The notes under the pieces were generated by a model. That model saw nothing but the letters and a program-made list of their open reading frames with translations. It did no database searches and had not been told where the DNA came from. Positions 1-64,000 of a stretch of 64,000 nt of DNA are shown piece after piece. The position numbers were made by a program, and so were the translations under genes. Position 1 is the first letter of the stretch. Each line of letters starts with the position of its first letter. Origin of the DNA: Crateriforma spongiae (GTDB taxonomy: Bacteria; Planctomycetota; Planctomycetia; Pirellulales; Pirellulaceae); NCBI RefSeq assembly GCF_012290005.1, contig NZ_JAAXMS010000005.1, positions 434,001 to 498,000 of the forward strand, written 5' to 3'.

Positions 1-3000
1 TCCGCGAAGTCTTGGATCTGTACAGCGAACGCATGGGCGTGCAGTTCATCGAAACCGAAGACAGCGGTCTGCAGATCGTCACCGGTGACTTGCGGGCCAT
101 CATCATCAACGCCGAAACGGGCAGCGGCCCGGACACGTCGTACAGTCTGTTCCGTGTCAACGAAGCCGATCCGTCGCGTGGCGTGTTGGTCTTCGACGGT
201 GCCGAATCATGGTTCGATGATTACGGTTTGTCTCCCGATGCACGTCCCAGTTTCTTTGTCGAAGCGGTTCGCGGCGTCGGCAACCTGTTGGGCATCGGTC
301 ACCTGTTCCATCTGCCCGAAGGGGTCGGCGCGGGCGGTTCGTCGCCGGACGAAGTTCGGTCGACGACTTTCAGCGATTTCTATCCGAATCTTCCTGTCGA
401 ACCGGAATTCCTTAGCCAAAGCGATGTCAGCTTGGGCCAGGCGTTGCACCGACCGGAAAGCAACGACGTCGATTTCTATTCGTTCAGCGCCAACGTCGAC
501 GGCGAAGTCCGCATTGAAACATTTGCCCAACGGTTGGACGGCAGCAGCCTGCTGGACACTCACCTGCAACTGTACCGTGTCGATCCGGCCACCGGTGCGT
601 ATGAACTGGTCGCGCAGAACGGCGACTTCTTCAGCAACGACAGCTACATCGCTTTGGACGTCGAAGCGGGCGATTACATCGTTGGTGTCAGCGCCGCGGG
701 TAACGAAAACTACAACGGCGAAGTCGCCAACAGCGGTCTGGGCGGACTGAGCGAAGGTCGTTACGAATTGCGGGTCACGTTCCAAGGCCAGGGCGGGACC
801 ACGATCACGGACACGACCGGGACGGAATTGGACGGGGACGCGGACGGCGTCGCCGGTGGTGATTTCAATTTCTGGTTCCAAACCGCACGCGATACCGCCA
901 GCCCGGCGGCCGATGAAGCTCGCGTGATTTACGTCGACAAGCTGGGACGTGACACGAACAACGGAACGTTGGGCGCGCCGTTGCAAACGATCAGCGCAGC
1001 ATTCGATGCGGCACGGCCTGGCGACATCGTGCGTCTATTGCCCAACGGTGGTGCGGACAACCTGATCCAAACCGTCGACGACAATGTGACCTACGAAATC
1101 GGTCGCGGCGGCACGAACAACTCGGTGCTGCGTGACGGATCGGAATTTGAGGTCCCTCAAGGCGTCACGGTGATGATCGACGCCGGTGCGATTTTGAAAT
1201 TGCAATCGGCCAAGATCAGCGTGGGCAGTGAATCGGTGGACGAAGACCGTTCGCTGGCGTCGCTGCAGATTTTGGGAACTCCGTTGCCGACCGACGATGA
1301 CGGGCAACCGTTGTTGGACGCTGCGGGCAACGTGTTCTTCACCGCGTACAACGATGAATCGATCGGCGTGGACACCAATCCGTTGCCGACCAGCCCACAA
1401 CCTGGCAACTGGGCCGGCATCGAATTCCGCAACGACTTTGATTACAGCGAAGGCCGACCGGTTTGGGAAAACGAAGGTATCTTCCTGGATTACGCTTCGC
1501 ACGCCGATATGAAGTACGGCGGGGGCAGCGTTTCGGCCAGCCGTCCGGTCGTCAACACGTTCACGATGTTGGAAAGCCGGCCGACGTTGATCTACAACAC
1601 GATCCAGTTTGCCGCCGACGCCGCGATGAGCGCGGATCCGGACAGCTTCCTGGAAACCAATTTCCACGGTCCGATTTTCCAACGCGTCGATCGCTTCACC
1701 AGCGACTATGACCGTGTCGGTCCGGAATTGTCGGGCAACCTGTTGCTGGACAACACGTTCAACGGATTGAACATTCGCATTGATACACCTGCCGGCGGTC
1801 AAACCGAACCGATGACCGTCAGCGGACGCTTGGACGACACCGACATCGTTCACCTGCTGTCGCAATCGCTGTTGATTCAAGGGCAACCCGGTGGACCGCA
1901 ACTGCTGGAAAACCGCCCCGACGTCTTGAACGTGACGTTGACGCAAACCACCGGCGGAACCCTGGTTGATGGGACCGCATATGACTATCGCGTCACCTAT
2001 GTGACCGCCGACGGCACCGAATCGTTGGCCAGTTTGCCGACCGTGATGGCAGTGGCCGATGCGGGCGGTGCAATTGAGATTCGCAATCTGCCGACCGCGC
2101 CGTCGTCATTCGCCGGACGCCGTTTGTATCGGTTGAATCCGGGCACCATGGAATATGAATTCGTGGCCTCGTTGGATCGCGGGACCACGTCGTTCTTGGA
2201 TACCGGCGAAACCCGTGGTGGTGTCCTGCCGGGTAACGGCATGAACGACACAACGCTGTTGCCACGATTCGACGCCCGATTGGCGGTTGATCCGGGCATC
2301 GTGGTCAAGATGCTGGGCGCACGTATCGAAGCCACCTTCGGCGCCGATTTCATTGCCGAAGGCGTTGACGGCCGCGAAGTGATCTTCACCAGCCGCGCCG
2401 ATGATACCTACGGTGCCGGCGGTACGTTCGACAGCAACAACGACGGCAGCATGCTGACACCCCAGCCGGGCGATTGGTCCGGCTTGGTGTTCCGCCAAGA
2501 CGCATCGGCCAGCCTGGATTACGCGCAAGTCGCCTACGGCGGTGGTCTGTCGTTGGTCGCCGGCGACGTGGTCGATTTCAACCCGATCGAAATTCTTCAA
2601 GCTGACGTCCGGATCGCTCATTCGACCATCCGCGACAATGCCGACGGGTTCACCACCAGCAGCACACGCAACGGTCGTGGATTCAATGATGAATCGACCA
2701 TCTTTGTTCGCGGCAGCCAGCCGATCATCGTGTCGAACACGATCATCGATAACGAAGGTGCCGCGATCAGCATCAACCCGGACGCCCTGGACTACACCGA
2801 TCGTTTGGATCACGGTCGATCGACGGGCCCGGTCGACATCGTCGATAGCGATCATGACAACCAAGGCCCGCTGATCGATGGCAACCGCCTGGCCGATAAC
2901 GGTTTGAACGGCTTGTTGGTTCGCAGCGAGATCTTGACCACCGAAAGCGTTTGGGACGACACCGATATCGTCCACATCGTCAACGGTGAAATCATCAGCA

Positions 3001-6000
3001 TGACGCATCACATCCGCAGCGGACTGCGGCTGAAGAGTGACGCGAACCAAAGTCTGGTGGTGAAGTTCGGCCCCAACGGCACGTTGGTCGGCAGCGGACG
3101 GCCGCTGGACATCACCGATCGCGTCGGCGGAACGTTGCAAGTCTTGGGGCAAGGCGGATTCCCCGTCATCATGACCTCGCTGGCCGATGACACCGTCGGT
3201 GCCGGGTTCACGCCGGCCGGAATCGCGCAAACCGATACGGACAATGCGGCCGCAACGCCGGCACCTGGCGACTGGATCGGCTTGCAACTGGAATCGTACG
3301 TCAACGATCGCAACGTCGCCTTCATCACCGAAAGTGAACGTGCGATCGATGCGGCGATCAACGACAACGCCGCAGCCAATGACGCGCAAGTCGTCGGGTT
3401 GCTGGCACGTGACGAAAAATCAGGCGATGAAACCGCCCGGTTGGGATTCAACATCCGGGGTGCATTGGCCAATCCAGATGATCAAGACGTCTACCGATTT
3501 GATGCCGCCGGTGGCACCGAAGTCTTCATCGACATCGATGACACCACGTTCGGACTGGACACGGTTGTCGAGCTGATTGATGTGAACAATCGCGTCTTGG
3601 CCAGCAGTGACAACTCGTTCGAAGAAATCAGCGATCCGTCGCAGCTGTTCAGCATTCTGCCTGAAAGTGCCGTCGAACCGCTTTATCGCAGCGGCACGGG
3701 CCAAACGGAATCTCCGAACATTCTGGACGCCGGATTCCGCGTCGTCTTGGACGGTTCGGCCAGCACGACCAACAGCTACTACGTTCGCGTTCGCACCGCC
3801 GACGGAAAGTCGTCGGGACAATACCAACTGTCGATCCGATTGCGTGAAGCCGACGAGATTGCCGGTTCAACGATCCAGTTGGCCGACATCCGCTATGCAA
3901 CCGACGCGATCACCGTCAGCGGCGCGCCGCTGCATTCGCCCTTGGCCGGTGATGCCAGCGAATCATTGGTCTACACGGGCGGCGGCCGAGGCTATGACGC
4001 CAACGCGACGGTGCTGAACTGGAGCCCTGCGATCGCCGACCAACTGGGCAACCTGATGACGTCCGATCGCGGATCGTTGGTCGTCAATGGTGAAATCGGT
4101 AACAGCCAAAACGTCACCGCCGCCGCGCGCGTCAACGATTTGGACGTCTATCAAGTCGACTTGTTCAACCAGCAACTGGAACCGGACGTCTTCAACAGCG
4201 AACAGCGGTTTGTTCAAGCCACTTTCGACATCGACTATGCCGATGGTTTGGGCCGCGTCAACACGTCGTTGGCGGTCTATGATTCCACCGGTCGTCTGAT
4301 CCTGCACAGCCGCGACAGCAACGTTGCCGATGACCAGGGGCAACCCACCGCGGGCGTCGACACTGAAAACCTGACCGCCGGTTCGGCGGGAACCGCCGAT
4401 GCCTACATTGGTCCTGTTGAATTGCCCGAAGGCACCTATTACGTCGTCGTCAGTAACGCGTCGGCGGTGCCAGAGGCTCTGGGACAGTTCTTCGATCCCG
4501 ATTCGGCCCACACCAACGTGCGGTTGCAGCCGATCAATTCGCTGCGGCGAATCGCCGATGACAATCTGGACGGCACGCTCGGCTGGACAGCTGATGAACC
4601 GGTCGTTCCTCTGTTCAATACCGGTGGAATTGGTGACTCGCCCATCGTCGAATATTCGCTGGAAGATGTCCGGCTGTTCGTCGGTTTAGAAAGCAACATC
4701 GGTGGCGGTCAAGAAGACAGCACGCTGGTTTCGTTCAACCCGTTCACTGGAACGCTTGATCGGTTGATCGGCGACTGGGATCAGGCACACGGTGACATCG
4801 CGATGCGTCGCGACGGAACCCTTTACACCTACACGACGGATCCGCCAGAAGGCAGCAATTATCAATCGGGCAACATCGGTAACTATCTGCGGATCAGTAC
4901 GACCGATGCATCGGAAACCAACATTGGTGACGATAGCCTGACCTTCTATCGCACCAACCAGGGCGGTAACGGCGTCGAAGTCGACACCGGCCAAAACAGC
5001 GACGATTCAACGTTCATCGTCGAAGCGATGGCGTTCCGAGCCAATGACAATGGTCTGGGCAACGGCAGCATCAATAACACCGCGGCGATCAATCAAAATG
5101 ATCGTTTCGTTGCGATTGGTAACCGACGCATTGCTCGCGACCCCACCATTCCCGTGGGTGCGACCGAAAACATTCTGTATCTGATGCAGACGACCTCGGG
5201 ACAAGCGACACGGCGGGGTTCACTCAATGGTCAAGACATCCAGTACGGACAATCGCCATACAACATCCGATACGGTGCCGCGGAAAACCGTCCGGAGATG
5301 GGGATCGTGGATACCGGCAACTATCTGGGGAATAACGGCGATGGCGGGATCATCACCGGGGTCGATTATTTGCCCGACGGTCCGTCTACCGAAATGGTCG
5401 CGGTCACCGACAACGGTGGCGTTCACGTCTTTGACTACACCGTCAATCAGCCCGCATTGTTCGGCGACCTTGTCGGGTACAACGAAGTCATCCCGACCGA
5501 GTACTACGGTCAACTGGAACCGCATCCGGAACATGGCGTCACCACGCTGACGTTTTCGGGATTGGAATTCGGACCTCGGGGTGTTGCGAATGGTGAACTG
5601 CGTAATGTGCTGTTTGCCACCACCGCCGATGGATGGTTGTATGCCTTTGAATTGGATTCCGTGACACAGTCACTGGTACCGTCATACGTCTTCTACAACG
5701 GACGCAGCGCGGTTCCGTTGGTGACGACCACGGGCATCGCATCCCCGACCACGACCGGTCTGGCTTTCAGCACGCTGGAAGCGGCACCCTGGCACACGAC
5801 GACCGACCGACGCAACGATGGCGGTCACGGCTTCAGCGACGCGCCGTACGACAACAGCCGTCTGCAAGTTAACAATGCCGGCAATAGTTTCTATTACGGC
5901 TTTGAAATCGACAATAACCAAGCCAACAACACGCTGGAACGTCCCGAGGGTGACCCGCTGGGGCAATTGGCACCCGGTGGATCTCACGGCACGATCATCT

Positions 6001-9000
6001 CCAATGCGTTCAGCCTGGAAGGTTACAGCAGCAACGACAAGCCGACCGTCTACTTCAATTACTTCTTGGAAGTGGAAGCGGACGATGATTACGTTCCGAA
6101 CTCTCGCAACCAGAACGATGCACTTCGCGTGTTCGCTTCCGGTGACGATGGCGTTTGGCACTTGTTGGCGACCAACGACAATTATCGAAGTGCCTCGGGG
6201 GTCGATGAGTACGACTACTTCGCGACCTCGGGGATTCCCGTTCAAGAGATCTTTGACGACAGCGGAACCTGGCGTCAGGCTCGCATCGACATTTCGCCGC
6301 TGGCCGGCAACGAGAATGTTCGGCTGCGATTTGATTTCAGCACCGACGGAACGATGCGTGCTCACGCGGGTTCGGTCGAACTGGTGGCCGTGCCGGGCGA
6401 CGAAATCCCGGACAACAGCACGGTGGTCGCCACGACGCAAACCGGTATCGGCACCGAAACGGTCGTGCTGGAAAACATCGTCGGCCAAGACATCATCGTT
6501 CCGGATGGTTCACAACTGACCGATGGAGATCAGTTCATCGTTCAAAGCCCAACTGGGAATGTCACTGCGACGTTCCGTGAAGGCCCGCTGGCAACCGACC
6601 CGTTGCCGGGTGAAATCGTCTTCCTGCCGACATCGACCGCCGACGAGGTGGCTCAAGCCGTTGTCGCCGGACTGCCGAAACTGTTGCGTCCGTACAACGA
6701 TGGTGGTGGTCGCGTCAGTTTGTTGGCGGCGACGAACGTCGTCCCGGTGGGCAACGCCCCGATCGGGCTGAACACGACCGTCAAGTTGGATAACACGTTC
6801 GATTCAATTGTTGCGGCCAGCGGCGAACGACTGGCCAGTGGCGAGTCGATTGATGTTTCCATCGGTGGCAATACGACGACGATCACTTTCGTGACTGCAG
6901 CCGAAAGCACTGGTGCGACTGGCGAAATCATCTTTGACGGCACAGAAACCGCCGAGGACATTGCATCTGCGATCTATGCAGCCCTACCGTTTGAGACGGG
7001 AGCCTACCTGGATGCGGAACGAGTGGTCTTTACGCAACCAGTGACGGTAACTGTGAACCCGTCGACCACGAAGATCGTTGTGGTCGATCCATTGACCGTT
7101 AGCGAAGGCAGAATGACGGTTCAAATCCCTGCCGATCCGGCTGCGGATATCAACAATGACGAATTCTTGCGGATCACCGGTCCTTCAGGGACAGAGTATG
7201 TCATCGATTTTCAAGACGATGATTTTCCGTTTAATCAGCCGGGAGTCGTCTACAAGCAAAATGGCGATGAACTTCTAGTCGCAGAACGACTGTTCAACGC
7301 GATCAATGGTCTGGATGTGACCGGTGAGCTTGGTGCAATTCTTGACGGTGATACCGTTTCAGTTTTCGCCACGTCGATCACTCAGGACGAAGATTCACAG
7401 TTCACGTATGCAACCGTCACGGATACCGACAGCCGTCTGCAGATTCAAATTCCTGATGCGGTGGATCTTCGCTCCGGCGAACAATTGTTGGTCAGCGACG
7501 GAACGGACTTCGCAACTCTGACGTTCGTCGAACAAGGCCAAATTCCTCCCACTGCTTTCAATCTGGTCTACTTTGACGACAGTCAAACGGGTGCCGACCT
7601 GTTCGACCAAGTCATTCAGCTCTTGCGTGGCGCTGATATCAACGCCTATCAGTCGCCGGATGGCTTGGGCGTCAATGTTGTGGTAGATCCCGCCCCGGAT
7701 CTCGGACTGACAGACCCACCAGTCGCTTTCATTTCCACTGATCCGTTCTATACGGCCTTGGATACCGATGACGTCGACACCAGTGTTGTGCCAATCACGT
7801 TGCCCGGTGGTGATCGATTGGTCGATGGTGAAACTATCACCCTGGTTGCCAAGAACGATCCGACCGCGGCCAACGCCCAAACGATCACGTTTGTGTTAGA
7901 CGATGGCATGACCATGGCGGGACCCAATGAGGTCCTGTTCTTGCCAACCGACACCGGTGCGGACATCGCAGAAGCCCTGTGGGAGGTCATTGATCCGCAG
8001 TTCCAGGCCGTGCAAAGCACCGGCAATGTGCTGTACTTGATCTATGGTCGCTCGGCTTCGGTCCAAGCGGGATCCGCAATTGTTTCGTTCTCGCCTTCAG
8101 TACCCGGCGCGATCGCGGTTCAGCTTGATTCGACCATGAACAGCTTCGCGGTCGCCGACCAATTGCGGATTTCGATCGCCGAAGGCTTCGGCGCGGTGAC
8201 CGCCGACGACGGCATCAGCAAAGCAACGATTGACCAATATGCGTTGGTCGGTGGCGATCGGATTCGTATTTTCCAGACCTCGTTCAGTAGTGTCGGACCG
8301 TACGGGCTTAGCACCGCGCTGCCCGGTGACGAATTCGGTGAAACCGTTTCCACCAGTTTCACTGCGACCAATCAGATTCGATCGCAGGGGGCGGCTAACA
8401 ATGAAGTCGAAGGTGTTTACATCGACGACATCATCATCGGGTTCGCCGAACGCGGTGAAATGGTCCTGGATGCACCAACGAACGTCTTTGACTTCATCAA
8501 CAACCCGGAAACCACACGTGGTTCGACCCAGCCGGAACGACCCAATGAGATTTTGGTCGGTGAATACTCGCTGGAAATCCGCGCCTCTGACGAGTTCGGC
8601 GTGCCCACCGACGCTGCTGTCGCGTTGGGATTGACAACGCCCGCTGGAACCGGACGCAGTTTTGATACCAACGACCGTTTGACCGAAGGCGCGGTGACAC
8701 TGTTCACCCAAGCGGGCCAGTATCTGCAGGACGGTGACACGTTCGTGCTGTACGACGGTACCAATTCGCTGACCTTTGAATTCGACGACGTTCTGCAGCC
8801 TGGCATCGCCGACGGAAATGTTCGTGTGGTGTTCGACGCCAGCGAAGACGAACCACAGTACATCGCCGTTGCCATTCGCAATGCGATCAATTCGCCACAG
8901 GTGCAAGAGGTCTTGGACATCGTCGCGGCGACCTATGACAGCGACGACAGCAACAACGTTCCGGGTGAAAGCATCACGACCGGAAATCGGGTCGAATTGT

Positions 9001-12000
9001 TCGGCGAAGACATCCAGGTCAACCCGGGCGGTGGCCGATTCATCCGCATGGATCTGGTGGCCGAGGAAACCTATCAAGGTCGTGCGACATCACGCACGAT
9101 GCCGATGGTCGACCACGACACGCAAACGGTGACCTACGTCACTGTGGGTGATTCACTGGCACGTTCGGCCGTTTCGGGATACGTCGATGGCGATACCGAT
9201 GTCTTGGTCGCCACTGGCAAAATTGGTGATCGTGTCGACGAAGCGATCAATGCGACCGCCTTCGGAGCCACGCCGGTTTTGGACACCGACAGTGTTCGCA
9301 TCTATTTGTCGATGAACCAAGTGATCGACATCGATTTGGATACCTTTGGGTACACGAAAGACAATTCGTTCTTTTCGGCTGAATTGTCCGTCTTCGACGG
9401 CGATGAAACGTTACTGGCGTCTGCCAATTCAGGATTCGCTCCGGGCGAATCACAGCAGGGCGTGTTCTTGACGTTTACGGCGCCCGCCGATGGCTACTAC
9501 GACATCCAGGTGGCGAGCGTCGACGTGGTTGGTGGCGAATACGCGTTGACGGTTCGCCCGCATGCCGCGACCAACGATCTGATTCCCGATCGCGACGTCT
9601 TGATCGTCGACTACCAGACCGGTCAAACGGACGAGAATCGAGAGCGCGATCAGGGGCAAATCCTGATCAGCGGCAACTTCATCAGCCATTCAGCCAACTA
9701 CGGCATCAGCGCGACCGCGGGCGATCGTGGCCAAGCACAGGTTGCCGGTGGAGCGGCCGATGATCTGGCGCGACCGGGATCGGCGGCACTCCGTCGAAAC
9801 GTCAATCCGGAATCGCAAATTCCCGGCGCTGTTTTGACCAACAACGTCGTCTACGACAGTGGTGTCGGCGGCATCTTGTTCGCCGGCGGAACCCAGAATG
9901 CGGGTCAAAGCCCCGCACCGGTTTCTTACGGACGCATCGTCAACAACACGGTTGTCGGAAACGGCAGCGGCAGCGGCATCACGGTGGAAAGCTCCGCCGC
10001 GCCGACCTTGCTGAACAATGTCGTGACGAACTTTGCGACCGGTATCGACGTCGACGCTTCCAGCGAAAACGCCGGCACGGTGATCGGTGCGAACGCTTTC
10101 CAAGACAACGGGAACAACGCGACGGTTCCGCTGTCGGCGCAGTCGATCGTGATCCCGTCGGGCACGCCGGTCTTTGCCGACCCGGCCCGTGAAATCTACA
10201 TCCCGGCAATGGGATCGCAGATCATCGACAGTTCGGTGGCCGAATTGGCCGACCGCAGCGATTTGTTCTTGACGGTCAAGGAACCGTCGGGCATTTCGCC
10301 GTCGCCCATCATCGCCCCGGGCTTTGACGCCTATGGCCAGCCCCGTATCGATGACCCGACGGTCTCGTCGCCGGGCGGTGTCGGTGGCAACGTGTTCATC
10401 GATCGTGGTGCAATCGACCGGTCGGATTCGACGCGACCCATCGCAGTATTGACCACGCCGCAAGACGCGATCGGTTCGATCGTCCCCGATGGTGATGGTG
10501 ACCCCGACGAATCATTCGTTCGCTTGGCGATGGGAACGGTTGAGTTCTTTGAGCTGCAGTTGCTGGATGAAAACGGCACCGGTCCCGATGGAGCAACCAT
10601 CACCGAGGAAAGCGTGCTGTTGACCGAAAACGGTCGCCGGCTGATCCCGGGAGTCGACTTTACGTTCGGCTACAGCGACAACAGTCGTACGATTCGTTTG
10701 ACCCCGTTGGCCGGATTGTGGAATCCCGATGCGGTCTATGAAATCACGCTGAACAATAGCGAACGGATCGCCTACGACGCGCCCGCCGGAAATCAGATCA
10801 CCGATGGCGACCAGTTGGTCATCACCGATGCGTCGGGCAACGAGTCGGTCTTTGAGTTCGAATCCGGGTATGTGCTGAATATTCCAACGCCGAAATCGGT
10901 GTCGGTCGGCGCACCGGCCGATTTCCAAGACGGTGATTTCTTCACCATCACGGCACCCGATGGCACCAGCCAGCGATTTGAGTTCAACAAAGCCGGTGCG
11001 GTACAAACCGGCAACGTGGAAATCGACATCTCCACCGCTGGTACCGTGGTCGGCGTGCGTGACGCGATCCTTGCGGCTTTGTCAGATCCCGCGATCATCT
11101 CGATGTTGGACATCGCCCCGGTGGCGGTCGGTCAAAGTGATATCCAGTTGGGCTTCACGTCGAACCATGCGATCAGCGGAACGGTTGCCGGGTTGACGAT
11201 CTTTGGTTCCGACCAAGCGGTCGAAGACGGCGATATCTTCAGCTACACCGGCAACGGCAACACGGTCAACTTCGAACTGACCTTTGACGATGATCCGGTC
11301 GCCGGCACCAACGTTGCGGTCCGCTTGGAACGAACCGATACGCCCGACGAAATGGCGGCCAAGATTGCCGCGGTCGTTGCCGCCCAGCCTTTGGGACTGG
11401 ACGGTGCCCAGGCTATCGGCGACGGATCGATCCTGTTGGGCGGAACCGCCCAAGACAGCTTGTCGATCGGCAACATTGCGATCCAGACGATCGGCATGGC
11501 CGGTGTCACGGGATCGCTGATGATCACCGTTCCCTCGGGTACGACGGGTTCGGCGGTCAACGGTCAAACCTTCACCGTGACCAACGGAACTTTGTCCGAA
11601 ACGTTCCAGTTGAACACCGATCCGAACGCGACGTCCGCCAACCGTTTGGTGACCTTCGATGCGGCGGCGACGGCCAACGAAATCGCGTCGGTCATCGCCA
11701 GCGAAATCGGCATCGCATTCACCGGAACGCTTTCACCGACCGCCAACGGTAATGTGATTGCACTGGGTGAACAGGCCGCGATCCCGCCGGCCGGTCAGTC
11801 GCAGGTGTCCGCATCGGTCGACGTCGGCACCAGTGCGTTGGTGGTTGACGGTGTCAGTGGTGGCGCGATCCCGGTCCGGTTCTTGCCGACGGCCGATTTC
11901 AGTCCGCTGGCGGTCGCCGCCACGCTGGTCGAAGCGGTGCGTTTGTCGCCGCTGGACAGCGAAACGTTCTCGCCCGGTGGCGGAACGATTCTGTTCAGCC

Positions 12001-15000
12001 AAACCGAATCGATCATTGGTATCGGTTCCGACGGCCAGCCGGTCGACGTGGCATCGATTGTTCCCGCAGTTTCGGATCTTGCCGGCAATCCGGTAGCGCC
12101 GAACCGGGACAACCAGGAAACGCGATTCACGATCATCATGCCCGAAGTCAAATTCGACTTCGGCGACGCGCCGCAATCGGGCGGCCTGTCCTATCCGACG
12201 ATGTTGGACGTCAACGGTGCACGTCACGCTTTGACCAACACGACCTCGGTCATCTTGGGATCGTTGATCGACAGCGAACCGGATGGCCAGCCATCGCCGG
12301 GTGCCGACGATGATCGTTTGCCGGTGGCGGTGACGCAGTCCGATTCGTTGTTCGCGATCACCGATCTGGGTGACGGAACAACCGAAATGGAATTGGTACA
12401 AGCACCCGCCGGACGCGAAACATTGACTGTCAATATCGACGGCACGGTTTTCACGTTGGAATTCATCCGCGTGGTCGATAACCCGACGGGCAATAACCTG
12501 CCGGTTGTCTTTGCCGACGGTGAATCGCTTAGCAGCATTGCGACGAAGACGTTCACGGTGATCCGCGGACAACTGGATTCGTTCGGCGGATCCGTCGTCG
12601 GCAGCATCGGCGATCCCGATGATGCGATCTTCAGTCTGACTGCAATTGACGACGAAGACGGTGTATCAACGGGAACCTTCACCGCCCTCAACGGCGACGT
12701 GTTGACGGTCTTTGCGACGCCGGGATCCAGCGGCACGTTGACCGCGGATGAAGTCGTCGGATTCTTGAACAAGGCCGACTCGGCCGGTACGCCGATCGCC
12801 ATCACGGTCACCGGAACGGGCTTGTTGGACGGATGGATCGATTTCAACGCCGACGGCGACTTCAATGACGACGGCGAACAGATCTTCCGCAGCGAACCTG
12901 TGACCACCGGTGTCAATTCGCTGACCGTTCAAGTCCCGATGACAGCCATCGAAGGCGAAACTTGGATGCGTCTGCGTGTCAGCGACAGCGGCAACCTGGG
13001 GCCGGACGGCGTTAGCGTCGGTGGCGAAGTCGAAGACTATGAAGTCTCCGTGCGATCGATCGCACCGGCGATGCCCGTGGACGATTCCTATCTGGGCATG
13101 TTGGACGAAGACAACACGTTGGAGATCACCGACCAAGCGTCCGGCTTGCTGATCAACGACACCAACCTGGACACGCAATTGTTGCCCGTCGGTGCGTTCA
13201 TCGTCGACCAGCCGGCCAACGGGGTGGTGGAGATGATCGATCCGTTTTCCGGAACGTTCCGCTACACACCGAACCAGGACTTCAACGGCACGGACACTTT
13301 CACCTATCGCTTGGGCACCCAAGAAATGGTGGGTGATGCGGTCTTGGCCGCTTCCCCGACCGCGACGGTGACGATCGACGTGCAACCGGTCAACGACGAT
13401 CCGGTGTTCGATGCACAAACGATGTTGGAATTGCTGGAACGTGACGTCGCGGACGACACGATCACGATTCCCGGCGTCATCACCAATGCGGCCGCCGGTC
13501 CTCCCACTGCGGAAGACGAATTGGCCAACCAGACGGTGACGTTGTCGATCGTCGGTGTGACCGAAACGCCGGGACTGATGCAGACGGCGACGCAGATCAC
13601 CCAAGACGGCGATTTGATCGTCGACCCGGCACCCAACGCCTACGGCACCGCGGAGTATGTGATCCAAGTCAGCGACGGCATTGTCGACCTGACGACGACG
13701 GTCACCGTGGTGGTCCAGCCGGTCAACGATCCGCCGCAGATCGATCCGTCGGTCGCCGGCCAGTCGGACATGGCCGGTCCGGACGATCAGTACAGCGTGT
13801 CGGCGGTCGATGGTTCGATCACCTACACCCTGAGCGAAGACAATTCGGCCGACCCGAATTCCGACAGCTTCTTCATTCCGCTTCAGCAAGACGGCTCTGC
13901 CGCCGGATACGCCCGAATCGGTCTGATGGACGTCTTTGTCGCCGGCCCGCCCAACGAGTTGGCGAATCTGCCCGGTGGTAACCAGATTTTGGAATTGGAT
14001 CGGATTGATTTGACGACCGCACGTGGCGGCACGTTGACGCCGGTTGCCGACGGCGGGCAAATCATCGGCTTCAACTACGTCCCACCGGTTGATTTGAATT
14101 CCGATGTGGTCCAGTTCGACCAGTTCACCTATGACGTCATCGACGACAATCCCAATGGCGGCGAAACCTATTCGCTGGATCAGGGAATGTTGGTGGAGGA
14201 CCGGCTGACCGCAAGCAACACCGTCTTGTTGGTCTTGAACCCAGTCAACGACGCGCCGCAGTTCAATCTTCCGCAGGGCTTGGTCCAGGTCGAAGAAGAC
14301 AGCACACGTCGTGTGTTCAACAACTTCGCGACCGGCATTGCCGCGGCATCGCCTGTGACCGCGTTTGATGAAATCGACGCGATCAGCGGCCAGAACGTGT
14401 TCTTCGAATTGACGCCACTGGACTTCAACACCGCGGACATGGCGGACTTCTTCAGCGAAGCCCCAATGATTTCCGCCGGTGGCGACCTGGTCTTCCAGCC
14501 GGCCGCCGACGTGTTCGGCAGCTTTGATTTCGACGTCGTGCTGTTCGACGATGGTGCCGACGATCCCAGCCGTGGTGACATCAACCGGTCGGCCGCGATG
14601 ACGTTGACGATCGAAATCTTGCCGATCAACGACCCGCCGATGTTAGTGGATCCGAATCAACCGTTGTCCTACATGGTGGACGAAGACGGATCGATCGAAA
14701 TTCCGGTCGGTGGCGACGGCATCACGATGGGCATGTTGGACCAATTCGTCGTCGGACCGGCCAACGAAGCGGCTGACATCGCACCCGAAGTCGGCGGCAA
14801 TCAAACGCTGGCCTTGGCACGTCCGTATCCGATCGCAACCGCGGCCGGTGGAACGCTGACGCCTGTCTTGGACGGCAGCAATGAAGTCGTTGCCCTGCGG
14901 TACACCCCGCGTGAAAACTTCACCGGTGCTGATTCCTTCATCTACACCGTGACCGACGACGGCCAGACGGCTGTCGCCGGTGGTCCGGTGGTGGACGATC

Positions 15001-17111
15001 CGCGTATTGCTGCCGGTAACGTGTTGCTGACGGTCAATCCGATCAACGACCCGCCACAGTTCAGCCTGGGCGATGATATCGTCGTGGACGAAGACGCCGG
15101 AACGGTGACGGTCAGCGACTGGGCAACCAACGTCCAGGCCGGCCCGACCAGCGCCAGCGACGAAGTCAATGGAACGGCGACCGTCGATCCACAAGTCGTC
15201 TCGTTCATGATCACGCAGGTCAGCACGACCAACGAGAACCTGTTCAACGGTTCGGTCACCGCAACGGTCAACGGCACCAACGGCGAACTGGTCTTCACCC
15301 CCGCCGATGATCAAAGCGGTACGGCAACGTTCGAAGTCAAGCTGACGGACGATGGCGGCACCGACAACGGCGGTATCGATACGTCGGAGGTGCGAACCTT
15401 CACGATCACGGTCAATCCGGTCAACGACCCGCCGACCTACACGCCTGGAACCGATGTCACGGTCGATGAAGACAGCGGTGCTTACAACGAACCGTGGGCC
15501 ACGGATATTTCTCCGGGACCGGCCGACGAAAGCAGCCAGACGGTCAGCTTCGTCGTCGAAACGCCCACGCAATCGCAGTCGCTGTTCGCATCGCTGCCAC
15601 AGATATCGCCTGACGGAACGTTGCAATTCACTCCGGCCGATGATGCTGCGGGTGTGGTCGACTTGACCGTGCGAGCGATTGATTCCGATGGTGCCGAGGC
15701 GGCTTCGACCACGCTGACGATCACAATCACTCCGGTGAATGATGTTCCGATCGCGGTCGCCGATGAACTGGATCACAACGAAGATTCGATTCTGACGATC
15801 CCGTCGTCGGTGCTGTTGGCAAACGACATTGATGTCGATCCGACGGACACATTGACGGTGGTCTTGCCCGAATCGTCGTTCACGTCCAACGGTGCACAGC
15901 TGACTTACAACAGCACCACCGGTGACATCACCTACGACCCGACCGACGCGAGCCTGTTGCAGCAATTGGCCGAAGGCCAAACGTTGTTCGATACCTTCAC
16001 CTATCAAGTGATCGACAGTGCCGGTGCGACCAGCCAACCGGTCACGGTGACGATTGATGTGGAAGGTCGTAATGACGCGCCCGTCTTGGTCCCCGACAAC
16101 CCGTCGCTGAATCAAGATGGACCGACCGTGATCACGCCATTGGTCAATGACTTCGACATTGACGGTGCGATCGACCCGTCGTCGATTGAAATTACCAGCC
16201 AGCCGTCGTTTGGAAGTCTGGAAGTTCGACCCAACGGTACGATCATCTACACGCCGTTTGCGGGAACCAGCGGTACCGATTCCTTCACGTACACCGTGGC
16301 AGACGAATCGGGTCTGCGAAGCCAGCCGGCGACGATCACGTTGGGTCTGAACGTCGCGCCGATCGCTAACAACGATCGTGCGGTGACCTACTGGAACGAG
16401 ACGATCAACATCGATCTGATTGACAACGATGTGGACAACGACGGATTGATCGATCCCGAAAGTCTTTCGATTGTCACGTCACCGGCGTTCGGCCAAGTCA
16501 GCGTCAATACCGATGGAACGGTGGACTACATCCCTGCCGATGGATTCGTCGGTAACGACAGCTTCCAGTACACCGTGTCCGACGAAGCCGGTTTTGTCAG
16601 CAACACCGCGTTGGTTTCCGTCCAGGTGATCGCCAGCCGGTTGCAGAACCAGACGGAATTCAACGACGTCAACGACGACGGTTTCATCACCGCCATTGAC
16701 GCTCTGTTGATCATCAACGAACTGGAACGTGCGGGCGGAGGACCGATTGCCGTCGAACCCGACGACGTGCCACCGCCGTACTATGACGTCAGCGGAGATC
16801 GCTTTATCACCGCGTTCGATTCACTGTTGGTGATCAACCACTTGAATCGCACCGGCGGCGGATCCGTTGCCGGCGAAGGCGAATCATCCGCTTCGGTCGC
16901 CCCGCTGCGAGTCGATTCGGCCCAGTCCGTCACGGCACCGGTTGGCGATGTCGTCGCCGCGACCACTGAAACGGTCACCGACCGCGTCGTCGGCAGTGCC
17001 CAGTACGACGTCGTCGAAGACTCGGTGTTGGGCTTGATTGCTGTCGCTTCCGACGATGACGATGAAGATTCGGTCGACGCGATCGATGCTGCGTTGGCGG
17101 ATCTGCTGTAA
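1..17111 (+). CDS. Giant multidomain surface/adhesin-like protein with C-terminal dockerin repeats (5' truncated by window edge)
   Basis: The frame is open to the left edge, so the true start lies outside; about 5,700 residues are visible (numbered here from the codon at base 12). In order: a pre-peptidase C-terminal-like domain (about 130-260); a right-handed beta-helix-like region starting at VIYVDKLGRDTNNGT (about 300-1100); further PPC-like domains (about 1140-1280, 1370-1500 and 3090-3190); a propeller-like stretch (about 1555-1900); about ten copies of a LxDGDxF...FEF...AI module (about 2157-2960 and 3590-3900); a DFGDAP/GEVED segment (about 4049-4345); tandem cadherin-like domains with VNDxPxF linkers (about 4357-5543); and two dockerin type I calcium-binding repeats (FNDVNDDGFITAIDALL and YYDVSGDRFITAFDSLL, about 5550-5615). 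Its role is inferred as cell-surface attachment or carbohydrate contact. It is followed by a strong terminator and appears to be a transcription unit of its own or the end of one. Confidence 0.9.
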   Translation, partial: REVLDLYSERMGVQFIETEDSGLQIVTGDLRAIIINAETGSGPDTSYSLFRVNEADPSRGVLVFDGAESWFDDYGLSPDARPSFFVEAVRGVGNLLGIGHLFHLPEGVGAGGSSPDEVRSTTFSDFYPNLPVEPEFLSQSDVSLGQALHRPESNDVDFYSFSANVDGEVRIETFAQRLDGSSLLDTHLQLYRVDPATGAYELVAQNGDFFSNDSYIALDVEAGDYIVGVSAAGNENYNGEVANSGLGGLSEGRYELRVTFQGQGGTTITDTTGTELDGDADGVAGGDFNFWFQTARDTASPAADEARVIYVDKLGRDTNNGTLGAPLQTISAAFDAARPGDIVRLLPNGGADNLIQTVDDNVTYEIGRGGTNNSVLRDGSEFEVPQGVTVMIDAGAILKLQSAKISVGSESVDEDRSLASLQILGTPLPTDDDGQPLLDAAGNVFFTAYNDESIGVDTNPLPTSPQPGNWAGIEFRNDFDYSEGRPVWENEGIFLDYASHADMKYGGGSVSASRPVVNTFTMLESRPTLIYNTIQFAADAAMSADPDSFLETNFHGPIFQRVDRFTSDYDRVGPELSGNLLLDNTFNGLNIRIDTPAGGQTEPMTVSGRLDDTDIVHLLSQSLLIQGQPGGPQLLENRPDVLNVTLTQTTGGTLVDGTAYDYRVTYVTADGTESLASLPTVMAVADAGGAIEIRNLPTAPSSFAGRRLYRLNPGTMEYEFVASLDRGTTSFLDTGETRGGVLPGNGMNDTTLLPRFDARLAVDPGIVVKMLGARIEATFGADFIAEGVDGREVIFTSRADDTYGAGGTFDSNNDGSMLTPQPGDWSGLVFRQDASASLDYAQVAYGGGLSLVAGDVVDFNPIEILQADVRIAHSTIRDNADGFTTSSTRNGRGFNDESTIFVRGSQPIIVSNTIIDNEGAAISINPDALDYTDRLDHGRSTGPVDIVDSDHDNQGPLIDGNRLADNGLNGLLVRSEILTTESVWDDTDIVHIVNGEIISMTHHIRSGLRLKSDANQSLVVKFGPNGTLVGSGRPLDITDRVGGTLQVLGQGGFPVIMTSLADDTVGAGFTPAGIAQTDTDNAAATPAPGDWIGLQLESYVNDRNVAFITESERAIDAAINDNAAANDAQVVGLLARDEKSGDETARLGFNIRGALANPDDQDVYRFDAAGGTEVFIDIDDTTFGLDTVVELIDVNNRVLASSDNSFEEISDPSQLFSILPESAVEPLYRSGTGQTESPNILDAGFRVVLDGSASTTNSYYVRVRTADGKSSGQYQLSIRLREADEIAGSTIQLADIRYATDAITVSGAPLHSPLAGDASESLVYTGGGRGYDANATVLNWSPAIADQLGNLMTSDRGSLVVNGEIGNSQNVTAAARVNDLDVYQVDLFNQQLEPDVFNSEQRFVQATFDIDYADGLGRVNTSLAVYDSTGRLILHSRDSNVADDQGQPTAGVDTENLTAGSAGTADAYIGPVELPEGTYYVVVSNASAVPEALGQFFDPDSAHTNVRLQPINSLRRIADDNLDGTLGWTADEPVVPLFNTGGIGDSPIVEYSLEDVRLFVGLESNIGGGQEDSTLVSFNPFTGTLDRLIGDWDQAHGDIAMRRDGTLYTYTTDPPEGSNYQSGNIGNYLRISTTDASETNIGDDSLTFYRTNQGGNGVEVDTGQNSDDSTFIVEAMAFRANDNGLGNGSINNTAAINQNDRFVAIGNRRIARDPTIPVGATENILYLMQTTSGQATRRGSLNGQDIQYGQSPYNIRYGAAENRPEMGIVDTGNYLGNNGDGGIITGVDYLPDGPSTEMVAVTDNGGVHVFDYTVNQPALFGDLVGYNEVIPTEYYGQLEPHPEHGVTTLTFSGLEFGPRGVANGELRNVLFATTADGWLYAFELDSVTQSLVPSYVFYNGRSAVPLVTTTGIASPTTTGLAFSTLEAAPWHTTTDRRNDGGHGFSDAPYDNSRLQVNNAGNSFYYGFEIDNNQANNTLERPEGDPLGQLAPGGSHGTIISNAFSLEGYSSNDKPTVYFNYFLEVEADDDYVPNSRNQNDALRVFASGDDGVWHLLATNDNYRSASGVDEYDYFATSGIPVQEIFDDSGTWRQARIDISPLAGNENVRLRFDFSTDGTMRAHAGSVELVAVPGDEIPDNSTVVATTQTGIGTETVVLENIVGQDIIVPDGSQLTDGDQFIVQSPTGNVTATFREGPLATDPLPGEIVFLPTSTADEVAQAVVAGLPKLLRPYNDGGGRVSLLAATNVVPVGNAPIGLNTTVKLDNTFDSIVAASGERLASGESIDVSIGGNTTTITFVTAAESTGATGEIIFDGTETAEDIASAIYAALPFETGAYLDAERVVFTQPVTVTVNPSTTKIVVVDPLTVSEGRMTVQIPADPAADINNDEFLRITGPSGTEYVIDFQDDDFPFNQPGVVYKQNGDELLVAERLFNAINGLDVTGELGAILDGDTVSVFATSITQDEDSQFTYATVTDTDSRLQIQIPDAVDLRSGEQLLVSDGTDFATLTFVEQGQIPPTAFNLVYFDDSQTGADLFDQVIQLLRGADINAYQSPDGLGVNVVVDPAPDLGLTDPPVAFISTDPFYTALDTDDVDTSVVPITLPGGDRLVDGETITLVAKNDPTAANAQTITFVLDDGMTMAGPNEVLFLPTDTGADIAEALWEVIDPQFQAVQSTGNVLYLIYGRSASVQAGSAIVSFSPSVPGAIAVQLDSTMNSFAVADQLRISIAEGFGAVTADDGISKATIDQYALVGGDRIRIFQTSFSSVGPYGLSTALPGDEFGETVSTSFTATNQIRSQGAANNEVEGVYIDDIIIGFAERGEMVLDAPTNVFDFINNPETTRGSTQPERPNEILVGEYSLEIRASDEFGVPTDAAVALGLTTPAGTGRSFDTNDRLTEGAVTLFTQAGQYLQDGDTFVLYDGTNSLTFEFDDVLQPGIADGNVRVVFDASEDEPQYIAVAIRNAINSPQVQEVLDIVAATYDSDDSNNVPGESITTGNRVELFGEDIQVNPGGGRFIRMDLVAEETYQGRATSRTMPMVDHDTQTVTYVTVGDSLARSAVSGYVDGDTDVLVATGKIGDRVDEAINATAFGATPVLDTDSVRIYLSMNQVIDIDLDTFGYTKDNSFFSAELSVFDGDETLLASANSGFAPGESQQGVFLTFTAPADGYYDIQVASVDVVGGEYALTVRPHAATNDLIPDRDVLIVDYQTGQTDENRERDQGQILISGNFISHSANYGISATAGDRGQAQVAGGAADDLARPGSAALRRNVNPESQIPGAVLTNNVVYDSGVGGILFAGGTQNAGQSPAPVSYGRIVNNTVVGNGSGSGITVESSAAPTLLNNVVTNFATGIDVDASSENAGTVIGANAFQDNGNNATVPLSAQSIVIPSGTPVFADPAREIYIPAMGSQIIDSSVAELADRSDLFLTVKEPSGISPSPIIAPGFDAYGQPRIDDPTVSSPGGVGGNVFIDRGAIDRSDSTRPIAVLTTPQDAIGSIVPDGDGDPDESFVRLAMGTVEFFELQLLDENGTGPDGATITEESVLLTENGRRLIPGVDFTFGYSDNSRTIRLTPLAGLWNPDAVYEITLNNSERIAYDAPAGNQITDGDQLVITDASGNESVFEFESGYVLNIPTPKSVSVGAPADFQDGDFFTITAPDGTSQRFEFNKAGAVQTGNVEIDISTAGTVVGVRDAILAALSDPAIISMLDIAPVAVGQSDIQLGFTSNHAISGTVAGLTIFGSDQAVEDGDIFSYTGNGNTVNFELTFDDDPVAGTNVAVRLERTDTPDEMAAKIAAVVAAQPLGLDGAQAIGDGSILLGGTAQDSLSIGNIAIQTIGMAGVTGSLMITVPSGTTGSAVNGQTFTVTNGTLSETFQLNTDPNATSANRLVTFDAAATANEIASVIASEIGIAFTGTLSPTANGNVIALGEQAAIPPAGQSQVSASVDVGTSALVVDGVSGGAIPVRFLPTADFSPLAVAATLVEAVRLSPLDSETFSPGGGTILFSQTESIIGIGSDGQPVDVASIVPAVSDLAGNPVAPNRDNQETRFTIIMPEVKFDFGDAPQSGGLSYPTMLDVNGARHALTNTTSVILGSLIDSEPDGQPSPGADDDRLPVAVTQSDSLFAITDLGDGTTEMELVQAPAGRETLTVNIDGTVFTLEFIRVVDNPTGNNLPVVFADGESLSSIATKTFTVIRGQLDSFGGSVVGSIGDPDDAIFSLTAIDDEDGVSTGTFTALNGDVLTVFATPGSSGTLTADEVVGFLNKADSAGTPIAITVTGTGLLDGWIDFNADGDFNDDGEQIFRSEPVTTGVNSLTVQVPMTAIEGETWMRLRVSDSGNLGPDGVSVGGEVEDYEVSVRSIAPAMPVDDSYLGMLDEDNTLEITDQASGLLINDTNLDTQLLPVGAFIVDQPANGVVEMIDPFSGTFRYTPNQDFNGTDTFTYRLGTQEMVGDAVLAASPTATVTIDVQPVNDDPVFDAQTMLELLERDVADDTITIPGVITNAAAGPPTAEDELANQTVTLSIVGVTETPGLMQTATQITQDGDLIVDPAPNAYGTAEYVIQVSDGIVDLTTTVTVVVQPVNDPPQIDPSVAGQSDMAGPDDQYSVSAVDGSITYTLSEDNSADPNSDSFFIPLQQDGSAAGYARIGLMDVFVAGPPNELANLPGGNQILELDRIDLTTARGGTLTPVADGGQIIGFNYVPPVDLNSDVVQFDQFTYDVIDDNPNGGETYSLDQGMLVEDRLTASNTVLLVLNPVNDAPQFNLPQGLVQVEEDSTRRVFNNFATGIAAASPVTAFDEIDAISGQNVFFELTPLDFNTADMADFFSEAPMISAGGDLVFQPAADVFGSFDFDVVLFDDGADDPSRGDINRSAAMTLTIEILPINDPPMLVDPNQPLSYMVDEDGSIEIPVGGDGITMGMLDQFVVGPANEAADIAPEVGGNQTLALARPYPIATAAGGTLTPVLDGSNEVVALRYTPRENFTGADSFIYTVTDDGQTAVAGGPVVDDPRIAAGNVLLTVNPINDPPQFSLGDDIVVDEDAGTVTVSDWATNVQAGPTSASDEVNGTATVDPQVVSFMITQVSTTNENLFNGSVTATVNGTNGELVFTPADDQSGTATFEVKLTDDGGTDNGGIDTSEVRTFTITVNPVNDPPTYTPGTDVTVDEDSGAYNEPWATDISPGPADESSQTVSFVVETPTQSQSLFASLPQISPDGTLQFTPADDAAGVVDLTVRAIDSDGAEAASTTLTITITPVNDVPIAVADELDHNEDSILTIPSSVLLANDIDVDPTDTLTVVLPESSFTSNGAQLTYNSTTGDITYDPTDASLLQQLAEGQTLFDTFTYQVIDSAGATSQPVTVTIDVEGRNDAPVLVPDNPSLNQDGPTVITPLVNDFDIDGAIDPSSIEITSQPSFGSLEVRPNGTIIYTPFAGTSGTDSFTYTVADESGLRSQPATITLGLNVAPIANNDRAVTYWNETINIDLIDNDVDNDGLIDPESLSIVTSPAFGQVSVNTDGTVDYIPADGFVGNDSFQYTVSDEAGFVSNTALVSVQVIASRLQNQTEFNDVNDDGFITAIDALLIINELERAGGGPIAVEPDDVPPPYYDVSGDRFITAFDSLLVINHLNRTGGGSVAGEGESSASVAPLRVDSAQSVTAPVGDVVAATTETVTDRVVGSAQYDVVEDSVLGLIAVASDDDDEDSVDAIDAALADLL

Positions 17112-17141
17112 AGCGTTCGATCACCCCGACGATCCATGACG

Positions 17142-17179
17142 CAGGGGCGTCCGAAGTTCATTCGGACGCCCCTGTTTTT
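17142..17179 (+). terminator. Rho-independent terminator after the giant gene
   Basis: A perfect 14-bp stem (17142-17155 pairs with 17161-17174) encloses a 5-nt loop and is followed by TTTTT. It starts 31 bases after the stop codon of the giant gene. The arms are CAGGGGCGTCCGAA and its exact complement. This is the clearest intrinsic terminator in the window. Confidence 0.9.
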
Positions 17180-17316
17180 CGTTTGCGGATACGCGCAAGA
17201 CCGTGAAGCAAACGCTTTCGGCGAAAGAAAACTCCCCAAAATTCACTTAATGGCCATTGCCCCCCCGTAAATCTTGTAAGATTGCGACGGGCTTTAAAGG
17301 GCAATTGGGGGTGGCC

Positions 17317-18405
17317 ATGTCTTGGCTTCGATCGAGCGATGTCACGCGATCATTTGTCGGACCGGTTCTGGCGTTTGTCGCGTGTGGTTTGATGCTGACG
17401 ATGTGGTGGCACCCAGTGTCGTCCACCACTTCATCAAAACAGCAAGCCTCGCTTTTTCTAAAGACACAGGTGATTGACGCGGGACGTCATCGTCCCGGCG
17501 ATCGCGTCGACGTGACGTTCGCGATTCAAAACGCGTCAGATCGTCAGGCCACGATCGTGCCGAGGACCGCGTGCGACTGCGTCAGCACATCCGGCGACCG
17601 TATCGATGTTCAGCCGGGTACGGTGCATGACGCATCTTTTCGCTGGACCATCGGGACGCCGATGCTGGGCGACTACGGCGTCTGTCCGATGTCGCAGACG
17701 ATCGAGTTTATCGATCGCGTCAGCCATCAAGTGATCACTGGCGAAGTCCGCGCGGACGTCGAACGCCCGATGTTCATCGCGGCGCAAGACTTACAAGTCG
17801 AATCGGTTTTCTTGCCGGGCCAGGATAAATTGCTAGATGGCAAATCCGAAGGTCATCCGATTCCTTTTGCATGTGTCGGAAAGACCGAAAAGATCATCTG
17901 CCAGTTCGAGACCAAACAGATCGAATCAAACGTGAACTGGCAACCGGGAAAACGCACGGGGGAAATCACGTTCCATCCGCCGCTGTCAAGCGAACTCGGT
18001 TCGCATACGGTTCATGCAAAGGTCCATTGGACCGGGCATACGGATCGGGACACCAAGCAGACACTGGTGTTTCCAATGGCGATCAACATTCGATCTCGGG
18101 TCCCTGTCGAAGTCACGCCGGCAATCGCGGTGCTTTCCCCCAGCCATCCCCAGACAATGGTTCGGTTTGTTGCGGTAACCGAAGGCATCAAACTGACGGT
18201 GCAACCCGAAACGCTGAAAATGCCCAGCGGTGTTAAGTTGATCGACTCGGGTAATCAATGGCTAAAGCTTCAATTGATCGAAGCGGAACCACTCTCTTCG
18301 AAGCTTACCGAGGATGAGCCCCCCAGTACGATTGACGTTCAAATCGTGAACGGTCAATCCAAGGGCACCTATCCGGTACGATTCTCTTTGTTGATCCTTC
18401 CCTAA
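17317..18405 (+). CDS. DUF1573-like membrane-anchored or exported protein
   Basis: 362 residues from the ATG at 17317, chosen because a GGGGG ribosome-binding-like run lies just upstream; an in-frame ATG at 17257 is possible but has no such site. The N-terminus has a hydrophobic segment (about residues 12-32) for export or anchoring. Residues about 45-130 resemble DUF1573 domains: 'G.RVDVTFAIQNASD' followed by a TACDCV cysteine pair. The remainder looks like further Ig-type beta domains. A 14-bp inverted repeat (AATCTT-GT-AAGATT, 17270-17283) containing a possible -10 (TAAGAT) lies about 35 bases upstream. It is the first gene of a tight five-gene run. DUF1573 proteins have no settled function. 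Confidence 0.75.
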   Translation: MSWLRSSDVTRSFVGPVLAFVACGLMLTMWWHPVSSTTSSKQQASLFLKTQVIDAGRHRPGDRVDVTFAIQNASDRQATIVPRTACDCVSTSGDRIDVQPGTVHDASFRWTIGTPMLGDYGVCPMSQTIEFIDRVSHQVITGEVRADVERPMFIAAQDLQVESVFLPGQDKLLDGKSEGHPIPFACVGKTEKIICQFETKQIESNVNWQPGKRTGEITFHPPLSSELGSHTVHAKVHWTGHTDRDTKQTLVFPMAINIRSRVPVEVTPAIAVLSPSHPQTMVRFVAVTEGIKLTVQPETLKMPSGVKLIDSGNQWLKLQLIEAEPLSSKLTEDEPPSTIDVQIVNGQSKGTYPVRFSLLILP

Positions 18406-18416
18406 ACCCCGGTGCT

Positions 18417-18830
18417 ATGATGAAACGTATTATCTTTAGTGTCAGTTTGTTGGTATCTGTGTTTGGATTGACGATCGATCTCGCGGGAGGTCCCTGCGTC
18501 AAAAAGTGTGTTGAAAGTGCCACTGCCGCAATTAGCGGATCCGATTCCGACGGAGATGGGCTCTACGTAGCGAACCAGTGTCGCGAGTTTAGGTCCGCGA
18601 TTAGTTTGTGGGCATTGACAACTTCAGGGGCGGATAGCTTTCAGCAAGGTGAGTCCGTGGTTATAGATTACGACTATGGGCCGCATGGTGAGTGTAGTCC
18701 AGTTTGCAGCGGACTGAATCGCAATGCCATGAGTTTCTTTTTGGTTGAGGCCACGGTTGATGGCTACGGCGTTGTATACGATGGAAACATGAGCTGGAGT
18801 TGGGAGTGCCCAGATGAATCCGAAGAATGA
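18417..18830 (+). CDS. Small secreted Cys-containing hypothetical protein
   Basis: 137 residues, 11 bases after the DUF1573 gene. The N-terminus (MMKRIIFSVSLLVSVFGLTI) is a clear signal peptide. The mature part has at least six cysteines (GGPCVKKC, QCREF, GECSPVC, WECPD), which suggests disulfides after export. I recognise no family. It is co-directional with its neighbours and probably co-transcribed. GC content looks lower and codon use less biased than in the flanking genes, which is common for fast-evolving small exported proteins. Confidence 0.65.
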   Translation: MMKRIIFSVSLLVSVFGLTIDLAGGPCVKKCVESATAAISGSDSDGDGLYVANQCREFRSAISLWALTTSGADSFQQGESVVIDYDYGPHGECSPVCSGLNRNAMSFFLVEATVDGYGVVYDGNMSWSWECPDESEE

Positions 18831-18869
18831 TCGTCGACCCGACTTCTATCCAGGAGAATTGAGATCCGT

Positions 18870-19940
18870 TTGAACCTGATGAAATCCTGTTTCGGCGTGA
18901 TGATTTGCTTGGTCTCGCTTCTACCTTCCTTGACGCGACCGGCCTACTGCATCAGCACCGCAGAGCAGATTGAAAAGATTGCGACGCACTACCAGGCCAT
19001 TGCCGAACGATTTGAAAGTTCGGCTTTCCGACTGGACGCCCAGGCCGTGGTCCGACAGCGTCCCCCGAGTCCACTGTCCGGTGGCCCGGACGACTCTGAT
19101 AGCAACAGCACGCTGGTCCAGGCCCGCTTTCCGTTTTCAATTGTCGCGGATCGTCATGGGCGTTTCGGAATCGAAGGAGGGGCATATTCCGAAAAAGACC
19201 ATGCCATTCGGAAAAATGCGGAATGGTTCGATGGGGATCGTCAATATTTGCTACATAGTCAAAGCGGCGGGGCGCAGTTTGACTATTGCCGCATCCTGTG
19301 TGATGGGATCCCGGATCGTTCGCAACCGTTGGGATCCGAAATCCTATGGTTCATAGCGAATCGCAGCGTCGGCGAAGATCCGTCGGCGATCATCGAATTC
19401 TGCTCATTGTTGGAACTTCTTCGGCATCATCCGATTACGAAGACGCGGTGGATGGATCTGCAGGGTGGGCAGGCTTTAGAAATACAGTGGCAGACCCGAC
19501 GCGGACCAAGAACAGTCGACATTCGATTGGAGTTTGAGGCCGGTGATGAACCTCGGCTTCGCAGACGAATGGTGCGCCGCACTTTAGGAACCAGTCGCAC
19601 CGACCGAACCATTGAATGTGAGTATGCGGATGCGGAAGCAGACCTTCCCAATAAGTGGGTTTTTAGCTTGATCGAGGCCTCGACGCAGAATGATCGACCA
19701 CCTGTGACCTGGGGACACGACGTTCTATCGGACATTAATGTCCAGTGGATGGAAACGTCTTCGGTCGAAATGTTTCAACCAAAACTGACGTCGGGGATGA
19801 CGATCGTTGATGAATGCGGTGGCGCGTCATTGGTCGTGGAATCCGGGTGGTCCATGGCTCGGGTCTTGATCTTGTTGGGGGCACTAGGACTGCTGGCCGC
19901 GGCATACTTTGCCATTCGCGAGACGCGGGTAACGACATGA
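18870..19940 (+). CDS. Exported membrane-anchored protein of unknown function
   Basis: 356 residues from a TTG at 18870, preceded by AGGAGAA about 12 bases upstream; an ATG nine bases later is the alternative start. An N-terminal signal peptide (MKSCFGVMICLVSLLPSL) and a single C-terminal transmembrane helix (ARVLILLGALGLLAAAYFAI, near residue 335) flank a soluble domain with no motif I recognise. The topology suggests a periplasmic domain tethered at its C-terminus. The last bases overlap the next gene's start (ATGA), so translation is probably coupled. It sits between a secreted small protein and a DUF1559 pseudopilin, which suggests a cell-envelope role. Confidence 0.7.
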   Translation: MNLMKSCFGVMICLVSLLPSLTRPAYCISTAEQIEKIATHYQAIAERFESSAFRLDAQAVVRQRPPSPLSGGPDDSDSNSTLVQARFPFSIVADRHGRFGIEGGAYSEKDHAIRKNAEWFDGDRQYLLHSQSGGAQFDYCRILCDGIPDRSQPLGSEILWFIANRSVGEDPSAIIEFCSLLELLRHHPITKTRWMDLQGGQALEIQWQTRRGPRTVDIRLEFEAGDEPRLRRRMVRRTLGTSRTDRTIECEYADAEADLPNKWVFSLIEASTQNDRPPVTWGHDVLSDINVQWMETSSVEMFQPKLTSGMTIVDECGGASLVVESGWSMARVLILLGALGLLAAAYFAIRETRVTT

Positions 19941-20878
19941 AAGGCTTGCCGAAACGCTTGGGCGTAACGCTGATCGAATTGCTGGTCGTATTCTCAGTCA
20001 TCGCCCTATTGGCGGGCATCTCGTTACCGGCAATACAATCGGCACGTGAGCGGGCGCGCATCAATACTTGCCAAAATCGTTTGCGTCAGTTGGTTCTCGC
20101 TTCTCATCATCATCACAACGCTTTCAAGCATTTACCCACCGGAGGCTGGGGATATCGTTGGGTCGGTATCGCGGGACGCGGTGTTGGCGAAAATCAGCCG
20201 GGCGGTTGGATCTTCAACTGCCTGCCGTTCTTAGAACAACAAGCCTTGTTCGATCGAATACGACCGACTGACGATGGCTTGATACCCGCACAGCCTCTTC
20301 AGGTTGAATTGCCTCTGGTGCGATGCCCGTCGCGACCAGGGCCCGCCGTGGTGAAGTGTGCAAAGAAACCCATGCCGGTGAACTCGCATCCGCTTGGTGA
20401 TGTTGCAAGGACGGACTATGCCGCGTGTGAAGGCGACATCATTACCGACAGCAAGGCTGGCCCCGACGATTTGTCGCCGTCGGCGATTCAGCGATATCGG
20501 TGGGCCGACACCTCCGCGGCAAACGGTGTTTGTTTCCAACGTTCAATGGTTCGGTTTCGGGACATCAGAGACGGACAATCGCAAACTTATTTTTGTGGCG
20601 AAAAGTATGTCAGACAATCCGAATACTTTTCATCCGACGATTTGGGCTATGACCAGAGCGCTCTCAGTGGAATTGATGTGGATTTGGTGCGATGGACACA
20701 CCTATTGCCGAAACGAGATTCGGGGGCCAGCGAGATTCGCCGGTTTGGGAGCGTTCACGCGGCCGGGTTTTCGATGGCCTTCTGCGATGCGTCCGTGAAA
20801 TTTCTGAGCTACAGCATTGATCCGGCAATCCATCGCAGCCAAGGGACCCGATACACCGTGGGTTCACGGACTCGATGA
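19937..20878 (+). CDS. DUF1559 prepilin-like protein (type II pseudopilin N-terminus)
   Basis: 313 residues. The N-terminus MKGLPKRLGVTLIELLVVFS is a prepilin methylation motif (G9|VTLIE) followed by a hydrophobic helix, as in type II secretion pseudopilins. Next comes the DUF1559 body with the family's NxLRQL-like segment (CQNRLRQLVLASHHHHN) and the C-terminal G.VHAAGFSMAFCDASVKFL signature, related to the 'HPGGVNFAFADGSV' motif of the family. The start at 19937 overlaps the previous stop by four bases; an upstream in-frame ATG at 19814 would lie inside the previous gene and would bury the prepilin signal. Planctomycetes carry many paralogues of unknown function; another is at 61681-62700. 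Confidence 0.9.
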   Translation: MKGLPKRLGVTLIELLVVFSVIALLAGISLPAIQSARERARINTCQNRLRQLVLASHHHHNAFKHLPTGGWGYRWVGIAGRGVGENQPGGWIFNCLPFLEQQALFDRIRPTDDGLIPAQPLQVELPLVRCPSRPGPAVVKCAKKPMPVNSHPLGDVARTDYAACEGDIITDSKAGPDDLSPSAIQRYRWADTSAANGVCFQRSMVRFRDIRDGQSQTYFCGEKYVRQSEYFSSDDLGYDQSALSGIDVDLVRWTHLLPKRDSGASEIRRFGSVHAAGFSMAFCDASVKFLSYSIDPAIHRSQGTRYTVGSRTR

Positions 20879-22650
20879 ACGTGATCCGATCCCGGGTCGC
20901 AACGGGCGGTTTGCTATCGGCGATTTTGATCGCTCAGGTTGCCCTGATGTGGCATGCGATTGACCAAGCCAGCCCCACGCCGGATGAGTTTGGGCTATTG
21001 GTTGGCGGATTGGATTCGATCGTCAATGGCAGGCATGACATCTATTGCGTGAACCCGCCTTTGGTCAAACGCTTGGCGGCATGGATTCCAGTCGGCCGGG
21101 GCTTTCGCATCCCTTCGTACACAGAGAATCCAGACCTCCGCCGAATCGAATGGGACCTGGGGCGTCGGTTTGCATCCATGCATCAAACCGACGCGATGGC
21201 GGCATTGGTCTCAGGCCGGCGGATGGTGTCGCTGTTCGCCGCGCTGGGATCGGTCGGGATTTTTCTTTTGGGTCGGGAGATCGCTGGGAAGGGCGTTGCG
21301 ATCATCGCCACGATCCTGTGGGCATCCAGCCCTTGGATTCTGGGGTATGGGATCTTCGTGCAGACCGACGTTCCCGCCGCGACGACCGGGTGTTTCGCGT
21401 TGTTGGCCATGCTGATCGCTGCGAGAAACATGAATCAAGGTCCGGCCTTGTGGGCGCCCGCGGTTGTCACCTGTGGCCTGTGGGTAGGGATCGCCATCAT
21501 GACAAAGCTCACTTGGCTGTCATTGATCATTCTTGTCCCGTTGATGTTCCCGCTGGCCGGTAGGGCGTCTTGGCGAAGATGGATTCCCGCGGTCATCATG
21601 GTGCAGGTTGTTGCCGCGTGTGTCGTTGTTGCCGGCTATGGTGGTGGGGCTTGGAATCGTCCCTTGGGCGATCTGCCTTTTGATAGTCGGTTATTGGGTG
21701 GCGACGAAGACACCGTGGCCGACCACTACACATTTGCTGGTACTGTTTTGCAGGATCTGCCGTCTTTGGTGCCTGCACTTTGGAAGGGCGTCGATTGGCA
21801 ATCACGTGACTTGGCCGTGCCCGGTCCCGCGATGATGGCGGGACAGTGGCAGACCGGCGGTTGGTATCACTACTATGCATTCGTGTTGCTGGTGAAGACG
21901 CGAATTATCGTTTTGGTCATGGCGTCCATCGGATTACTTCGCCTGATACTTGATCGCGATGGGTATGGCGTCCGGAAAAGGCCGTTTTGGGTTCTGATCT
22001 TCTTTGCCGTGGTCTTGTTTGCTTGGATCAGTTCGCATCACGCGCTGAATCGCCATGGGCGATACATCATCGTTCTTTTGCCGATTGTCTATTTGACCGC
22101 TGCGGTCGGCTGTGTCTGGCTGTGGCAAAAGATTGCGTCACTCGCGACAACATCGATAGCAGGAACGCTGGGTCTCGTTTCGATGGTTCTGGTCTTTGCC
22201 GTTGGGATCGCGGAATCAATTCCGTGCCACCCCTATCAGATCAGTTTTGCGAATTTAGCCTTTGGAGGTCCAAGTCAGTGTCATCGTTGGCTGGCTCACA
22301 GCAATGTGGACTGGGATCACGGTTGGATTGCGGTGAAAGATTGGTGGGGCAAGCACCAAGCCAACAATCCTGATGCGCGGTTGTTCATTCGTCGACCACG
22401 ATGGATGGAGGTGTCTTGTTTGGGGATGCAGGCCGTCGAGATCCGAAACAGCGAATTGCGAGAATCCTCGAACGCTTTCGTTGTGGTCAGGCTTTGGGAG
22501 CCAATTCCGGTCGAACAGAATCACTCAGCTGAACCTACGCCGCCGATCCAAACGTTTGCCTTTTCCCTGGGGCTTTATCTAGCCGATCAGGTCGTGCGTG
22601 ATGACCCGATGGATATCTGGTACGAGCTGCGCTTGAACGATTCGTTGTAG
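20875..22650 (+). CDS. GT-C family membrane glycosyltransferase (ArnT/PMT-like)
   Basis: 591 residues with about 10-12 predicted membrane segments. The first periplasmic loop holds an acidic TPDE motif (near residue 36), the position of the catalytic acidic residues in dolichyl-phosphate-mannose and ArnT-type (GT39/GT83-like) transferases, followed by HDIYCVNPPLVKRLAAW, which resembles the 'NPPL/HPPL' motif of that superfamily. Such enzymes move a sugar from a polyprenyl-phosphate donor to a protein or lipid on the outer face of the membrane. Donor and acceptor are unknown. The start overlaps the DUF1559 stop by four bases (ATGA), so the two are translationally linked; the pseudopilin or the exported neighbours are plausible acceptors (inference). 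Confidence 0.8.
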   Translation: MNVIRSRVATGGLLSAILIAQVALMWHAIDQASPTPDEFGLLVGGLDSIVNGRHDIYCVNPPLVKRLAAWIPVGRGFRIPSYTENPDLRRIEWDLGRRFASMHQTDAMAALVSGRRMVSLFAALGSVGIFLLGREIAGKGVAIIATILWASSPWILGYGIFVQTDVPAATTGCFALLAMLIAARNMNQGPALWAPAVVTCGLWVGIAIMTKLTWLSLIILVPLMFPLAGRASWRRWIPAVIMVQVVAACVVVAGYGGGAWNRPLGDLPFDSRLLGGDEDTVADHYTFAGTVLQDLPSLVPALWKGVDWQSRDLAVPGPAMMAGQWQTGGWYHYYAFVLLVKTRIIVLVMASIGLLRLILDRDGYGVRKRPFWVLIFFAVVLFAWISSHHALNRHGRYIIVLLPIVYLTAAVGCVWLWQKIASLATTSIAGTLGLVSMVLVFAVGIAESIPCHPYQISFANLAFGGPSQCHRWLAHSNVDWDHGWIAVKDWWGKHQANNPDARLFIRRPRWMEVSCLGMQAVEIRNSELRESSNAFVVVRLWEPIPVEQNHSAEPTPPIQTFAFSLGLYLADQVVRDDPMDIWYELRLNDSL

Positions 22651-22829
22651 CGGTTTTCTGTCGCATTCTGGAAATGTTCTGTCCGGTCGAAACCACTGCG
22701 TCTATCACGTTCGTCCGCTTATGTATGGACAAGAAGCGATCCGCTCGCAAAGACTGGCGTAGTCTTGCGGTCAAGACATTTTGTGTTCGTGTCATGGAGC
22801 AAACCCTTGGCACTGTCGCGATTGGCTGT

Positions 22830-22843
22830 GATTGTTAACAATC
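22830..22843. promoter_or_regulatory. Perfect 14-bp palindrome upstream of sulfatase gene
   Basis: GATTGTTAACAATC is its own reverse complement and lies 84 bases before the sulfatase start at 22928. A near-identical site (GATTGTTTACAATC) lies upstream of the GH117 gene at 53517. It could be a dimeric regulator operator; the TTAACAAT core might also act as a -10 element. Confidence 0.4.
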
Positions 22844-22927
22844 AGGGAATTGCTATTTTGAGACGCGTCAGAATGCGAATTCGGGCGTCCAGCCAGGCTC
22901 GATTCAAGACACACCAGCGGCACTGAG

Positions 22928-24877
22928 ATGAAACCAAAGCGCAGGGACCGTTTTTCCACCGGGCATCCAATTCATACTTCCTTGCAATGCCGGATGGTTG
23001 GCGGGCTGATCGTGTTTGCTGCGATTGGACTCTTCGGCGACGAGGTTGTCCGTGCCGAATCCGCGCAAACGCGGGCACCGAACCTGCTTTGGATCGTCAC
23101 CGATGATCATCGGTCCGATTCGATTCAGGCCTACAACCGTGCGGTCCATGGTCAGGACGACAGCCCGCTGGGCCATGTGGAATCGCCCAACATCGACCGC
23201 TTGGCGAGCGAAGGCGTCTTGTTCACACGAGTGTTTTGCAACGCGCCTGTTTGTGCGCCTTCACGCGGATCGATGCATACGGGACGTTACCCGTTTCGCA
23301 ATGGTCACTATGCGTTCGAAATCACGCACCAAGCCCCCGACTTTGTGCGCCCCACCGTGTCGCAAACTCTTCGCAATCACGGGTATCAAACCGCGTTGTT
23401 TGGCAAACCCGGTCACTACATTTTCCGGTGGGGACCTGGGCAGGGATACAACGATGCAGGTTTGTTTGACACCGAAGTCGACTTTAAACACGACCTGCAG
23501 AAAAACGGCATCGGCGAAATCTTCACCGGCGTGCGTTTCGGGAAACGCGACGGGCGCACTCAAGTGGTCGGAACCGCCGAAAAGGTTTTGTATCCCGATG
23601 GCCGAACTAAGGAATATTTCATCAGTCGCGTGGGTGAAGACCTAACACCCGAGGACTTGGCGGCCCGTCGCGAAGTCGATCAACAGTTTGATCTGCTTCG
23701 CAGCTACACGCGATCCAATCCGAATTTGATCATCGGTGGCGTCAACCCAAAGCCGGCCGGGAAGACGGTCGATGCGGCCGTGGTCGATGAATACACTCGA
23801 TATCTGACGAACCGCGACAGCGAATATCTGACCGCTTGGGGAAAAGCACAGCGGGGTGTCGATACCGATCGCCCCGTGTTCATCCACCTCAGTTTTCACC
23901 TGCCCCACACCCCCGTGTTGCCGCCCAAATCATTCCGCGATCGCTTTGCACAGTATTCGTACAAGGTTCCGGAGTTTGATAAGTCCGACGTGGAACGATT
24001 GCCGCCGCAGATGCAGCGGATGTATCAGGCGACCAAGATTGATAATCTGACCCCCGCGGAAAAACAAACGGCCATTCAAGATTACTATGCGTTTTGTGCC
24101 TATGGCGACGCACTGATCGGCGACGCGGTCGACCAATTCAAGGCGTATTGCGAATCACGCGGTGAAGACTATCTGATTCTATTCACCATCGGCGACCATG
24201 GATGGCACTTGGGGGAACAAGGGATCGAAGCCAAATTCACGCCGTGGCGACAATCGGTATGCGATTCGGTCATCTTGGTGTCGTCGGACAAAAACGCTGT
24301 ACCACCCGGAACGGTTTGTGACCAGTTGGTGGAATATGTTGACTTCGCGCCCACGTTGTTGGCGTCCGCCGGTTTAGATATCCAGAGTGAACGCTTCGAC
24401 TATCTGGACGGATACAGTTTGTTTGACGTGATCGACGGCAAGCGAACGGAACGGCAATACGCGGTGGGCGAGATCAACGTGATCGTGGGGCCGCGAGCTT
24501 ATTTGCACACCGATCGTTTTCGATTCTCGATGCGGACGCGTCCCTTCGACAACTTGGTGAACAAGAACCAGTTGGGCCAGGATCTACGCTGGGCGTTGGA
24601 CGCACCAGCGGAGGAAGTGGACTTGATGCTGTACGACTTGGCCGTCGATCCGCTGGAACGGCGAAACGTTGCCGGTCAGTCGGAGTATCGAGAGCTTGCC
24701 GAGTGGTTTCGTCAAAAGCTGGGAAGGATTGTGTTGGGAGACCGTCGGGCGGAGTGTGATTGGTCGATGGAAAACACGTTTCACATCAGTGACTTTGCCC
24801 TTGGGGCCGACGACAAGAAGCTGGACATTCCGCCGGAGATCATTCCCGAACCAAGGATGGTCGGTTCGAAGCGTTGA
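22928..24877 (+). CDS. Secreted sulfatase, formylglycine type (iduronate/choline-sulfatase-like)
   Basis: 649 residues. The motif CAPSR (Cys109-Arg113, in [18 protein letters not shown]) is the canonical CxPxR site where Cys becomes formylglycine. D59-D60 in [12 protein letters not shown] are the first metal-binding residues, and [10 protein letters not shown] supplies the later Asp-His pair. A hydrophobic stretch (about residues 24-42) acts as signal peptide after a basic 22-residue leader; initiation at the ATG at 22994 is an alternative. The protein is inferred to remove sulfate esters from sugars in the periplasm or outside the cell. It stands alone with a 277-bp upstream gap that holds a perfect palindrome and is followed at once by the palindromic repeat array. 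Confidence 0.92.
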
Positions 24878-24888
24878 TCGGTTCGGTG

Positions 24889-25403
24889 GCAACGAATCAA
24901 ACGTGGCGCAGTGGCACCCGCGGCTAGCGCCGTGCGGCTCAAAAATCAGCGGCAAGGCGCTAGCCGCCGGTACGGTGACAACGAGTCAACCGTGGCGCTG
25001 CAACACCCGCGGCTAGCGCCATGCGGCTCACGAATCCCAACAGCATCCTCCTCTGAGCGGCAAGGCGCTAGCCGCCGGTTCGGTAACGACGAGTCAAACG
25101 TGGCGATACAATACCCGCGGCTAGCGCCGTGCGGCTCACGAATCGCAACCGCATCCTCCCCTGAGCGGCAAGGCGCTAGCCGCCGGTACGGTGACAACGA
25201 GTCAACCGTGGCGCTGCAAAACCCGCGGCTAGCGCCATGCGGCTCACGAATCGCAACAGCATCCTCCTCTGAGCGGCAAGGCGCTAGCCGCCGGTTCGGT
25301 AACGACGAGTCAAACGTGGCGATACGACACCCGCGGCTAGCGCCATGCGGCTCACAAATCGCAACCGCATCCTCCTCTGAGCGGCAAGGCGCTAGCCGCC
25401 GGT
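24889..25403 (+). repeat. REP-like palindromic repeat array A (five units)
   Basis: Five direct copies of a unit whose two arms (about 25 nt, core GCGGCTAGCGCC and its complement GGCGCTAGCCGC) form an imperfect hairpin around a loop of about 27 nt that carries 'acgaatcgcaacagcatcc'. The left-arm cores start near 24922, 25011, 25119, 25227 and 25335, giving spacings of 89, 108, 108 and 108. The first unit has a shortened loop. Units are joined by a conserved spacer (cggtaacgacgagtcaaacg then tggcg). The array ends 25 bases before the RAYT gene. Confidence 0.92.
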
Positions 25404-25428
25404 TTATCGCCACGGGTATACAGCCAAC

Positions 25429-25950
25429 ATGCCGAACGATTTTTGTGATCCAGTAACCCTGTTCATTACATGGACCACTTATGGCTCCTGGTTACCCGGT
25501 GATGCCCGTGGTTGGACGAGATGGAAACAGGGCGAGCAACAGCCGCAGCCCGTATTGGAAGACTGGTGCAAAGGCCGGATGAAGGAGAATGCCGTACTGC
25601 TCGATTCCAGTCAGCGTGACAGCGTTGAAGAGGTCATTCGTCAACATGCTGAGCATCGCGGTTGGCAGTTGCATGCGGTTTCAGCACGTTCTAACCATGT
25701 TCATATCTTGGTCACTGTAGTACCCAGCATTGGCAATCCGGACTTTCGCATGTCCGATGGAGTTAAACGGGTTCGCGACCAGTTCAAGGCGAACGCGACG
25801 CGAGTTTTGCGGCGCGGGCAAAATCCAGTTGTGAACGAGAAGGTCTGGACCAGAGGTGGTGATATTCAATTCATAGTCACGGATGACGATCTGGAGAAGG
25901 TCATGATTTATGTATCCGAGGCCCAAGATCGGATGGACCGCGGAAAGTAG
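25429..25950 (+). CDS. REP-associated tyrosine transposase (RAYT), Y1/IS200-like
   Basis: 173 residues. The HUH-type metal motif is H90-V-H92 in SNHVHILV, and the likely nucleophile is Y161 in IYVSEAQ, with the helix Q166 five residues on. The N-terminal TWTTYGSWLPGDARGW is typical of the Y1 transposase / RAYT family (PF01797). RAYTs are single-copy, non-IS domesticated transposases that nick and rejoin single-stranded DNA at REP palindromes. The gene is embedded directly between two arrays of palindromic units and has no IS200 ends of its own that I can see, which is the classic RAYT/REP arrangement. All key residues are present, so it looks intact. ATG at 25429 is the only sensible start. 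Confidence 0.88.
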   Translation: MPNDFCDPVTLFITWTTYGSWLPGDARGWTRWKQGEQQPQPVLEDWCKGRMKENAVLLDSSQRDSVEEVIRQHAEHRGWQLHAVSARSNHVHILVTVVPSIGNPDFRMSDGVKRVRDQFKANATRVLRRGQNPVVNEKVWTRGGDIQFIVTDDDLEKVMIYVSEAQDRMDRGK

Positions 25951-25976
25951 GGATGACGCGATAGTATCAATCTCAT

Positions 25977-26395
25977 CAGCGGCGAGAACCTAGCCGCCGG
26001 TTGGGTTTGCAACGAGTCAAACGTGGCGCTGCATTACCCGGGGCTAGCGCAATGCGGCTCACGAATCAGCGGCGAGGCGTTGGCCGCCGGTTGGGTTGGC
26101 AACGAGTCAGACCGTGGCGCTACAAAACCCGCGGCTAGCGCCGTGCGGCTCACGAATCAGCGGCAAGGCGCTAGCCGCCGGTTGGGTTGGCAACGAATCA
26201 AAACTTGGCGCTGGATAATCCGCGGCTGGCGCCCTGCGGCTCACGAATTAGCGGCCAGGCGCTAGCCGCCCGTCCGATGGAAACGAGTCAAACCGTGGCG
26301 CTGCAAAACCCGCGGCTAGCGCCATGCGGCTCACGAATTAGCGGCCAGACGCTAGCCGCCGGTTTGATGGCAACGAACCAAACATGGCGCTGAGG
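25977..26395 (+). repeat. REP-like palindromic repeat array B (half unit plus four short-loop units)
   Basis: It starts with a lone right arm (25977-26002), then four direct units with left-arm cores near 26042, 26133, 26224 and 26314 (period about 90-91). The arms are the same family as array A, but the loop is the short form ('acgaatcagcgg'). Copies are more diverged than in array A (GCTGGC and GCGTTGGC variants). The array begins 26 bases after the RAYT stop. Confidence 0.9.
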
Positions 26396-26537
26396 CATTC
26401 GAGGCTGTTGCTCGGCGGCACAACAAAGCCAGCAACCGGGGGCGGTCCGGGACGACTACAATGGCGGACGTGATCCAAACGTCGATCTGATGTGAAAAAG
26501 CGATCCCTGCCAGTCATTCCCCCGCCGAAATTCTTCG
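26396..26537 (+). other. Gap between array B and the sulfatase-DUF1080 gene
   Basis: This non-coding stretch probably holds the sulfatase promoter. A TACAATGG motif near 26457 resembles a planctomycete -10 element and recurs upstream of the gene at 28914 (near 28841), but no convincing -35 is visible. No palindrome like that at 22830 is present. Confidence 0.3.
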
Positions 26538-28739
26538 ATGATGAAACCGTCTGCCATCCTGGTCGTTTTACTTGTTTTGCTATCTCGTGGCGCACCGGCC
26601 CAACAACCGCCGAACATTGTCTTCTTTTTCACCGACGATCAAACAACGTCGACGCTGGGTTGCTACGGAAACCCGATCATCCAGACGCCCAACATTGATC
26701 AACTGGCCAGACAGGGAACTCGGTTTGAAAACGCTTTTGTAAGTCAGGCCATTTGCTGGGTCAGCCGTACCACGATCCTGACCGGCTTGACGGGCCGCAG
26801 CTATGGAACGCCGGGTAATCCCGAGTTGGCAACCGCCGATGCCGTCCGAGAACTGTACACCGATCGCCTTCGTGCCAGCGGCTATCGGACCGGATACTTT
26901 GGCAAGTGGCATGCGAAGATGCCCAAGGATTTTCGTCGCGAAGACCACTTCGATGAGTTTGAAGCGATCGGACGGAACCCTTTCTACAAGCGACAAGCCG
27001 ACGGCAGCCTGCGGCACGAAACCGAAGTGATTGTCGATTGCGGGATCGACTTCATTCAGCGACATGACCCCGACAAGCCGTTCGCACTAAACCTGTGGTT
27101 CAACGCTTGCCACGCCGAAGACAGCGACCGCCGGCCAGGGATCGGTCATTTCCCTTGGCCGCGATCGGTGGACGGCATGTATGACGACGTCCAGATCCCC
27201 GAACCACGTTTGGCGTCGCCTGGCATCTTTGAAAGCCAACCCGATTTTTTGAAAACGACGATCAATCGCGAACGCTATTTTTGGCGTTGGAACACGCCGC
27301 AGAAATATCAAACCAACATGCGTGCTTACTATCGCATGGTCAGCGGGATCGACGGGGCGATCGGCCGCTTTATGAAAGCGCTGGAAGACGCGGGCATGGC
27401 GGACAACACGATCATCGTCTACTCCGCGGACAACGGGTACTACATGGGAAACCGCGGTTTCGCCGGCAAGTGGTCGCACTACGACGATGCTCTTCGCGTC
27501 CCCATGATCGTCATGGATCCTCGAGTGCCCGAGGACGCCAAAGGCCAGGTATCACAGAAGACCGTCTTGAATCTGGATCTTCCGTCGACCTTTCTTGATT
27601 ACGCATCGGTGGAAATTCCCGAACGCTATCAAGGAAACAGCATCCGCCGGATCGTTCAGGGCGATGCCGTGGATGAGTGGAGAACCGAGAGCTTTCATGA
27701 ACACTTTGCAGTACGGAATCGCATCCCGGCATTCGAAGGCCTACGAAACGACCAGTACAAGTACGTTAGGTATTTTGACCACGGCGGGTACGAGTTTCTG
27801 CACGATCTGCAGAACGATCCTGAAGAGCTAACGAACTTGGTCGATGACCCAGATTACGCCGATGTTTTGGCACAGATGCGGAAGCGAACGGATGCTCGGG
27901 TGCAACAATTGGGTGGGCCTTTACAGCCACTGGATCAATTCAACGAATCGACCGATCCCATGCCCGTTGCGGCGGCAAATGTGAGTGCCAAGCCGGATGC
28001 CGATGGATTCATTCGCGTTTTTGACGGAAAGTCGCTGCGTGGTTGGTCGGGCGATTCCAAGTATTGGTCGGTCCAGGACGGTGCATTGACGGGGGTCGCC
28101 GACGGGACCCTGAAGATGAATCGATTCATCACATGGAAGCATTCGACCGTTCGAAACTTTGACCTACGCGTGAAGGTCAAGGTGACCGCCGGCGGCAATA
28201 GCGGCATTCAGTATCGCGGAACGATGCGACCGGATCTTGGTCTGGATGTCGTGTCGGGATACCAGTGTGACGTGGTGGCGGATCGCCCGGATTACAACGG
28301 AATGCTATACGACGAAAAAGGCCGCCGCATCATCGCTCGCACGGGCCAGAAAGTTGTCATCGACACCGACGGCCAGCCCTGGATCGTCGGCGAGTTTCCG
28401 ATTGCAGATTTTGAACCCGACCAGTGGCACGAATACCGCGTCTTGGTCAAAGGCAACCATCATCAGCATTGGATCGATGATCACATGACATCGGACGTGA
28501 TCGATCTGGATGAAGCCGGGCGATCACTGGAAGGAGTTTTGGCCGTGCAGGTTCATGTCGGACCGGCCATGAAGATCCAGTACAAGGACTTTCGCATCAA
28601 GCACTTGCCCGACAACCTGCCCTTGATTCACGCCGGCGACGTTACCATTCCCGAAGGATCGCTGGGCGTGAAGCCACAAGGTCGGCTTCCCAAAGATTGG
28701 CAGCCCCCGAAGTACGCCGCACCGTCGGGCGTCGAATGA
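26538..28739 (+). CDS. Secreted sulfatase fused to a C-terminal DUF1080 (3-keto-disaccharide hydrolase/LamG-like) domain
   Basis: 733 residues. A signal peptide (residues 1-21) precedes a sulfatase domain (about 24-450) with metal residues D33-D34 in FFTDDQTT and the later YSADNGYYMGNRGFAGKW site. The formylglycine position reads C73-W-V-S-R77, so the usual proline of CxPxR is replaced by valine. Residues about 488-718 form a DUF1080 domain (GFIRVFDGKSLRGWSG; NSGIQYRG), a fold seen in 3-keto-glycoside hydrolases. One polypeptide thus joins desulfation to a sugar-active or sugar-binding module. The sugar isomerase-like gene follows 174 bases downstream on the same strand. Whether the CxVxR site is matured by a formylglycine enzyme is open. 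Confidence 0.92.
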   Translation: MMKPSAILVVLLVLLSRGAPAQQPPNIVFFFTDDQTTSTLGCYGNPIIQTPNIDQLARQGTRFENAFVSQAICWVSRTTILTGLTGRSYGTPGNPELATADAVRELYTDRLRASGYRTGYFGKWHAKMPKDFRREDHFDEFEAIGRNPFYKRQADGSLRHETEVIVDCGIDFIQRHDPDKPFALNLWFNACHAEDSDRRPGIGHFPWPRSVDGMYDDVQIPEPRLASPGIFESQPDFLKTTINRERYFWRWNTPQKYQTNMRAYYRMVSGIDGAIGRFMKALEDAGMADNTIIVYSADNGYYMGNRGFAGKWSHYDDALRVPMIVMDPRVPEDAKGQVSQKTVLNLDLPSTFLDYASVEIPERYQGNSIRRIVQGDAVDEWRTESFHEHFAVRNRIPAFEGLRNDQYKYVRYFDHGGYEFLHDLQNDPEELTNLVDDPDYADVLAQMRKRTDARVQQLGGPLQPLDQFNESTDPMPVAAANVSAKPDADGFIRVFDGKSLRGWSGDSKYWSVQDGALTGVADGTLKMNRFITWKHSTVRNFDLRVKVKVTAGGNSGIQYRGTMRPDLGLDVVSGYQCDVVADRPDYNGMLYDEKGRRIIARTGQKVVIDTDGQPWIVGEFPIADFEPDQWHEYRVLVKGNHHQHWIDDHMTSDVIDLDEAGRSLEGVLAVQVHVGPAMKIQYKDFRIKHLPDNLPLIHAGDVTIPEGSLGVKPQGRLPKDWQPPKYAAPSGVE

Positions 28740-28913
28740 ATTTGCAAACCGTCCAATTCTAAAAACGTGCCATTTTGCAAACGTCACAGCGCCAAGTGAA
28801 TGCCACGCGCCTGATCCGCTGGCATCGTATGCGCGACGTTACAATGGCCGCCGACGATGTCGAAGCGATTCGCGATGACGTTCCCACCTGCAACCATAGA
28901 CCCGCCCAAGACG

Positions 28914-29834
28914 ATGACCTATTCACGACGCCAAGTCCTTTGTTCCGCAGCCGCCGCGCTGGCGATTCCCGCCACCACCGTTTCGACCGCCATCGCAAGA
29001 GAACCGATCCAGCGGACCGGTCCGTCACGGCTGAAGCTTGCTTTGGCGGCGTATTCGTTTCGCCAGTACTTTTCGTACATGAAGGGCAAGAAGAAGCAGC
29101 CACAGAGTGACGGGCCGGCGATGGATATGGAAGGTTTTCTGCAATACTGTGCCGATCACGGGTGTGATGGCGCGGAATTGACCAGTTACTTCTTCCGCAA
29201 CGATCCGGACCGCGACTACTTCTTGGACTTGAAACGATCCGCGTTTTTGAAAGGTCTTGCGATCAGCGGAACCGCCATCGGCAACAACTTCACCGTGGGG
29301 CGTGGCGAGCGATTGGAATCGGAAATCGCCGCTGCCAAACAGTGGATCGATCACGCCGCCGTTTTGGGTGCACCCCACATCCGATTCTTTGCCGGGACGG
29401 GCGCTCAGATCGAAAAGGAACCCGCACGGATCGACGAAGCAATCGAGGCACTGGAACAGTGTGCCGAGCACGCCGCGAACCATGGCATCATGCTGGGCGT
29501 GGAAAATCACGGCAATCTGACCAGCGACCAGATGCTGACGATCATGCAACGCGTGTCCAGCCCTTGGGTGGGCATGAATTTGGACACAGGCAACTTCTTT
29601 TCCGATGACCCCTACGGCGATTTGGAAAAGTGCGTCGGCTATGCCGTCAACGTTCAAGTCAAAGTGGTCATGCGATCGCCCGACCGTACGAAGTCACCGG
29701 CCGATCTGAAGCGAATCGCCGCGATTTTGCGCGACGGTGGTTACCAAGGCTTTGTGAATTTGGAATACGAAGAAGAACAACCCTACGAACACGTCCCACA
29801 AGCGTTGGACGAATTGCGGCAAGCGATCGCTTGA
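28914..29834 (+). CDS. Tat-exported sugar phosphate isomerase/epimerase-like TIM-barrel protein
   Basis: 306 residues from the ATG at 28914, which places the twin-arginine motif (YSRRQVL) at the expected distance; an in-frame ATG at 28857 gives a 19-residue leader. The body is an AP-endonuclease-2/xylose-isomerase-like TIM barrel: GCDGAELTSYFF, HIRFFAGTG, ENHGNLTSDQM and MNLDTGNFF carry the acidic metal ligands, and FVNLEYEEE is the last strand. Members interconvert sugars or act on 3-keto sugars. Because the preceding gene carries a DUF1080 domain, the pair resembles 3-keto-sugar processing modules (inference). A TACAAT motif near 28842 could serve as -10. Confidence 0.85.
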   Translation: MTYSRRQVLCSAAAALAIPATTVSTAIAREPIQRTGPSRLKLALAAYSFRQYFSYMKGKKKQPQSDGPAMDMEGFLQYCADHGCDGAELTSYFFRNDPDRDYFLDLKRSAFLKGLAISGTAIGNNFTVGRGERLESEIAAAKQWIDHAAVLGAPHIRFFAGTGAQIEKEPARIDEAIEALEQCAEHAANHGIMLGVENHGNLTSDQMLTIMQRVSSPWVGMNLDTGNFFSDDPYGDLEKCVGYAVNVQVKVVMRSPDRTKSPADLKRIAAILRDGGYQGFVNLEYEEEQPYEHVPQALDELRQAIA

Positions 29835-29861
29835 TCGCAGCGGACGTGGACCACCACCGCG

Positions 29862-30044
29862 TCAGCTTTCGTCAAAGTCCGATCGATGCATCGCCTTGCA
29901 CAGATTTTTGGGATCGGCGGCGATGCGTCCGCACTTGCGGCAAACGTACTGCGCCTGGTCAGCTTGTTGGAGCAAAATCGGTAACGCTTTTTCCAGCGTT
30001 GTTTTGTTCCATTTGCAAATGGCTTTTTTGGGAAGCTTTTTCAT
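29862..30044 (-). CDS. Small Cys-rich (zinc-ribbon-like) protein
   Basis: 60 residues, read on the minus strand from the ATG at 30044. Cysteines lie at CKW, VCRKCGR and NLCKAM; the CxxC pair with the other two could bind zinc. The protein is basic and Lys-rich at its N-terminus (MKKLPKKAICKWNKTT). Its ATG overlaps the stop of the upstream CBM9-like gene (ATGA), so the two are one operon. The function is unknown. A longer start at 30074 would lie inside the upstream gene and is less likely. Confidence 0.7.
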   Translation of the reverse strand: MKKLPKKAICKWNKTTLEKALPILLQQADQAQYVCRKCGRIAADPKNLCKAMHRSDFDES

Positions 30045-30721
30045 TCGCCCTGCTTCAAGACCGCTTGGCACCACAAACTGGGATCATCGGCCACGGGGTA
30101 TTCCGGTCCCAGCGACAATGTTTGCCATCCTAGTTCACGGTCGACAACAGAACAGAAAAAGCCCAAGCGACTTTGGCTGGATGGGTCGAATCCGGTCATC
30201 GCCGCGGCGGGGATGAACCCGCTGAGTTTGTAGCCGTCGTGTCGTGCGATCGCCATCACTTTCAAGCTGCCAGGTTTGATCGGTTTCGGATTCGCTCGGG
30301 CTCGCTGAATCGGCACCAAGCTGGCGACCGGTTTGTCGCGTGACGGACCGCCGCCGGCCGGCATGAACAGAAAGCGATGACAGAAACCGGTCGCACGGTG
30401 AATGTTGGGACTGCACCGTGTGTCGATCCACAGATGCACGCCATCGCTGTCTTCCAGTCGTGTTTCGCGACACCACGGGACGGATGATTTTCCGGAAACG
30501 ATCACGGCGATACCGATCCCGGTTTCGTCCCAGCCGATTCGGACGTCGGCGAAACTAGGGTGTTCGCCAAGTTGTCCCAAATCGGGCAGCCGACACGATT
30601 CTGGCAAGCTGACCCCGGCTGCTTTCCATTGCAGCGGCACGTGGGGAATTTCCAGCTCGAATCGAAACAGAAAGCTCGGGTCGATCAACCGGGCGGTCGC
30701 TTCGGATGCTTCGTCCGTCAT
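30041..30721 (-). CDS. CBM9/DOMON-like carbohydrate-binding-fold protein
   Basis: 226 residues without an obvious signal peptide. The segment ADVRIGWDETGIGIAVIVSG followed by LEDSDGVHLWIDTR is the hallmark of CBM9-like beta-sandwich domains found beside carbohydrate enzymes. The rest (HRFLFMPAGG, GYKLSGFIPAAAMTG, LGFFCSVVDRELG) follows the same fold to the end. It is inferred to be a sugar-binding or structural module, perhaps cytoplasmic in the absence of a leader. It is translationally coupled to the small Cys-rich protein and divergent from the thioesterase gene. Confidence 0.75.
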   Translation of the reverse strand: MTDEASEATARLIDPSFLFRFELEIPHVPLQWKAAGVSLPESCRLPDLGQLGEHPSFADVRIGWDETGIGIAVIVSGKSSVPWCRETRLEDSDGVHLWIDTRCSPNIHRATGFCHRFLFMPAGGGPSRDKPVASLVPIQRARANPKPIKPGSLKVMAIARHDGYKLSGFIPAAAMTGFDPSSQSRLGFFCSVVDRELGWQTLSLGPEYPVADDPSLWCQAVLKQGE

Positions 30722-31033
30722 ATTAAATCCTGGTCCATCTTTCGACCGGACACCTACCTGGGTGCGGATCGGTCGGGCTTCAATGTTGTTGTCGCCGGGG
30801 CCGCCGTCGGGACATTCGCCGAGCGCGGCCGGTGACTTCGCGGGCTTGCGGGCCGATGCGAAACCGTCACCTTACGTGTCGCTGTGCGGCTGATGCAAAC
30901 GCCCGCTGATCGGACGCCATCCGCTGTGATCGATTTGTGTCTTTACAATCAACTGCACCGCTTCGCCGTCGCCCCCTCCGTCGGGGCAACGTGGCAACCG
31001 AATCCGCCGGTTCATTGGAAGGAAAGCACGCCA
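30722..31033. other. Divergent intergenic region, CBM9-like gene / thioesterase gene
   Basis: This 312-base region separates divergent starts. A TTTACAATC element near 30950 is a candidate -10 for the thioesterase, and a GGAAGGAAAG ribosome-binding stretch sits just before 31034. No RNA gene or repeat is visible. Confidence 0.4.
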
Positions 31034-31441
31034 ATGCTGCGTCAGCATTCGATCGAAATTCGCGTCCGCTACGACGAATGTGATCCCATGGGGTTTGTCC
31101 ACCATTCGCGGTACCTACAGTATTTCGAGATGGGGCGAACGGAACTGCTGCGGGCTTCCGGTGGCAACTATCGCGAAATGGAAGAAGCCGGCCAGTTGGT
31201 CGTCGTCGTCCGCGTTGACTGTCGGTACCGTCGTCCCGCCTGCTACGACGATCTGCTGCGGCTGGAGACGGAAATCACCGGCGTGACGGCCGGAAAAATC
31301 TTGCACCAATATCATCTGTACCGTGACCAGGAACTGCTGGTCCAAGCCGACGTGACGCTGGCGGTGATTGATCGCAAGGGTCAGATCCAACGTGTTCCCG
31401 AATTCCTTCGGACGGCGTTTTCGGCGGACCAGTCCCCCTAG
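31034..31441 (+). CDS. YbgC/FadM-like acyl-CoA thioesterase (4HBT hotdog fold)
   Basis: 135 residues, close to the family norm of 130-140. The catalytic signature YDECDPMGFVHHSRYLQYFE contains the Asp (here D of ECDPMG) and the following 'VHHSRY' typical of YbgC-type hotdog thioesterases; RTELLRA follows. The enzyme hydrolyses acyl-CoA thioesters in the cytoplasm. The start at 31034 is supported by GGAAGGAAAG upstream and by the N-terminal position of the family; an open frame back to 30884 has no similarity. It is monocistronic, with pstS following after 275 bases. Confidence 0.88.
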   Translation: MLRQHSIEIRVRYDECDPMGFVHHSRYLQYFEMGRTELLRASGGNYREMEEAGQLVVVVRVDCRYRRPACYDDLLRLETEITGVTAGKILHQYHLYRDQELLVQADVTLAVIDRKGQIQRVPEFLRTAFSADQSP

Positions 31442-31506
31442 CGATCCTGGGCGTCCGGATCGTCACCAAAGGCGTAGATGCAAAAGTCAGCCGGGGCGGA
31501 CATGGG

Positions 31507-31524
31507 TTCACATAAAATTCACAC
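31507..31524 (+). promoter_or_regulatory. Candidate Pho box upstream of pstS
   Basis: Two near-identical heptamers, TTCACAT and TTCACAC, are separated by exactly four adenines (TTCACAT-AAAA-TTCACAC). This 7-4-7 direct-repeat layout is that of PhoB binding sites in other bacteria, whose heptamer is CTGTCAT-like. It lies 193 bases before the pstS start, the expected place for phosphate-starvation control. The heptamer itself is non-canonical. Confidence 0.6.
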
Positions 31525-31716
31525 TTTCGCCGCACTTCAAAGACTCGCCAGTTTTTTTCGCCCGTGCTAGCCTGACCGGCCCCACGAGTGAAAGTTCGTG
31601 CGGTGTCCGACGTGGTCATCGCCGAAGGATGTCCGACCGAGAGTGATTCCCCGGCCGGGCCCGACGAGCTTTCACTGCCTTTGTCCCCAATCAATCACGA
31701 CGCAGAAACCACTCCG

Positions 31717-32784
31717 ATGTCCACAACTTTTGTTTCGGTTTTGAAGCGCCGCACGAACGGCCTGACCTGCGGCTTGGCCGCGTTGGCGCTGGCGGTTGCC
31801 GGCTGTAACAGCAGCACGACCACGCCGACGGCGGAAACGGGCGAAGCCCAATCCAATCTGGTCGGCAACATCGAAATCGACGGCAGTAGCACCGTCCAAC
31901 CGATCAGCAACGCGGTCCAAGAACAATTCCGCGACGTCGCCCCCGGCGTTTCGATCACCGTGTCGGGCAAAGGCACCGGAAACGGGTTCAAGCGTTTCGC
32001 GTTGAAAGAAACCGACATCAGTGGTGCATCGCGACCGATCAAGCCATCAGAATTGGAATCTTGCCGCGAAGCCGGTGTTGAGTTCGTCGAACTACCGGTC
32101 GCCTATGACGGTTTGACCTTCGTGATTCACCCCGAAAACGATTGGGTCGAAAGCCTGACCGTTGAGCAGTTGACCAAGATCTTTGCGGACGACAATCCCG
32201 TTTCGAAGTGGAACGAGATCGACGAATCGTGGCCGGACGAAACGATCAATATCTTCGCACCGGGAACCGGTTCGGGCACCTACGATTACACCAAAGAAGT
32301 CTTGGCCGATGAGATCGGGCTTCGTAAGGACATGAGTCTGAATGAGGACGACAATATCCTGGTCCAGGGGGTTGCCGGAAACCGCTACAGCATCGGCTTC
32401 TTCGGCGTCGCCTACTTCGAAGAGAACCAAGACAAGCTGAAGGCGGTTCCGATCGTCAATCCGGAAGACGGCACCGCATACATGCCGACGACCGAGAACA
32501 TTTCCGGTAACAAGTACGCCCCCTTCAGCCGCCCGCTGTTCATTTACGTGAACGCCGAATCGCTAGATAAGGCGGAAGTCGCGACGTTCGTTGATTATTA
32601 TCTGACCAACGTTCCGGAAACCTGTGAAAAGGTCGGCTACGTGAAGTTGCCCGAAGAATTGCTGGCACGTGCACGTGAAAATTACGAAAACGTCGTGTTG
32701 GGCACGCACTACGTTGATGAATCGGGCGAAAAGCGTGGCGGTCCCCTGGCCGACATCTTCGTTGCCGAAAACCTGACCAAGTAA
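31717..32784 (+). CDS. pstS: Phosphate ABC transporter substrate-binding lipoprotein PstS
   Basis: 355 residues from the ATG at 31717. A lipobox (ALAVAGC, about residue 29) follows a hydrophobic leader, so the protein is a membrane-anchored periplasmic lipoprotein. Phosphate-binding signatures are IDGSSTVQPIS near the N-terminus, SGKGTGNGFKRF, GASRPIK and GTGSGTYDY. It captures orthophosphate and delivers it to PstCA. It is the first gene of pstS-pstC-pstA-pstB-phoU, all on one strand. A Pho-box-like repeat is found upstream. The frame is open further back to 31588 but only MSTTFVSVLKRR gives a sensible leader. Confidence 0.95.
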   Translation: MSTTFVSVLKRRTNGLTCGLAALALAVAGCNSSTTTPTAETGEAQSNLVGNIEIDGSSTVQPISNAVQEQFRDVAPGVSITVSGKGTGNGFKRFALKETDISGASRPIKPSELESCREAGVEFVELPVAYDGLTFVIHPENDWVESLTVEQLTKIFADDNPVSKWNEIDESWPDETINIFAPGTGSGTYDYTKEVLADEIGLRKDMSLNEDDNILVQGVAGNRYSIGFFGVAYFEENQDKLKAVPIVNPEDGTAYMPTTENISGNKYAPFSRPLFIYVNAESLDKAEVATFVDYYLTNVPETCEKVGYVKLPEELLARARENYENVVLGTHYVDESGEKRGGPLADIFVAENLTK

Positions 32785-32836
32785 GTGAGCACGACGGGCG
32801 TCTTGGTCCGCTTACGATTGATTGGCGATTGCCCTG

Positions 32837-33787
32837 ATGAGCACCACACCGGTTGCCCTGACGAAACGCGAATTCACGTCGACCGCTGGAAAGCTGTTGC
32901 GTGAAAAGCTGATCGTGTTTCTGTTGGCGATTAGCGCATTGTTGACGATTGCGATCACAATCGGAATCGTCGGCATGTTGCTGACCCAAAGCTATCAGTT
33001 CTTCAGCAGCCCCTACGTGACCGCGTCGGAATTTCTGACCGGCACCGAGTGGACCGCGTTGCAATCGCCCGACCTGGAACAGGCCGAATTCGGCATCATG
33101 CCGCTGCTTAGCGGTACGTTCCGGGTCACATTGATCGCGATGATCATCGCGTTGCCGCTGGGGTTGATCACGGCGATCTATCTGAGCGAATACGCATCGC
33201 CACGGATTCGATCTTGGTTAAAACCGACCTTGGAAATCATCGCGGGAATCCCCACGGTGGTCCTGGGTTACTTTGCAATTCTAGTGATCAGCCCGTCGTT
33301 GCAATTCGTCAGCGGCGGCGCCTTCGACACCTTCAACGCCGCCAGTGCGGGCATCGCGGTGGGCATTCTTTGTCTGCCGATGGTGTGCAGTTTGTCCGAA
33401 GACGCGCTTCAAGCGGTGCCACGCAGTTTGCGAGAGGGTGCCTACGGCATGGGATGCACCCCGTTCGAAACGTCGATCAAAGTCGTCGTTCCGGCCGCGC
33501 TTTCGGGGATCGTCAGCGCATTTTTGCTGGCCTTCGGTCGTGCGATCGGTGAAACGATGGTCGTCGCGCTGGCCGCGGGGACTCGCGCCACGTTCTCGGC
33601 CGACCCGACCCGACAATCCCAGACGATGACGGGCTTCATTGTGGAAATGATCAAAAGCGAGAACGAGTTTGGGACCGTGCAGTATTACAGTCTGTATGGT
33701 GTCGCGATCACGCTGTTCTTGATCACGTTCGTCATGACACTGCTGGGCCAACTGATCCGTCGGCGCTATCAGGAGACCTACCATTGA
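32837..33787 (+). CDS. pstC: Phosphate ABC transporter permease PstC
   Basis: 316 residues from ATG 32837 (a TTG five codons earlier is possible). Six predicted membrane segments and the binding-protein-dependent transport signature are present: the EAA-loop region reads EDALQAVPRSLREGAYGMGCTPFET, followed by AFGRAIGETMVV, both diagnostic of PstC. It forms the inner-membrane channel with PstA. It lies 52 bases after pstS, and its stop overlaps the TTG start of pstA. Confidence 0.95.
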   Translation: MSTTPVALTKREFTSTAGKLLREKLIVFLLAISALLTIAITIGIVGMLLTQSYQFFSSPYVTASEFLTGTEWTALQSPDLEQAEFGIMPLLSGTFRVTLIAMIIALPLGLITAIYLSEYASPRIRSWLKPTLEIIAGIPTVVLGYFAILVISPSLQFVSGGAFDTFNAASAGIAVGILCLPMVCSLSEDALQAVPRSLREGAYGMGCTPFETSIKVVVPAALSGIVSAFLLAFGRAIGETMVVALAAGTRATFSADPTRQSQTMTGFIVEMIKSENEFGTVQYYSLYGVAITLFLITFVMTLLGQLIRRRYQETYH

Positions 33788-35040
33788 GTTCTGCTGTACC
33801 GACGACGGATCTGGCAAGGTCGCCGGTTCCCGAAGCCTTGACGAACATTGACAGCGCCCAGCAATCGGCCAACTCCGATCGCCGGCGGCGCAACAGCGGC
33901 ATCTTTTATGTGGTTTGCGTCCTGATCGCACTGCTAAGCGTTGCCGTGTTGGCTGTCCTGTTGGCGTCGATCGGCGTGCAGGGGGGCGGTCGATTGACGC
34001 CCAGTTTGCTGCAAAACGCACACAGCGAATTGAACCCCGAAGCGGCCGGCATGTGGCCGGCGATCATCGGTTCCTTTTTCGTGTTGGGCGTCTGTGGCTT
34101 GTTCGCCATTCCGCTGGGCATCGCGACGGCCGTCTACCTGGAGGAATTCAAACCGACGTCCAAAGTGTTGCAGTGGTTTCGCGGTTTCATCCAGTTGAAC
34201 ATCGCCAACCTGGCCGGCGTTCCGTCGATCGTTTACGGGCTGTTGGGTCTGTCGGCATTCGTCTACATGTTCAACATCTTCGGCCAGATCCAAGTCAACG
34301 AATCGACCGCCTGGGTCATCGCCGGCGAACAAAAGTTCTATCAAGTGCTTTCGCTGGAAACCGGTCAAACGGTGCTGATCCCGCAGGGTGACCGCGAAGA
34401 ATCGAAAATCAAAGTCAACGAACCGACCGAAGGCATCGATTCAACCGGCCAAAAGGTGCAGGTGGAAATCTGGGAACCAGGGACTCCGAAACCGACCGAC
34501 CCGGATGTCAAACGGCGCACCGTCCGAAAGGGTGCGACCGGCGGTATCTATTCCGACCGCAGTTGGTATTTCTTTCGGTTGCCGTTCGGACAGAGTTTCC
34601 TGGCCGGTGGGCTGACGCTGGGTTTGGTGATTTTGCCCATCGTGATCATTTCGTCGCAAGAAGCACTGCGAAGCGTGCCGCCGGCGCTGCGTGAAGCCTC
34701 GCTCGGCCTGGGTTCGACGACTTGGCAAACGGTCCGCCATGTTTCGCTTCCGGTGGCCATACCGGGTATCCTAACAGGTGTCATTTTGGCCATGGGGCGG
34801 GCGATCGGCGAAGCCGCGCCTATCCTGATCGTGCTGGGGGCCGCGATCTCCAAAGATTCGGGCCCCCATCATTTGATGGACACCGTTGTCACGATGCCGC
34901 TGTTGATTTTCGATTGGGCGGGTCGGCAACAGGCGACTTTCCAAGAACTCGCCGCCGCGGCGATTATCGTGTTGTTGGTGGTTCTGCTGATGCTGAACGG
35001 GATCGCCATCTATCTTCGACAACGGATGCAGCAATCCTGA
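33784..35040 (+). CDS. pstA: Phosphate ABC transporter permease PstA with a large internal insertion
   Basis: 418 residues, well above the usual 280-300. TTG start at 33784 overlaps the pstC stop (TTGA). The core is typical Pst[33 protein letters not shown], the EAA loop [18 protein letters not shown] and [19 protein letters not shown]. About 95 extra hydrophilic residues (about 168-262, rich in charged residues and prolines, [14 protein letters not shown]) sit between the membrane segment at about 150-167 and the one at about 270-290. By topology they would face the periplasm. An N-terminal extension of about 40 residues precedes the first membrane helix. Confidence 0.93.
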
Positions 35041-35894
35041 TGCATTCCAACACCGAAACGTCAGCAGACAACATGTCGATCTCATCCAGTCCCCGTGTAA
35101 TGACCAGCAGCATGCCCCACGCCGAATCGGAAGGGCCGACCGAAACCATGATTCGGATCGAAGGCTTCAATGCCTGGTACGGTGACTTTCAAGCCCTGCA
35201 TGACCTGTCGCTGCACATTCCCAAGAATCGTGTGACGGCCTTCATCGGGCCCAGCGGTTGTGGCAAAAGCACGCTGCTTCGCTGGATCAACCGCATGAAC
35301 GACATCGTCCCCAGTGCTCATGCACGCGGCACATTGACGATGGGCGATCTGGATATCCTGGCCAAATCCACCGACGTGGTTCGGCTGCGTCGACAAATCG
35401 GGATCGTGTTTCAGAAGCCCAATCCGTTTCCCAAATCAATCTACGACAACGTCGCCTTTGGTCCTCGGCTGCACATGAAGCTGACGAAGAACCAGCTGGA
35501 CGAACTGGTCCAGTGGTCTTTGGAAAAAGCCGCCGTGTGGGACGAAGTTAAAAACCGACTACATTCACCGGCCATGGGCTTGTCCGGCGGCCAGCAACAA
35601 CGATTGTGCATCGCCCGCGCGATCGCGGTCGGACCAGACGTGCTGCTGATGGACGAACCGTGTAGTGCACTTGACCCGGCCAGCACTCTGGCGATCGAAG
35701 ATTTGATCTTTGAATTGCGTCAGCAGTACACGATCGTCATGGTCACCCACAACATGCAGCAGGCATCCCGCTGCAGCGACCAGACGGCGTTCTTCTATAA
35801 CGGCAAATTGGTCGAATCGGGGGACACCGAAACGATCTTTACCAAGCCGCAAGAAAAGCAGACCGACGATTACGTCCGCGGCCGCTTTGGTTGA
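35040..35894 (+). CDS. pstB: Phosphate ABC transporter ATP-binding protein PstB
   Basis: 284 residues. Walker [10 protein letters not shown], PstB-specific [11 protein letters not shown]-loop [15 protein letters not shown], signature LSGGQQQR, Walker [14 protein letters not shown] and switch histidine VTHNMQQA are all present. It energises phosphate uptake. The first 36 residues are a low-complexity lead; starts at 35073 or 35100 are alternatives, and 35040 is chosen because it overlaps the pstA stop (TGATG). It ends 117 bases before phoU. Confidence 0.95.
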
Positions 35895-36011
35895 TCCCGC
35901 CCAACGCTGGGGATCCGCACCACGCTGACATTCAGCGGCGTTTCTTGGTAGGTTGCAAGGCTTGTCAAGCACCTAGGCTTGTTCGCGTTTTCCGACCCGA
36001 CGGATGTAAAC

Positions 36012-36740
36012 ATGTCAAAGCACCTGCGACGTGCGCTGGACCAATTGCGTATCGATCTGTTGGGACAGTTCGCCGACGTCGAACAGATGGTTCAGTTGTC
36101 GGTGCGATCGTTGGTCGAGCGCCGCCGCGATATCGCCGATCAGGTGATCGAAGCCGACACGAAGATCGACATGACGGACATTCGTATCGAAGAAGAATGT
36201 CTGAAGCTATTGGCACTGCATCAACCGGTCGCCGAAGACTTGCGGTGGGTGGTGACGGTCATCAAGGTTAACGATGAACTGGAACGGATGGCGGATTTGG
36301 CGTGCAACATCGCCGAACGCGCCAAATCGCTGGACTTGTACCCGTTGTTCCCGGTTCCCGACGAACTTTCATCGATGGTCACCAACGCGTTGGAAATGGT
36401 GCGTGACAGCGTCGACGCATTCGTTCAGGGCAACGCCGTCCGTGCGACCGAAGTCATCAAGCAAGACGAACAGGTGGACGAACAGAACCGCATTGTGATC
36501 GACCTGCTGGAAGACTTGATGCTGGAAGACAAAGACTACATCATTCCCGCGATGCACTGTTTCAGCGCCGCACGATTGCTGGAACAAATTGCCGACATCG
36601 CCGAATCGTTGGCCGAAGAAGTCATTTACATGTCCGAAGGCGAAATCGTTCGCCATCAACACGGCGACATTCAATTGCCGCGAAGCAAGCGGCAGAAAAG
36701 TTCTTCGCCGATGGACTCTGAAGATCCGAACGAGTATTGA
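36012..36740 (+). CDS. phoU: Phosphate signalling regulator PhoU
   Basis: 242 residues, ATG at 36012. Two three-helix repeats carry the family metal motifs: the E/D-rich EADTKIDMTDIRIEEECLKL with DLRWVV, then DELERMADLACNIAERA, and in the second half DEQVDEQNRIVIDL and ARLLEQIADIAESLAEEVIYM. PhoU couples the Pst transporter to PhoR and limits phosphate uptake. No phoR/phoB gene is in the window. The C-terminus has an extra basic tail of about 20 residues. Confidence 0.93.
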   Translation: MSKHLRRALDQLRIDLLGQFADVEQMVQLSVRSLVERRRDIADQVIEADTKIDMTDIRIEEECLKLLALHQPVAEDLRWVVTVIKVNDELERMADLACNIAERAKSLDLYPLFPVPDELSSMVTNALEMVRDSVDAFVQGNAVRATEVIKQDEQVDEQNRIVIDLLEDLMLEDKDYIIPAMHCFSAARLLEQIADIAESLAEEVIYMSEGEIVRHQHGDIQLPRSKRQKSSSPMDSEDPNEY

Positions 36741-36746
36741 AGGTCC

Positions 36747-37778
36747 ATGAATCTGTTAATTCATGCCTACAGCACCCTGGAAGCCCCTCAGGATTTGGCC
36801 TTCGAACACCGCGCCGCGTCACGACGAAGCCGCCGCACCGACAACCTGTCGGACGACCTGAATCGTTTGCGTGATTACTGTGTCACGACGGCCAAAGACG
36901 CGGCGGATACGCCCGCGATCCAAAACCTGTTGCAGCACATCGATCGCACGTCGCACCATTTCAGTTTCGAAATTGACGACGCGGAATTCGCGACGGTGTC
37001 CAAGTGGGCGTGGGCAAACAATGCGATCCTGTATTTCGCCGATGGGACGGTCCGGGATCCGTCCGGCCGCATCTTGATGGATCCCGCCAGCGGTAAACCA
37101 CATCCCGATGCGGAATTGCCGTTTCCCGCTGATGCACGCCAACGTCAACTGCAAAGCGAAATGGTGATGCGGAATCGGTTGATCGATCCGCCGGAAGTGC
37201 TGCCACCGATCCCGGGCATGCAAGAGGTCAAGCCTCGCGGTGCTGATGACGTTGCCTGGCGATGTCTCGCATTGTTTTTGGTCGCCGCTCGCGCCGAATC
37301 GGTCATGGCCGGTCGTCCGATTCCCCTGGATGCCATCGAACGTCGCCATCCGCTTGCGCTGCACGCTTTGACCACCGCGGAAAAGTCATTCCTGCAACTC
37401 GACCGTCCAACGCCGGATCAGGCCGCCGAGCATTGTTGGCGTTACGAATCGCTGTACGCTCTGCAGTGGGCGTTGGGGATGCATCCGGAACTGGAATTCG
37501 CCGACAAGATTTGTGACGTTCCCACGGTCGCAAGGCTGATTTTCGCCGGAACGGAATCGGATTTCGTGACTACGGCCAAACTGCGTCCGACCGAACAGAT
37601 CTTGGACGCCACTGATTTGAATTTGCGGCTGCTTTGGGCCGCTCGCGATGCCGCCAATCGCCGAAAAGATCCCCCGGCCGGGATCGACGGTTTTGTGCTG
37701 GTCGAAAGACAACACGCACTGCATTGGTTGATCGCTGCGGAGGGGCCGGCCTGGGACGACGTGGATACGTCAACTTGA
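36747..37778 (+). CDS. DUF4272 domain protein, co-transcribed with the pst genes
   Basis: 343 residues, six bases after phoU. The central and C-terminal part (about 145-335) matches the DUF4272 pattern: a lead segment RNRLIDPPEVLPPIPG, then ADDVAWRCLALFLVAARAE and the signature CWRYESLYALQWALGMHPEL, ending in VLVERQHALHWLIAAEG. The N-terminal 110 residues are a separate region with no match I recognise. It has no signal peptide or membrane segment. Its function is unknown; position suggests a link to phosphate status, though it could simply be read-through. Confidence 0.82.
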   Translation: MNLLIHAYSTLEAPQDLAFEHRAASRRSRRTDNLSDDLNRLRDYCVTTAKDAADTPAIQNLLQHIDRTSHHFSFEIDDAEFATVSKWAWANNAILYFADGTVRDPSGRILMDPASGKPHPDAELPFPADARQRQLQSEMVMRNRLIDPPEVLPPIPGMQEVKPRGADDVAWRCLALFLVAARAESVMAGRPIPLDAIERRHPLALHALTTAEKSFLQLDRPTPDQAAEHCWRYESLYALQWALGMHPELEFADKICDVPTVARLIFAGTESDFVTTAKLRPTEQILDATDLNLRLLWAARDAANRRKDPPAGIDGFVLVERQHALHWLIAAEGPAWDDVDTST

Positions 37779-37903
37779 ATTAACGCGTCATCGGACAATT
37801 TGCGTCGATATCCACCGGGGTTCACGGTTTGTCATAATGGTGCGACCGACGATGCAATTCCATCGGCGGTGTCTCTGATTCATTGATTAACCCGATTGCA
37901 CCG

Positions 37904-38404
37904 ATGCTGGCACCTGAACTGCCTCAATACGGAATCATCGCCCGGTGGCCGGAAGACGGCCAATCGTTCATTCATCCATCGGACATCGCCGCGGCGAATC
38001 GTTGTCTGCCCAGTGAACGTGTATTGAAGCGGTTCGCATTCGACGGTTCGTACTATCACTACAGCTACGGCGCCGTTCGCTTCCGATTGCGTCCGTGTCT
38101 TTGGCTACGAATCAGGCCTGACGGGATCGATATTGGCGACCAAGTCGAAGTCGCCGGCGTGGGGATGCAGCGTGACTTGTTCGTCGCTTCCGTTTGGGGC
38201 ATGCATTTCGTCCAACGTAAAGGCTGCATCGTTTATCGTCTGCGTCGCGCCGACAGCGTCGTACCGAACCTATACACCGCCGATCAACTGAAGCGATTGG
38301 ATGTGAAGGAAAAGGTCCGACCCGGAATGACCAAACACCCGCATCCCAAGTGGACCGGGGCCGGTGAAACGCTGGCCAATTGGCAGACGACCGACGACCG
38401 CTGA
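37904..38404 (+). CDS. Conserved hypothetical protein
   Basis: 166 residues from ATG 37904 (a TTG at 37883 would add seven). It is soluble, with no signal peptide and no motif I can name. Notable segments are GIIARWPEDGQSFIHPSDI, FDGSYYHYSYGAVRFRLRPCLWL and WGMHFVQRKGCIVYRLRRADS. Alternating hydrophobic patterns suggest a small beta-rich domain. A possible -10 (CATAATGG, near 37834) lies upstream. It ends just before the 179-bp tandem repeat array. Confidence 0.65.
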   Translation: MLAPELPQYGIIARWPEDGQSFIHPSDIAAANRCLPSERVLKRFAFDGSYYHYSYGAVRFRLRPCLWLRIRPDGIDIGDQVEVAGVGMQRDLFVASVWGMHFVQRKGCIVYRLRRADSVVPNLYTADQLKRLDVKEKVRPGMTKHPHPKWTGAGETLANWQTTDDR

Positions 38405-38459
38405 TTCCGACGATGCACCATCGCAGCCTGTGTTGTTCGTCTGCCCTCGGCACGGCACT

Positions 38460-39085
38460 GTCTTGACCACGGGTTGGTGAGAGTTGTTTCCGCAGTGACG
38501 ATGGGGCCTCGCACGGAGGCACAAAGGCACGGAGTTGTAGGGGCAGGAAGTTTTTAGGGGGCAGGAGCGGGCGTGTTGCCGCTGGCAGTCAGTCAACAAA
38601 CTTCATCGACCGGCACGACCCCACTCTTTCTTTTCTCCGTGCCTCCGTGACTCTGTGAGAGACTTTTCCCGCGGTCGTACTGGGGCCTCGCACGGAGGCA
38701 CAAAGGCACGGAGTTGTAGGGGGACGAGGTCTTTAGGGGGCAGGAGCTGGCGTGTTGCCGCTGGCAGTCAGTCAACAAACTTCATCGACCGGCACGACCC
38801 CACTCCTTCTTTTCTCCGTGCCTCCGTGACTCTGTGAGAGACTTTTCCCGCGGTCATACTGGGGCCTCGCACGGGGGCACAAAGGCACGGAGTTGTGGGG
38901 GCAGGAAGTTTTTGGGGGGCAGGAGCGGGCGTGTTGGCGCTGTCAGTCAGTCAACAAACTTTATCGAGCGGCACGACCGCACTCTTTCTTTTCTCCGTGC
39001 CTTCGTGAGTCTGTGAGAGACTTTTCCCGCGGTCGTACTGGGGCGTCGCACGGAGGCACAAAGGCACGGAGTTGTAGTGGGCGAA
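38460..39085 (+). repeat. Tandem repeat array, 179-bp period
   Basis: The marker CACGGAGGCACAAAGGCACG starts at 38512, 38691, 38870 and 39049, exactly 179 bases apart. About 3.4 units are present, each also holding 'gtcagtcaacaaactt' and 'ctccgtgcctccgtgactct'. The marker and the last element are partly complementary, so each unit can fold back on itself. Open frames here are repeat artefacts. The rest of the 870-base gap (39086-39274) has nothing I recognise apart from the next gene's leader. Confidence 0.92.
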
Positions 39086-39274
39086 GTGGGAGTCCTAAGA
39101 CTGATGGTTGCGAAAACATCGGCAACACTCGATCTTCCCACTGAGCCTTCAATTCTCCCCGCGATCCCGTGATCTGGATCAACCGCCAGCGAGTTACCAG
39201 GCGGCGGATCATCGTGATACGCTAGAGAAAACCAAAGTTGAACCTCCACCCAACCCTGTTAAAAGAATGCCGCG

Positions 39275-40195
39275 ATGATTCGTCCTCTTGGTTTCGTCAC
39301 CGCCATCGTTCCCGACATGAATCTGGAAAACGTGATGCAGATGGCTTCACGCATCGGATACCAATGTTTGGAAGTCTGCTGTTGGCCACCCGGCAAAGCC
39401 AGTCGTCGATACGCCGGCATCACTCACATCAATGTGCTGGACTACGACGCCGGTCAGATCAAAGACTTGTGCGCACGACACGAAATCAGCATCAGCTCGC
39501 TGGGCTATTACCCCAATGCGTTGTCACCGGATTCTGATGAATCATCGACCGCGGTCGAACACATCCGTGCGGTTGTCGCCGCGTCGTCGGAACTGGGCAT
39601 CGGCAAAATGACGACGTTCATTGGCCGCGACTGGACCAAGAACGTCGACGACAACTGGCCACGTTTTCTGGAAACCTGGCGACCGATCATTCAAGAAGCC
39701 GAAGACTTGGGCGTCCAAATCGGCATCGAAAACTGTCCCATGCTGTTCACCGCTGATGAATGGCCTGGTGGTAAAAACCTGGCACACAGTCCGGCGATCT
39801 GGCGTCGCATGTTCGAAGACATTCCGAATCCGAATTTTGGTCTGAACTATGACCCGTCGCACATGGTGTTTCAACAAATGGATTATCTGGCACCGCTGCG
39901 TGAATTCGCCGACCGCATCTTCCATGTCCATGCCAAAGACGTGCGCGTGGACACCGAAAAGCTGAACGATGTCGGCACGCTGGCGTTTCCCAATCTCTAT
40001 CACACCCCCAAACTGCCCGGCATGGGTGATGTGGATTGGGGCAAGTTCTTTTCTACGCTGACGTGCACCGGTTACACCGGACCGGTTTGTGTGGAAGTCG
40101 AAGATCGGGCGTATGAAGGTTCCGACGAAACGATCGAATTGTCGCTTCGGCAAAGCCATACGTTTCTGCGGAACTACTTGCCCAAGAACGACTAA
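39275..40195 (+). CDS. Sugar phosphate isomerase/epimerase-like TIM-barrel protein
   Basis: 306 residues, cytoplasmic (no leader). AP-endonuclease-2-like barrel: [12 protein letters not shown] on strand 1, [27 protein letters not shown] (conserved Glu and Asn), [14 protein letters not shown] (Asp-His metal pair) and [12 protein letters not shown] (His and Lys-Asp), then [13 protein letters not shown] and [13 protein letters not shown] for the last acidic ligand. These residues bind a divalent metal in sugar isomerases and epimerases of the family. The substrate is unknown. It is convergent with bioA, with only 35 bases between stops. Confidence 0.88.
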
Positions 40196-40230
40196 CCTTC
40201 GGTGACCTTGGGCGTTCTGTCGCCAGAGAT

Positions 40231-41514
40231 TCACCAGGTCGACCACTGCTCGGTCACACGGACCATCGCATCAGCAATCGTTTTCAGGTCCTCCGATGCA
40301 ATGTTCAGTGCGGGCGTTGTGTAAATCACATCGCCGAACGGTCGAATCCAGATGCCTTCTTCGACGAATCGGCTACGCAGTCGGTCCAAGTGATCTAAAC
40401 GGTCGACCTGGATCACACCGATTCCGCCCTTACAGCGAACGTCGACCACGCGTGGGATCGACTCGGCTGGTTTCAACCAGGTGGAAAGCTGGTCCTCGAT
40501 CGCTTTGGCTTGCTGTAGTCGTGGTTCCTGGGCAAACAGATCGAGTGATGCACAGGCGGCCGCACAGGCCAGCGGGTTGCCCATGAAAGTCGGCCCGTGC
40601 ATGAAAGCGTTCTGCGAATCATCGGACCAGAAAGCACCAAACACGCGATCGGTGGCGACCGTGGCCGCAAGTCCGATCGCGCCACCGGTCAGCGATTTCC
40701 CCAGACAAATGATGTCGGGAGTCACGTCGGCCGAATCGACGCCAAACATGACGCCGGTCCGACCAAATCCGGTCGCCAATTCGTCGGCAATCATCAACAC
40801 GCCGTGCTGGTCGCACTGCGAACGCAGAAACGTCAACACGTCGGGGTCATGAAAACGCATCCCGCCGGCACCCTGCACGGTGGGTTCGATAAAGACGCCC
40901 GCGATGGTCGATCCATGGCGCTGCAAGGTGTCACGAAGGGCGGATCGGCTGGCATCGCATTCGGGGATAGGCAGATGAATCTGTTCCAACAAACCGCCGC
41001 TGAATTCCGCGTGCATGCTGCGGACCGGATCGCACAAAGACATCGCGCCCGTCGTGTCGCCGTGATACGCGCGATCAAAGGCGATGAAGGTCTTGCGTCT
41101 GGGCTGTTCGGTCTGTCGATGAAACTGCATCGCCATCTTCATCGCAACCTCAACGGCCACACTGCCACTGTCACAAAGAAACACGCGACTGAGATCACCG
41201 GGCAGTAAATCAGCCAGGCGACGCGCCAGGTCGGCGGCCGGTTGATGTTGCAGGCCGCCCATCATCACGTGAGGCATCCGCTGGGCTTGCTGAACCATCG
41301 CGTCCACGATGTGAGGATGGTTGTATCCGTGACAGGCGCACCACCACGATGCCATGGCGTCAATCAATTCGCGCCCGTCCGACAAGCGGATCCGAACGCC
41401 CTCGGTCGATTCGACCGGCAACGGGCTCGGCGCCGTCTTCATTTGACAGTACGGCATCCACAAATGATCCGCAGCGGCTTCCTGCCACTCGGGTGGTCGT
41501 GACGGTTGTAACAT
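40231..41514 (-). CDS. bioA: Adenosylmethionine-8-amino-7-oxononanoate aminotransferase (BioA)
   Basis: 427 residues from the ATG at 41514. The start motif HLWMPYCQM is characteristic of BioA, where it contacts the substrate. DSGSVAVEVAMKMA binds PLP phosphate, FDRAYHGDTTGAMS and ADELATGFGRTG follow, and the catalytic lysine is in ICLGKSLTGG. HGPTFMGNPLACAAA and the C-terminal RPFGDVIYTTPALNI complete the fold. It converts KAPA to DAPA in biotin synthesis using S-adenosylmethionine. No other bio gene is in the window. An in-frame start further upstream (41610) is unsupported. Confidence 0.92.
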   Translation of the reverse strand: MLQPSRPPEWQEAAADHLWMPYCQMKTAPSPLPVESTEGVRIRLSDGRELIDAMASWWCACHGYNHPHIVDAMVQQAQRMPHVMMGGLQHQPAADLARRLADLLPGDLSRVFLCDSGSVAVEVAMKMAMQFHRQTEQPRRKTFIAFDRAYHGDTTGAMSLCDPVRSMHAEFSGGLLEQIHLPIPECDASRSALRDTLQRHGSTIAGVFIEPTVQGAGGMRFHDPDVLTFLRSQCDQHGVLMIADELATGFGRTGVMFGVDSADVTPDIICLGKSLTGGAIGLAATVATDRVFGAFWSDDSQNAFMHGPTFMGNPLACAAACASLDLFAQEPRLQQAKAIEDQLSTWLKPAESIPRVVDVRCKGGIGVIQVDRLDHLDRLRSRFVEEGIWIRPFGDVIYTTPALNIASEDLKTIADAMVRVTEQWSTW

Positions 41515-41868
41515 GGAGCTTCGCATCGTTTGGCAATGTTGGGGGAACATCGGGCAGGCGTATCTTCCGATCTGCCTCGCGGATCCGCAATCATGCGATA
41601 CCAACGCCAATCACGCCAAACCCGGGGCGCAGCTGGTCGACCGATGATGCCAGCCGAACCGGCTTGCGTTATCCTTGTTAACATTCGACAGGATGAACGC
41701 TGGCGATTCGATTTCGCCTGCCTCCTGGGCCGTGGTCCGGATTCCGAATTCTGTCGGCCCGCACAGCGACAGGCGTTGCAGCGGATACGTCACGACGCCG
41801 CCGTCAGCCTTCGTCCCCCAGCACCCGTCCCCCCAGCACCCATCCCCACGCCTTTCAAACAGGACGCA
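41515..41868. other. Divergent intergenic region bioA / ytfQ-like gene
   Basis: 354 bases. A palindromic core TTGTTAACA (41675-41683) resembles the sites at 22830 and 53517 but its flanks do not match fully. The last 70 bases are C-rich. An open frame crosses the region but has no coding character I trust; no RNA gene is seen. Confidence 0.35.
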
Positions 41869-42849
41869 ATGAGTATGAAGTCGTTTCCGTTGATCCAATT
41901 GACGTTCTTGTCAGCACTGATGCTGATCGTCGGCTGTGGCGGATCCAGCGATAACGCCGGCGGCGACGACGACACGCCGGTCATCGCATTCGTCCAAACC
42001 GGTGCCGACAACGATTGGCGAAACGCTCACACGGTTTCGGTCAAGGAAGCCGCGGCGGACAAGGGCTATGATTTGCGTTTTGCCGAAGGCCAATCCAAAC
42101 AAGAAAACCAGATCAAGGCGTTCAGCTCGTTCGTCAATCAAGGCGTCGACGCGATCATCCTGGCCCCGATCGTCGAAACCGGTTGGGACAACGTGCTGGA
42201 AAAGGCTAAGAAGCGAAACATTCCGGTCGTCATCCTGGACCGCAAAGTCAAAACCGACGACGAATCGCTGTACGTGACCTACATCGGTGCTGACACTTAC
42301 ACCGAAGGCAAAAAGGCGGGCAAATGGTTGGCCGAAAGAATGGGCGGCCAAGCCAAGGTCGTTGAATTGCAGGGCAACCCCGGCGCTTCCCCCACGATCA
42401 ATCGCTTCAACGGGTTTCGCGAAGCCATCGCTGATCAGAGCGGGATCGAAATCATCGCCTCGCAAAGTGGTGAGTTTCGACGCAGCAAAGGCAAAGAGGT
42501 CATGGAAGCGTTCTTGAAGAAATACGGTGACGCCATCGACGCCGTCTACGCGCACAACGATGACATGGCGATTGGCGCCATCCAAGCGATCGAAGACGCC
42601 GGAATGAAGCCGGCCGAAGACATCGTGATCGTCAGTGTTGACGGGGTCCGCGCGGCATTCGAAGCGATGGTCGATGGCAAACTGAATTGCACCGTCGAAT
42701 GCAATCCGCTGCAGGGTCCATTGGCAATGGAAGCGGTTGAGAAGATTCTCAGCGGCCAAGCCGACCAACTGGACAAGGTGACTTTGATCGAAGATTCCGT
42801 GTTCGAGATGGAACAGGCCGCCGACGTCATCGAATCACGCAAGTATTGA
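41869..42849 (+). CDS. ytfQ: Galactofuranose/sugar ABC transporter substrate-binding lipoprotein (YtfQ-like)
   Basis: 326 residues. AGGAC lies just before ATG 41869. Lipobox LIVGC (about residue 24). The sequence closely follows YtfQ: AFVQTGADNDWRNAHTVSVK, RFAEGQSKQENQIKAFSSF, NQGVDAIILAPIVETGWDNV, LDRKVKTDDESLYVTYIGAD, VVELQGNPGASPTINR and YAHNDDMAIGAIQAIEDAG. This is a periplasmic-binding-protein-like fold of the ribose/galactose type. It starts a four-gene operon with a double-ATPase and two permeases, the same order as ytfQRT-yjfF in enterobacteria, whose substrate is galactofuranose. The actual sugar here is inferred. Confidence 0.9.
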   Translation: MSMKSFPLIQLTFLSALMLIVGCGGSSDNAGGDDDTPVIAFVQTGADNDWRNAHTVSVKEAAADKGYDLRFAEGQSKQENQIKAFSSFVNQGVDAIILAPIVETGWDNVLEKAKKRNIPVVILDRKVKTDDESLYVTYIGADTYTEGKKAGKWLAERMGGQAKVVELQGNPGASPTINRFNGFREAIADQSGIEIIASQSGEFRRSKGKEVMEAFLKKYGDAIDAVYAHNDDMAIGAIQAIEDAGMKPAEDIVIVSVDGVRAAFEAMVDGKLNCTVECNPLQGPLAMEAVEKILSGQADQLDKVTLIEDSVFEMEQAADVIESRKY

Positions 42850-42874
42850 ATTTCCCCCTTGGCGATCCGACACG

Positions 42875-44422
42875 ATGCCTGATCAGCCGACAACCAACGA
42901 GCTGTTGCGAATCGAAGGGATCAGTAAAACGTTCCCAGGTGTTCGCGCGCTTGATGAAGTCGATCTAACCATTCGTCCCGGCGAGATCCATGCCTTGATG
43001 GGCGAAAATGGTGCGGGCAAATCGACACTAATCAAAGTCTTGACTGGTGTTCACAGCCGAGATTCAGGACAAATCTGGTTCGACGGGCAAACCATCGCAC
43101 CGCGCAGCCCATCGGACGCCGAAAGGTTGGGGATCAGCACGGTTTACCAGGAGGTGAACCTGATCCCGCACCTCAGCGTCGCCGAAAACATCATGCTCGG
43201 CCGCCAACCCAAGCGCTTCGGATTGCTGTCGTGGAAACAGATTCGCCACCGCGCGACCGAAGCCGTTCGCCGCATCGGACTGGACGTCAAGATTCAGCGG
43301 GAATTGGCGGACTGTTCCCTTGCCGTCCAACAATTGGTCGCCCTGGCTCGTGCGGTCGATGTTCAGGCGAAGTTGTTGATCCTGGACGAACCGACATCCA
43401 GCTTGGACGAACGCGAGGTCGACGAGTTGTTCGTGGTCTTGCAGCGTTTGAAGGACGAAGGCATCGCGATCATTTTCGTCACTCATTTTCTGGACCAGGT
43501 CTATCGCCTGGCCGACCGCATCACCGTGCTGCGAAACGGTCGACACGTCGGAACGTATCCGACCAGTGAATTACCGCGACTGGAATTGGTCGCCAAGATG
43601 CTGGGCCGTGACCCCGATGAAGTCGCCAATACGCAAATGCCGGGGTCGCGACCGGTTGATGCCCAGTCGGATACGTCCGCGGGTGCCGACACGCCATTGC
43701 TATCGGCCAACGGCCTAGCGGGACAGAACACGGTCCAACCCTTTGATCTGAAACTGTATCCCGGTCGCGTGACCGGTCTGGCGGGGCTGTTGGGATCCGG
43801 GCGAACTGAGGTGATCCGATTGCTATTCGGACTGGATCGTGCCGGCGAAGGCACGTTGTCGATCGATGGCGAAACGGTGGACCACCCATCGCCACGTCAA
43901 ATGATTCGTCGCGGCTTGGCGTTTTGTCCAGAGGACCGAAAGCGTGACGGTGTGTTCCTGGACTTGTCCGTCCGCCAAAACATCGTTGTCGCCTTGCAGG
44001 CCCGCGCTGGTGCGTGGCGGACACTATCGTCAGCCAAACAGAACGCGTTGGCCGAACACTACATCGAACGTCTGGGCATCAAAACGCCTTCCCCCGAAAC
44101 TCCCGTGGGGAACCTTTCCGGTGGCAATCAACAAAAGGTGCTGCTGGCGCGATGGCTGGCGATGCAGCCCAAGTTGATCCTGCTGGACGAACCCACACGG
44201 GGCATCGATGTCGGTGCCAAAGCGGAGATCGAATCGTTGGTCGAATCGTTACGTCGTGACGGAATGTCCGTCGTCTTTGTTTCATCCGAATTGGATGAAG
44301 TCGTGCGAACGTGCCAGGAGGTGGCCGTCATGCGTGACCGCCGGTTGATCGACATGCTGGCCGGCGATGATTTGAACGAATCCAACATCATGCAACGGAT
44401 CGCACATCATGACGACGCATGA
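42875..44422 (+). CDS. ytfR: Sugar ABC transporter ATP-binding protein with two ABC domains (YtfR-like)
   Basis: 515 residues, the usual size for RbsA/YtfR proteins. Domain 1 (about 10-240): Walker A GENGAGKST, Walker B LLILDEPTSSLD, switch H in FVTHFLDQV; its signature (CSLAVQQLV) is degenerate as is normal in this family. Domain 2 (about 275-505): the Walker A position reads GLLGSGRTEV, signature LSGGNQQKV, Walker B LILLDEPTRGIDVGAK. It powers import through the two following permeases. It lies 25 bases after ytfQ and overlaps the next gene by 14 bases. Confidence 0.93.
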   Translation: MPDQPTTNELLRIEGISKTFPGVRALDEVDLTIRPGEIHALMGENGAGKSTLIKVLTGVHSRDSGQIWFDGQTIAPRSPSDAERLGISTVYQEVNLIPHLSVAENIMLGRQPKRFGLLSWKQIRHRATEAVRRIGLDVKIQRELADCSLAVQQLVALARAVDVQAKLLILDEPTSSLDEREVDELFVVLQRLKDEGIAIIFVTHFLDQVYRLADRITVLRNGRHVGTYPTSELPRLELVAKMLGRDPDEVANTQMPGSRPVDAQSDTSAGADTPLLSANGLAGQNTVQPFDLKLYPGRVTGLAGLLGSGRTEVIRLLFGLDRAGEGTLSIDGETVDHPSPRQMIRRGLAFCPEDRKRDGVFLDLSVRQNIVVALQARAGAWRTLSSAKQNALAEHYIERLGIKTPSPETPVGNLSGGNQQKVLLARWLAMQPKLILLDEPTRGIDVGAKAEIESLVESLRRDGMSVVFVSSELDEVVRTCQEVAVMRDRRLIDMLAGDDLNESNIMQRIAHHDDA

Positions 44423-45428
44423 TCCGCCTTGGTACCGACGTTTCGTCGACAACACGATTTTTTGGCCGCTGATCGCATTGGCGGCCTTGTTGATCTTCAA
44501 CGCGTTCAGTTCACCATCGTTCTTTGACATCCAGGTACGTGACGGACATCTGTACGGCAGCCTGGTGGATGTGCTGAATCGTGGGTCGATCGGAATCATT
44601 TTGGCCATCGGAATGACGCTAGTCATTGCAACCGGCGGCGTCGACCTATCGGTCGGATCCATCATGGCAATCTCCGGTGCCGTTGCTGCGTTGCTGTTGA
44701 CGGAAACATCACTGCCTTTTCCGGTTGTCATTGTGGCCGCATTATCCGCGTCACTGATCGCCGGCGCAATCAACGGGGTGCTGGTGTCCATCGTCGGCAT
44801 CCAACCCATCGTTGCCACGTTGATCTTGATGGTGTCCGGTCGCGGGATCGCGCGTTACATCACTGGCGAAAAGGTCATCGCGTTGGTGGACGATCAATTC
44901 AGTCCCGCCTTTGATTTCATCGGCAACGGACACTTTCTGGGGCTGCCGTTCACCGTCACGTTGTTCGTTCTGTTGTTCGTGGCCACGCTGTTGATCGTTC
45001 GCCGAACCGCGGTGGGATTGTTTATCGAAGCGGTTGGTGCCAACCCGAATGCCAGCCGAGCCGTCGGCATCCACGCGCACGGGGTGAAGATCGCCGTGTA
45101 CATGTTTTCGGGGTTGTGTGCGGGGATCGCCGGACTGATCGATGCATCCAATATCAATGCGGCGGACACGGTCAATGCGGGCGTGTTCACCGAACTGGAC
45201 GCGATCTTTGCCGTCGTCGTTGGCGGAACCGCGTTGTCGGGCGGTCGGTTTTCGTTGACCGGATCGTTGATCGGCGCGATCTTGTTGCAAACGCTGTTGA
45301 CGACGATGTACACCTTCGGGGTCGCGCCGGATGTTGCCCCGGTCCCCAAAGCGGCCGTGATTTTGTTTGTGTGTCTTTTGCAGTCCGACGTCTTTCGCCG
45401 CATGGTTTTCCGGAGGGCGGAGGCATGA
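44409..45428 (+). CDS. ytfT: Sugar ABC transporter permease (YtfT-like)
   Basis: 339 residues with about eight to ten membrane segments. The signature of the branched BPD_transp_2 family is present: GMTLVIATGGVDLSVGSIMAI, then VGANPNASRAVGIHAHGVKI and GTALSGGRFSLTGSLIGAILLQTL. It forms one half of the membrane channel. Overlap with ytfR at the start and with yjfF at the stop (ATGA) supports translational coupling. Confidence 0.92.
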   Translation: MTTHDPPWYRRFVDNTIFWPLIALAALLIFNAFSSPSFFDIQVRDGHLYGSLVDVLNRGSIGIILAIGMTLVIATGGVDLSVGSIMAISGAVAALLLTETSLPFPVVIVAALSASLIAGAINGVLVSIVGIQPIVATLILMVSGRGIARYITGEKVIALVDDQFSPAFDFIGNGHFLGLPFTVTLFVLLFVATLLIVRRTAVGLFIEAVGANPNASRAVGIHAHGVKIAVYMFSGLCAGIAGLIDASNINAADTVNAGVFTELDAIFAVVVGGTALSGGRFSLTGSLIGAILLQTLLTTMYTFGVAPDVAPVPKAAVILFVCLLQSDVFRRMVFRRAEA

Positions 45429-46393
45429 AAGTCACCGGATTGCTGCGGTTATCGCCAAAGGTCGTTCCGCTGCTGACGACCGCGCTTGTGCTCGTTTTAT
45501 TGCTGGGCGGTGCATCGGCAAGCTTCGATGGATTCGCGTCCAGTTATGTCATGGCCGACTTGGTGTCGGAGAATGCGTTTCTGGGGATCGCCGCACTGGG
45601 AATGACTCTGGTCATATTGTCCGGCGGTATCGATTTGTCGGTAGGATCAATGATCGGGTTCACGACCATTCTGGTTGCCACCCTGATCAGCGACGGACGC
45701 TGGTCACCGGTCGCCGCATGGATCGCGGCCCTCGGCATCGGCACTGCTTTTGGTGGCGCGATGGGAATGTTGATTCAGGTTTTCCGATTGCCGGCATTCC
45801 TGGTGACCTTGGCCGGGCTGTTCTTTGCCCGCGGGATGGCCTTTGCCATCAAGAAGCAATCGGTCCAAATCAACCATCCGATGTATGACCGACTGAACGA
45901 CATCACGTTGCCGATCGGCGGCGGCGCAGAATTAAGCTTCGGTGCCCTGGTCTTCCTGGGCATGTTTCTGGTGACGGTGTTGATCGCCCACTTCACCCGA
46001 TTCGGGCGAAACTTGTATGCCACCGGCGGCAGCGAATCGTCGGCCGTTTTGATGGGTTTGCCCGTCGCCAGAACCAAGATCGGTGTTTATACGTTTAGCG
46101 GGTTTTGCGCTTCGCTGGCCGGAATCGTGATGACGCTTTACATGGATTCTGGCAACCCCGCCAACGCCATGTCACTGGAATTAGACGCGATCGCCGTGGT
46201 CGTCATCGGTGGCACTTTATTGACCGGTGGAATCGGTTTCGTGCCGGGTACGTTGTTGGGCGTGTTGATCTATTCGACGATCTATCAGATCACCTATTTC
46301 GCCAATCTGCCGGCTTCCTTGGCCCGAATCTCCATCGGCGTTCTCCTGATGGGTTTTATCATTCTTCAGCGTTGGCTCAGCCGCGCACGTTGA
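45425..46393 (+). CDS. yjfF: Sugar ABC transporter permease (YjfF-like)
   Basis: 322 residues from the ATG at 45425, overlapping the ytfT stop; a longer in-frame reading back to 45116 lies inside ytfT. Same BPD_transp_2 signatures: GMTLVILSGGIDLSVGSMIGF, ATGGSESSAVLMGLPV, GGTLLTGGIGFVPGTLLGV. It ends in a basic tail (QRWLSRAR). It forms the second half of the channel. The gene ends 100 bases before an SDR gene on the same strand, which may share the transcript. Confidence 0.92.
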   Translation: MKVTGLLRLSPKVVPLLTTALVLVLLLGGASASFDGFASSYVMADLVSENAFLGIAALGMTLVILSGGIDLSVGSMIGFTTILVATLISDGRWSPVAAWIAALGIGTAFGGAMGMLIQVFRLPAFLVTLAGLFFARGMAFAIKKQSVQINHPMYDRLNDITLPIGGGAELSFGALVFLGMFLVTVLIAHFTRFGRNLYATGGSESSAVLMGLPVARTKIGVYTFSGFCASLAGIVMTLYMDSGNPANAMSLELDAIAVVVIGGTLLTGGIGFVPGTLLGVLIYSTIYQITYFANLPASLARISIGVLLMGFIILQRWLSRAR

Positions 46394-46493
46394 CCGCCGC
46401 TGCTCTGGCACACCAGATGCACCGGTTTCTGTGCTGTACCACCGAACCGTCGCAAACGCGATGAATCGACCAGCCAGTCACCGGAGAACCGCG

Positions 46494-47408
46494 ATGGATA
46501 CCGTTCAAGAAATCACCACCTATCCTGACGTTGAACTCAAAGACCCCCGCGACCTATACGCGCGACCGCCTTTTGAACATCAGTCGACCACTTCCATGCC
46601 CGGTAGCGAAACGGACATGGTTCCCGATGCGGATCACGGCGAAGAACACTATCGCGGCAGCGGAAAGCTGAAAGGACTAAACGCACTGGTCACTGGTGCC
46701 GACAGCGGAATCGGTCGCGCAATTGCATTGTGCTATGCGAGGGAAGGCGCGAACGTGACGCTGAACTATTTGTCCGAAGACGGCGATGCGGAAGAGGCTC
46801 GAGTGCTGGTGGAATCCGCCGGTGTCAAAGCCGTGGCAATCAAGGGCGATCTGCGGAACGAGGCGTTCTGCAAAGACTTGGTCCAGCAGCACGTCGATCA
46901 TCATGGATCCTTGGACGTCTTGGTCAACAACGCCGCCTTTCAAGTCACCGAAGATAACATCGAAGACTTTTCCACGGAAGTTTTCGATCGCATCATGAAG
47001 ACGAACGTGTACGCGCCGTTCTGGTTGTCCAAGTTCGCCGTCGAACAAGTTCCGGCGGGCGGCAGCATTATCAACACGGTGTCCATCCAGGGCTACGATC
47101 CGTCGCCGTATCTGTTGCCATATTCGACAACGAAATCGGCGTTGATTGGGATGACCAAGGCACTCGCAAAACTGTCGATTGACCGTGGCGTCCGTGTCAA
47201 CGCGGTCGCGCCGGGGCCCGTCTGGACGCCACTGATTCCTGGATCCATGCCGGAAGACAAAATTAAAAACTTCGGCGACAACACGGTCTTCGGGCGACCC
47301 GCCCAGCCGATCGAATTGGCACCGCTGTATGTCTGGTTGGCCAGTATGGACGCCAGCTATGTGACCGGCGAAGTTTTCGGCTGCACCGGGGGGCGGTCAC
47401 CGGCGTGA
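46494..47408 (+). CDS. Short-chain dehydrogenase/reductase, YghA/YhxC-type
   Basis: 304 residues. GGAGAA six to seven bases before ATG 46494 sets the start; in-frame ATGs at 46431 and 46461 lack one. The N-terminal 60 residues (ARPPFEHQSTTSMPGSETDM, DHGEEHYRGSGKL) are the extension typical of YghA-like aldehyde reductases. NAD(P)-binding TGADSGIGRA, NNAAF, catalytic Ser (SIQGYDPSP) and Y-x3-K (YSTTK) are present. It reduces or oxidises a small carbonyl substrate, as yet unknown. Perhaps part of the sugar-transport transcript. Confidence 0.9.
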   Translation: MDTVQEITTYPDVELKDPRDLYARPPFEHQSTTSMPGSETDMVPDADHGEEHYRGSGKLKGLNALVTGADSGIGRAIALCYAREGANVTLNYLSEDGDAEEARVLVESAGVKAVAIKGDLRNEAFCKDLVQQHVDHHGSLDVLVNNAAFQVTEDNIEDFSTEVFDRIMKTNVYAPFWLSKFAVEQVPAGGSIINTVSIQGYDPSPYLLPYSTTKSALIGMTKALAKLSIDRGVRVNAVAPGPVWTPLIPGSMPEDKIKNFGDNTVFGRPAQPIELAPLYVWLASMDASYVTGEVFGCTGGRSPA

Positions 47409-47433
47409 TCGTGTGCCGACCAGCCTGCGGCGA

Positions 47434-48393
47434 TCAATTTGTGTGATTCAGAGGCAATGGTCGGATCTGTCCTCCCGAACCCGCCACGACGAATGACGGT
47501 TCACTGGGATGGATCGCTATGGCGTACGCCCAACCGTCGATCGCCTGACGGGTATGGACCACTTGGACTGAAGGAACATCGATCCATCGCACATTGCCGT
47601 CACGACATGCGGCCAGAATCGTCCGGCTATCGGGGGACCAGGCGATCTTCAGCGGCTGTTGTGGCAATCGGCAGAAACGAATCAGCCGTCCGATGGTCGG
47701 CTGCCAAAGCCGTATCGTTCGGTCTTCGGATGCGGACGCGACAACGGGCAAACCGTCGTTCGAAGGCGCCGTAGAAATATCGACGATCGATCCGGTATGC
47801 TGCTTCAACGTGCGTACCGTTCTGAAATCTGTGGAATCCCACAACCGCAATCGCTGATCGTCACCGCCGCTAAGAATCCACTGCGACTGGGCGAATGCCT
47901 CGACGGCGGTTACGGCGCGAGAATGTCCCTGCATCACCGTTACGTCGGACTGATTCAAATCGACATGCCGAACCGTTCGGTCGATCGACGCCGCCAGCCA
48001 AGATTCATTGCTGGTCCATTGCACATCGACGACGCTGTCATCGAATTGCCGATACTGATGAACGAAGGTTTCTTCGAGTAAGCCGTCAGACCACCTCAAC
48101 GTCACGACCGCGCCAAAGTCGGCGGGATTGCCGCCACCAACCGCCAAATGGTCGCCATTCGGCGAAAAGGCGACGCAGTGCAGGTTGTCCAGCGGGACTT
48201 GGATTTCCGCGACGGTTTCTAAATCGGGCCAGCGCCGTGAAACGATTCCCATTTGACCGACGCAGACCAAGAACCGCCCATCCGGTGAAAAGGCGACATC
48301 GGTGATTGGCGGATTATCGGCAGCGGTCCCGGTCATCGACAGCATCGATCCCGATAAGGACGCAACCAGAATCAAAGTTCGCCACGCGTTCAT
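47434..48393 (-). CDS. Secreted WD40 repeat protein
   Basis: 319 residues with a signal peptide (MNAWRTLILVASLSGSMLSM). Repeats of about 42 residues with WD-like endings: DVAFSPDGRFLVCVG, CVAFSPNGDHLAVGG, DVQWTSNESWLAASIDRTVRHVD, LSGGDDQRLRLWD, ASASEDRTIRLWQ, KIAWSPDSRTILAACRDGNVRWID. They would build one seven-bladed propeller. It overlaps the DUF1501 gene start/stop by four bases and is the last gene of the DUF1549-DUF1501-WD40 operon. In planctomycetes WD40 proteins often accompany the DUF1501/DUF1549 pair; the role is unknown. Confidence 0.88.
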   Translation of the reverse strand: MNAWRTLILVASLSGSMLSMTGTAADNPPITDVAFSPDGRFLVCVGQMGIVSRRWPDLETVAEIQVPLDNLHCVAFSPNGDHLAVGGGNPADFGAVVTLRWSDGLLEETFVHQYRQFDDSVVDVQWTSNESWLAASIDRTVRHVDLNQSDVTVMQGHSRAVTAVEAFAQSQWILSGGDDQRLRLWDSTDFRTVRTLKQHTGSIVDISTAPSNDGLPVVASASEDRTIRLWQPTIGRLIRFCRLPQQPLKIAWSPDSRTILAACRDGNVRWIDVPSVQVVHTRQAIDGWAYAIAIHPSEPSFVVAGSGGQIRPLPLNHTN

Positions 48394-49724
48394 GCCATGA
48401 TTCCGCGGATCGCCTGTGAACCGTCCGGCGTGATTCGTACCGGTCGACCGTCAGACGTCTTCAGCACACCGGCGGGATCAATGCCCAACAGGGTATAGAC
48501 CGTGGCGGCCAAATCCGCGGGTGTCACCGGTTGATCGGCGGGCAATTCCCCCTGTGCGTCGCTGGCCCCATAAACATTGCCTGCCATGATCCCGCCGCCG
48601 GCCAACAAGACGCTGAAGCAGTTGGGCCAGTGGTCGCGACCACCGCGAGTGTTGATCTTCGGCGTCCGACCGAACTCTCCCATCACGATGACCAGCGTGT
48701 CGTCCAGCCGTCCACGCTGGTCCAAATCTTCCACCAATGCAGAAACCGCACGATCCAATGCCGGTAGGTGAGCGTTCTGGTCGTTGGGAAATCGCTGTTT
48801 CAAATTCACGATGTCTTGGTGCGTATCCCAACCCGGACTGTTCACCGTCACAAAAGGAACGCCTCGTTCGACCAAACGCCGCGCCAGCAAACAACTTTGC
48901 CCCACTCCGTTGCCGCCAACCCGACCATACCGTTTTCGTACAGCGTCTGGTTCCCTGTGAATGTCAAAGGCGGCCTTGGCGTCGGCGGACGCAATCAAAT
49001 CATAGGCACGCCGCAAATCTTCGTTCGGTTTCAAACCGCCTGCATCCGCCACGCGACTGAACTGATCAATCGCGTCAACGAACTGGCGTCGACGATCCAA
49101 TCGTTGAAGATCCAAACCGCGATAGAAGTCCAAATCTTTGACCCGAAAATCAGCTTGGTCGGGCTTGCCGCCGACTTCAAAGGCTGCGGTTTCGGTCGGC
49201 AAGAAACCGTGATCCTGGATATTGCCGGTGAACTGAGGAACCGCCACATTCGGCGGCAGCACACCGGACGCCGGGCGATGCATCGACAAAGTGGACCCGA
49301 ACGCGGGATAGTCCAAGGCCGGCGACGGACGATAGCCCGTCATCATGTAGTGCGTGCCAAAGTTGTGTTCGCCCAGCGGCGACGTCATCGAACGAACGAT
49401 CGTCATCTTGTGAAGCAAGCCGGCCAATCGCGGCAAGCATTCGCCGATTCGAACGCCAGAAATTGACGTTGGGATTGAACCCAAAGGCCCACGCACCTCT
49501 TCCGCCGCATCCGGTTTGACGTCAAAAGACTCCAAGTGGCTCGGTCCGCCATCCAGCCAAACCAGGATGCAGGATTTGGCTTTCGCAACCGGTTGATGAT
49601 CGGCGTTGGCGCGTCGACAGTGATGGAATCCACCGATGCCGAGACCAAAAGCGGTCAAGCCTCCCACGCGGATGATGTTTCGGCGACTGACACCGTCGCA
49701 ACGCAAAGACGAATTCATCGACAT
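48390..49724 (-). CDS. DUF1501 protein (sulfatase-superfamily fold, Tat-exported)
   Basis: 444 residues from ATG 49724. A twin-arginine leader (GVSRRNIIRVGGLTAFGLGIGGF) is followed by DUF1501 hallmarks: CILVWLDGGPSHLESFDVKPDA, LGEHNFGTHYMMTGYRPS, VTVNSPGWDTHQDIV and VIVMGEFGRTPKIN with RDHWPNCFSVLLAGGG. DUF1501 proteins share the alkaline-phosphatase/sulfatase fold. It lies between a DUF1549/DUF1553 gene (nine-base gap) and a WD40 gene (overlap). The substrate is unknown. A longer start at 49775 would run into the upstream gene. Confidence 0.92.
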   Translation of the reverse strand: MSMNSSLRCDGVSRRNIIRVGGLTAFGLGIGGFHHCRRANADHQPVAKAKSCILVWLDGGPSHLESFDVKPDAAEEVRGPLGSIPTSISGVRIGECLPRLAGLLHKMTIVRSMTSPLGEHNFGTHYMMTGYRPSPALDYPAFGSTLSMHRPASGVLPPNVAVPQFTGNIQDHGFLPTETAAFEVGGKPDQADFRVKDLDFYRGLDLQRLDRRRQFVDAIDQFSRVADAGGLKPNEDLRRAYDLIASADAKAAFDIHREPDAVRKRYGRVGGNGVGQSCLLARRLVERGVPFVTVNSPGWDTHQDIVNLKQRFPNDQNAHLPALDRAVSALVEDLDQRGRLDDTLVIVMGEFGRTPKINTRGGRDHWPNCFSVLLAGGGIMAGNVYGASDAQGELPADQPVTPADLAATVYTLLGIDPAGVLKTSDGRPVRITPDGSQAIRGIMA

Positions 49725-49732
49725 CTGGCTCG

Positions 49733-51880
49733 CTAATGATTGGTTGCGAATTCGCGACTGGACACCATCGCCCACATCACATCTTCCAGGAAATCCGCCG
49801 GGTCATCGGCCATTTCCAAGTGATCCACCCAGAACGCCTTTTCATTTTCCGTCGGATCTCGACATAACGCGGCCGCATAAATCTGTTCGACGGTCTGCAT
49901 CGCGGTCATGTTGGCATCACGACAAGACCTTAACCGCCCACGTGTTGCATCGATTCGGTCGTTCAGCAATTCACCGTTGAACAGGTGCAGCATCGTTGAC
50001 ATGCCGGTCGACGCCGTATCATCGGCCATGCAAATCGCTTTCGGATCGCATCGCCCCAAAACCTCCAAAGATGGAATTTGCACCGCCCCGTCGACCAAAT
50101 CAATCGCCCGATCGATATCGCCCCAAGCCGAATAGTCGTCGGCAATGCCAATGACATCGCTGATGGCATCGGCCAGCACGGACGGCGACAACGGCCGACG
50201 CAGTGCGTGGGAATAAAAACGGTCGTCGTGCTGGTTTTGAGAATTCGCCACACTGTCGCGTTGATACGCATCACTGTTGGCGATCAAACGCAGCGTCTTG
50301 CGAATTTGGTATCCGTTGGCCACAAAATCATCCGCCAAGTGTTGCAACAATTCCGGATGGCTGGCGGGATTCGTTTGGCGGAAATCATCGACGGCATCGA
50401 CCAGTCCACGCCCCATCATGTGTTTCCACATGCGATTGACGGCCGCCTTGGCAAAATACGGATTGTCGTCGTCGACCAGCCACCGCGAAAACGTCTGCAC
50501 CATGGGCTGGTTGGTTGCCAGCTGGCGTCCGCCCGGAATTCGCGGAATGGCCGGCTGTAGCGTCACCGGATGCGTGATTGTGGCGGCGGAATCCAAACGA
50601 ACGACGGGACCCGATTGGACGGTCGCAAAAATTGCCGCCAAGCCGTGGTAATCATCCTGTGTCCAGCGGTCCAGCGGATGATCGTGGCAATTCGCACATC
50701 GCATTCGCGAACCCATGAAAACTTCGCTAACTAATTCTGCCGTGGGTCGTCCACCTGGTGCGATCCGATAGAAGTTTGCCGGCCCGACTTGATGCGTGTC
50801 GCCGCTGGCCGTCAGCATTTGCTGGACCAAATCGTCGAAACTCACTCGATCCTGAATCGATCGATATAGCCAATCGCGATATGCTTCCGTCGCTTTCTGG
50901 TCGTTGTTCTGACTGCGTACGCGAAACCACTCCGCTAGCTGGGACGTCCAGTAACGGCTGAACGCTTCGGATCCCAACAGGTGATCGATCCACTGTTCAC
51001 GTTTGTCGTCGCGGTGGTCTTCCAGAAACGAACGTCGTTGATCAAGCGTCGGTAAGCGTCCCGTCAAATCCAACGTGACTCTTCTCAAGAATGCTTCGTC
51101 GTCGGTTTTCGGCGACGCCGGCAACCGCAGATCCGACAGTATTCGATTGACGCTGCGATCGATCATTCCAATCGCTTCATTCTCCCGGTCATCCGATTCG
51201 ACTTCCAAAGCCGCATCGCCGATTGGTGCACGAATCTGAATCGGCTGGACGCGATTGATGAAGCGAGCAACTAAAACATGGCTGCCCGGCCGCAACACTT
51301 GGACTGATCCAACGTCCTCCTGGACCGACAATGCGGCGGGATCATCCGGTGCCAAGATGGTGTTCGCGGTGACGTCTCGGGTCATCCCGTCACTAAACTT
51401 GGCGATTGCCTTCAACGAAACCGATTGGCCGACCGCATCGACGGTGACCTGTTGCGGATGAATGGAAAGGTCGACCAAGCGTCGATCGCTTTCGAATCGG
51501 GCTCCTGCCGCGATCCATCGCGTGATCGTTCGCGCCGCGTCGCTATCGATGTCGAACCGTTGTTCGCCTCCGTGGGCCAGTTGCCCGGTCGGTTTCAGCA
51601 GCAACAAACTGTTCTCTGGACGGACGCCGTTGACCCGACGCCCGCCGACTTGCCGCACGATCGCATCGTAGTCGTCGGCAGGTCGACTGCCGAACAATGA
51701 CAGTTTGAAATTGCCCCGCCCCAAAGCGGCCCCATGACAGGCGCCCGCGTTACAACCGTGTTTGGTCAAAATCGGCAGCACGTCGGCGCGAAAGTCGATT
51801 CGATCGTCCGCGCACAAACGCGCATCAATCGTGATCATCATGCCCAATGCCAATGCCGATCGGATCCAACAATTCATCAA
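49733..51880 (-). CDS. DUF1549/DUF1553 protein with heme-like CxxxxCH motif (planctomycete cytochrome-like)
   Basis: 715 residues with signal peptide (about 1-24). A CNAGACHG motif (C43, C48, H49) resembles the cytochrome-c-like leader typical of this family, and a second MRCANCHDHPLDRW motif (CxxCH) lies in the DUF1549 to DUF1553 junction. Between residues about 135 and 230 is a BIG2/Ig-like domain (VDAVGQSVSLKAIAKFSDG). DUF1549 spans about 245-450 and DUF1553 about 470-700 (DNPYFAKAAVNRMWKHMMGRGLVDAVDDFRQTNPAS, written here as consecutive parts: DNPYFAKAAVNRMW and GRGLVDAVDD). It is exported. Families always accompany DUF1501; the reaction is unknown, and heme attachment is an inference. 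Confidence 0.9.
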   Translation of the reverse strand: MMNCWIRSALALGMMITIDARLCADDRIDFRADVLPILTKHGCNAGACHGAALGRGNFKLSLFGSRPADDYDAIVRQVGGRRVNGVRPENSLLLLKPTGQLAHGGEQRFDIDSDAARTITRWIAAGARFESDRRLVDLSIHPQQVTVDAVGQSVSLKAIAKFSDGMTRDVTANTILAPDDPAALSVQEDVGSVQVLRPGSHVLVARFINRVQPIQIRAPIGDAALEVESDDRENEAIGMIDRSVNRILSDLRLPASPKTDDEAFLRRVTLDLTGRLPTLDQRRSFLEDHRDDKREQWIDHLLGSEAFSRYWTSQLAEWFRVRSQNNDQKATEAYRDWLYRSIQDRVSFDDLVQQMLTASGDTHQVGPANFYRIAPGGRPTAELVSEVFMGSRMRCANCHDHPLDRWTQDDYHGLAAIFATVQSGPVVRLDSAATITHPVTLQPAIPRIPGGRQLATNQPMVQTFSRWLVDDDNPYFAKAAVNRMWKHMMGRGLVDAVDDFRQTNPASHPELLQHLADDFVANGYQIRKTLRLIANSDAYQRDSVANSQNQHDDRFYSHALRRPLSPSVLADAISDVIGIADDYSAWGDIDRAIDLVDGAVQIPSLEVLGRCDPKAICMADDTASTGMSTMLHLFNGELLNDRIDATRGRLRSCRDANMTAMQTVEQIYAAALCRDPTENEKAFWVDHLEMADDPADFLEDVMWAMVSSREFATNH

Positions 51881-51940
51881 TGGTTCACCCGCGAAAGCAT
51901 CCTTCTACACTGGCCCCATCGAAACACGACCTCGCAGCAT

Positions 51941-53335
51941 TCACTTGGCGGCCGCTTTGACACTGGACGTGGACTTTGCCTTCTTCCCTTTCTTCTTCGC
52001 GGCGGCCGGTTTCTTTTGCGCCACGTTGGGAACCGGTTTGTCCGCCAGAATTTCAAGCATCATTTGGCGAGCCTGCTTCGCCTCGGCGGATTCGTCCTCG
52101 GTGATATCAACGTAGCCGCTGCCATCGCGGGATTCACCACAGTCGTACAGTTGACCAAAGTTGGTGGGTGAATTGTTTTCCAACAGATATCGTTTCGTTC
52201 GCACCACGCGTTTTCCACCCAGCGGAGCATAAATCCAATCGCGCAACGGCGTCATGTCACCTTGCAAGTACGGCGCAAATGAAACGCCGTCGATGATGTG
52301 ATCTTCAGGCAGTTCGATCGAAGCAACCTCACAGATCGTCGGTACAATGTCCGACAGGTCCACCAATTCTCTGCACTCGCCCGAAGGTTTCACCAGGTTG
52401 GGGCTGTTGACGATGAAGGGCACGCGACAGCCCATCTCGGTCGTTTTGGCTTTTCCATTGCCGCTGGAGCCATTGTCGCCAACGAAAATGACCAAGGTGT
52501 TTTCTCGGCGTCCCATGGATTCCAAGCCATCGATCAGTTTGCCGATGATCTTGTCGGTGTATTGCACATTGGCCTGCCAGTTCTTTCGCGGACTATGTTG
52601 AAAGCGATCCTTGATCGTTTCGGTGGTGTCCGGTGTCGTAAAAAACTGGCCGTGCGTCAAAGCCATCGGATAGTAGACAAAGAATGGATCTTCGGGATGT
52701 CGCTGAACAAAATCCAAAATGAAATCGGAATAGATATCCGGTCCATAACTGTCGTCGTCCGTATCCAAGTACTTTCCATTTTGAACGATCGATGGATGCC
52801 AATAACGACAGGTCTTGCCGCCCGGCTTGCCTTCCCAAGCGCCGTCGTGCGTCACGCCTTCGGGCAGATTGTGGGTGTAGGCCCACATGCAATACTCATC
52901 AAAGCCGCATTCGTGAATCAACGTCGGATGCTCTCCGGACAACTGCCACTTCCCCGCATGGGCGGTCGCATAGCCGGCCTGTTGAAACAGCTTGCCAAAC
53001 GTCAAATGGCTGCCGATATCATCCGGCCCCGTGTTCGCCGGTGGACCACCCGGACGATTGGGAAAATGGTACACACCATTATGATGCGCGTACTGACCGG
53101 TCATGATTTCGAATCGGGTCGTATGACAAATCGGTGTCGAATACCCCGTTGTGAACCACACCCCAGTCTTTCCAAGTTCATCCAACACTGGTGTTTGATG
53201 TTTGGGGTGACCATAGAGCGACAATTCATGGGCACCGATGTCGTCACACAAAATCACCAAGACATTGGGGCGTTCGTCGGCCCGCAGTGGTGACAAAGCT
53301 GCACAGACCAGAGCGGTAAAAATGACGGATCGCAT
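51941..53335 (-). CDS. Secreted sulfatase with non-canonical CxTxR motif
   Basis: 464 residues with signal peptide (1-19). Metal residues D31-D32 (LVILCDDIG), then the formylglycine position C70-H-T-T-R74 in STPICHTTRFEIMTG, where the canonical proline is a threonine; VGDNGSSGNGKAKTTEMG and DNG supply the later acidic and His-region residues. The rest follows the arylsulfatase A fold to about residue 430. A C-terminal Lys/Ala-rich tail (QKKPAAAKKKGKKAKSTSS) is unusual and could bind polyanions or the cell surface. Divergent from the GH117 gene, suggesting shared control. It would desulfate a polysaccharide outside the cell if the Cys is matured. Confidence 0.9.
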   Translation of the reverse strand: MRSVIFTALVCAALSPLRADERPNVLVILCDDIGAHELSLYGHPKHQTPVLDELGKTGVWFTTGYSTPICHTTRFEIMTGQYAHHNGVYHFPNRPGGPPANTGPDDIGSHLTFGKLFQQAGYATAHAGKWQLSGEHPTLIHECGFDEYCMWAYTHNLPEGVTHDGAWEGKPGGKTCRYWHPSIVQNGKYLDTDDDSYGPDIYSDFILDFVQRHPEDPFFVYYPMALTHGQFFTTPDTTETIKDRFQHSPRKNWQANVQYTDKIIGKLIDGLESMGRRENTLVIFVGDNGSSGNGKAKTTEMGCRVPFIVNSPNLVKPSGECRELVDLSDIVPTICEVASIELPEDHIIDGVSFAPYLQGDMTPLRDWIYAPLGGKRVVRTKRYLLENNSPTNFGQLYDCGESRDGSGYVDITEDESAEAKQARQMMLEILADKPVPNVAQKKPAAAKKKGKKAKSTSSVKAAAK

Positions 53336-53516
53336 GGCAGGCGAACCTTTCGATCAGACAGGTGGGAATGAACAAGATCAGTTGGGAGGGATGTCCCGAC
53401 AGCGGGCAAGCGATTGGGGTAGTCGCTCGCCGTCAAGCCATCACCATCTTAGCGAAGCCACCGTGACCGTCGCGACCGAATCAGCCGATTGCCCGATTCA
53501 TCACGACCGCACCTGC

Positions 53517-53530
53517 GATTGTTTACAATC
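53517..53530. promoter_or_regulatory. Palindromic site between divergent sulfatase and GH117 genes
   Basis: GATTGT-TT-ACAATC, with 6-bp perfect arms, lies 73 bases before the GH117 start and 181 bases from the divergent sulfatase start. It is one base different from the perfect palindrome at 22830. It could be a regulator operator; TTTACAAT may also be a -10. Confidence 0.4.
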
Positions 53531-53603
53531 AGCAACCAGGCCGCCTCCGGGGCGGCACTCCGCCCAATGTCCCCACACTGTTCCCCCGCTCAGGTCCCCC
53601 TCG

Positions 53604-54911
53604 ATGCGAACTATTTTCCGCTTGCTGATCCCCACCTGCGTGCTGACCGGCGGTCTGATGTCGGCCATGTGCTGCGTCTCCGACGAACCGACGGATCCAA
53701 AGTCTGTCCCAGCCTTTCCTTACGGCGAGGTCCCCGAACAGAAACCTGACATTCCGCTGAGCCGCGCGATGCAGCGAGTTTACGACGGAACCTATGCAGG
53801 ACTGGACTGCGCACGCAACGAACTGTTCAGTCGTTTCAAGTACACGCCATTGAAAGGCCTGGACTATTCCAACGGCGACGGGACCGTTTCCCGGCGTGAT
53901 GCAACCAAGATCATCAAGCACGATGGCAAGTTCTATGTCTGGTACACCAAGCGTCACACTGCGACGCCGCCCAACTATGACGGCGGAGCCAACGATACGA
54001 TCCCGTCACGCGACTGGGACCTAGCGGAGATTTGGTATGCGACCAGCACCGACGGTTTTACTTGGCAAGAGCAGGCCGTGGCCATCGAGCAAAACGAGAA
54101 ACCCAATCCAGGTTGGCGATCCGTCTCCACACCCGACATCCTGGTTTGGCAAGGCAAGTATTACCTTTACTATCAAGCGTACTTGGCGATGCCGGGCAGC
54201 CGAACCAGCAGTGCGACCAACGGCGACGACTGTCCCGTGTCCGCATCGGTGGCCGATTCACCCGATGGCCCGTGGACCCCGTGCAACAGAATCGTTGTCG
54301 ACAACGGACCGCCGGGATCATGGGATCAATACGTGATCCATGATCCGTATCCTTTGGTGCGAAACGGCAAAATCTATCTTTATTACAAGGGTGAAATGGG
54401 CGGCGACCCACCGGTGCGTGCCCAGGGTTTGGCGATCGCCGATCATCCGTTTGGTCCGTTTCGCAAACACCCGCTGAACCCCGTCATCAACTCGGGCCAC
54501 GAAACATCGTTGTTTCCATTCAAAGAAGGTTTGGCGGCACTCGTCAGCCGACATGGGCTGGAACACAACACCATCCAGTACGCGCCCGATGGAGTCAATT
54601 TCGAAGTCGCGGCGATCACCGGACTGATGCCGATCGCGCCGGGTGCCTACGTTCCCGATGCGTTCACCGATACCAAAGACGGACGCGGAATCACGTGGGG
54701 ACTCTGCCACTTTCGAAACATCAAACGTGACGAAGGCAAAAGCCACAGCATGCTTGCACGATTCGATTGTGATCTCAGCCTGGACGTGCACGATATCGAA
54801 ATGAAGGAAAGCGATATCTTCAACGACCCGGAAATCAATTTCAAATTTGGTCTGTCTGAACAACAGCGTGAACGCATCGAATCGAACGCTCGGGCGGAAT
54901 TAAAACGCTAG
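53604..54911 (+). CDS. Glycoside hydrolase family 117-like (1,3-alpha-3,6-anhydro-L-galactosidase-like)
   Basis: 435 residues with signal peptide and a possible lipobox-like Cys (SAMCCVSDE). The GH117 pattern is clear: LSRAMQRVYDGTY, VSRRDATKIIKHDGKFYVWYT, IPSRDWDLAEIWYATSTDGF, WRSVSTPDILVWQGKYYLYY, SASVADSPDGPW, WDQYVIHDPYPLVRNGKIYL and YKGEMGGDPPVRAQGLAI. GH117 enzymes release 3,6-anhydro-L-galactose from agar oligosaccharides, and related members act on other anhydro-sugars. Active Asp and His are in HDPYP and DILVW regions by family analogy. The start at 53604 is placed at the signal peptide; the frame is open further upstream without support. It is convergent with the TRIC gene, three bases between stops. 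Confidence 0.9.
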   Translation: MRTIFRLLIPTCVLTGGLMSAMCCVSDEPTDPKSVPAFPYGEVPEQKPDIPLSRAMQRVYDGTYAGLDCARNELFSRFKYTPLKGLDYSNGDGTVSRRDATKIIKHDGKFYVWYTKRHTATPPNYDGGANDTIPSRDWDLAEIWYATSTDGFTWQEQAVAIEQNEKPNPGWRSVSTPDILVWQGKYYLYYQAYLAMPGSRTSSATNGDDCPVSASVADSPDGPWTPCNRIVVDNGPPGSWDQYVIHDPYPLVRNGKIYLYYKGEMGGDPPVRAQGLAIADHPFGPFRKHPLNPVINSGHETSLFPFKEGLAALVSRHGLEHNTIQYAPDGVNFEVAAITGLMPIAPGAYVPDAFTDTKDGRGITWGLCHFRNIKRDEGKSHSMLARFDCDLSLDVHDIEMKESDIFNDPEINFKFGLSEQQRERIESNARAELKR

Positions 54912-54914
54912 GTT

Positions 54915-55523
54915 TCACTCGTCCGCCTCGGTCTGCGGCAAAATCCACTGAAAGCGTAACGCCAACAGTCGAAAGACAACGATCACGATGATGGCGACCG
55001 GGCCGGCGATGGGGCGCGCCGGTTCCCATTGCTGCAACAACACATAAAACCACGAACCGGTGAACGCGCAAGTCGCGTACATGGGGGCGGGGCGAAACAG
55101 ACTGGGGACTTGGTTACAGATCACCTCTGCCATCACGCCGCCGAAGGTTCCGGTGATCGCGCCCATCAATGCGGCAACAAAAAACGACGTACCCGATTCC
55201 AACGCCGCGTCGGTGCCCGCAACGCTGAACAGCCCTAACCCCAAGGCATCAGGAATGATCAGCCATTTTTCGATCGATTTCGGAAATCGCGGGACCACGG
55301 ATGTGACCAAAGCTAGGAAAAACACGATCACCGGGTAGTGGTGCTTTTCAATCCAGAACAGCGGGTGTCGATCCAGAAAAATGTCCCGCAGCGATCCACC
55401 GCCAAACGCGACGATCAATGCCATGCTGAACACGCCGGCGAAGTCCATGTTGTGCCGTCGAGCCAGCGAGACGCCAAAGATGGCACTGGCGATCACCGCC
55501 AACAATTCAATGATCTGATCCAT
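54915..55523 (-). CDS. TRIC-family (UPF0126) cation channel
   Basis: 202 residues with seven hydrophobic segments and two repeats of the family motif: FAGVFSMALIVAFGGGSLRDIFLDR and ALMGAITGTFGGVMAEVICNQVP, the inverted paired repeats of trimeric intracellular cation channel-like bacterial proteins. It likely conducts K+ or other monovalent cations as a trimer in the inner membrane. It is oriented against GH117 and shares strand with the sulfatase upstream, but is separated from it by 168 bases. Confidence 0.9.
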   Translation of the reverse strand: MDQIIELLAVIASAIFGVSLARRHNMDFAGVFSMALIVAFGGGSLRDIFLDRHPLFWIEKHHYPVIVFFLALVTSVVPRFPKSIEKWLIIPDALGLGLFSVAGTDAALESGTSFFVAALMGAITGTFGGVMAEVICNQVPSLFRPAPMYATCAFTGSWFYVLLQQWEPARPIAGPVAIIVIVVFRLLALRFQWILPQTEADE

Positions 55524-55691
55524 CGGCCGGGAACCCTTTGCCCGAAAAAGCCGGGATTGTAGATCAGCCGGGTTCCAAGCGGGACCATCATTTCAGGCTC
55601 CATCCGGCCGACGTTTCCACAGGCAAAACAGCCACCGAACGTTCGACGGACCAATCCACACCGATGGACCCGAACCGGCACCCCGCCCAGA

Positions 55692-57578
55692 TCATTTGAC
55701 GGTGTTGTTGGTGCCTTCCAGTTCGTTGAGCGCGCGATTGATCACGCGAACGCGATACTTGCCTTCGGAGTTGAAACCGGGGGTGTACTGAAGACCTTGC
55801 CGCATGTCATCGATGACGGGTCGAGCCTGTTCGTCGATCTCGTCCAACACGATCGCCGCGTGCAAGCGTTCCCACTGCTGTCCCGTCGTCATTTCGTTGA
55901 TCAGCACACCCAACGCTTGCTCCGGAGCGCCCATCCGACAAAGCGCTCGTGCCGCGGCAGTACGAACGGCCGATGATTCGTCGTGCAACATCTTTTGCAT
56001 CCCATCAATGGCGGAACCCTTTGCCGAATCCGCCATGTTGCCGATGCCCACCGCCGCCCAGTAGCGCACGGCGCTGTCGGGATCATCGGTTGCACGGACC
56101 AAATCGGGCAAAGCCGACGGTCCGGATGATGCCAACACGGCGGTGTCGGCGATTCGAGCTACGGTGGATTCCTGCCCGGGTTGTCGAAGGATCGCGTATT
56201 CGTTGCCCAGCGTTTCTCGACGTTCGATAATGATCGGCTCGGGAATCAATCCGATATCCCGAGTCTGCTTGACCCAGCGAAGGTGCGCATCACGCATACG
56301 TTTCAGCTGGTCAGCAAATGCGGGATCATCCGCCAGATTGTTGACTTGATGGGGGTCGGCGACACAGTCGTATAACTCTTCGACCGGCTTGGTCGGCGCG
56401 AACAAAGCCTCCGCCTCAGCAGGCAACTCTCCCGCTTCGTGAAGTCGTCGAAGCTCCCGCATCGTCGCGCCCTTTTCCGGCGTATTCATGTACTGGTAGT
56501 ACGTCTTCAGCGGCTCGTAATTTCGGATGTAACGGAACCTTTTGTCACGGACCGTTCGGATGATGTCGTACCTTTCATCCATCCGGTCGCGTCCGCCATA
56601 GACGTAATCGCGTGGCGACGCGGCACCATTGCCAAGAAACGCTTGACCTTGGACATGGGGGGGGACTTCAATGCCTGCGAGCCGCAGCACGGTGGGGCCA
56701 AAGTCGATCGAACTGACCAGCCGGTCGGTTGTTGTTCCAGGCCGTTCTTCATCGGAATCACGAAACCGCTCCGGAATCCGGATCACCAGTGGGATGTGGG
56801 TTCCGGAGTCATAAAGCCAACGTTTGGCCCGAGGCAATCCGACGCCATGGTCCGACCAAAACATGATGATCGTGTTGTCGTACAGCCCGTCTTCCTTCAA
56901 CTGATCGATCAAATCACCGGCCCAGTGATCCATCGCCGTGATCAGTTCATAGTTGCGTTTCCAGTCTTCGCGAACGGTCGGCGTGTCGGGATAGTAGGGA
57001 GGAAGCGTCAACGCGTCGGCGTCTTGACGCTCCGAAGGAGCCAACCCCTCTGTCACGGACTTGTACTTCTCCGAACTTGCGATTCCTGACTCGTGACATC
57101 CAGTGAAATTGAAGACGGAAAAGAACGGTTGGGACTTTTCTGGACGATTTCGCCAATGGGCTTTGCGGGATGATTCATCCCACGTGTCTTTGGGGTGGTC
57201 GAACTGGTAGTCCGTTTTGGAATTGTTGGTGCAGTAGTAACCCGTTTGACGCAGATAGATCGGGAATGGCTTGATGTCGTCGGGCAACTTTGCCGTGCAA
57301 CGCATGTGGTGCGTGCCAAGGGTCGTTTGATACAGGCCGGTGATGATCCCGCTGCGACACGGCGCACACACACCCGCGGTGGTGAACGCGTGGGAGTACC
57401 TCACACCTTCCTTTGCCAACTGATCGATATTCGGCGTGATGGCGTTCGGGTCGCCGTAACATCCCAGATGCGGGCTGATGTCTTCGCAGGATAGCCAAAG
57501 AATGTTCGGACGGTCTTGGTCCGCGATGCCGTTTACTGCCGCAAGTCCGACTAGACAAGCGAAGATCAGAAGTCTCAT
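55692..57578 (-). CDS. Secreted sulfatase with C-terminal HEAT repeats
   Basis: 628 residues, signal peptide 1-19. The formylglycine motif is canonical: C71-A-P-C-R75 in TTAGVCAPCRSGIITG. The first metal pair reads E32-D33 (LWLSCEDISP). SDHGVGLPRAKRWLYDSG and HMR follow. Residues 1-470 form the sulfatase; residues about 480-610 hold HEAT-like helical repeats (LPDLVRATDDPDSAVRYWA, AIDGMQKMLHDESSAVRTAA, ALGVLINEMTTG). The fusion suggests a protein-contact module. It stands alone upstream of TRIC, with an inverted repeat GACATC-N6-GATGTC (57632-57649) upstream of its start. Confidence 0.9.
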   Translation of the reverse strand: MRLLIFACLVGLAAVNGIADQDRPNILWLSCEDISPHLGCYGDPNAITPNIDQLAKEGVRYSHAFTTAGVCAPCRSGIITGLYQTTLGTHHMRCTAKLPDDIKPFPIYLRQTGYYCTNNSKTDYQFDHPKDTWDESSRKAHWRNRPEKSQPFFSVFNFTGCHESGIASSEKYKSVTEGLAPSERQDADALTLPPYYPDTPTVREDWKRNYELITAMDHWAGDLIDQLKEDGLYDNTIIMFWSDHGVGLPRAKRWLYDSGTHIPLVIRIPERFRDSDEERPGTTTDRLVSSIDFGPTVLRLAGIEVPPHVQGQAFLGNGAASPRDYVYGGRDRMDERYDIIRTVRDKRFRYIRNYEPLKTYYQYMNTPEKGATMRELRRLHEAGELPAEAEALFAPTKPVEELYDCVADPHQVNNLADDPAFADQLKRMRDAHLRWVKQTRDIGLIPEPIIIERRETLGNEYAILRQPGQESTVARIADTAVLASSGPSALPDLVRATDDPDSAVRYWAAVGIGNMADSAKGSAIDGMQKMLHDESSAVRTAAARALCRMGAPEQALGVLINEMTTGQQWERLHAAIVLDEIDEQARPVIDDMRQGLQYTPGFNSEGKYRVRVINRALNELEGTNNTVK

Positions 57579-57663
57579 GTTTGCGTTCCGCTTTTCGTTT
57601 CAACGATGTTTCGCCACATATGCTGTGATGCGACATCATAAGCGATGTCATGCCAGCGCTGTC

Positions 57664-58553
57664 TCGGCGACCTTGCCGCTGATGGGGAGGATGCTGTTGG
57701 GATTCGTTAGCCGCACGGCGCTAGCCGCGGGTGCCTTAACGCCACGATAGACTCGTTGCCATCGAAACGGCGGCTAGCGCCTTGCCGCTCAGAGGAGGAT
57801 GCGGTTGGTGTTCGTGAGCCGCACGGCGCTAGCCGCGGGTTCCTGAGCGCCACGTTTGACTCGTTGCCATCGAACCGGCGGCTAGCGCCTTGCCGCTGAT
57901 GGGGAGGATGTTGTTGGGATTCGTGAGCCGCACGGCGCTAGCCGCGGATGTCTGAACGCCACGTTTGACTCGTTGCCATCGAACCGGCGGCTAGCGCCTT
58001 GCCGCTGACGGGGAGGCTGCGGTTGGGATTCGTGAGCCGCTGGTCGCTAGCCGCGGGTGCCTGAGCGCCACGTTTGACTCGTTGCCATCGAACCGGCGGC
58101 TAGCGCCTTGCCGCTCAGAGGAGGGTGCGGTTGGGATTCATGAGCCGCACGGCGCTAGCCGCGGGTGTCTTAACGCCACGTTTGACTCGTTGCCATCGAA
58201 CCGGCGGCTAGCGCCTTGCCGCTCAGGGGAGGATGCGATTGGGGTTTGTGAGCCGCACGGCGCTAGCCGCGGGTGTCGGGGCGTCGCGTTTTGATTGGTT
58301 GGCAACGAACCGGCGGCTAGCGCCTTGCCGCTAAGAGGAGGATGCGGTCGGGATTCGTGAGCCGCACGGCGCTAGCCGCGGGTTCCATAGCGCCACGTTT
58401 GACTCGTTGCTATCGAACCGGCGGCTAGCGCCTTGCCGCTGATGGGGAGGATGCTGTTGGGATTCATGAGCCGCTGGTCGCTAGCCGCGGGTGTCTTAAC
58501 GCCACGATAGACTCGTTGCCATCGAACCGGCGGCTAGCGCCTTGCCGCTCAGG
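57664..58553 (-). repeat. REP-like palindromic repeat array C (eight hairpins plus half)
   Basis: Same repeat family as arrays A and B but in the opposite orientation. The left-arm core GGCTAGCGCC starts at 57772, 57880, 57989, 58098, 58206, 58315, 58423 and 58532 (period 108-109), preceded by a degenerate arm near 57664. Each hairpin is separated by 'actcgttgcc' with 'atcgaa'. Some units share rare variants: 'gctggtcgctagcc' occurs near 58040 and 58470, and units near the two ends share 'cacgatagactc', suggesting unequal exchange. No RAYT gene is next to this array. Confidence 0.92.
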
Positions 58554-58555
58554 GA

Positions 58556-59332
58556 GTGAACCGATTGTTGATGCGGGGCGGGAATTGGGAGGCGGCCGCT
58601 CGTTTTCTGCCCGCCGGTTCGGACCAGCGTCCGCCTGATCTATCCCTGTGGTTCAGCAATGGCTACCCAGGCGATCCGACACGATTGCCCGTCGCTGACA
58701 TTCGGGTGCTCGGTCGCGATGGGGGCCAACTGCGCCAGTTGCGTTGCAGCGGCTTGCGAGACCGCAAGTCAGCGTTCACCCAGTACACGGCGTTTCTGCG
58801 CCAGTCGGTTCGCAACGAGCAGAACCCTGCCGCGTTGCAGGTTTCCGTCGGCGGTGAGGGCCTGAAATCCATGCAAAAGCAAATCGCTTGGCGGCATCGG
58901 ACCGCATCAAATCAGAAGTTGCGTCTTTTGTCCGACGTGCCTTTGGAAATGAGCGTTTTCGATGCCGAATCGGGACAACCCATCTCCGGTGCAACGATCT
59001 GGAAGGGGACGGTGCGGATGGCAAACACAACCGATGCTAAAGGGAAGGTCTCCATCAGCCATCTTTCTCCGATAGCCACCCGCGTTCATGTCGTCGCCGA
59101 TGGGTATCATGCCGCCGAGGTGTTGGTTCCATGGCCGGATCTGTCGGTCGCGCTGGCCGGTATCGACGGCTACCAGCCCAAGGTGACGACCAATGAACGG
59201 GGAAGGTTTGCCATCCATGGCATTCATTCCGATGTCGCTTTCGTGATCGCCTTAGGCTTTGTTTATCAATTCAACACGAAAGCCAATGAAAACGGTAACC
59301 CGACGCGTCAGCGAGGGACTCTTGATGAATGA
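58556..59332 (+). CDS. Uncertain ORF, probably a gene remnant with carboxypeptidase regulatory-like segments
   Basis: 258 residues, starting at a GTG at the edge of repeat array C. The N-terminal half is unfamiliar; residues about 130-175 (SVFDAESGQPISGATIWKG then TTDAKGKVSISHL) and about 190-225 (YQPKVTTNERGRFAIHGI) resemble carboxypeptidase regulatory-like (transthyretin-fold) domains, truncated. The final 12 residues (NPTRQRGTLDE) are translated from a separate repeat and not ancestral. No signal peptide, start codon or promoter is convincing. It looks like a piece of a larger protein left between two repeats; a real small gene cannot be excluded. Confidence 0.35.
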   Translation: MNRLLMRGGNWEAAARFLPAGSDQRPPDLSLWFSNGYPGDPTRLPVADIRVLGRDGGQLRQLRCSGLRDRKSAFTQYTAFLRQSVRNEQNPAALQVSVGGEGLKSMQKQIAWRHRTASNQKLRLLSDVPLEMSVFDAESGQPISGATIWKGTVRMANTTDAKGKVSISHLSPIATRVHVVADGYHAAEVLVPWPDLSVALAGIDGYQPKVTTNERGRFAIHGIHSDVAFVIALGFVYQFNTKANENGNPTRQRGTLDE

Positions 59333-59384
59333 ATAACTTCGGCCCCTCGCTGACGCTTCGGGTTACCAATTGATAAACAGTGCC
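59262..59384. repeat. NPTRQRG-type inverted repeat element
   Basis: Two arms, 59294-59317 and 59344-59367, are inverted copies of a 24-nt sequence starting GGTAACCCGA with one mismatch (one mid-arm base). Beyond them the outer flanks also match (TGTTTATCAATT left at about 59262, AATTGATAAACA right at about 59368). The left arm encodes the GNPTRQRG peptide seen in frame at the end of the ORF before it. I recall this peptide and repeat as common in Rhodopirellula-type genomes, but no search was made. Confidence 0.7.
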
Positions 59385-59499
59385 TAGTGCGCGACCCGGT
59401 GACGGGATTTCAAAAGGCCTTCACGGCAATCTTGAATCAACGCGACGAAACGGTCGTCCAATGGGTTTTGAAACGCTGAAGCTTTGCCGCGGCACTTCA

Positions 59500-61209
59500 T
59501 CAGTTTTCGCTGCGGACGTCGACCAGGGCGATGTCGGTAAACTTGCCGATCTCCATGTTGGCTCCGCCGATCATCAGCATGCGGTGATCGTCCAGCGGTA
59601 ACATGCGATGAAAGAAACGAGCCGGATCGATCTTGGCGACGGTCGTCCATTCGGCTTCGCCGCTTGCCAGTCGATGCAAAAATCCGTCCATCGTGCTGAC
59701 ATACAGGTGATCGCCACAGGCGAAGGCGGACGCGCCGAATCCAGCCATTCCGGTTCCCGGCATCGACGGGCCTTCGGTCCATGTGTCGGATGACGGATCG
59801 TAAATATCGGTACGAGTCGTTGGGCCACCCACGGACTTCATCCCGCCGATTGCGTAGATCTTGCCATCGAACGCGGCCACCGCCAACGCGCGACGCTGGA
59901 ACGGGGGCGAAGCGATCGGTTGCCAAGCAGGCTGGTCGGCGCTTAAGTCCATTTTCCAAGCCGTTTCGTGCCAGACGCTGTTGTCGCTTTCGCCGTCCAG
60001 TTTCCAACCTCCGATCACATAGATCGTGTCACCTAAAATGGCGGCGTCGGTGGACGATCGTGGTTCGGGCAGGGCCGGCAGATCGGTCCAACTGCCGGAA
60101 TCTGCGTCGAAGTGACGGACATACGTTTGCGATTTCAGATTGCGGTCTTCGCCCTTTTCGTTCATCGCCGTGAATCCGCCGATACGGATCACCCCGTTGT
60201 CGTAGGGCACCATGGCTAGACCTTGCAGACGATGGTCGGTGCAGACTTGTTGCCACTTGGACTGGTCAACCTTTTCCAAGTCCAAGCACCACAGGCGGTT
60301 GGATTGTTCTTCGTTCGAATACGAGTGGGCTTCGCCAGTGTGTCCGCCGTAGACAAACAGTTTCGATCCACTGATGGCGGCACCGAAGCTGGTCAGTTCT
60401 TCGGGCAATGCATCCAAGCCGGAATCATCGATACTCACCTTGCTGGATTCGTCGACGGTCGGACGCTCCGGGGTCGCTTTCGCATGGTCGGCATCGCTCG
60501 CGTGAATGAAAGTCGATGTCAGATAGTCGGCGGTGTTGGTGTAGGCCGTGCCGTCCAATTCGCCTTCGACATCGGATTGCTGCACGCCGACCAGGACCGC
60601 GTTCAAACCGGACGACAGCGATTCCGCTTTGAACGTCGCGATTCCGGCACTGTCGGTGGTGGCCGATGCGTTCTCGGTCCCCTCCGCGTCGTACAGTTTG
60701 ACTTCCACGTCGGCGGTCGGTTTGCCGTCTTGCAAAACGGTCACCAGAACACCGCCGGACGGTGCGGAAACGATCACGGTTTGCAGTGGTGAATTGGCCC
60801 GCGGAGCGGTCGGCCACTGCGTTGCGTCACCGGACAACAAATGTTCGACGTGATAGGTCAGCCGCGTGCCATGATAAAGGCCGTAGGTCACACTGCCGAA
60901 TACTTCGCCCGTTTCACCCAAGGTGCCGTTGCTTTTCAAACCGACCAAGTCGTCGGTATCCACCGGGGCGGTGGTGATGGATTTTGCTTCGGTGCCTTGG
61001 TCTAGTTTCAGTTCGATGCCCGCGATTGCATCGGGCAAATGGTAGGTCCGGTCGGCGGGGGATTCACCGAACCAAAAGACCGCGTGTCCTTCGTCGTCGG
61101 ATGCCAACCAAGACATATGACCGTGACAAATCGATGGCGTTGTGATTGTCAGGGACGACAGAAATGCAATGGCGGCGAAAGACCGGCCGATGGAAACAAT
61201 ACGACGCAT
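59500..61209 (-). CDS. Secreted protein with DUF4198-like N-terminus and kelch repeats
   Basis: 569 residues from ATG 61209 (a TTG at 61251 lacks support). Signal peptide about 1-32. Residues about 33-220: HGHMSWLASDDEGHAVFWFG and a later SAPSGGVLVTVLQDGKPTAD, VKLYDAEGTENASATTDSAG resemble DUF4198-type metal-uptake-related domains. Residues about 270-560 hold six kelch-like repeats (KLFVYGGHTGEAHSY, VIRIGGFTA, TIYVIGGWKLDGESD, KIYAIGGMKSVGGPT, RMLMIGGANMEIG), predicting one propeller. It is the last gene of the minus-strand operon after a PEP-CTERM protein, a DUF1559 protein and a lipoprotein; all four are exported, so a surface assembly is a possible role. Confidence 0.8.
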   Translation of the reverse strand: MRRIVSIGRSFAAIAFLSSLTITTPSICHGHMSWLASDDEGHAVFWFGESPADRTYHLPDAIAGIELKLDQGTEAKSITTAPVDTDDLVGLKSNGTLGETGEVFGSVTYGLYHGTRLTYHVEHLLSGDATQWPTAPRANSPLQTVIVSAPSGGVLVTVLQDGKPTADVEVKLYDAEGTENASATTDSAGIATFKAESLSSGLNAVLVGVQQSDVEGELDGTAYTNTADYLTSTFIHASDADHAKATPERPTVDESSKVSIDDSGLDALPEELTSFGAAISGSKLFVYGGHTGEAHSYSNEEQSNRLWCLDLEKVDQSKWQQVCTDHRLQGLAMVPYDNGVIRIGGFTAMNEKGEDRNLKSQTYVRHFDADSGSWTDLPALPEPRSSTDAAILGDTIYVIGGWKLDGESDNSVWHETAWKMDLSADQPAWQPIASPPFQRRALAVAAFDGKIYAIGGMKSVGGPTTRTDIYDPSSDTWTEGPSMPGTGMAGFGASAFACGDHLYVSTMDGFLHRLASGEAEWTTVAKIDPARFFHRMLPLDDHRMLMIGGANMEIGKFTDIALVDVRSEN

Positions 61210-61261
61210 GGATTGATATCTGGAAAGGAAGGGAAAATGGCGTTGGATCAAATCTGGCGTA

Positions 61262-61687
61262 TCACCGGATCGTTATCTCATACTGGGAACGGTTCTCCTG
61301 GTCGGATTTCAGTTCCCAGATTTCATTACTTTGCGAATCATATTTCGCGGGAATCACGGATCCTTCCGGCGGAAACTTGGATCGCTGTTCTTCGGGTGCC
61401 GCTTGTCGAAACTCGGGCGGCAGCAAGCTGAAACGAACGCGGTATTGGCCGGCGGTCAGTCCCGCGTCTGGGCCAAATTCGAATCGGCCGTCAAAGACCA
61501 GTGCGGTGGCCTTGGGGCCTTGGGTCGGCGGCACCGGTTGCAGCGTGATGACGACGCCGGAGACCGGTTTTTCTTTGGCCGTGACTTCGCCGGCCGCGGT
61601 CAGGCCCGTCGGTTGTGATTCACACCCGGGCGTGGTGATGACCAATAGGCCGATGACGATTGGCGGGATGATCCGACGACTTACCAT
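61262..61687 (-). CDS. Small lipoprotein of unknown function
   Basis: 141 residues. Lipobox at TTPGC (about residue 22) after a short hydrophobic leader. The rest ([41 protein letters not shown]) matches the transthyretin-like fold often seen in planctomycete 'carboxypeptidase regulatory-like' lipoproteins. Its ATG overlaps the DUF1559 stop by seven bases, so translation is probably coupled. Located in a four-gene operon of exported proteins. The function is unknown. Confidence 0.8.
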
Positions 61688-62700
61688 GGCGACGGCTCGA
61701 TCACTTCACCGTCGCGGCGATTGGCCAAACGGTCTAGTGCGACGGAGTCGACAAATTCGCTAAGGAATCGCACGCTGCCGTCGGACAGTGCGAAATGAAC
61801 GCCGCCGGGGTGTTGGCTGCGGAAGCATTCCCATGAATGGAAATCAAAGATCGGCACTTTGGTTCCGTTGAAGATCCCGCGAACGGTTCCGGTGGAACTG
61901 TAGGGATAGCTGACCGCCCACTGTGCGGCGCTCGAACCGCCGCCGCCCGGGTATGGGAATGGCAGGTCCGAATCATCACGTTCTTGCAACCCAAATTCGC
62001 CCATCAACAATGTGTTGGACGTGCCGTCCAGACCGCTGATGTCGCCGATGCTGGTCCAGTGCATTCGGGCTTGAGATTCCGAGACTCCGGCTCGAACCCG
62101 TTCGCCGTAAAACACGTTCATCGCGTCGACAAAGGCGCCGTTGTGCGTCTGGTTCCGATAGTATTCCGTGCCGGTCGACAAGGCATAGCTGGAATAACCG
62201 CTGTCTTCTTCGGGCACGGGCATCGACGGACATAGATGGATCGATGGTGTTTGCTTGACCAATTCGTCGTTGGGGGCATCCCATGCTGTTTTGGATAAGT
62301 CCAAACGGTCAAACAAACCGTCCTGTTCGTGAAACGGCAATAACGCCGCCCATCCGCTCAGGCCCGCTTGATTGACCGCTTGTCCATTGGATTGGCCGAC
62401 CGTCACACCGATCACGCTGGCGGGGATCTTGCGATACACGTCGTTGTACATGTGCGTCGCGAGCGCCAGCTGTTTCAGATTGTTTTGGCACGACATCCGG
62501 CGGGCGGCTTCGCGTGCCGATTGGACAGCGGGCAATAGCAACGAAACAAGGATGCCGATGATTGCGATCACCACCAGCAGTTCAACCAAAGTGAAGCCGG
62601 TGGGTGAAGACCGTCTTCGTCCGGTTGTTTTTCGCCAAGGCAATTCTGATCGATCGATCACCACGGCCGATCGAGTTCGTGTCAATGTGGTCACCGTCAT
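61681..62700 (-). CDS. DUF1559 prepilin-like protein (second copy)
   Basis: 339 residues. Basic leader then the prepilin site ([21 protein letters not shown]), the family's [15 protein letters not shown] and a C-terminal [20 protein letters not shown], the complete DUF1559 signature. It is more canonical than the copy at 19937-20878. The leader of about 35 residues before the prepilin site is long but usual for the family. It follows the PEP-CTERM gene after 45 bases and precedes the lipoprotein gene with overlap. Confidence 0.92.
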
Positions 62701-62745
62701 CCTCTTTTCCCCCCAAGGTTTTCACGGTCGATTCCAACGAGAAGC

Positions 62746-63492
62746 TTAAGATCGCTTCGCATCAATGGACGACTTGCGGCGTCGCAGCCAGCGGATTCCG
62801 CCACCACAGGTCAATGCCAACATGGAACCAATGGATGCCGGTTCGGGAACCGCCGTGACCGATGCCGGCGTGACGAATGCGGTGTCGCTGGCGAAAGCGT
62901 CGATGCGAACCGCTTCAAGAGACATGTGAGGGCCGGCACCACTGAACGTCAGCGTGTACTCAGACTCCGGTGCTGAGCCAATGTCCCAAATGGCCATGTA
63001 TTCGTTGTCGAAGGCAGCCCCGAAACCGCTTGACACCAGCATTTCTTCCGTCAGTCCAGCAATACTGGCAGATTGTCCGTTCAGTAGAAGACTGGAAATA
63101 TCAAGCACGCTTCCGAACGTTCCAACCTGGGCAACAAAACGTGTGTTTGTGCCCGACAAGGAAGTAGTCGGAACGACTACGGATAGAGTGGTAGCGACGC
63201 TCGCGTTGTAGATGTTTCCACCACCGGTCAAAAAAGCCATGCCGGTGGTTTCGGTGACTGTGCTCGTGTCGACGTCGGTACCGAATGAACCAAGTTCGGG
63301 CGTAGCATTGGTGGTTGTGCTGAACACATCCCAGCTGGCGAAAACAGATCCGGAGAATCCTTCATCCCAACCGAACCTTTCATCGCCAGCGGTTGGAACG
63401 ATAAGGGCACCGCTGGATTGGGATGCCGCGGATGCAAGTACGAGCACTGCCACAGCGCACGGCAACACCGCGCGCATCAAAGTCAAATTCAT
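62746..63492 (-). CDS. PEP-CTERM sorting-domain protein
   Basis: 248 residues with signal peptide (MNLTLMRAVLPCAVAVLVLA) and a C-terminal PEP-CTERM tripartite tail: VPEPASIGSMLALTCGG, a hydrophobic run and a basic cluster WLRRRKSSIDAKRS. The middle is low-complexity, Ser/Thr-rich (TTTNATPELGSFGTDVDT) and resembles other exosortase substrates. It would be processed and anchored by an exosortase (EpsH family), none of which is in this window. First gene of the four-gene operon. Confidence 0.88.
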   Translation of the reverse strand: MNLTLMRAVLPCAVAVLVLASAASQSSGALIVPTAGDERFGWDEGFSGSVFASWDVFSTTTNATPELGSFGTDVDTSTVTETTGMAFLTGGGNIYNASVATTLSVVVPTTSLSGTNTRFVAQVGTFGSVLDISSLLLNGQSASIAGLTEEMLVSSGFGAAFDNEYMAIWDIGSAPESEYTLTFSGAGPHMSLEAVRIDAFASDTAFVTPASVTAVPEPASIGSMLALTCGGGIRWLRRRKSSIDAKRS

Positions 63493-63875
63493 AGCCTCAG
63501 CCTGTGTAGAAATCTCTTCTGGTTTTCGAGAAACAAACCGTCGGCAAGTTGGCTGGCTGAGGCCGTCAATTGCGGTGTGGCTGGCTAGAGCGCCGGCGGT
63601 TGATGCGATTGATTCTCAATAAAGGCAGGCCGCTTGGAAAGTGGTTCGAAGCGAATTTTTGCAAAATTTCATGTGTTAATCTGTGCGCTATCTGGAACCG
63701 GGAAACACGGCATTTTTTTAGACTTCGGCGACTCGATGCCGGTCCGATCCGCATTCCAGTCGATGCCGCGCCCCCCGTGTTGGATCCGCTGGACGAGGCG
63801 CGTTGACCCCGTAAACTTCACGCCCCGCCCTGATGCCAATTCAGGTTTCTTCCTTCAATCCGATGTGCGTTTTTG
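63493..63875. other. Divergent intergenic region, PEP-CTERM gene / next secreted protein
   Basis: 383 bases. It probably holds promoters in both directions, but no confident -35/-10 pair is seen. Open frames on the + strand here (63570 to 63876) lack coding character. No repeat or RNA gene recognised. Confidence 0.3.
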
Positions 63876-64000
63876 ATGTCTTTGTCTTTCCATCGATGGT
63901 TGATCGCCGGGCTTGCGAGTCACGCTTTGCGACGGTGTTTGTTTTGCCTTGGCTTGATCATCTCGCTTGGCAATGTTTGCAGTGTTGCTTTCGTCGCCGG
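63876..64000 (+). CDS. Start of a secreted protein, truncated by window end
   Basis: Open from ATG 63876 to the window end (41 codons, no stop). The N-terminus MSLSFHRWLIAGLASHALRR leads to a hydrophobic run (CLFCLGLIISLGNVCSVAFV) that looks like a signal peptide. No ribosome-binding site is obvious. A second frame from ATG 63863 is also open but gives no leader. The identity cannot be judged from 41 residues. Confidence 0.4.
   Translation, partial: MSLSFHRWLIAGLASHALRRCLFCLGLIISLGNVCSVAFVA

Follow-up and report, generated by a model that had tools for sequence, protein, structure and literature searches.

The stretch of DNA analysed here, a window of 64 kb, encodes a Y1 HUH transposase that lies between two sulfatase genes and has an array of short hairpin repeats on either side (Table 1). 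The protein scores 29.9 bits against the Pfam Y1_Tnp model, whose cut-off is 23, and residues H90, H92, Y161 and Q166 are invariant in an alignment of 29 proteins. The open reading frame, the Pfam match and this alignment bear out an earlier interpretation made from the nucleotide letters (hereafter the sequence-only reading), which had placed here a Y1 transposase with its HVH motif and tyrosine as given in Table 1. The HuH motif takes the form NHVH (N89-H90-V91-H92), and a W[TA] motif is present at W140-T141. Among the 93 distinct proteins compared below, WT is found in 83, and HxH together with Y....Q in 88. Two NCBIfam models score below their cut-offs: the RAYT model REP_Tyr_transpos gives 24 bits (cut-off 80), and transpos_IS200 gives 30.6 (cut-off 55). 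The AlphaFold model of the protein (mean pLDDT 80) resembles IS608, ISDra2, and the E. coli RAYT 4er8 about equally in a fold comparison, and a PDB sequence search with the protein returned no match at E <= 0.01.

Table 1. Coordinates of the transposase gene, the REP arrays and their neighbours in the window.
Feature	Position	Strand	Details
Sulfatase gene	22928..24877		left of the transposase locus
Left array	24918..25401	.	10 REP units, 24 nt each = 5 REPINs; 37-nt spacers; period 108
Left-array units	24918-, 24946+, 25007-, 25054+, 25115-, 25162+, 25223-, 25270+, 25331-, 25378+		
Y1 HUH transposase (RAYT, class-3-like)	25429..25950	+	173 aa; HVH 90-92, Trp140-Thr, Tyr161, Gln166
Degraded REP unit	25976..25999	+	foot TCAG; 25 nt after the stop codon; without inverted partner
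Right array	26038..26361	.	8 REP units = 4 REPINs; loop CGAA, 4 nt; spacers 38-39 nt; period 90-91
Right-array units	26038-, 26066+, 26129-, 26157+, 26220-, 26248+, 26310-, 26338+		
Sulfatase gene	26538..28739		right of the transposase locus
Sulfatase gene	55692..57578	-	beside the second array
Second array	57707..58551	.	16 REP units, 108-109-bp class; no Pfam Y1_Tnp match beside the array
Carboxypeptidase-regulatory-like-domain ORF	58556..59332	+	beside the second array

The repeated unit of the genome to which the window belongs is a REP of 24 nt, which folds as CSGC-NN-GGC-GCTA-GCC-GCSG and carries an unpaired foot, TGAG, TCAG, or TTAG. Read from the foot, it occurs in two versions, TNAG-CGGC-NN-GGC-GCTA-GCC-GCCG and TNAG-CCGC-NN-GGC-GCTA-GCC-GCGG, which differ by a compensatory change in the outer stem. 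With a search pattern that allowed mismatch between the stem sides, the two sides of the outer stem agree in all 67 units read in stretches of this genome (the window and loci L012-L022) and in 65 of 65 units at the loci of relatives. Pair counts taken from the two-part hairpin listing around the relatives' genes were discarded as evidence, because that listing accepts only paired stems. The sequence-only reading had located a CTAG tetranucleotide within the stem, in place of the foot. This was mistaken: CTAG consists of the last three bases of the GCTA loop and the first base of the 3' stem, so that it was also rejected as a candidate foot, and the foot is TNAG. Similarly, the canonical REP foot, quoted there as GTAG or GGAG, is given as GT[AG]G in the portion of the literature available to us (PMC6006769).

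In both arrays flanking the gene, REP copies alternate in strand, and each pair with facing feet is therefore a REPIN; what had been described as a hairpin unit is in fact two inverted REPs. The feature that defines REPINs and BIMEs, two inverted REPs that are themselves repeated, is thus present in the window. Loop and spacer lengths together account for the periods of 108 and 90-91 bp. These periods had been recognized from the sequence, as had the position of the arrays on both sides of the gene, and the gap between the gene and the nearest REP unit is 27 nt on the left and 25 nt on the right. The proposal that the arrays represent two structural classes stands in part: the foot-to-foot loops measure 23 nt on the left and 4 nt on the right, and the spacers 37 versus 38-39 nt, but the left array is not pure, its first REPIN having a 4-nt loop and only the remaining four the 23-nt form. 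The TIRYT type described by Di Nocera's group in 2013 is marked by long TIRs that are unrelated to REPs; of 57 inverted-repeat pairs around the gene, the 25 longest fall inside the REP arrays. A second, larger array lies elsewhere in the window, between a sulfatase gene and an ORF with a carboxypeptidase-regulatory-like domain. Its orientation is opposite to that of the left array, and it again adjoins a sulfatase gene. At another locus (L014, 924-1201), REP units are arranged head-to-tail in tandem with a 40-bp period rather than as inverted pairs.

Relatives of the transposase were collected from 241 genomes of the family and from GTDB contigs (the best 80 of 260 stretches encoding a relative). 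This gave 111 loci including that of the window, of which 93 are distinct by their last 120 residues; 18 were dropped as duplicates, among them L067, which is a second, frame-broken copy in the same MAG and not a repeat fetch. At E <= 1e-15, a profile match was obtained in 52 of 392 sampled genomes of the phylum. Around the 93 distinct genes, two-part hairpins, listed with four-base loops and blind to the letters of foot and loop, reach 9.9 per kb within 250 nt of the gene, compared with 3.0 per kb beyond 1 kb. Feet of the form T.AG accompany 194 of 497 near hairpins versus 21 of 519 far ones, and the commonest near loops are GCTA, GCAA, GCGA, and GATA, plus their complements read from the other strand. 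A strict hairpin, defined by a [TG]NAG foot, a GNNA loop, and a 5' bulge, is found within 400 nt at 62 of the 93 loci and is absent at 31. For the 63 loci having 1400 nt on both sides, it occurs near the gene at 44 versus 3 in control windows of equal size. A laxer definition (6 bp, any NNAG foot) recovers a hairpin at 11 of the 31 strict-negative loci, 8 of these being of the CACGACGCG or CCCGACGCG types; among the 19 strict-negative loci with long flanks, this definition finds a hairpin near the gene at 8 and far from it at none.

These hairpins follow a general plan: the foot TNAG stands at the 5' end, the outer stem is short, a bulge of 1-3 nt in the 5' arm separates it from the inner stem, and the tetraloop reads GNNA. 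Among 250 hairpins whose loop fits GNNA, T is found at position -4 in 182, A at -2 in 219, and G at -1 in 216, with position -3 variable; C at -5 is found in 43, and some arms of the window's genome read CTGA and others GTGA. The window's own locus was excluded from these 250 hairpins and from a set of 133 hairpins flanking the RAYT genes of relatives, in which no conserved column for a CT dinucleotide was found within 15 nt on either side. Immediately 3' of the hairpin, the latter set has G or T as its first base in 126 of 133 cases and T as its second in 113 of 133. The A of the foot could pair with the T at +2 across a mismatch. Searches of Rfam gave 5 matches, each far under its gathering score.

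The REP type follows the enzyme phylogeny. A quick tree of 92 proteins (L024, which has an in-frame stop, was excluded) contains four main clades supported at 96-99 that hold nearly all of the 61 labelled proteins, while 43 of the 89 inner branches of the tree are unresolved. The clade of the window combines TGAG or TCAG with a 2-nt bulge and GCTA; the second has TGAG or TTAG, a 1-nt bulge, and GCTA; the third has TCAG, TTAG, or TGAG with CCG stems and mostly 2-3-nt bulges; and the fourth has TTAG, TAAG, or GNAG, a 1-nt bulge, and GCAA or GCGA. For the 61 labelled proteins, foot, stem, bulge, and loop require 13, 8, 8, and 11 changes on the tree, whereas 500 shuffles averaged 28.8, 22.2, 23.2, and 20.2 and never gave a value as low for any of the four characters. 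Clade and repeat type agree in this comparison of a RAYT tree with repeat types, which the sequence-only reading had suggested as a check. Shared descent of the host DNA could contribute part of this agreement. In three organisms, however, enzymes of two different clades occur together and both loci have a strict hairpin (Planctomycetes bacterium TBK1r, L083/L091; Botrimarina colliarenosi, L071/L075; and one MAG, L078/L081), and in each of them every enzyme has the REP of its own clade, which speaks against shared descent as the whole story. In the remaining two-enzyme organisms, the strict hairpin is missing at one or both loci, or the enzymes belong to one clade (K23_9, L063 and L088).

A separate observation concerns the start of the gene. 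At seven of the 93 distinct loci, every one in the clade of the window (L027, L028, L029, L030, L031, L033, and L035), the transposase start, or the sequence just ahead of it, contains REP units in frame, which would read VSGKALAAG or similar; L029 has three copies.

The genome of the window holds one intact copy of the transposase gene, one paralogue of 50% identity, and one decayed fragment of 54 residues (72% identical). The fragment, found at L013, 1063-1221 on the minus strand, contains one stop and lies between REP units. In a congener (L023), the gene is found at the same locus with 92% amino acid identity, and dN/dS between the two copies is 0.15. Given the one intact copy, the same locus in the congener, and this ratio, the transposase is, as far as sequence comparison can tell, a kept gene in this lineage and under purifying selection. 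Taken with the proximity of the hairpins, their covariation, the clade matching, and the within-genome controls, the single intact copy, the synteny, and the selection support the view, already advanced in the sequence-only reading, of a RAYT with cognate REPs. The transposase most likely recognizes the hairpins that surround it, and we consider it very probable that the locus represents a class-3 REPtron, that is, a Y1 transposase that this lineage has retained in place, together with its own REP family.

According to the mechanism that we envisage for this REPtron, the enzyme would bind the REP hairpin in single-stranded DNA and read its foot, bulge, and loop, and Tyr161 would cut beside the hairpin. 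In the guide model of other REPtrons, as set out in the portion of the source available to us, A3 and G4 of GTAG choose CT (PMC8266576); by analogy, the constant A and G of the TNAG foot would direct the enzyme to CT as well, although the CT column that this leads one to expect beside the REPs is the one not found within 15 nt of the 133 hairpins. Cutting would lead to REPs being excised or copied, and arrays could then grow and homogenize via recombination or slippage. REPINs are found both in tandem arrays and scattered in the genome. The two congeners offer a view of how arrays change. In the genome of the window, loops of 23-24 nt are found in 4 of 5 REPINs of the left array and in 7 of 7 of the second array, in contrast to the congener, where the left array and the counterpart of the second array have 4-nt loops (5 of 5 and 9 of 9 loops read, and none of 18 overall with 23-24 nt). 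In the right array, the two genomes agree in having 4-nt loops. Mean unit identity is 0.865 between the second and left arrays versus 0.822 between the second array and its congener counterpart; the left array differs only slightly in this respect, with 0.865 to the second array and 0.856 to its own counterpart. The two 108-bp arrays of the window's genome do not group together in a tree of units, and the case for concerted change is made by the loop class and the mean identity. The shared class of 23-24-nt loops thus suggests that, in one lineage, a single REPIN variant has come to occupy both of these arrays, which lie about 32 kb from each other, the agent being either the enzyme or plain recombination.

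This last choice is where the most serious rival enters, namely that the enzyme once spread the REPs and is now inactive in spreading, with present changes in the arrays owed solely to slippage during replication and to gene conversion. Units resemble one another within an array and within a genome, and recombination alone can produce such resemblance, but the catalytic residues have been kept and a dN/dS of 0.15 points to purifying selection; we regard past activity alone as possible, though on the unlikely side. A bolder version of the REPtron reading is just as tentative. It holds that class-3 enzymes may read a modular hairpin code, made up of a TNAG guide, bulge size, and GNNA loop and re-set in each clade, and may actively rewrite REPIN arrays, as the 23-nt form in two arrays versus the 4-nt form in the congener could indicate, with the REP codons at the N-terminus in the window's clade tying the repeat to the enzyme. 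We put this forward as a speculation rather than an expectation.

Copy numbers bear on another alternative, according to which the arrays, as satellites or regulatory structures, are maintained for reasons unconnected with the enzyme, such as termination or gyrase or IHF sites, and the transposase is there by chance. The arm core occurs in 84 copies in the 6.87-Mb genome versus 15 for a reversed control, and the full 24-nt unit, with up to 3 mismatches, in 102 versus 6. A second repeat, GTCGCCTTTCGCTCCG, occurs in 94 copies (at most 1 mismatch) versus 1 for its reversed control, and often no more than a few bases separate it from a REP arm's foot, for example at L015-L018, L020, and L022. Across the 241 family genomes, counted by eye, at least 20 REP copies were found in 21 of the 99 genomes with a hit to the window protein at E <= 1e-5 versus 4 of the 142 without (Fisher P 5e-6); with one mismatch allowed, the copy pattern picks up REPs of other clades too, and fragments and other clades of the enzyme are among the hits that define the 99 genomes. 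The sequence-only reading had held that wide occurrence of the repeat without an enzyme of this clade would count against the pairing, and this is seen to a limited extent: one of the four no-hit genomes with at least 20 copies, G109, holds 216 REP copies, and no class-3 enzyme was found in it. At E <= 0.01, the profile matches a single protein there, a different Y1 protein that has a YVQENP motif, and no REP units were found in the 3 kb around that protein. Loss of the enzyme or a gap in the draft assembly (95% complete) are candidate causes that would explain this pattern. Besides G109, the second large array of the window, which has no Y1 gene alongside, fits arrays maintained for other reasons. 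Against these stand the near/far contrast at 63 loci, the clade-matched hairpin types, the organisms whose two enzymes have two hairpin types, and the tie between copy number and enzyme presence, and a chance association of gene and arrays appears quite improbable.

The remaining alternative is an insertion sequence of the IS200/IS605 type with its own hairpin ends. The best fold matches are to TnpA proteins of that family, transpos_IS200 scores slightly above the RAYT model with both under their cut-offs, and the Y----Q motif resembles that of class 1. In addition, a decayed second copy lies between REP units in the genome of the window, and the MAG M30B19 holds two copies on different contigs (L056 2014-3215 and L067 1752-3207) that are 97-98% identical in DNA including their REP flanks. 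However, the stretch shared by these two copies starts in the 3' half of a tRNA-Leu gene (L056 1986-2070) and not at a REP, and L067 keeps only this 3' half and is frame-broken near the start of its transposase gene. Candidate explanations for the duplicate are an element that joined at a tRNA gene and an effect of the assembly; a REP-bounded transposition fits its appearance less well. This pair excepted, protein identity between loci from different places never exceeds 90% among the 111, in a comparison that covered the fetched loci, repeat fetches aside, and in which the window gene and L023 (92%, of different lengths) were not paired. Elements of the IS200/IS605 family have a fixed same-strand LE/RE plan. 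At 54 loci, by contrast, the orientation of the nearest flanking REPs is mixed (+- 18, -+ 16, ++ 12, -- 8). A multi-copy IS, which the sequence-only reading had also named as evidence against its view, is not what the genome of the window holds, although one relative has a near-identical second copy. With one intact copy, the same locus occupied in the congener, and about 100 hairpins lying mostly away from the gene, an IS element is not favoured on copy number and synteny, and we judge it most unlikely.

If the REPtron reading holds, the dozens of enzyme-hairpin pairs (62 of 93 loci), with their clade-specific foot, bulge, and loop and sometimes two to a genome, constitute a ready-made set for finding out which letters each enzyme reads and whether the foot A-G sets the cutting site. 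The two congeners likewise provide a natural comparison for array replacement.

Among known systems, the closest is class 3 of the TnpA-Y1 proteins, described by Quentin et al. (2018, PMC6006769). In the portion of that paper available to us, this class is rare and found in Planctomycetes, Acidobacteria, and Proteobacteria, has the motifs NHVH, W[TA], and Y----Q, and is associated with non-GTAG hairpins with a CnGA foot, about 600 of them in one genome. By its motifs, the window protein appears to be a class 3 member, and it shares with the class a length of about 170 aa, the occurrence in Planctomycetes, several non-GTAG hairpins at the gene, and a high hairpin number in some genomes. The suggestion that the RAYT/REP pair might be undescribed is therefore not supported at the level of the class, since the three motifs, the phylum, and the non-GTAG hairpins all match class 3. 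The reported foot CnGA differs from that of the REPs studied here, which mostly have TNAG (250 hairpins) along with a GNNA loop, a 5' bulge, and clade-specific types; CnGA does not fit them as a rule, C at -5 being present in 43 of 250, and the foot is better written TNAG. The accessible portion of the 2018 paper makes no mention of paired-REP arrays or REP-coded N-termini for class 3, and the TNAG foot, GNNA loop, bulge, and clade-specific types were not found in the available text of the open-licence PMC literature, including PMC6006769, PMC3733652, PMC8266576, and PMC6749651.

Canonical REPtrons, exemplified by TnpA-REP of E. coli (PMC8266576, as far as its available text goes), share with the system described here a foot ending in A-G that lies 5' of a bulged hairpin, and inverted pairs in arrays (BIME/REPIN). 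They differ in having GTAG instead of TNAG and YIHYNP instead of Y----Q, and the window protein is 12% identical to 4er8. The canonical foot GT[AG]G is not the rule here, with T at -4 in 182 of 250 hairpins, and GTAG is found at some loci of one clade. In R. baltica, 'a plethora' of Y1 genes with flanking repeats was noted by Di Nocera's group in 2013 (PMC3733652); a class-3-like gene was found there in the present work too (L070), and the 2013 description, in its accessible part, places the genes under GTAG families and TIRs. The TnpA proteins of the IS200/IS605 family (IS608, ISDra2) have the HUH-Y1 fold and hairpins near the gene in common with the system of the window, where, by contrast, one intact copy sits at the same place as in the congener and the hairpins far outnumber the gene. 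Within the literature searched and the text available from it, the hairpin rules, the clade matching, the REP-coded N-termini, and the two-array difference are additions to the published picture of class 3, and the hairpin rules sharpen its 2018 description.
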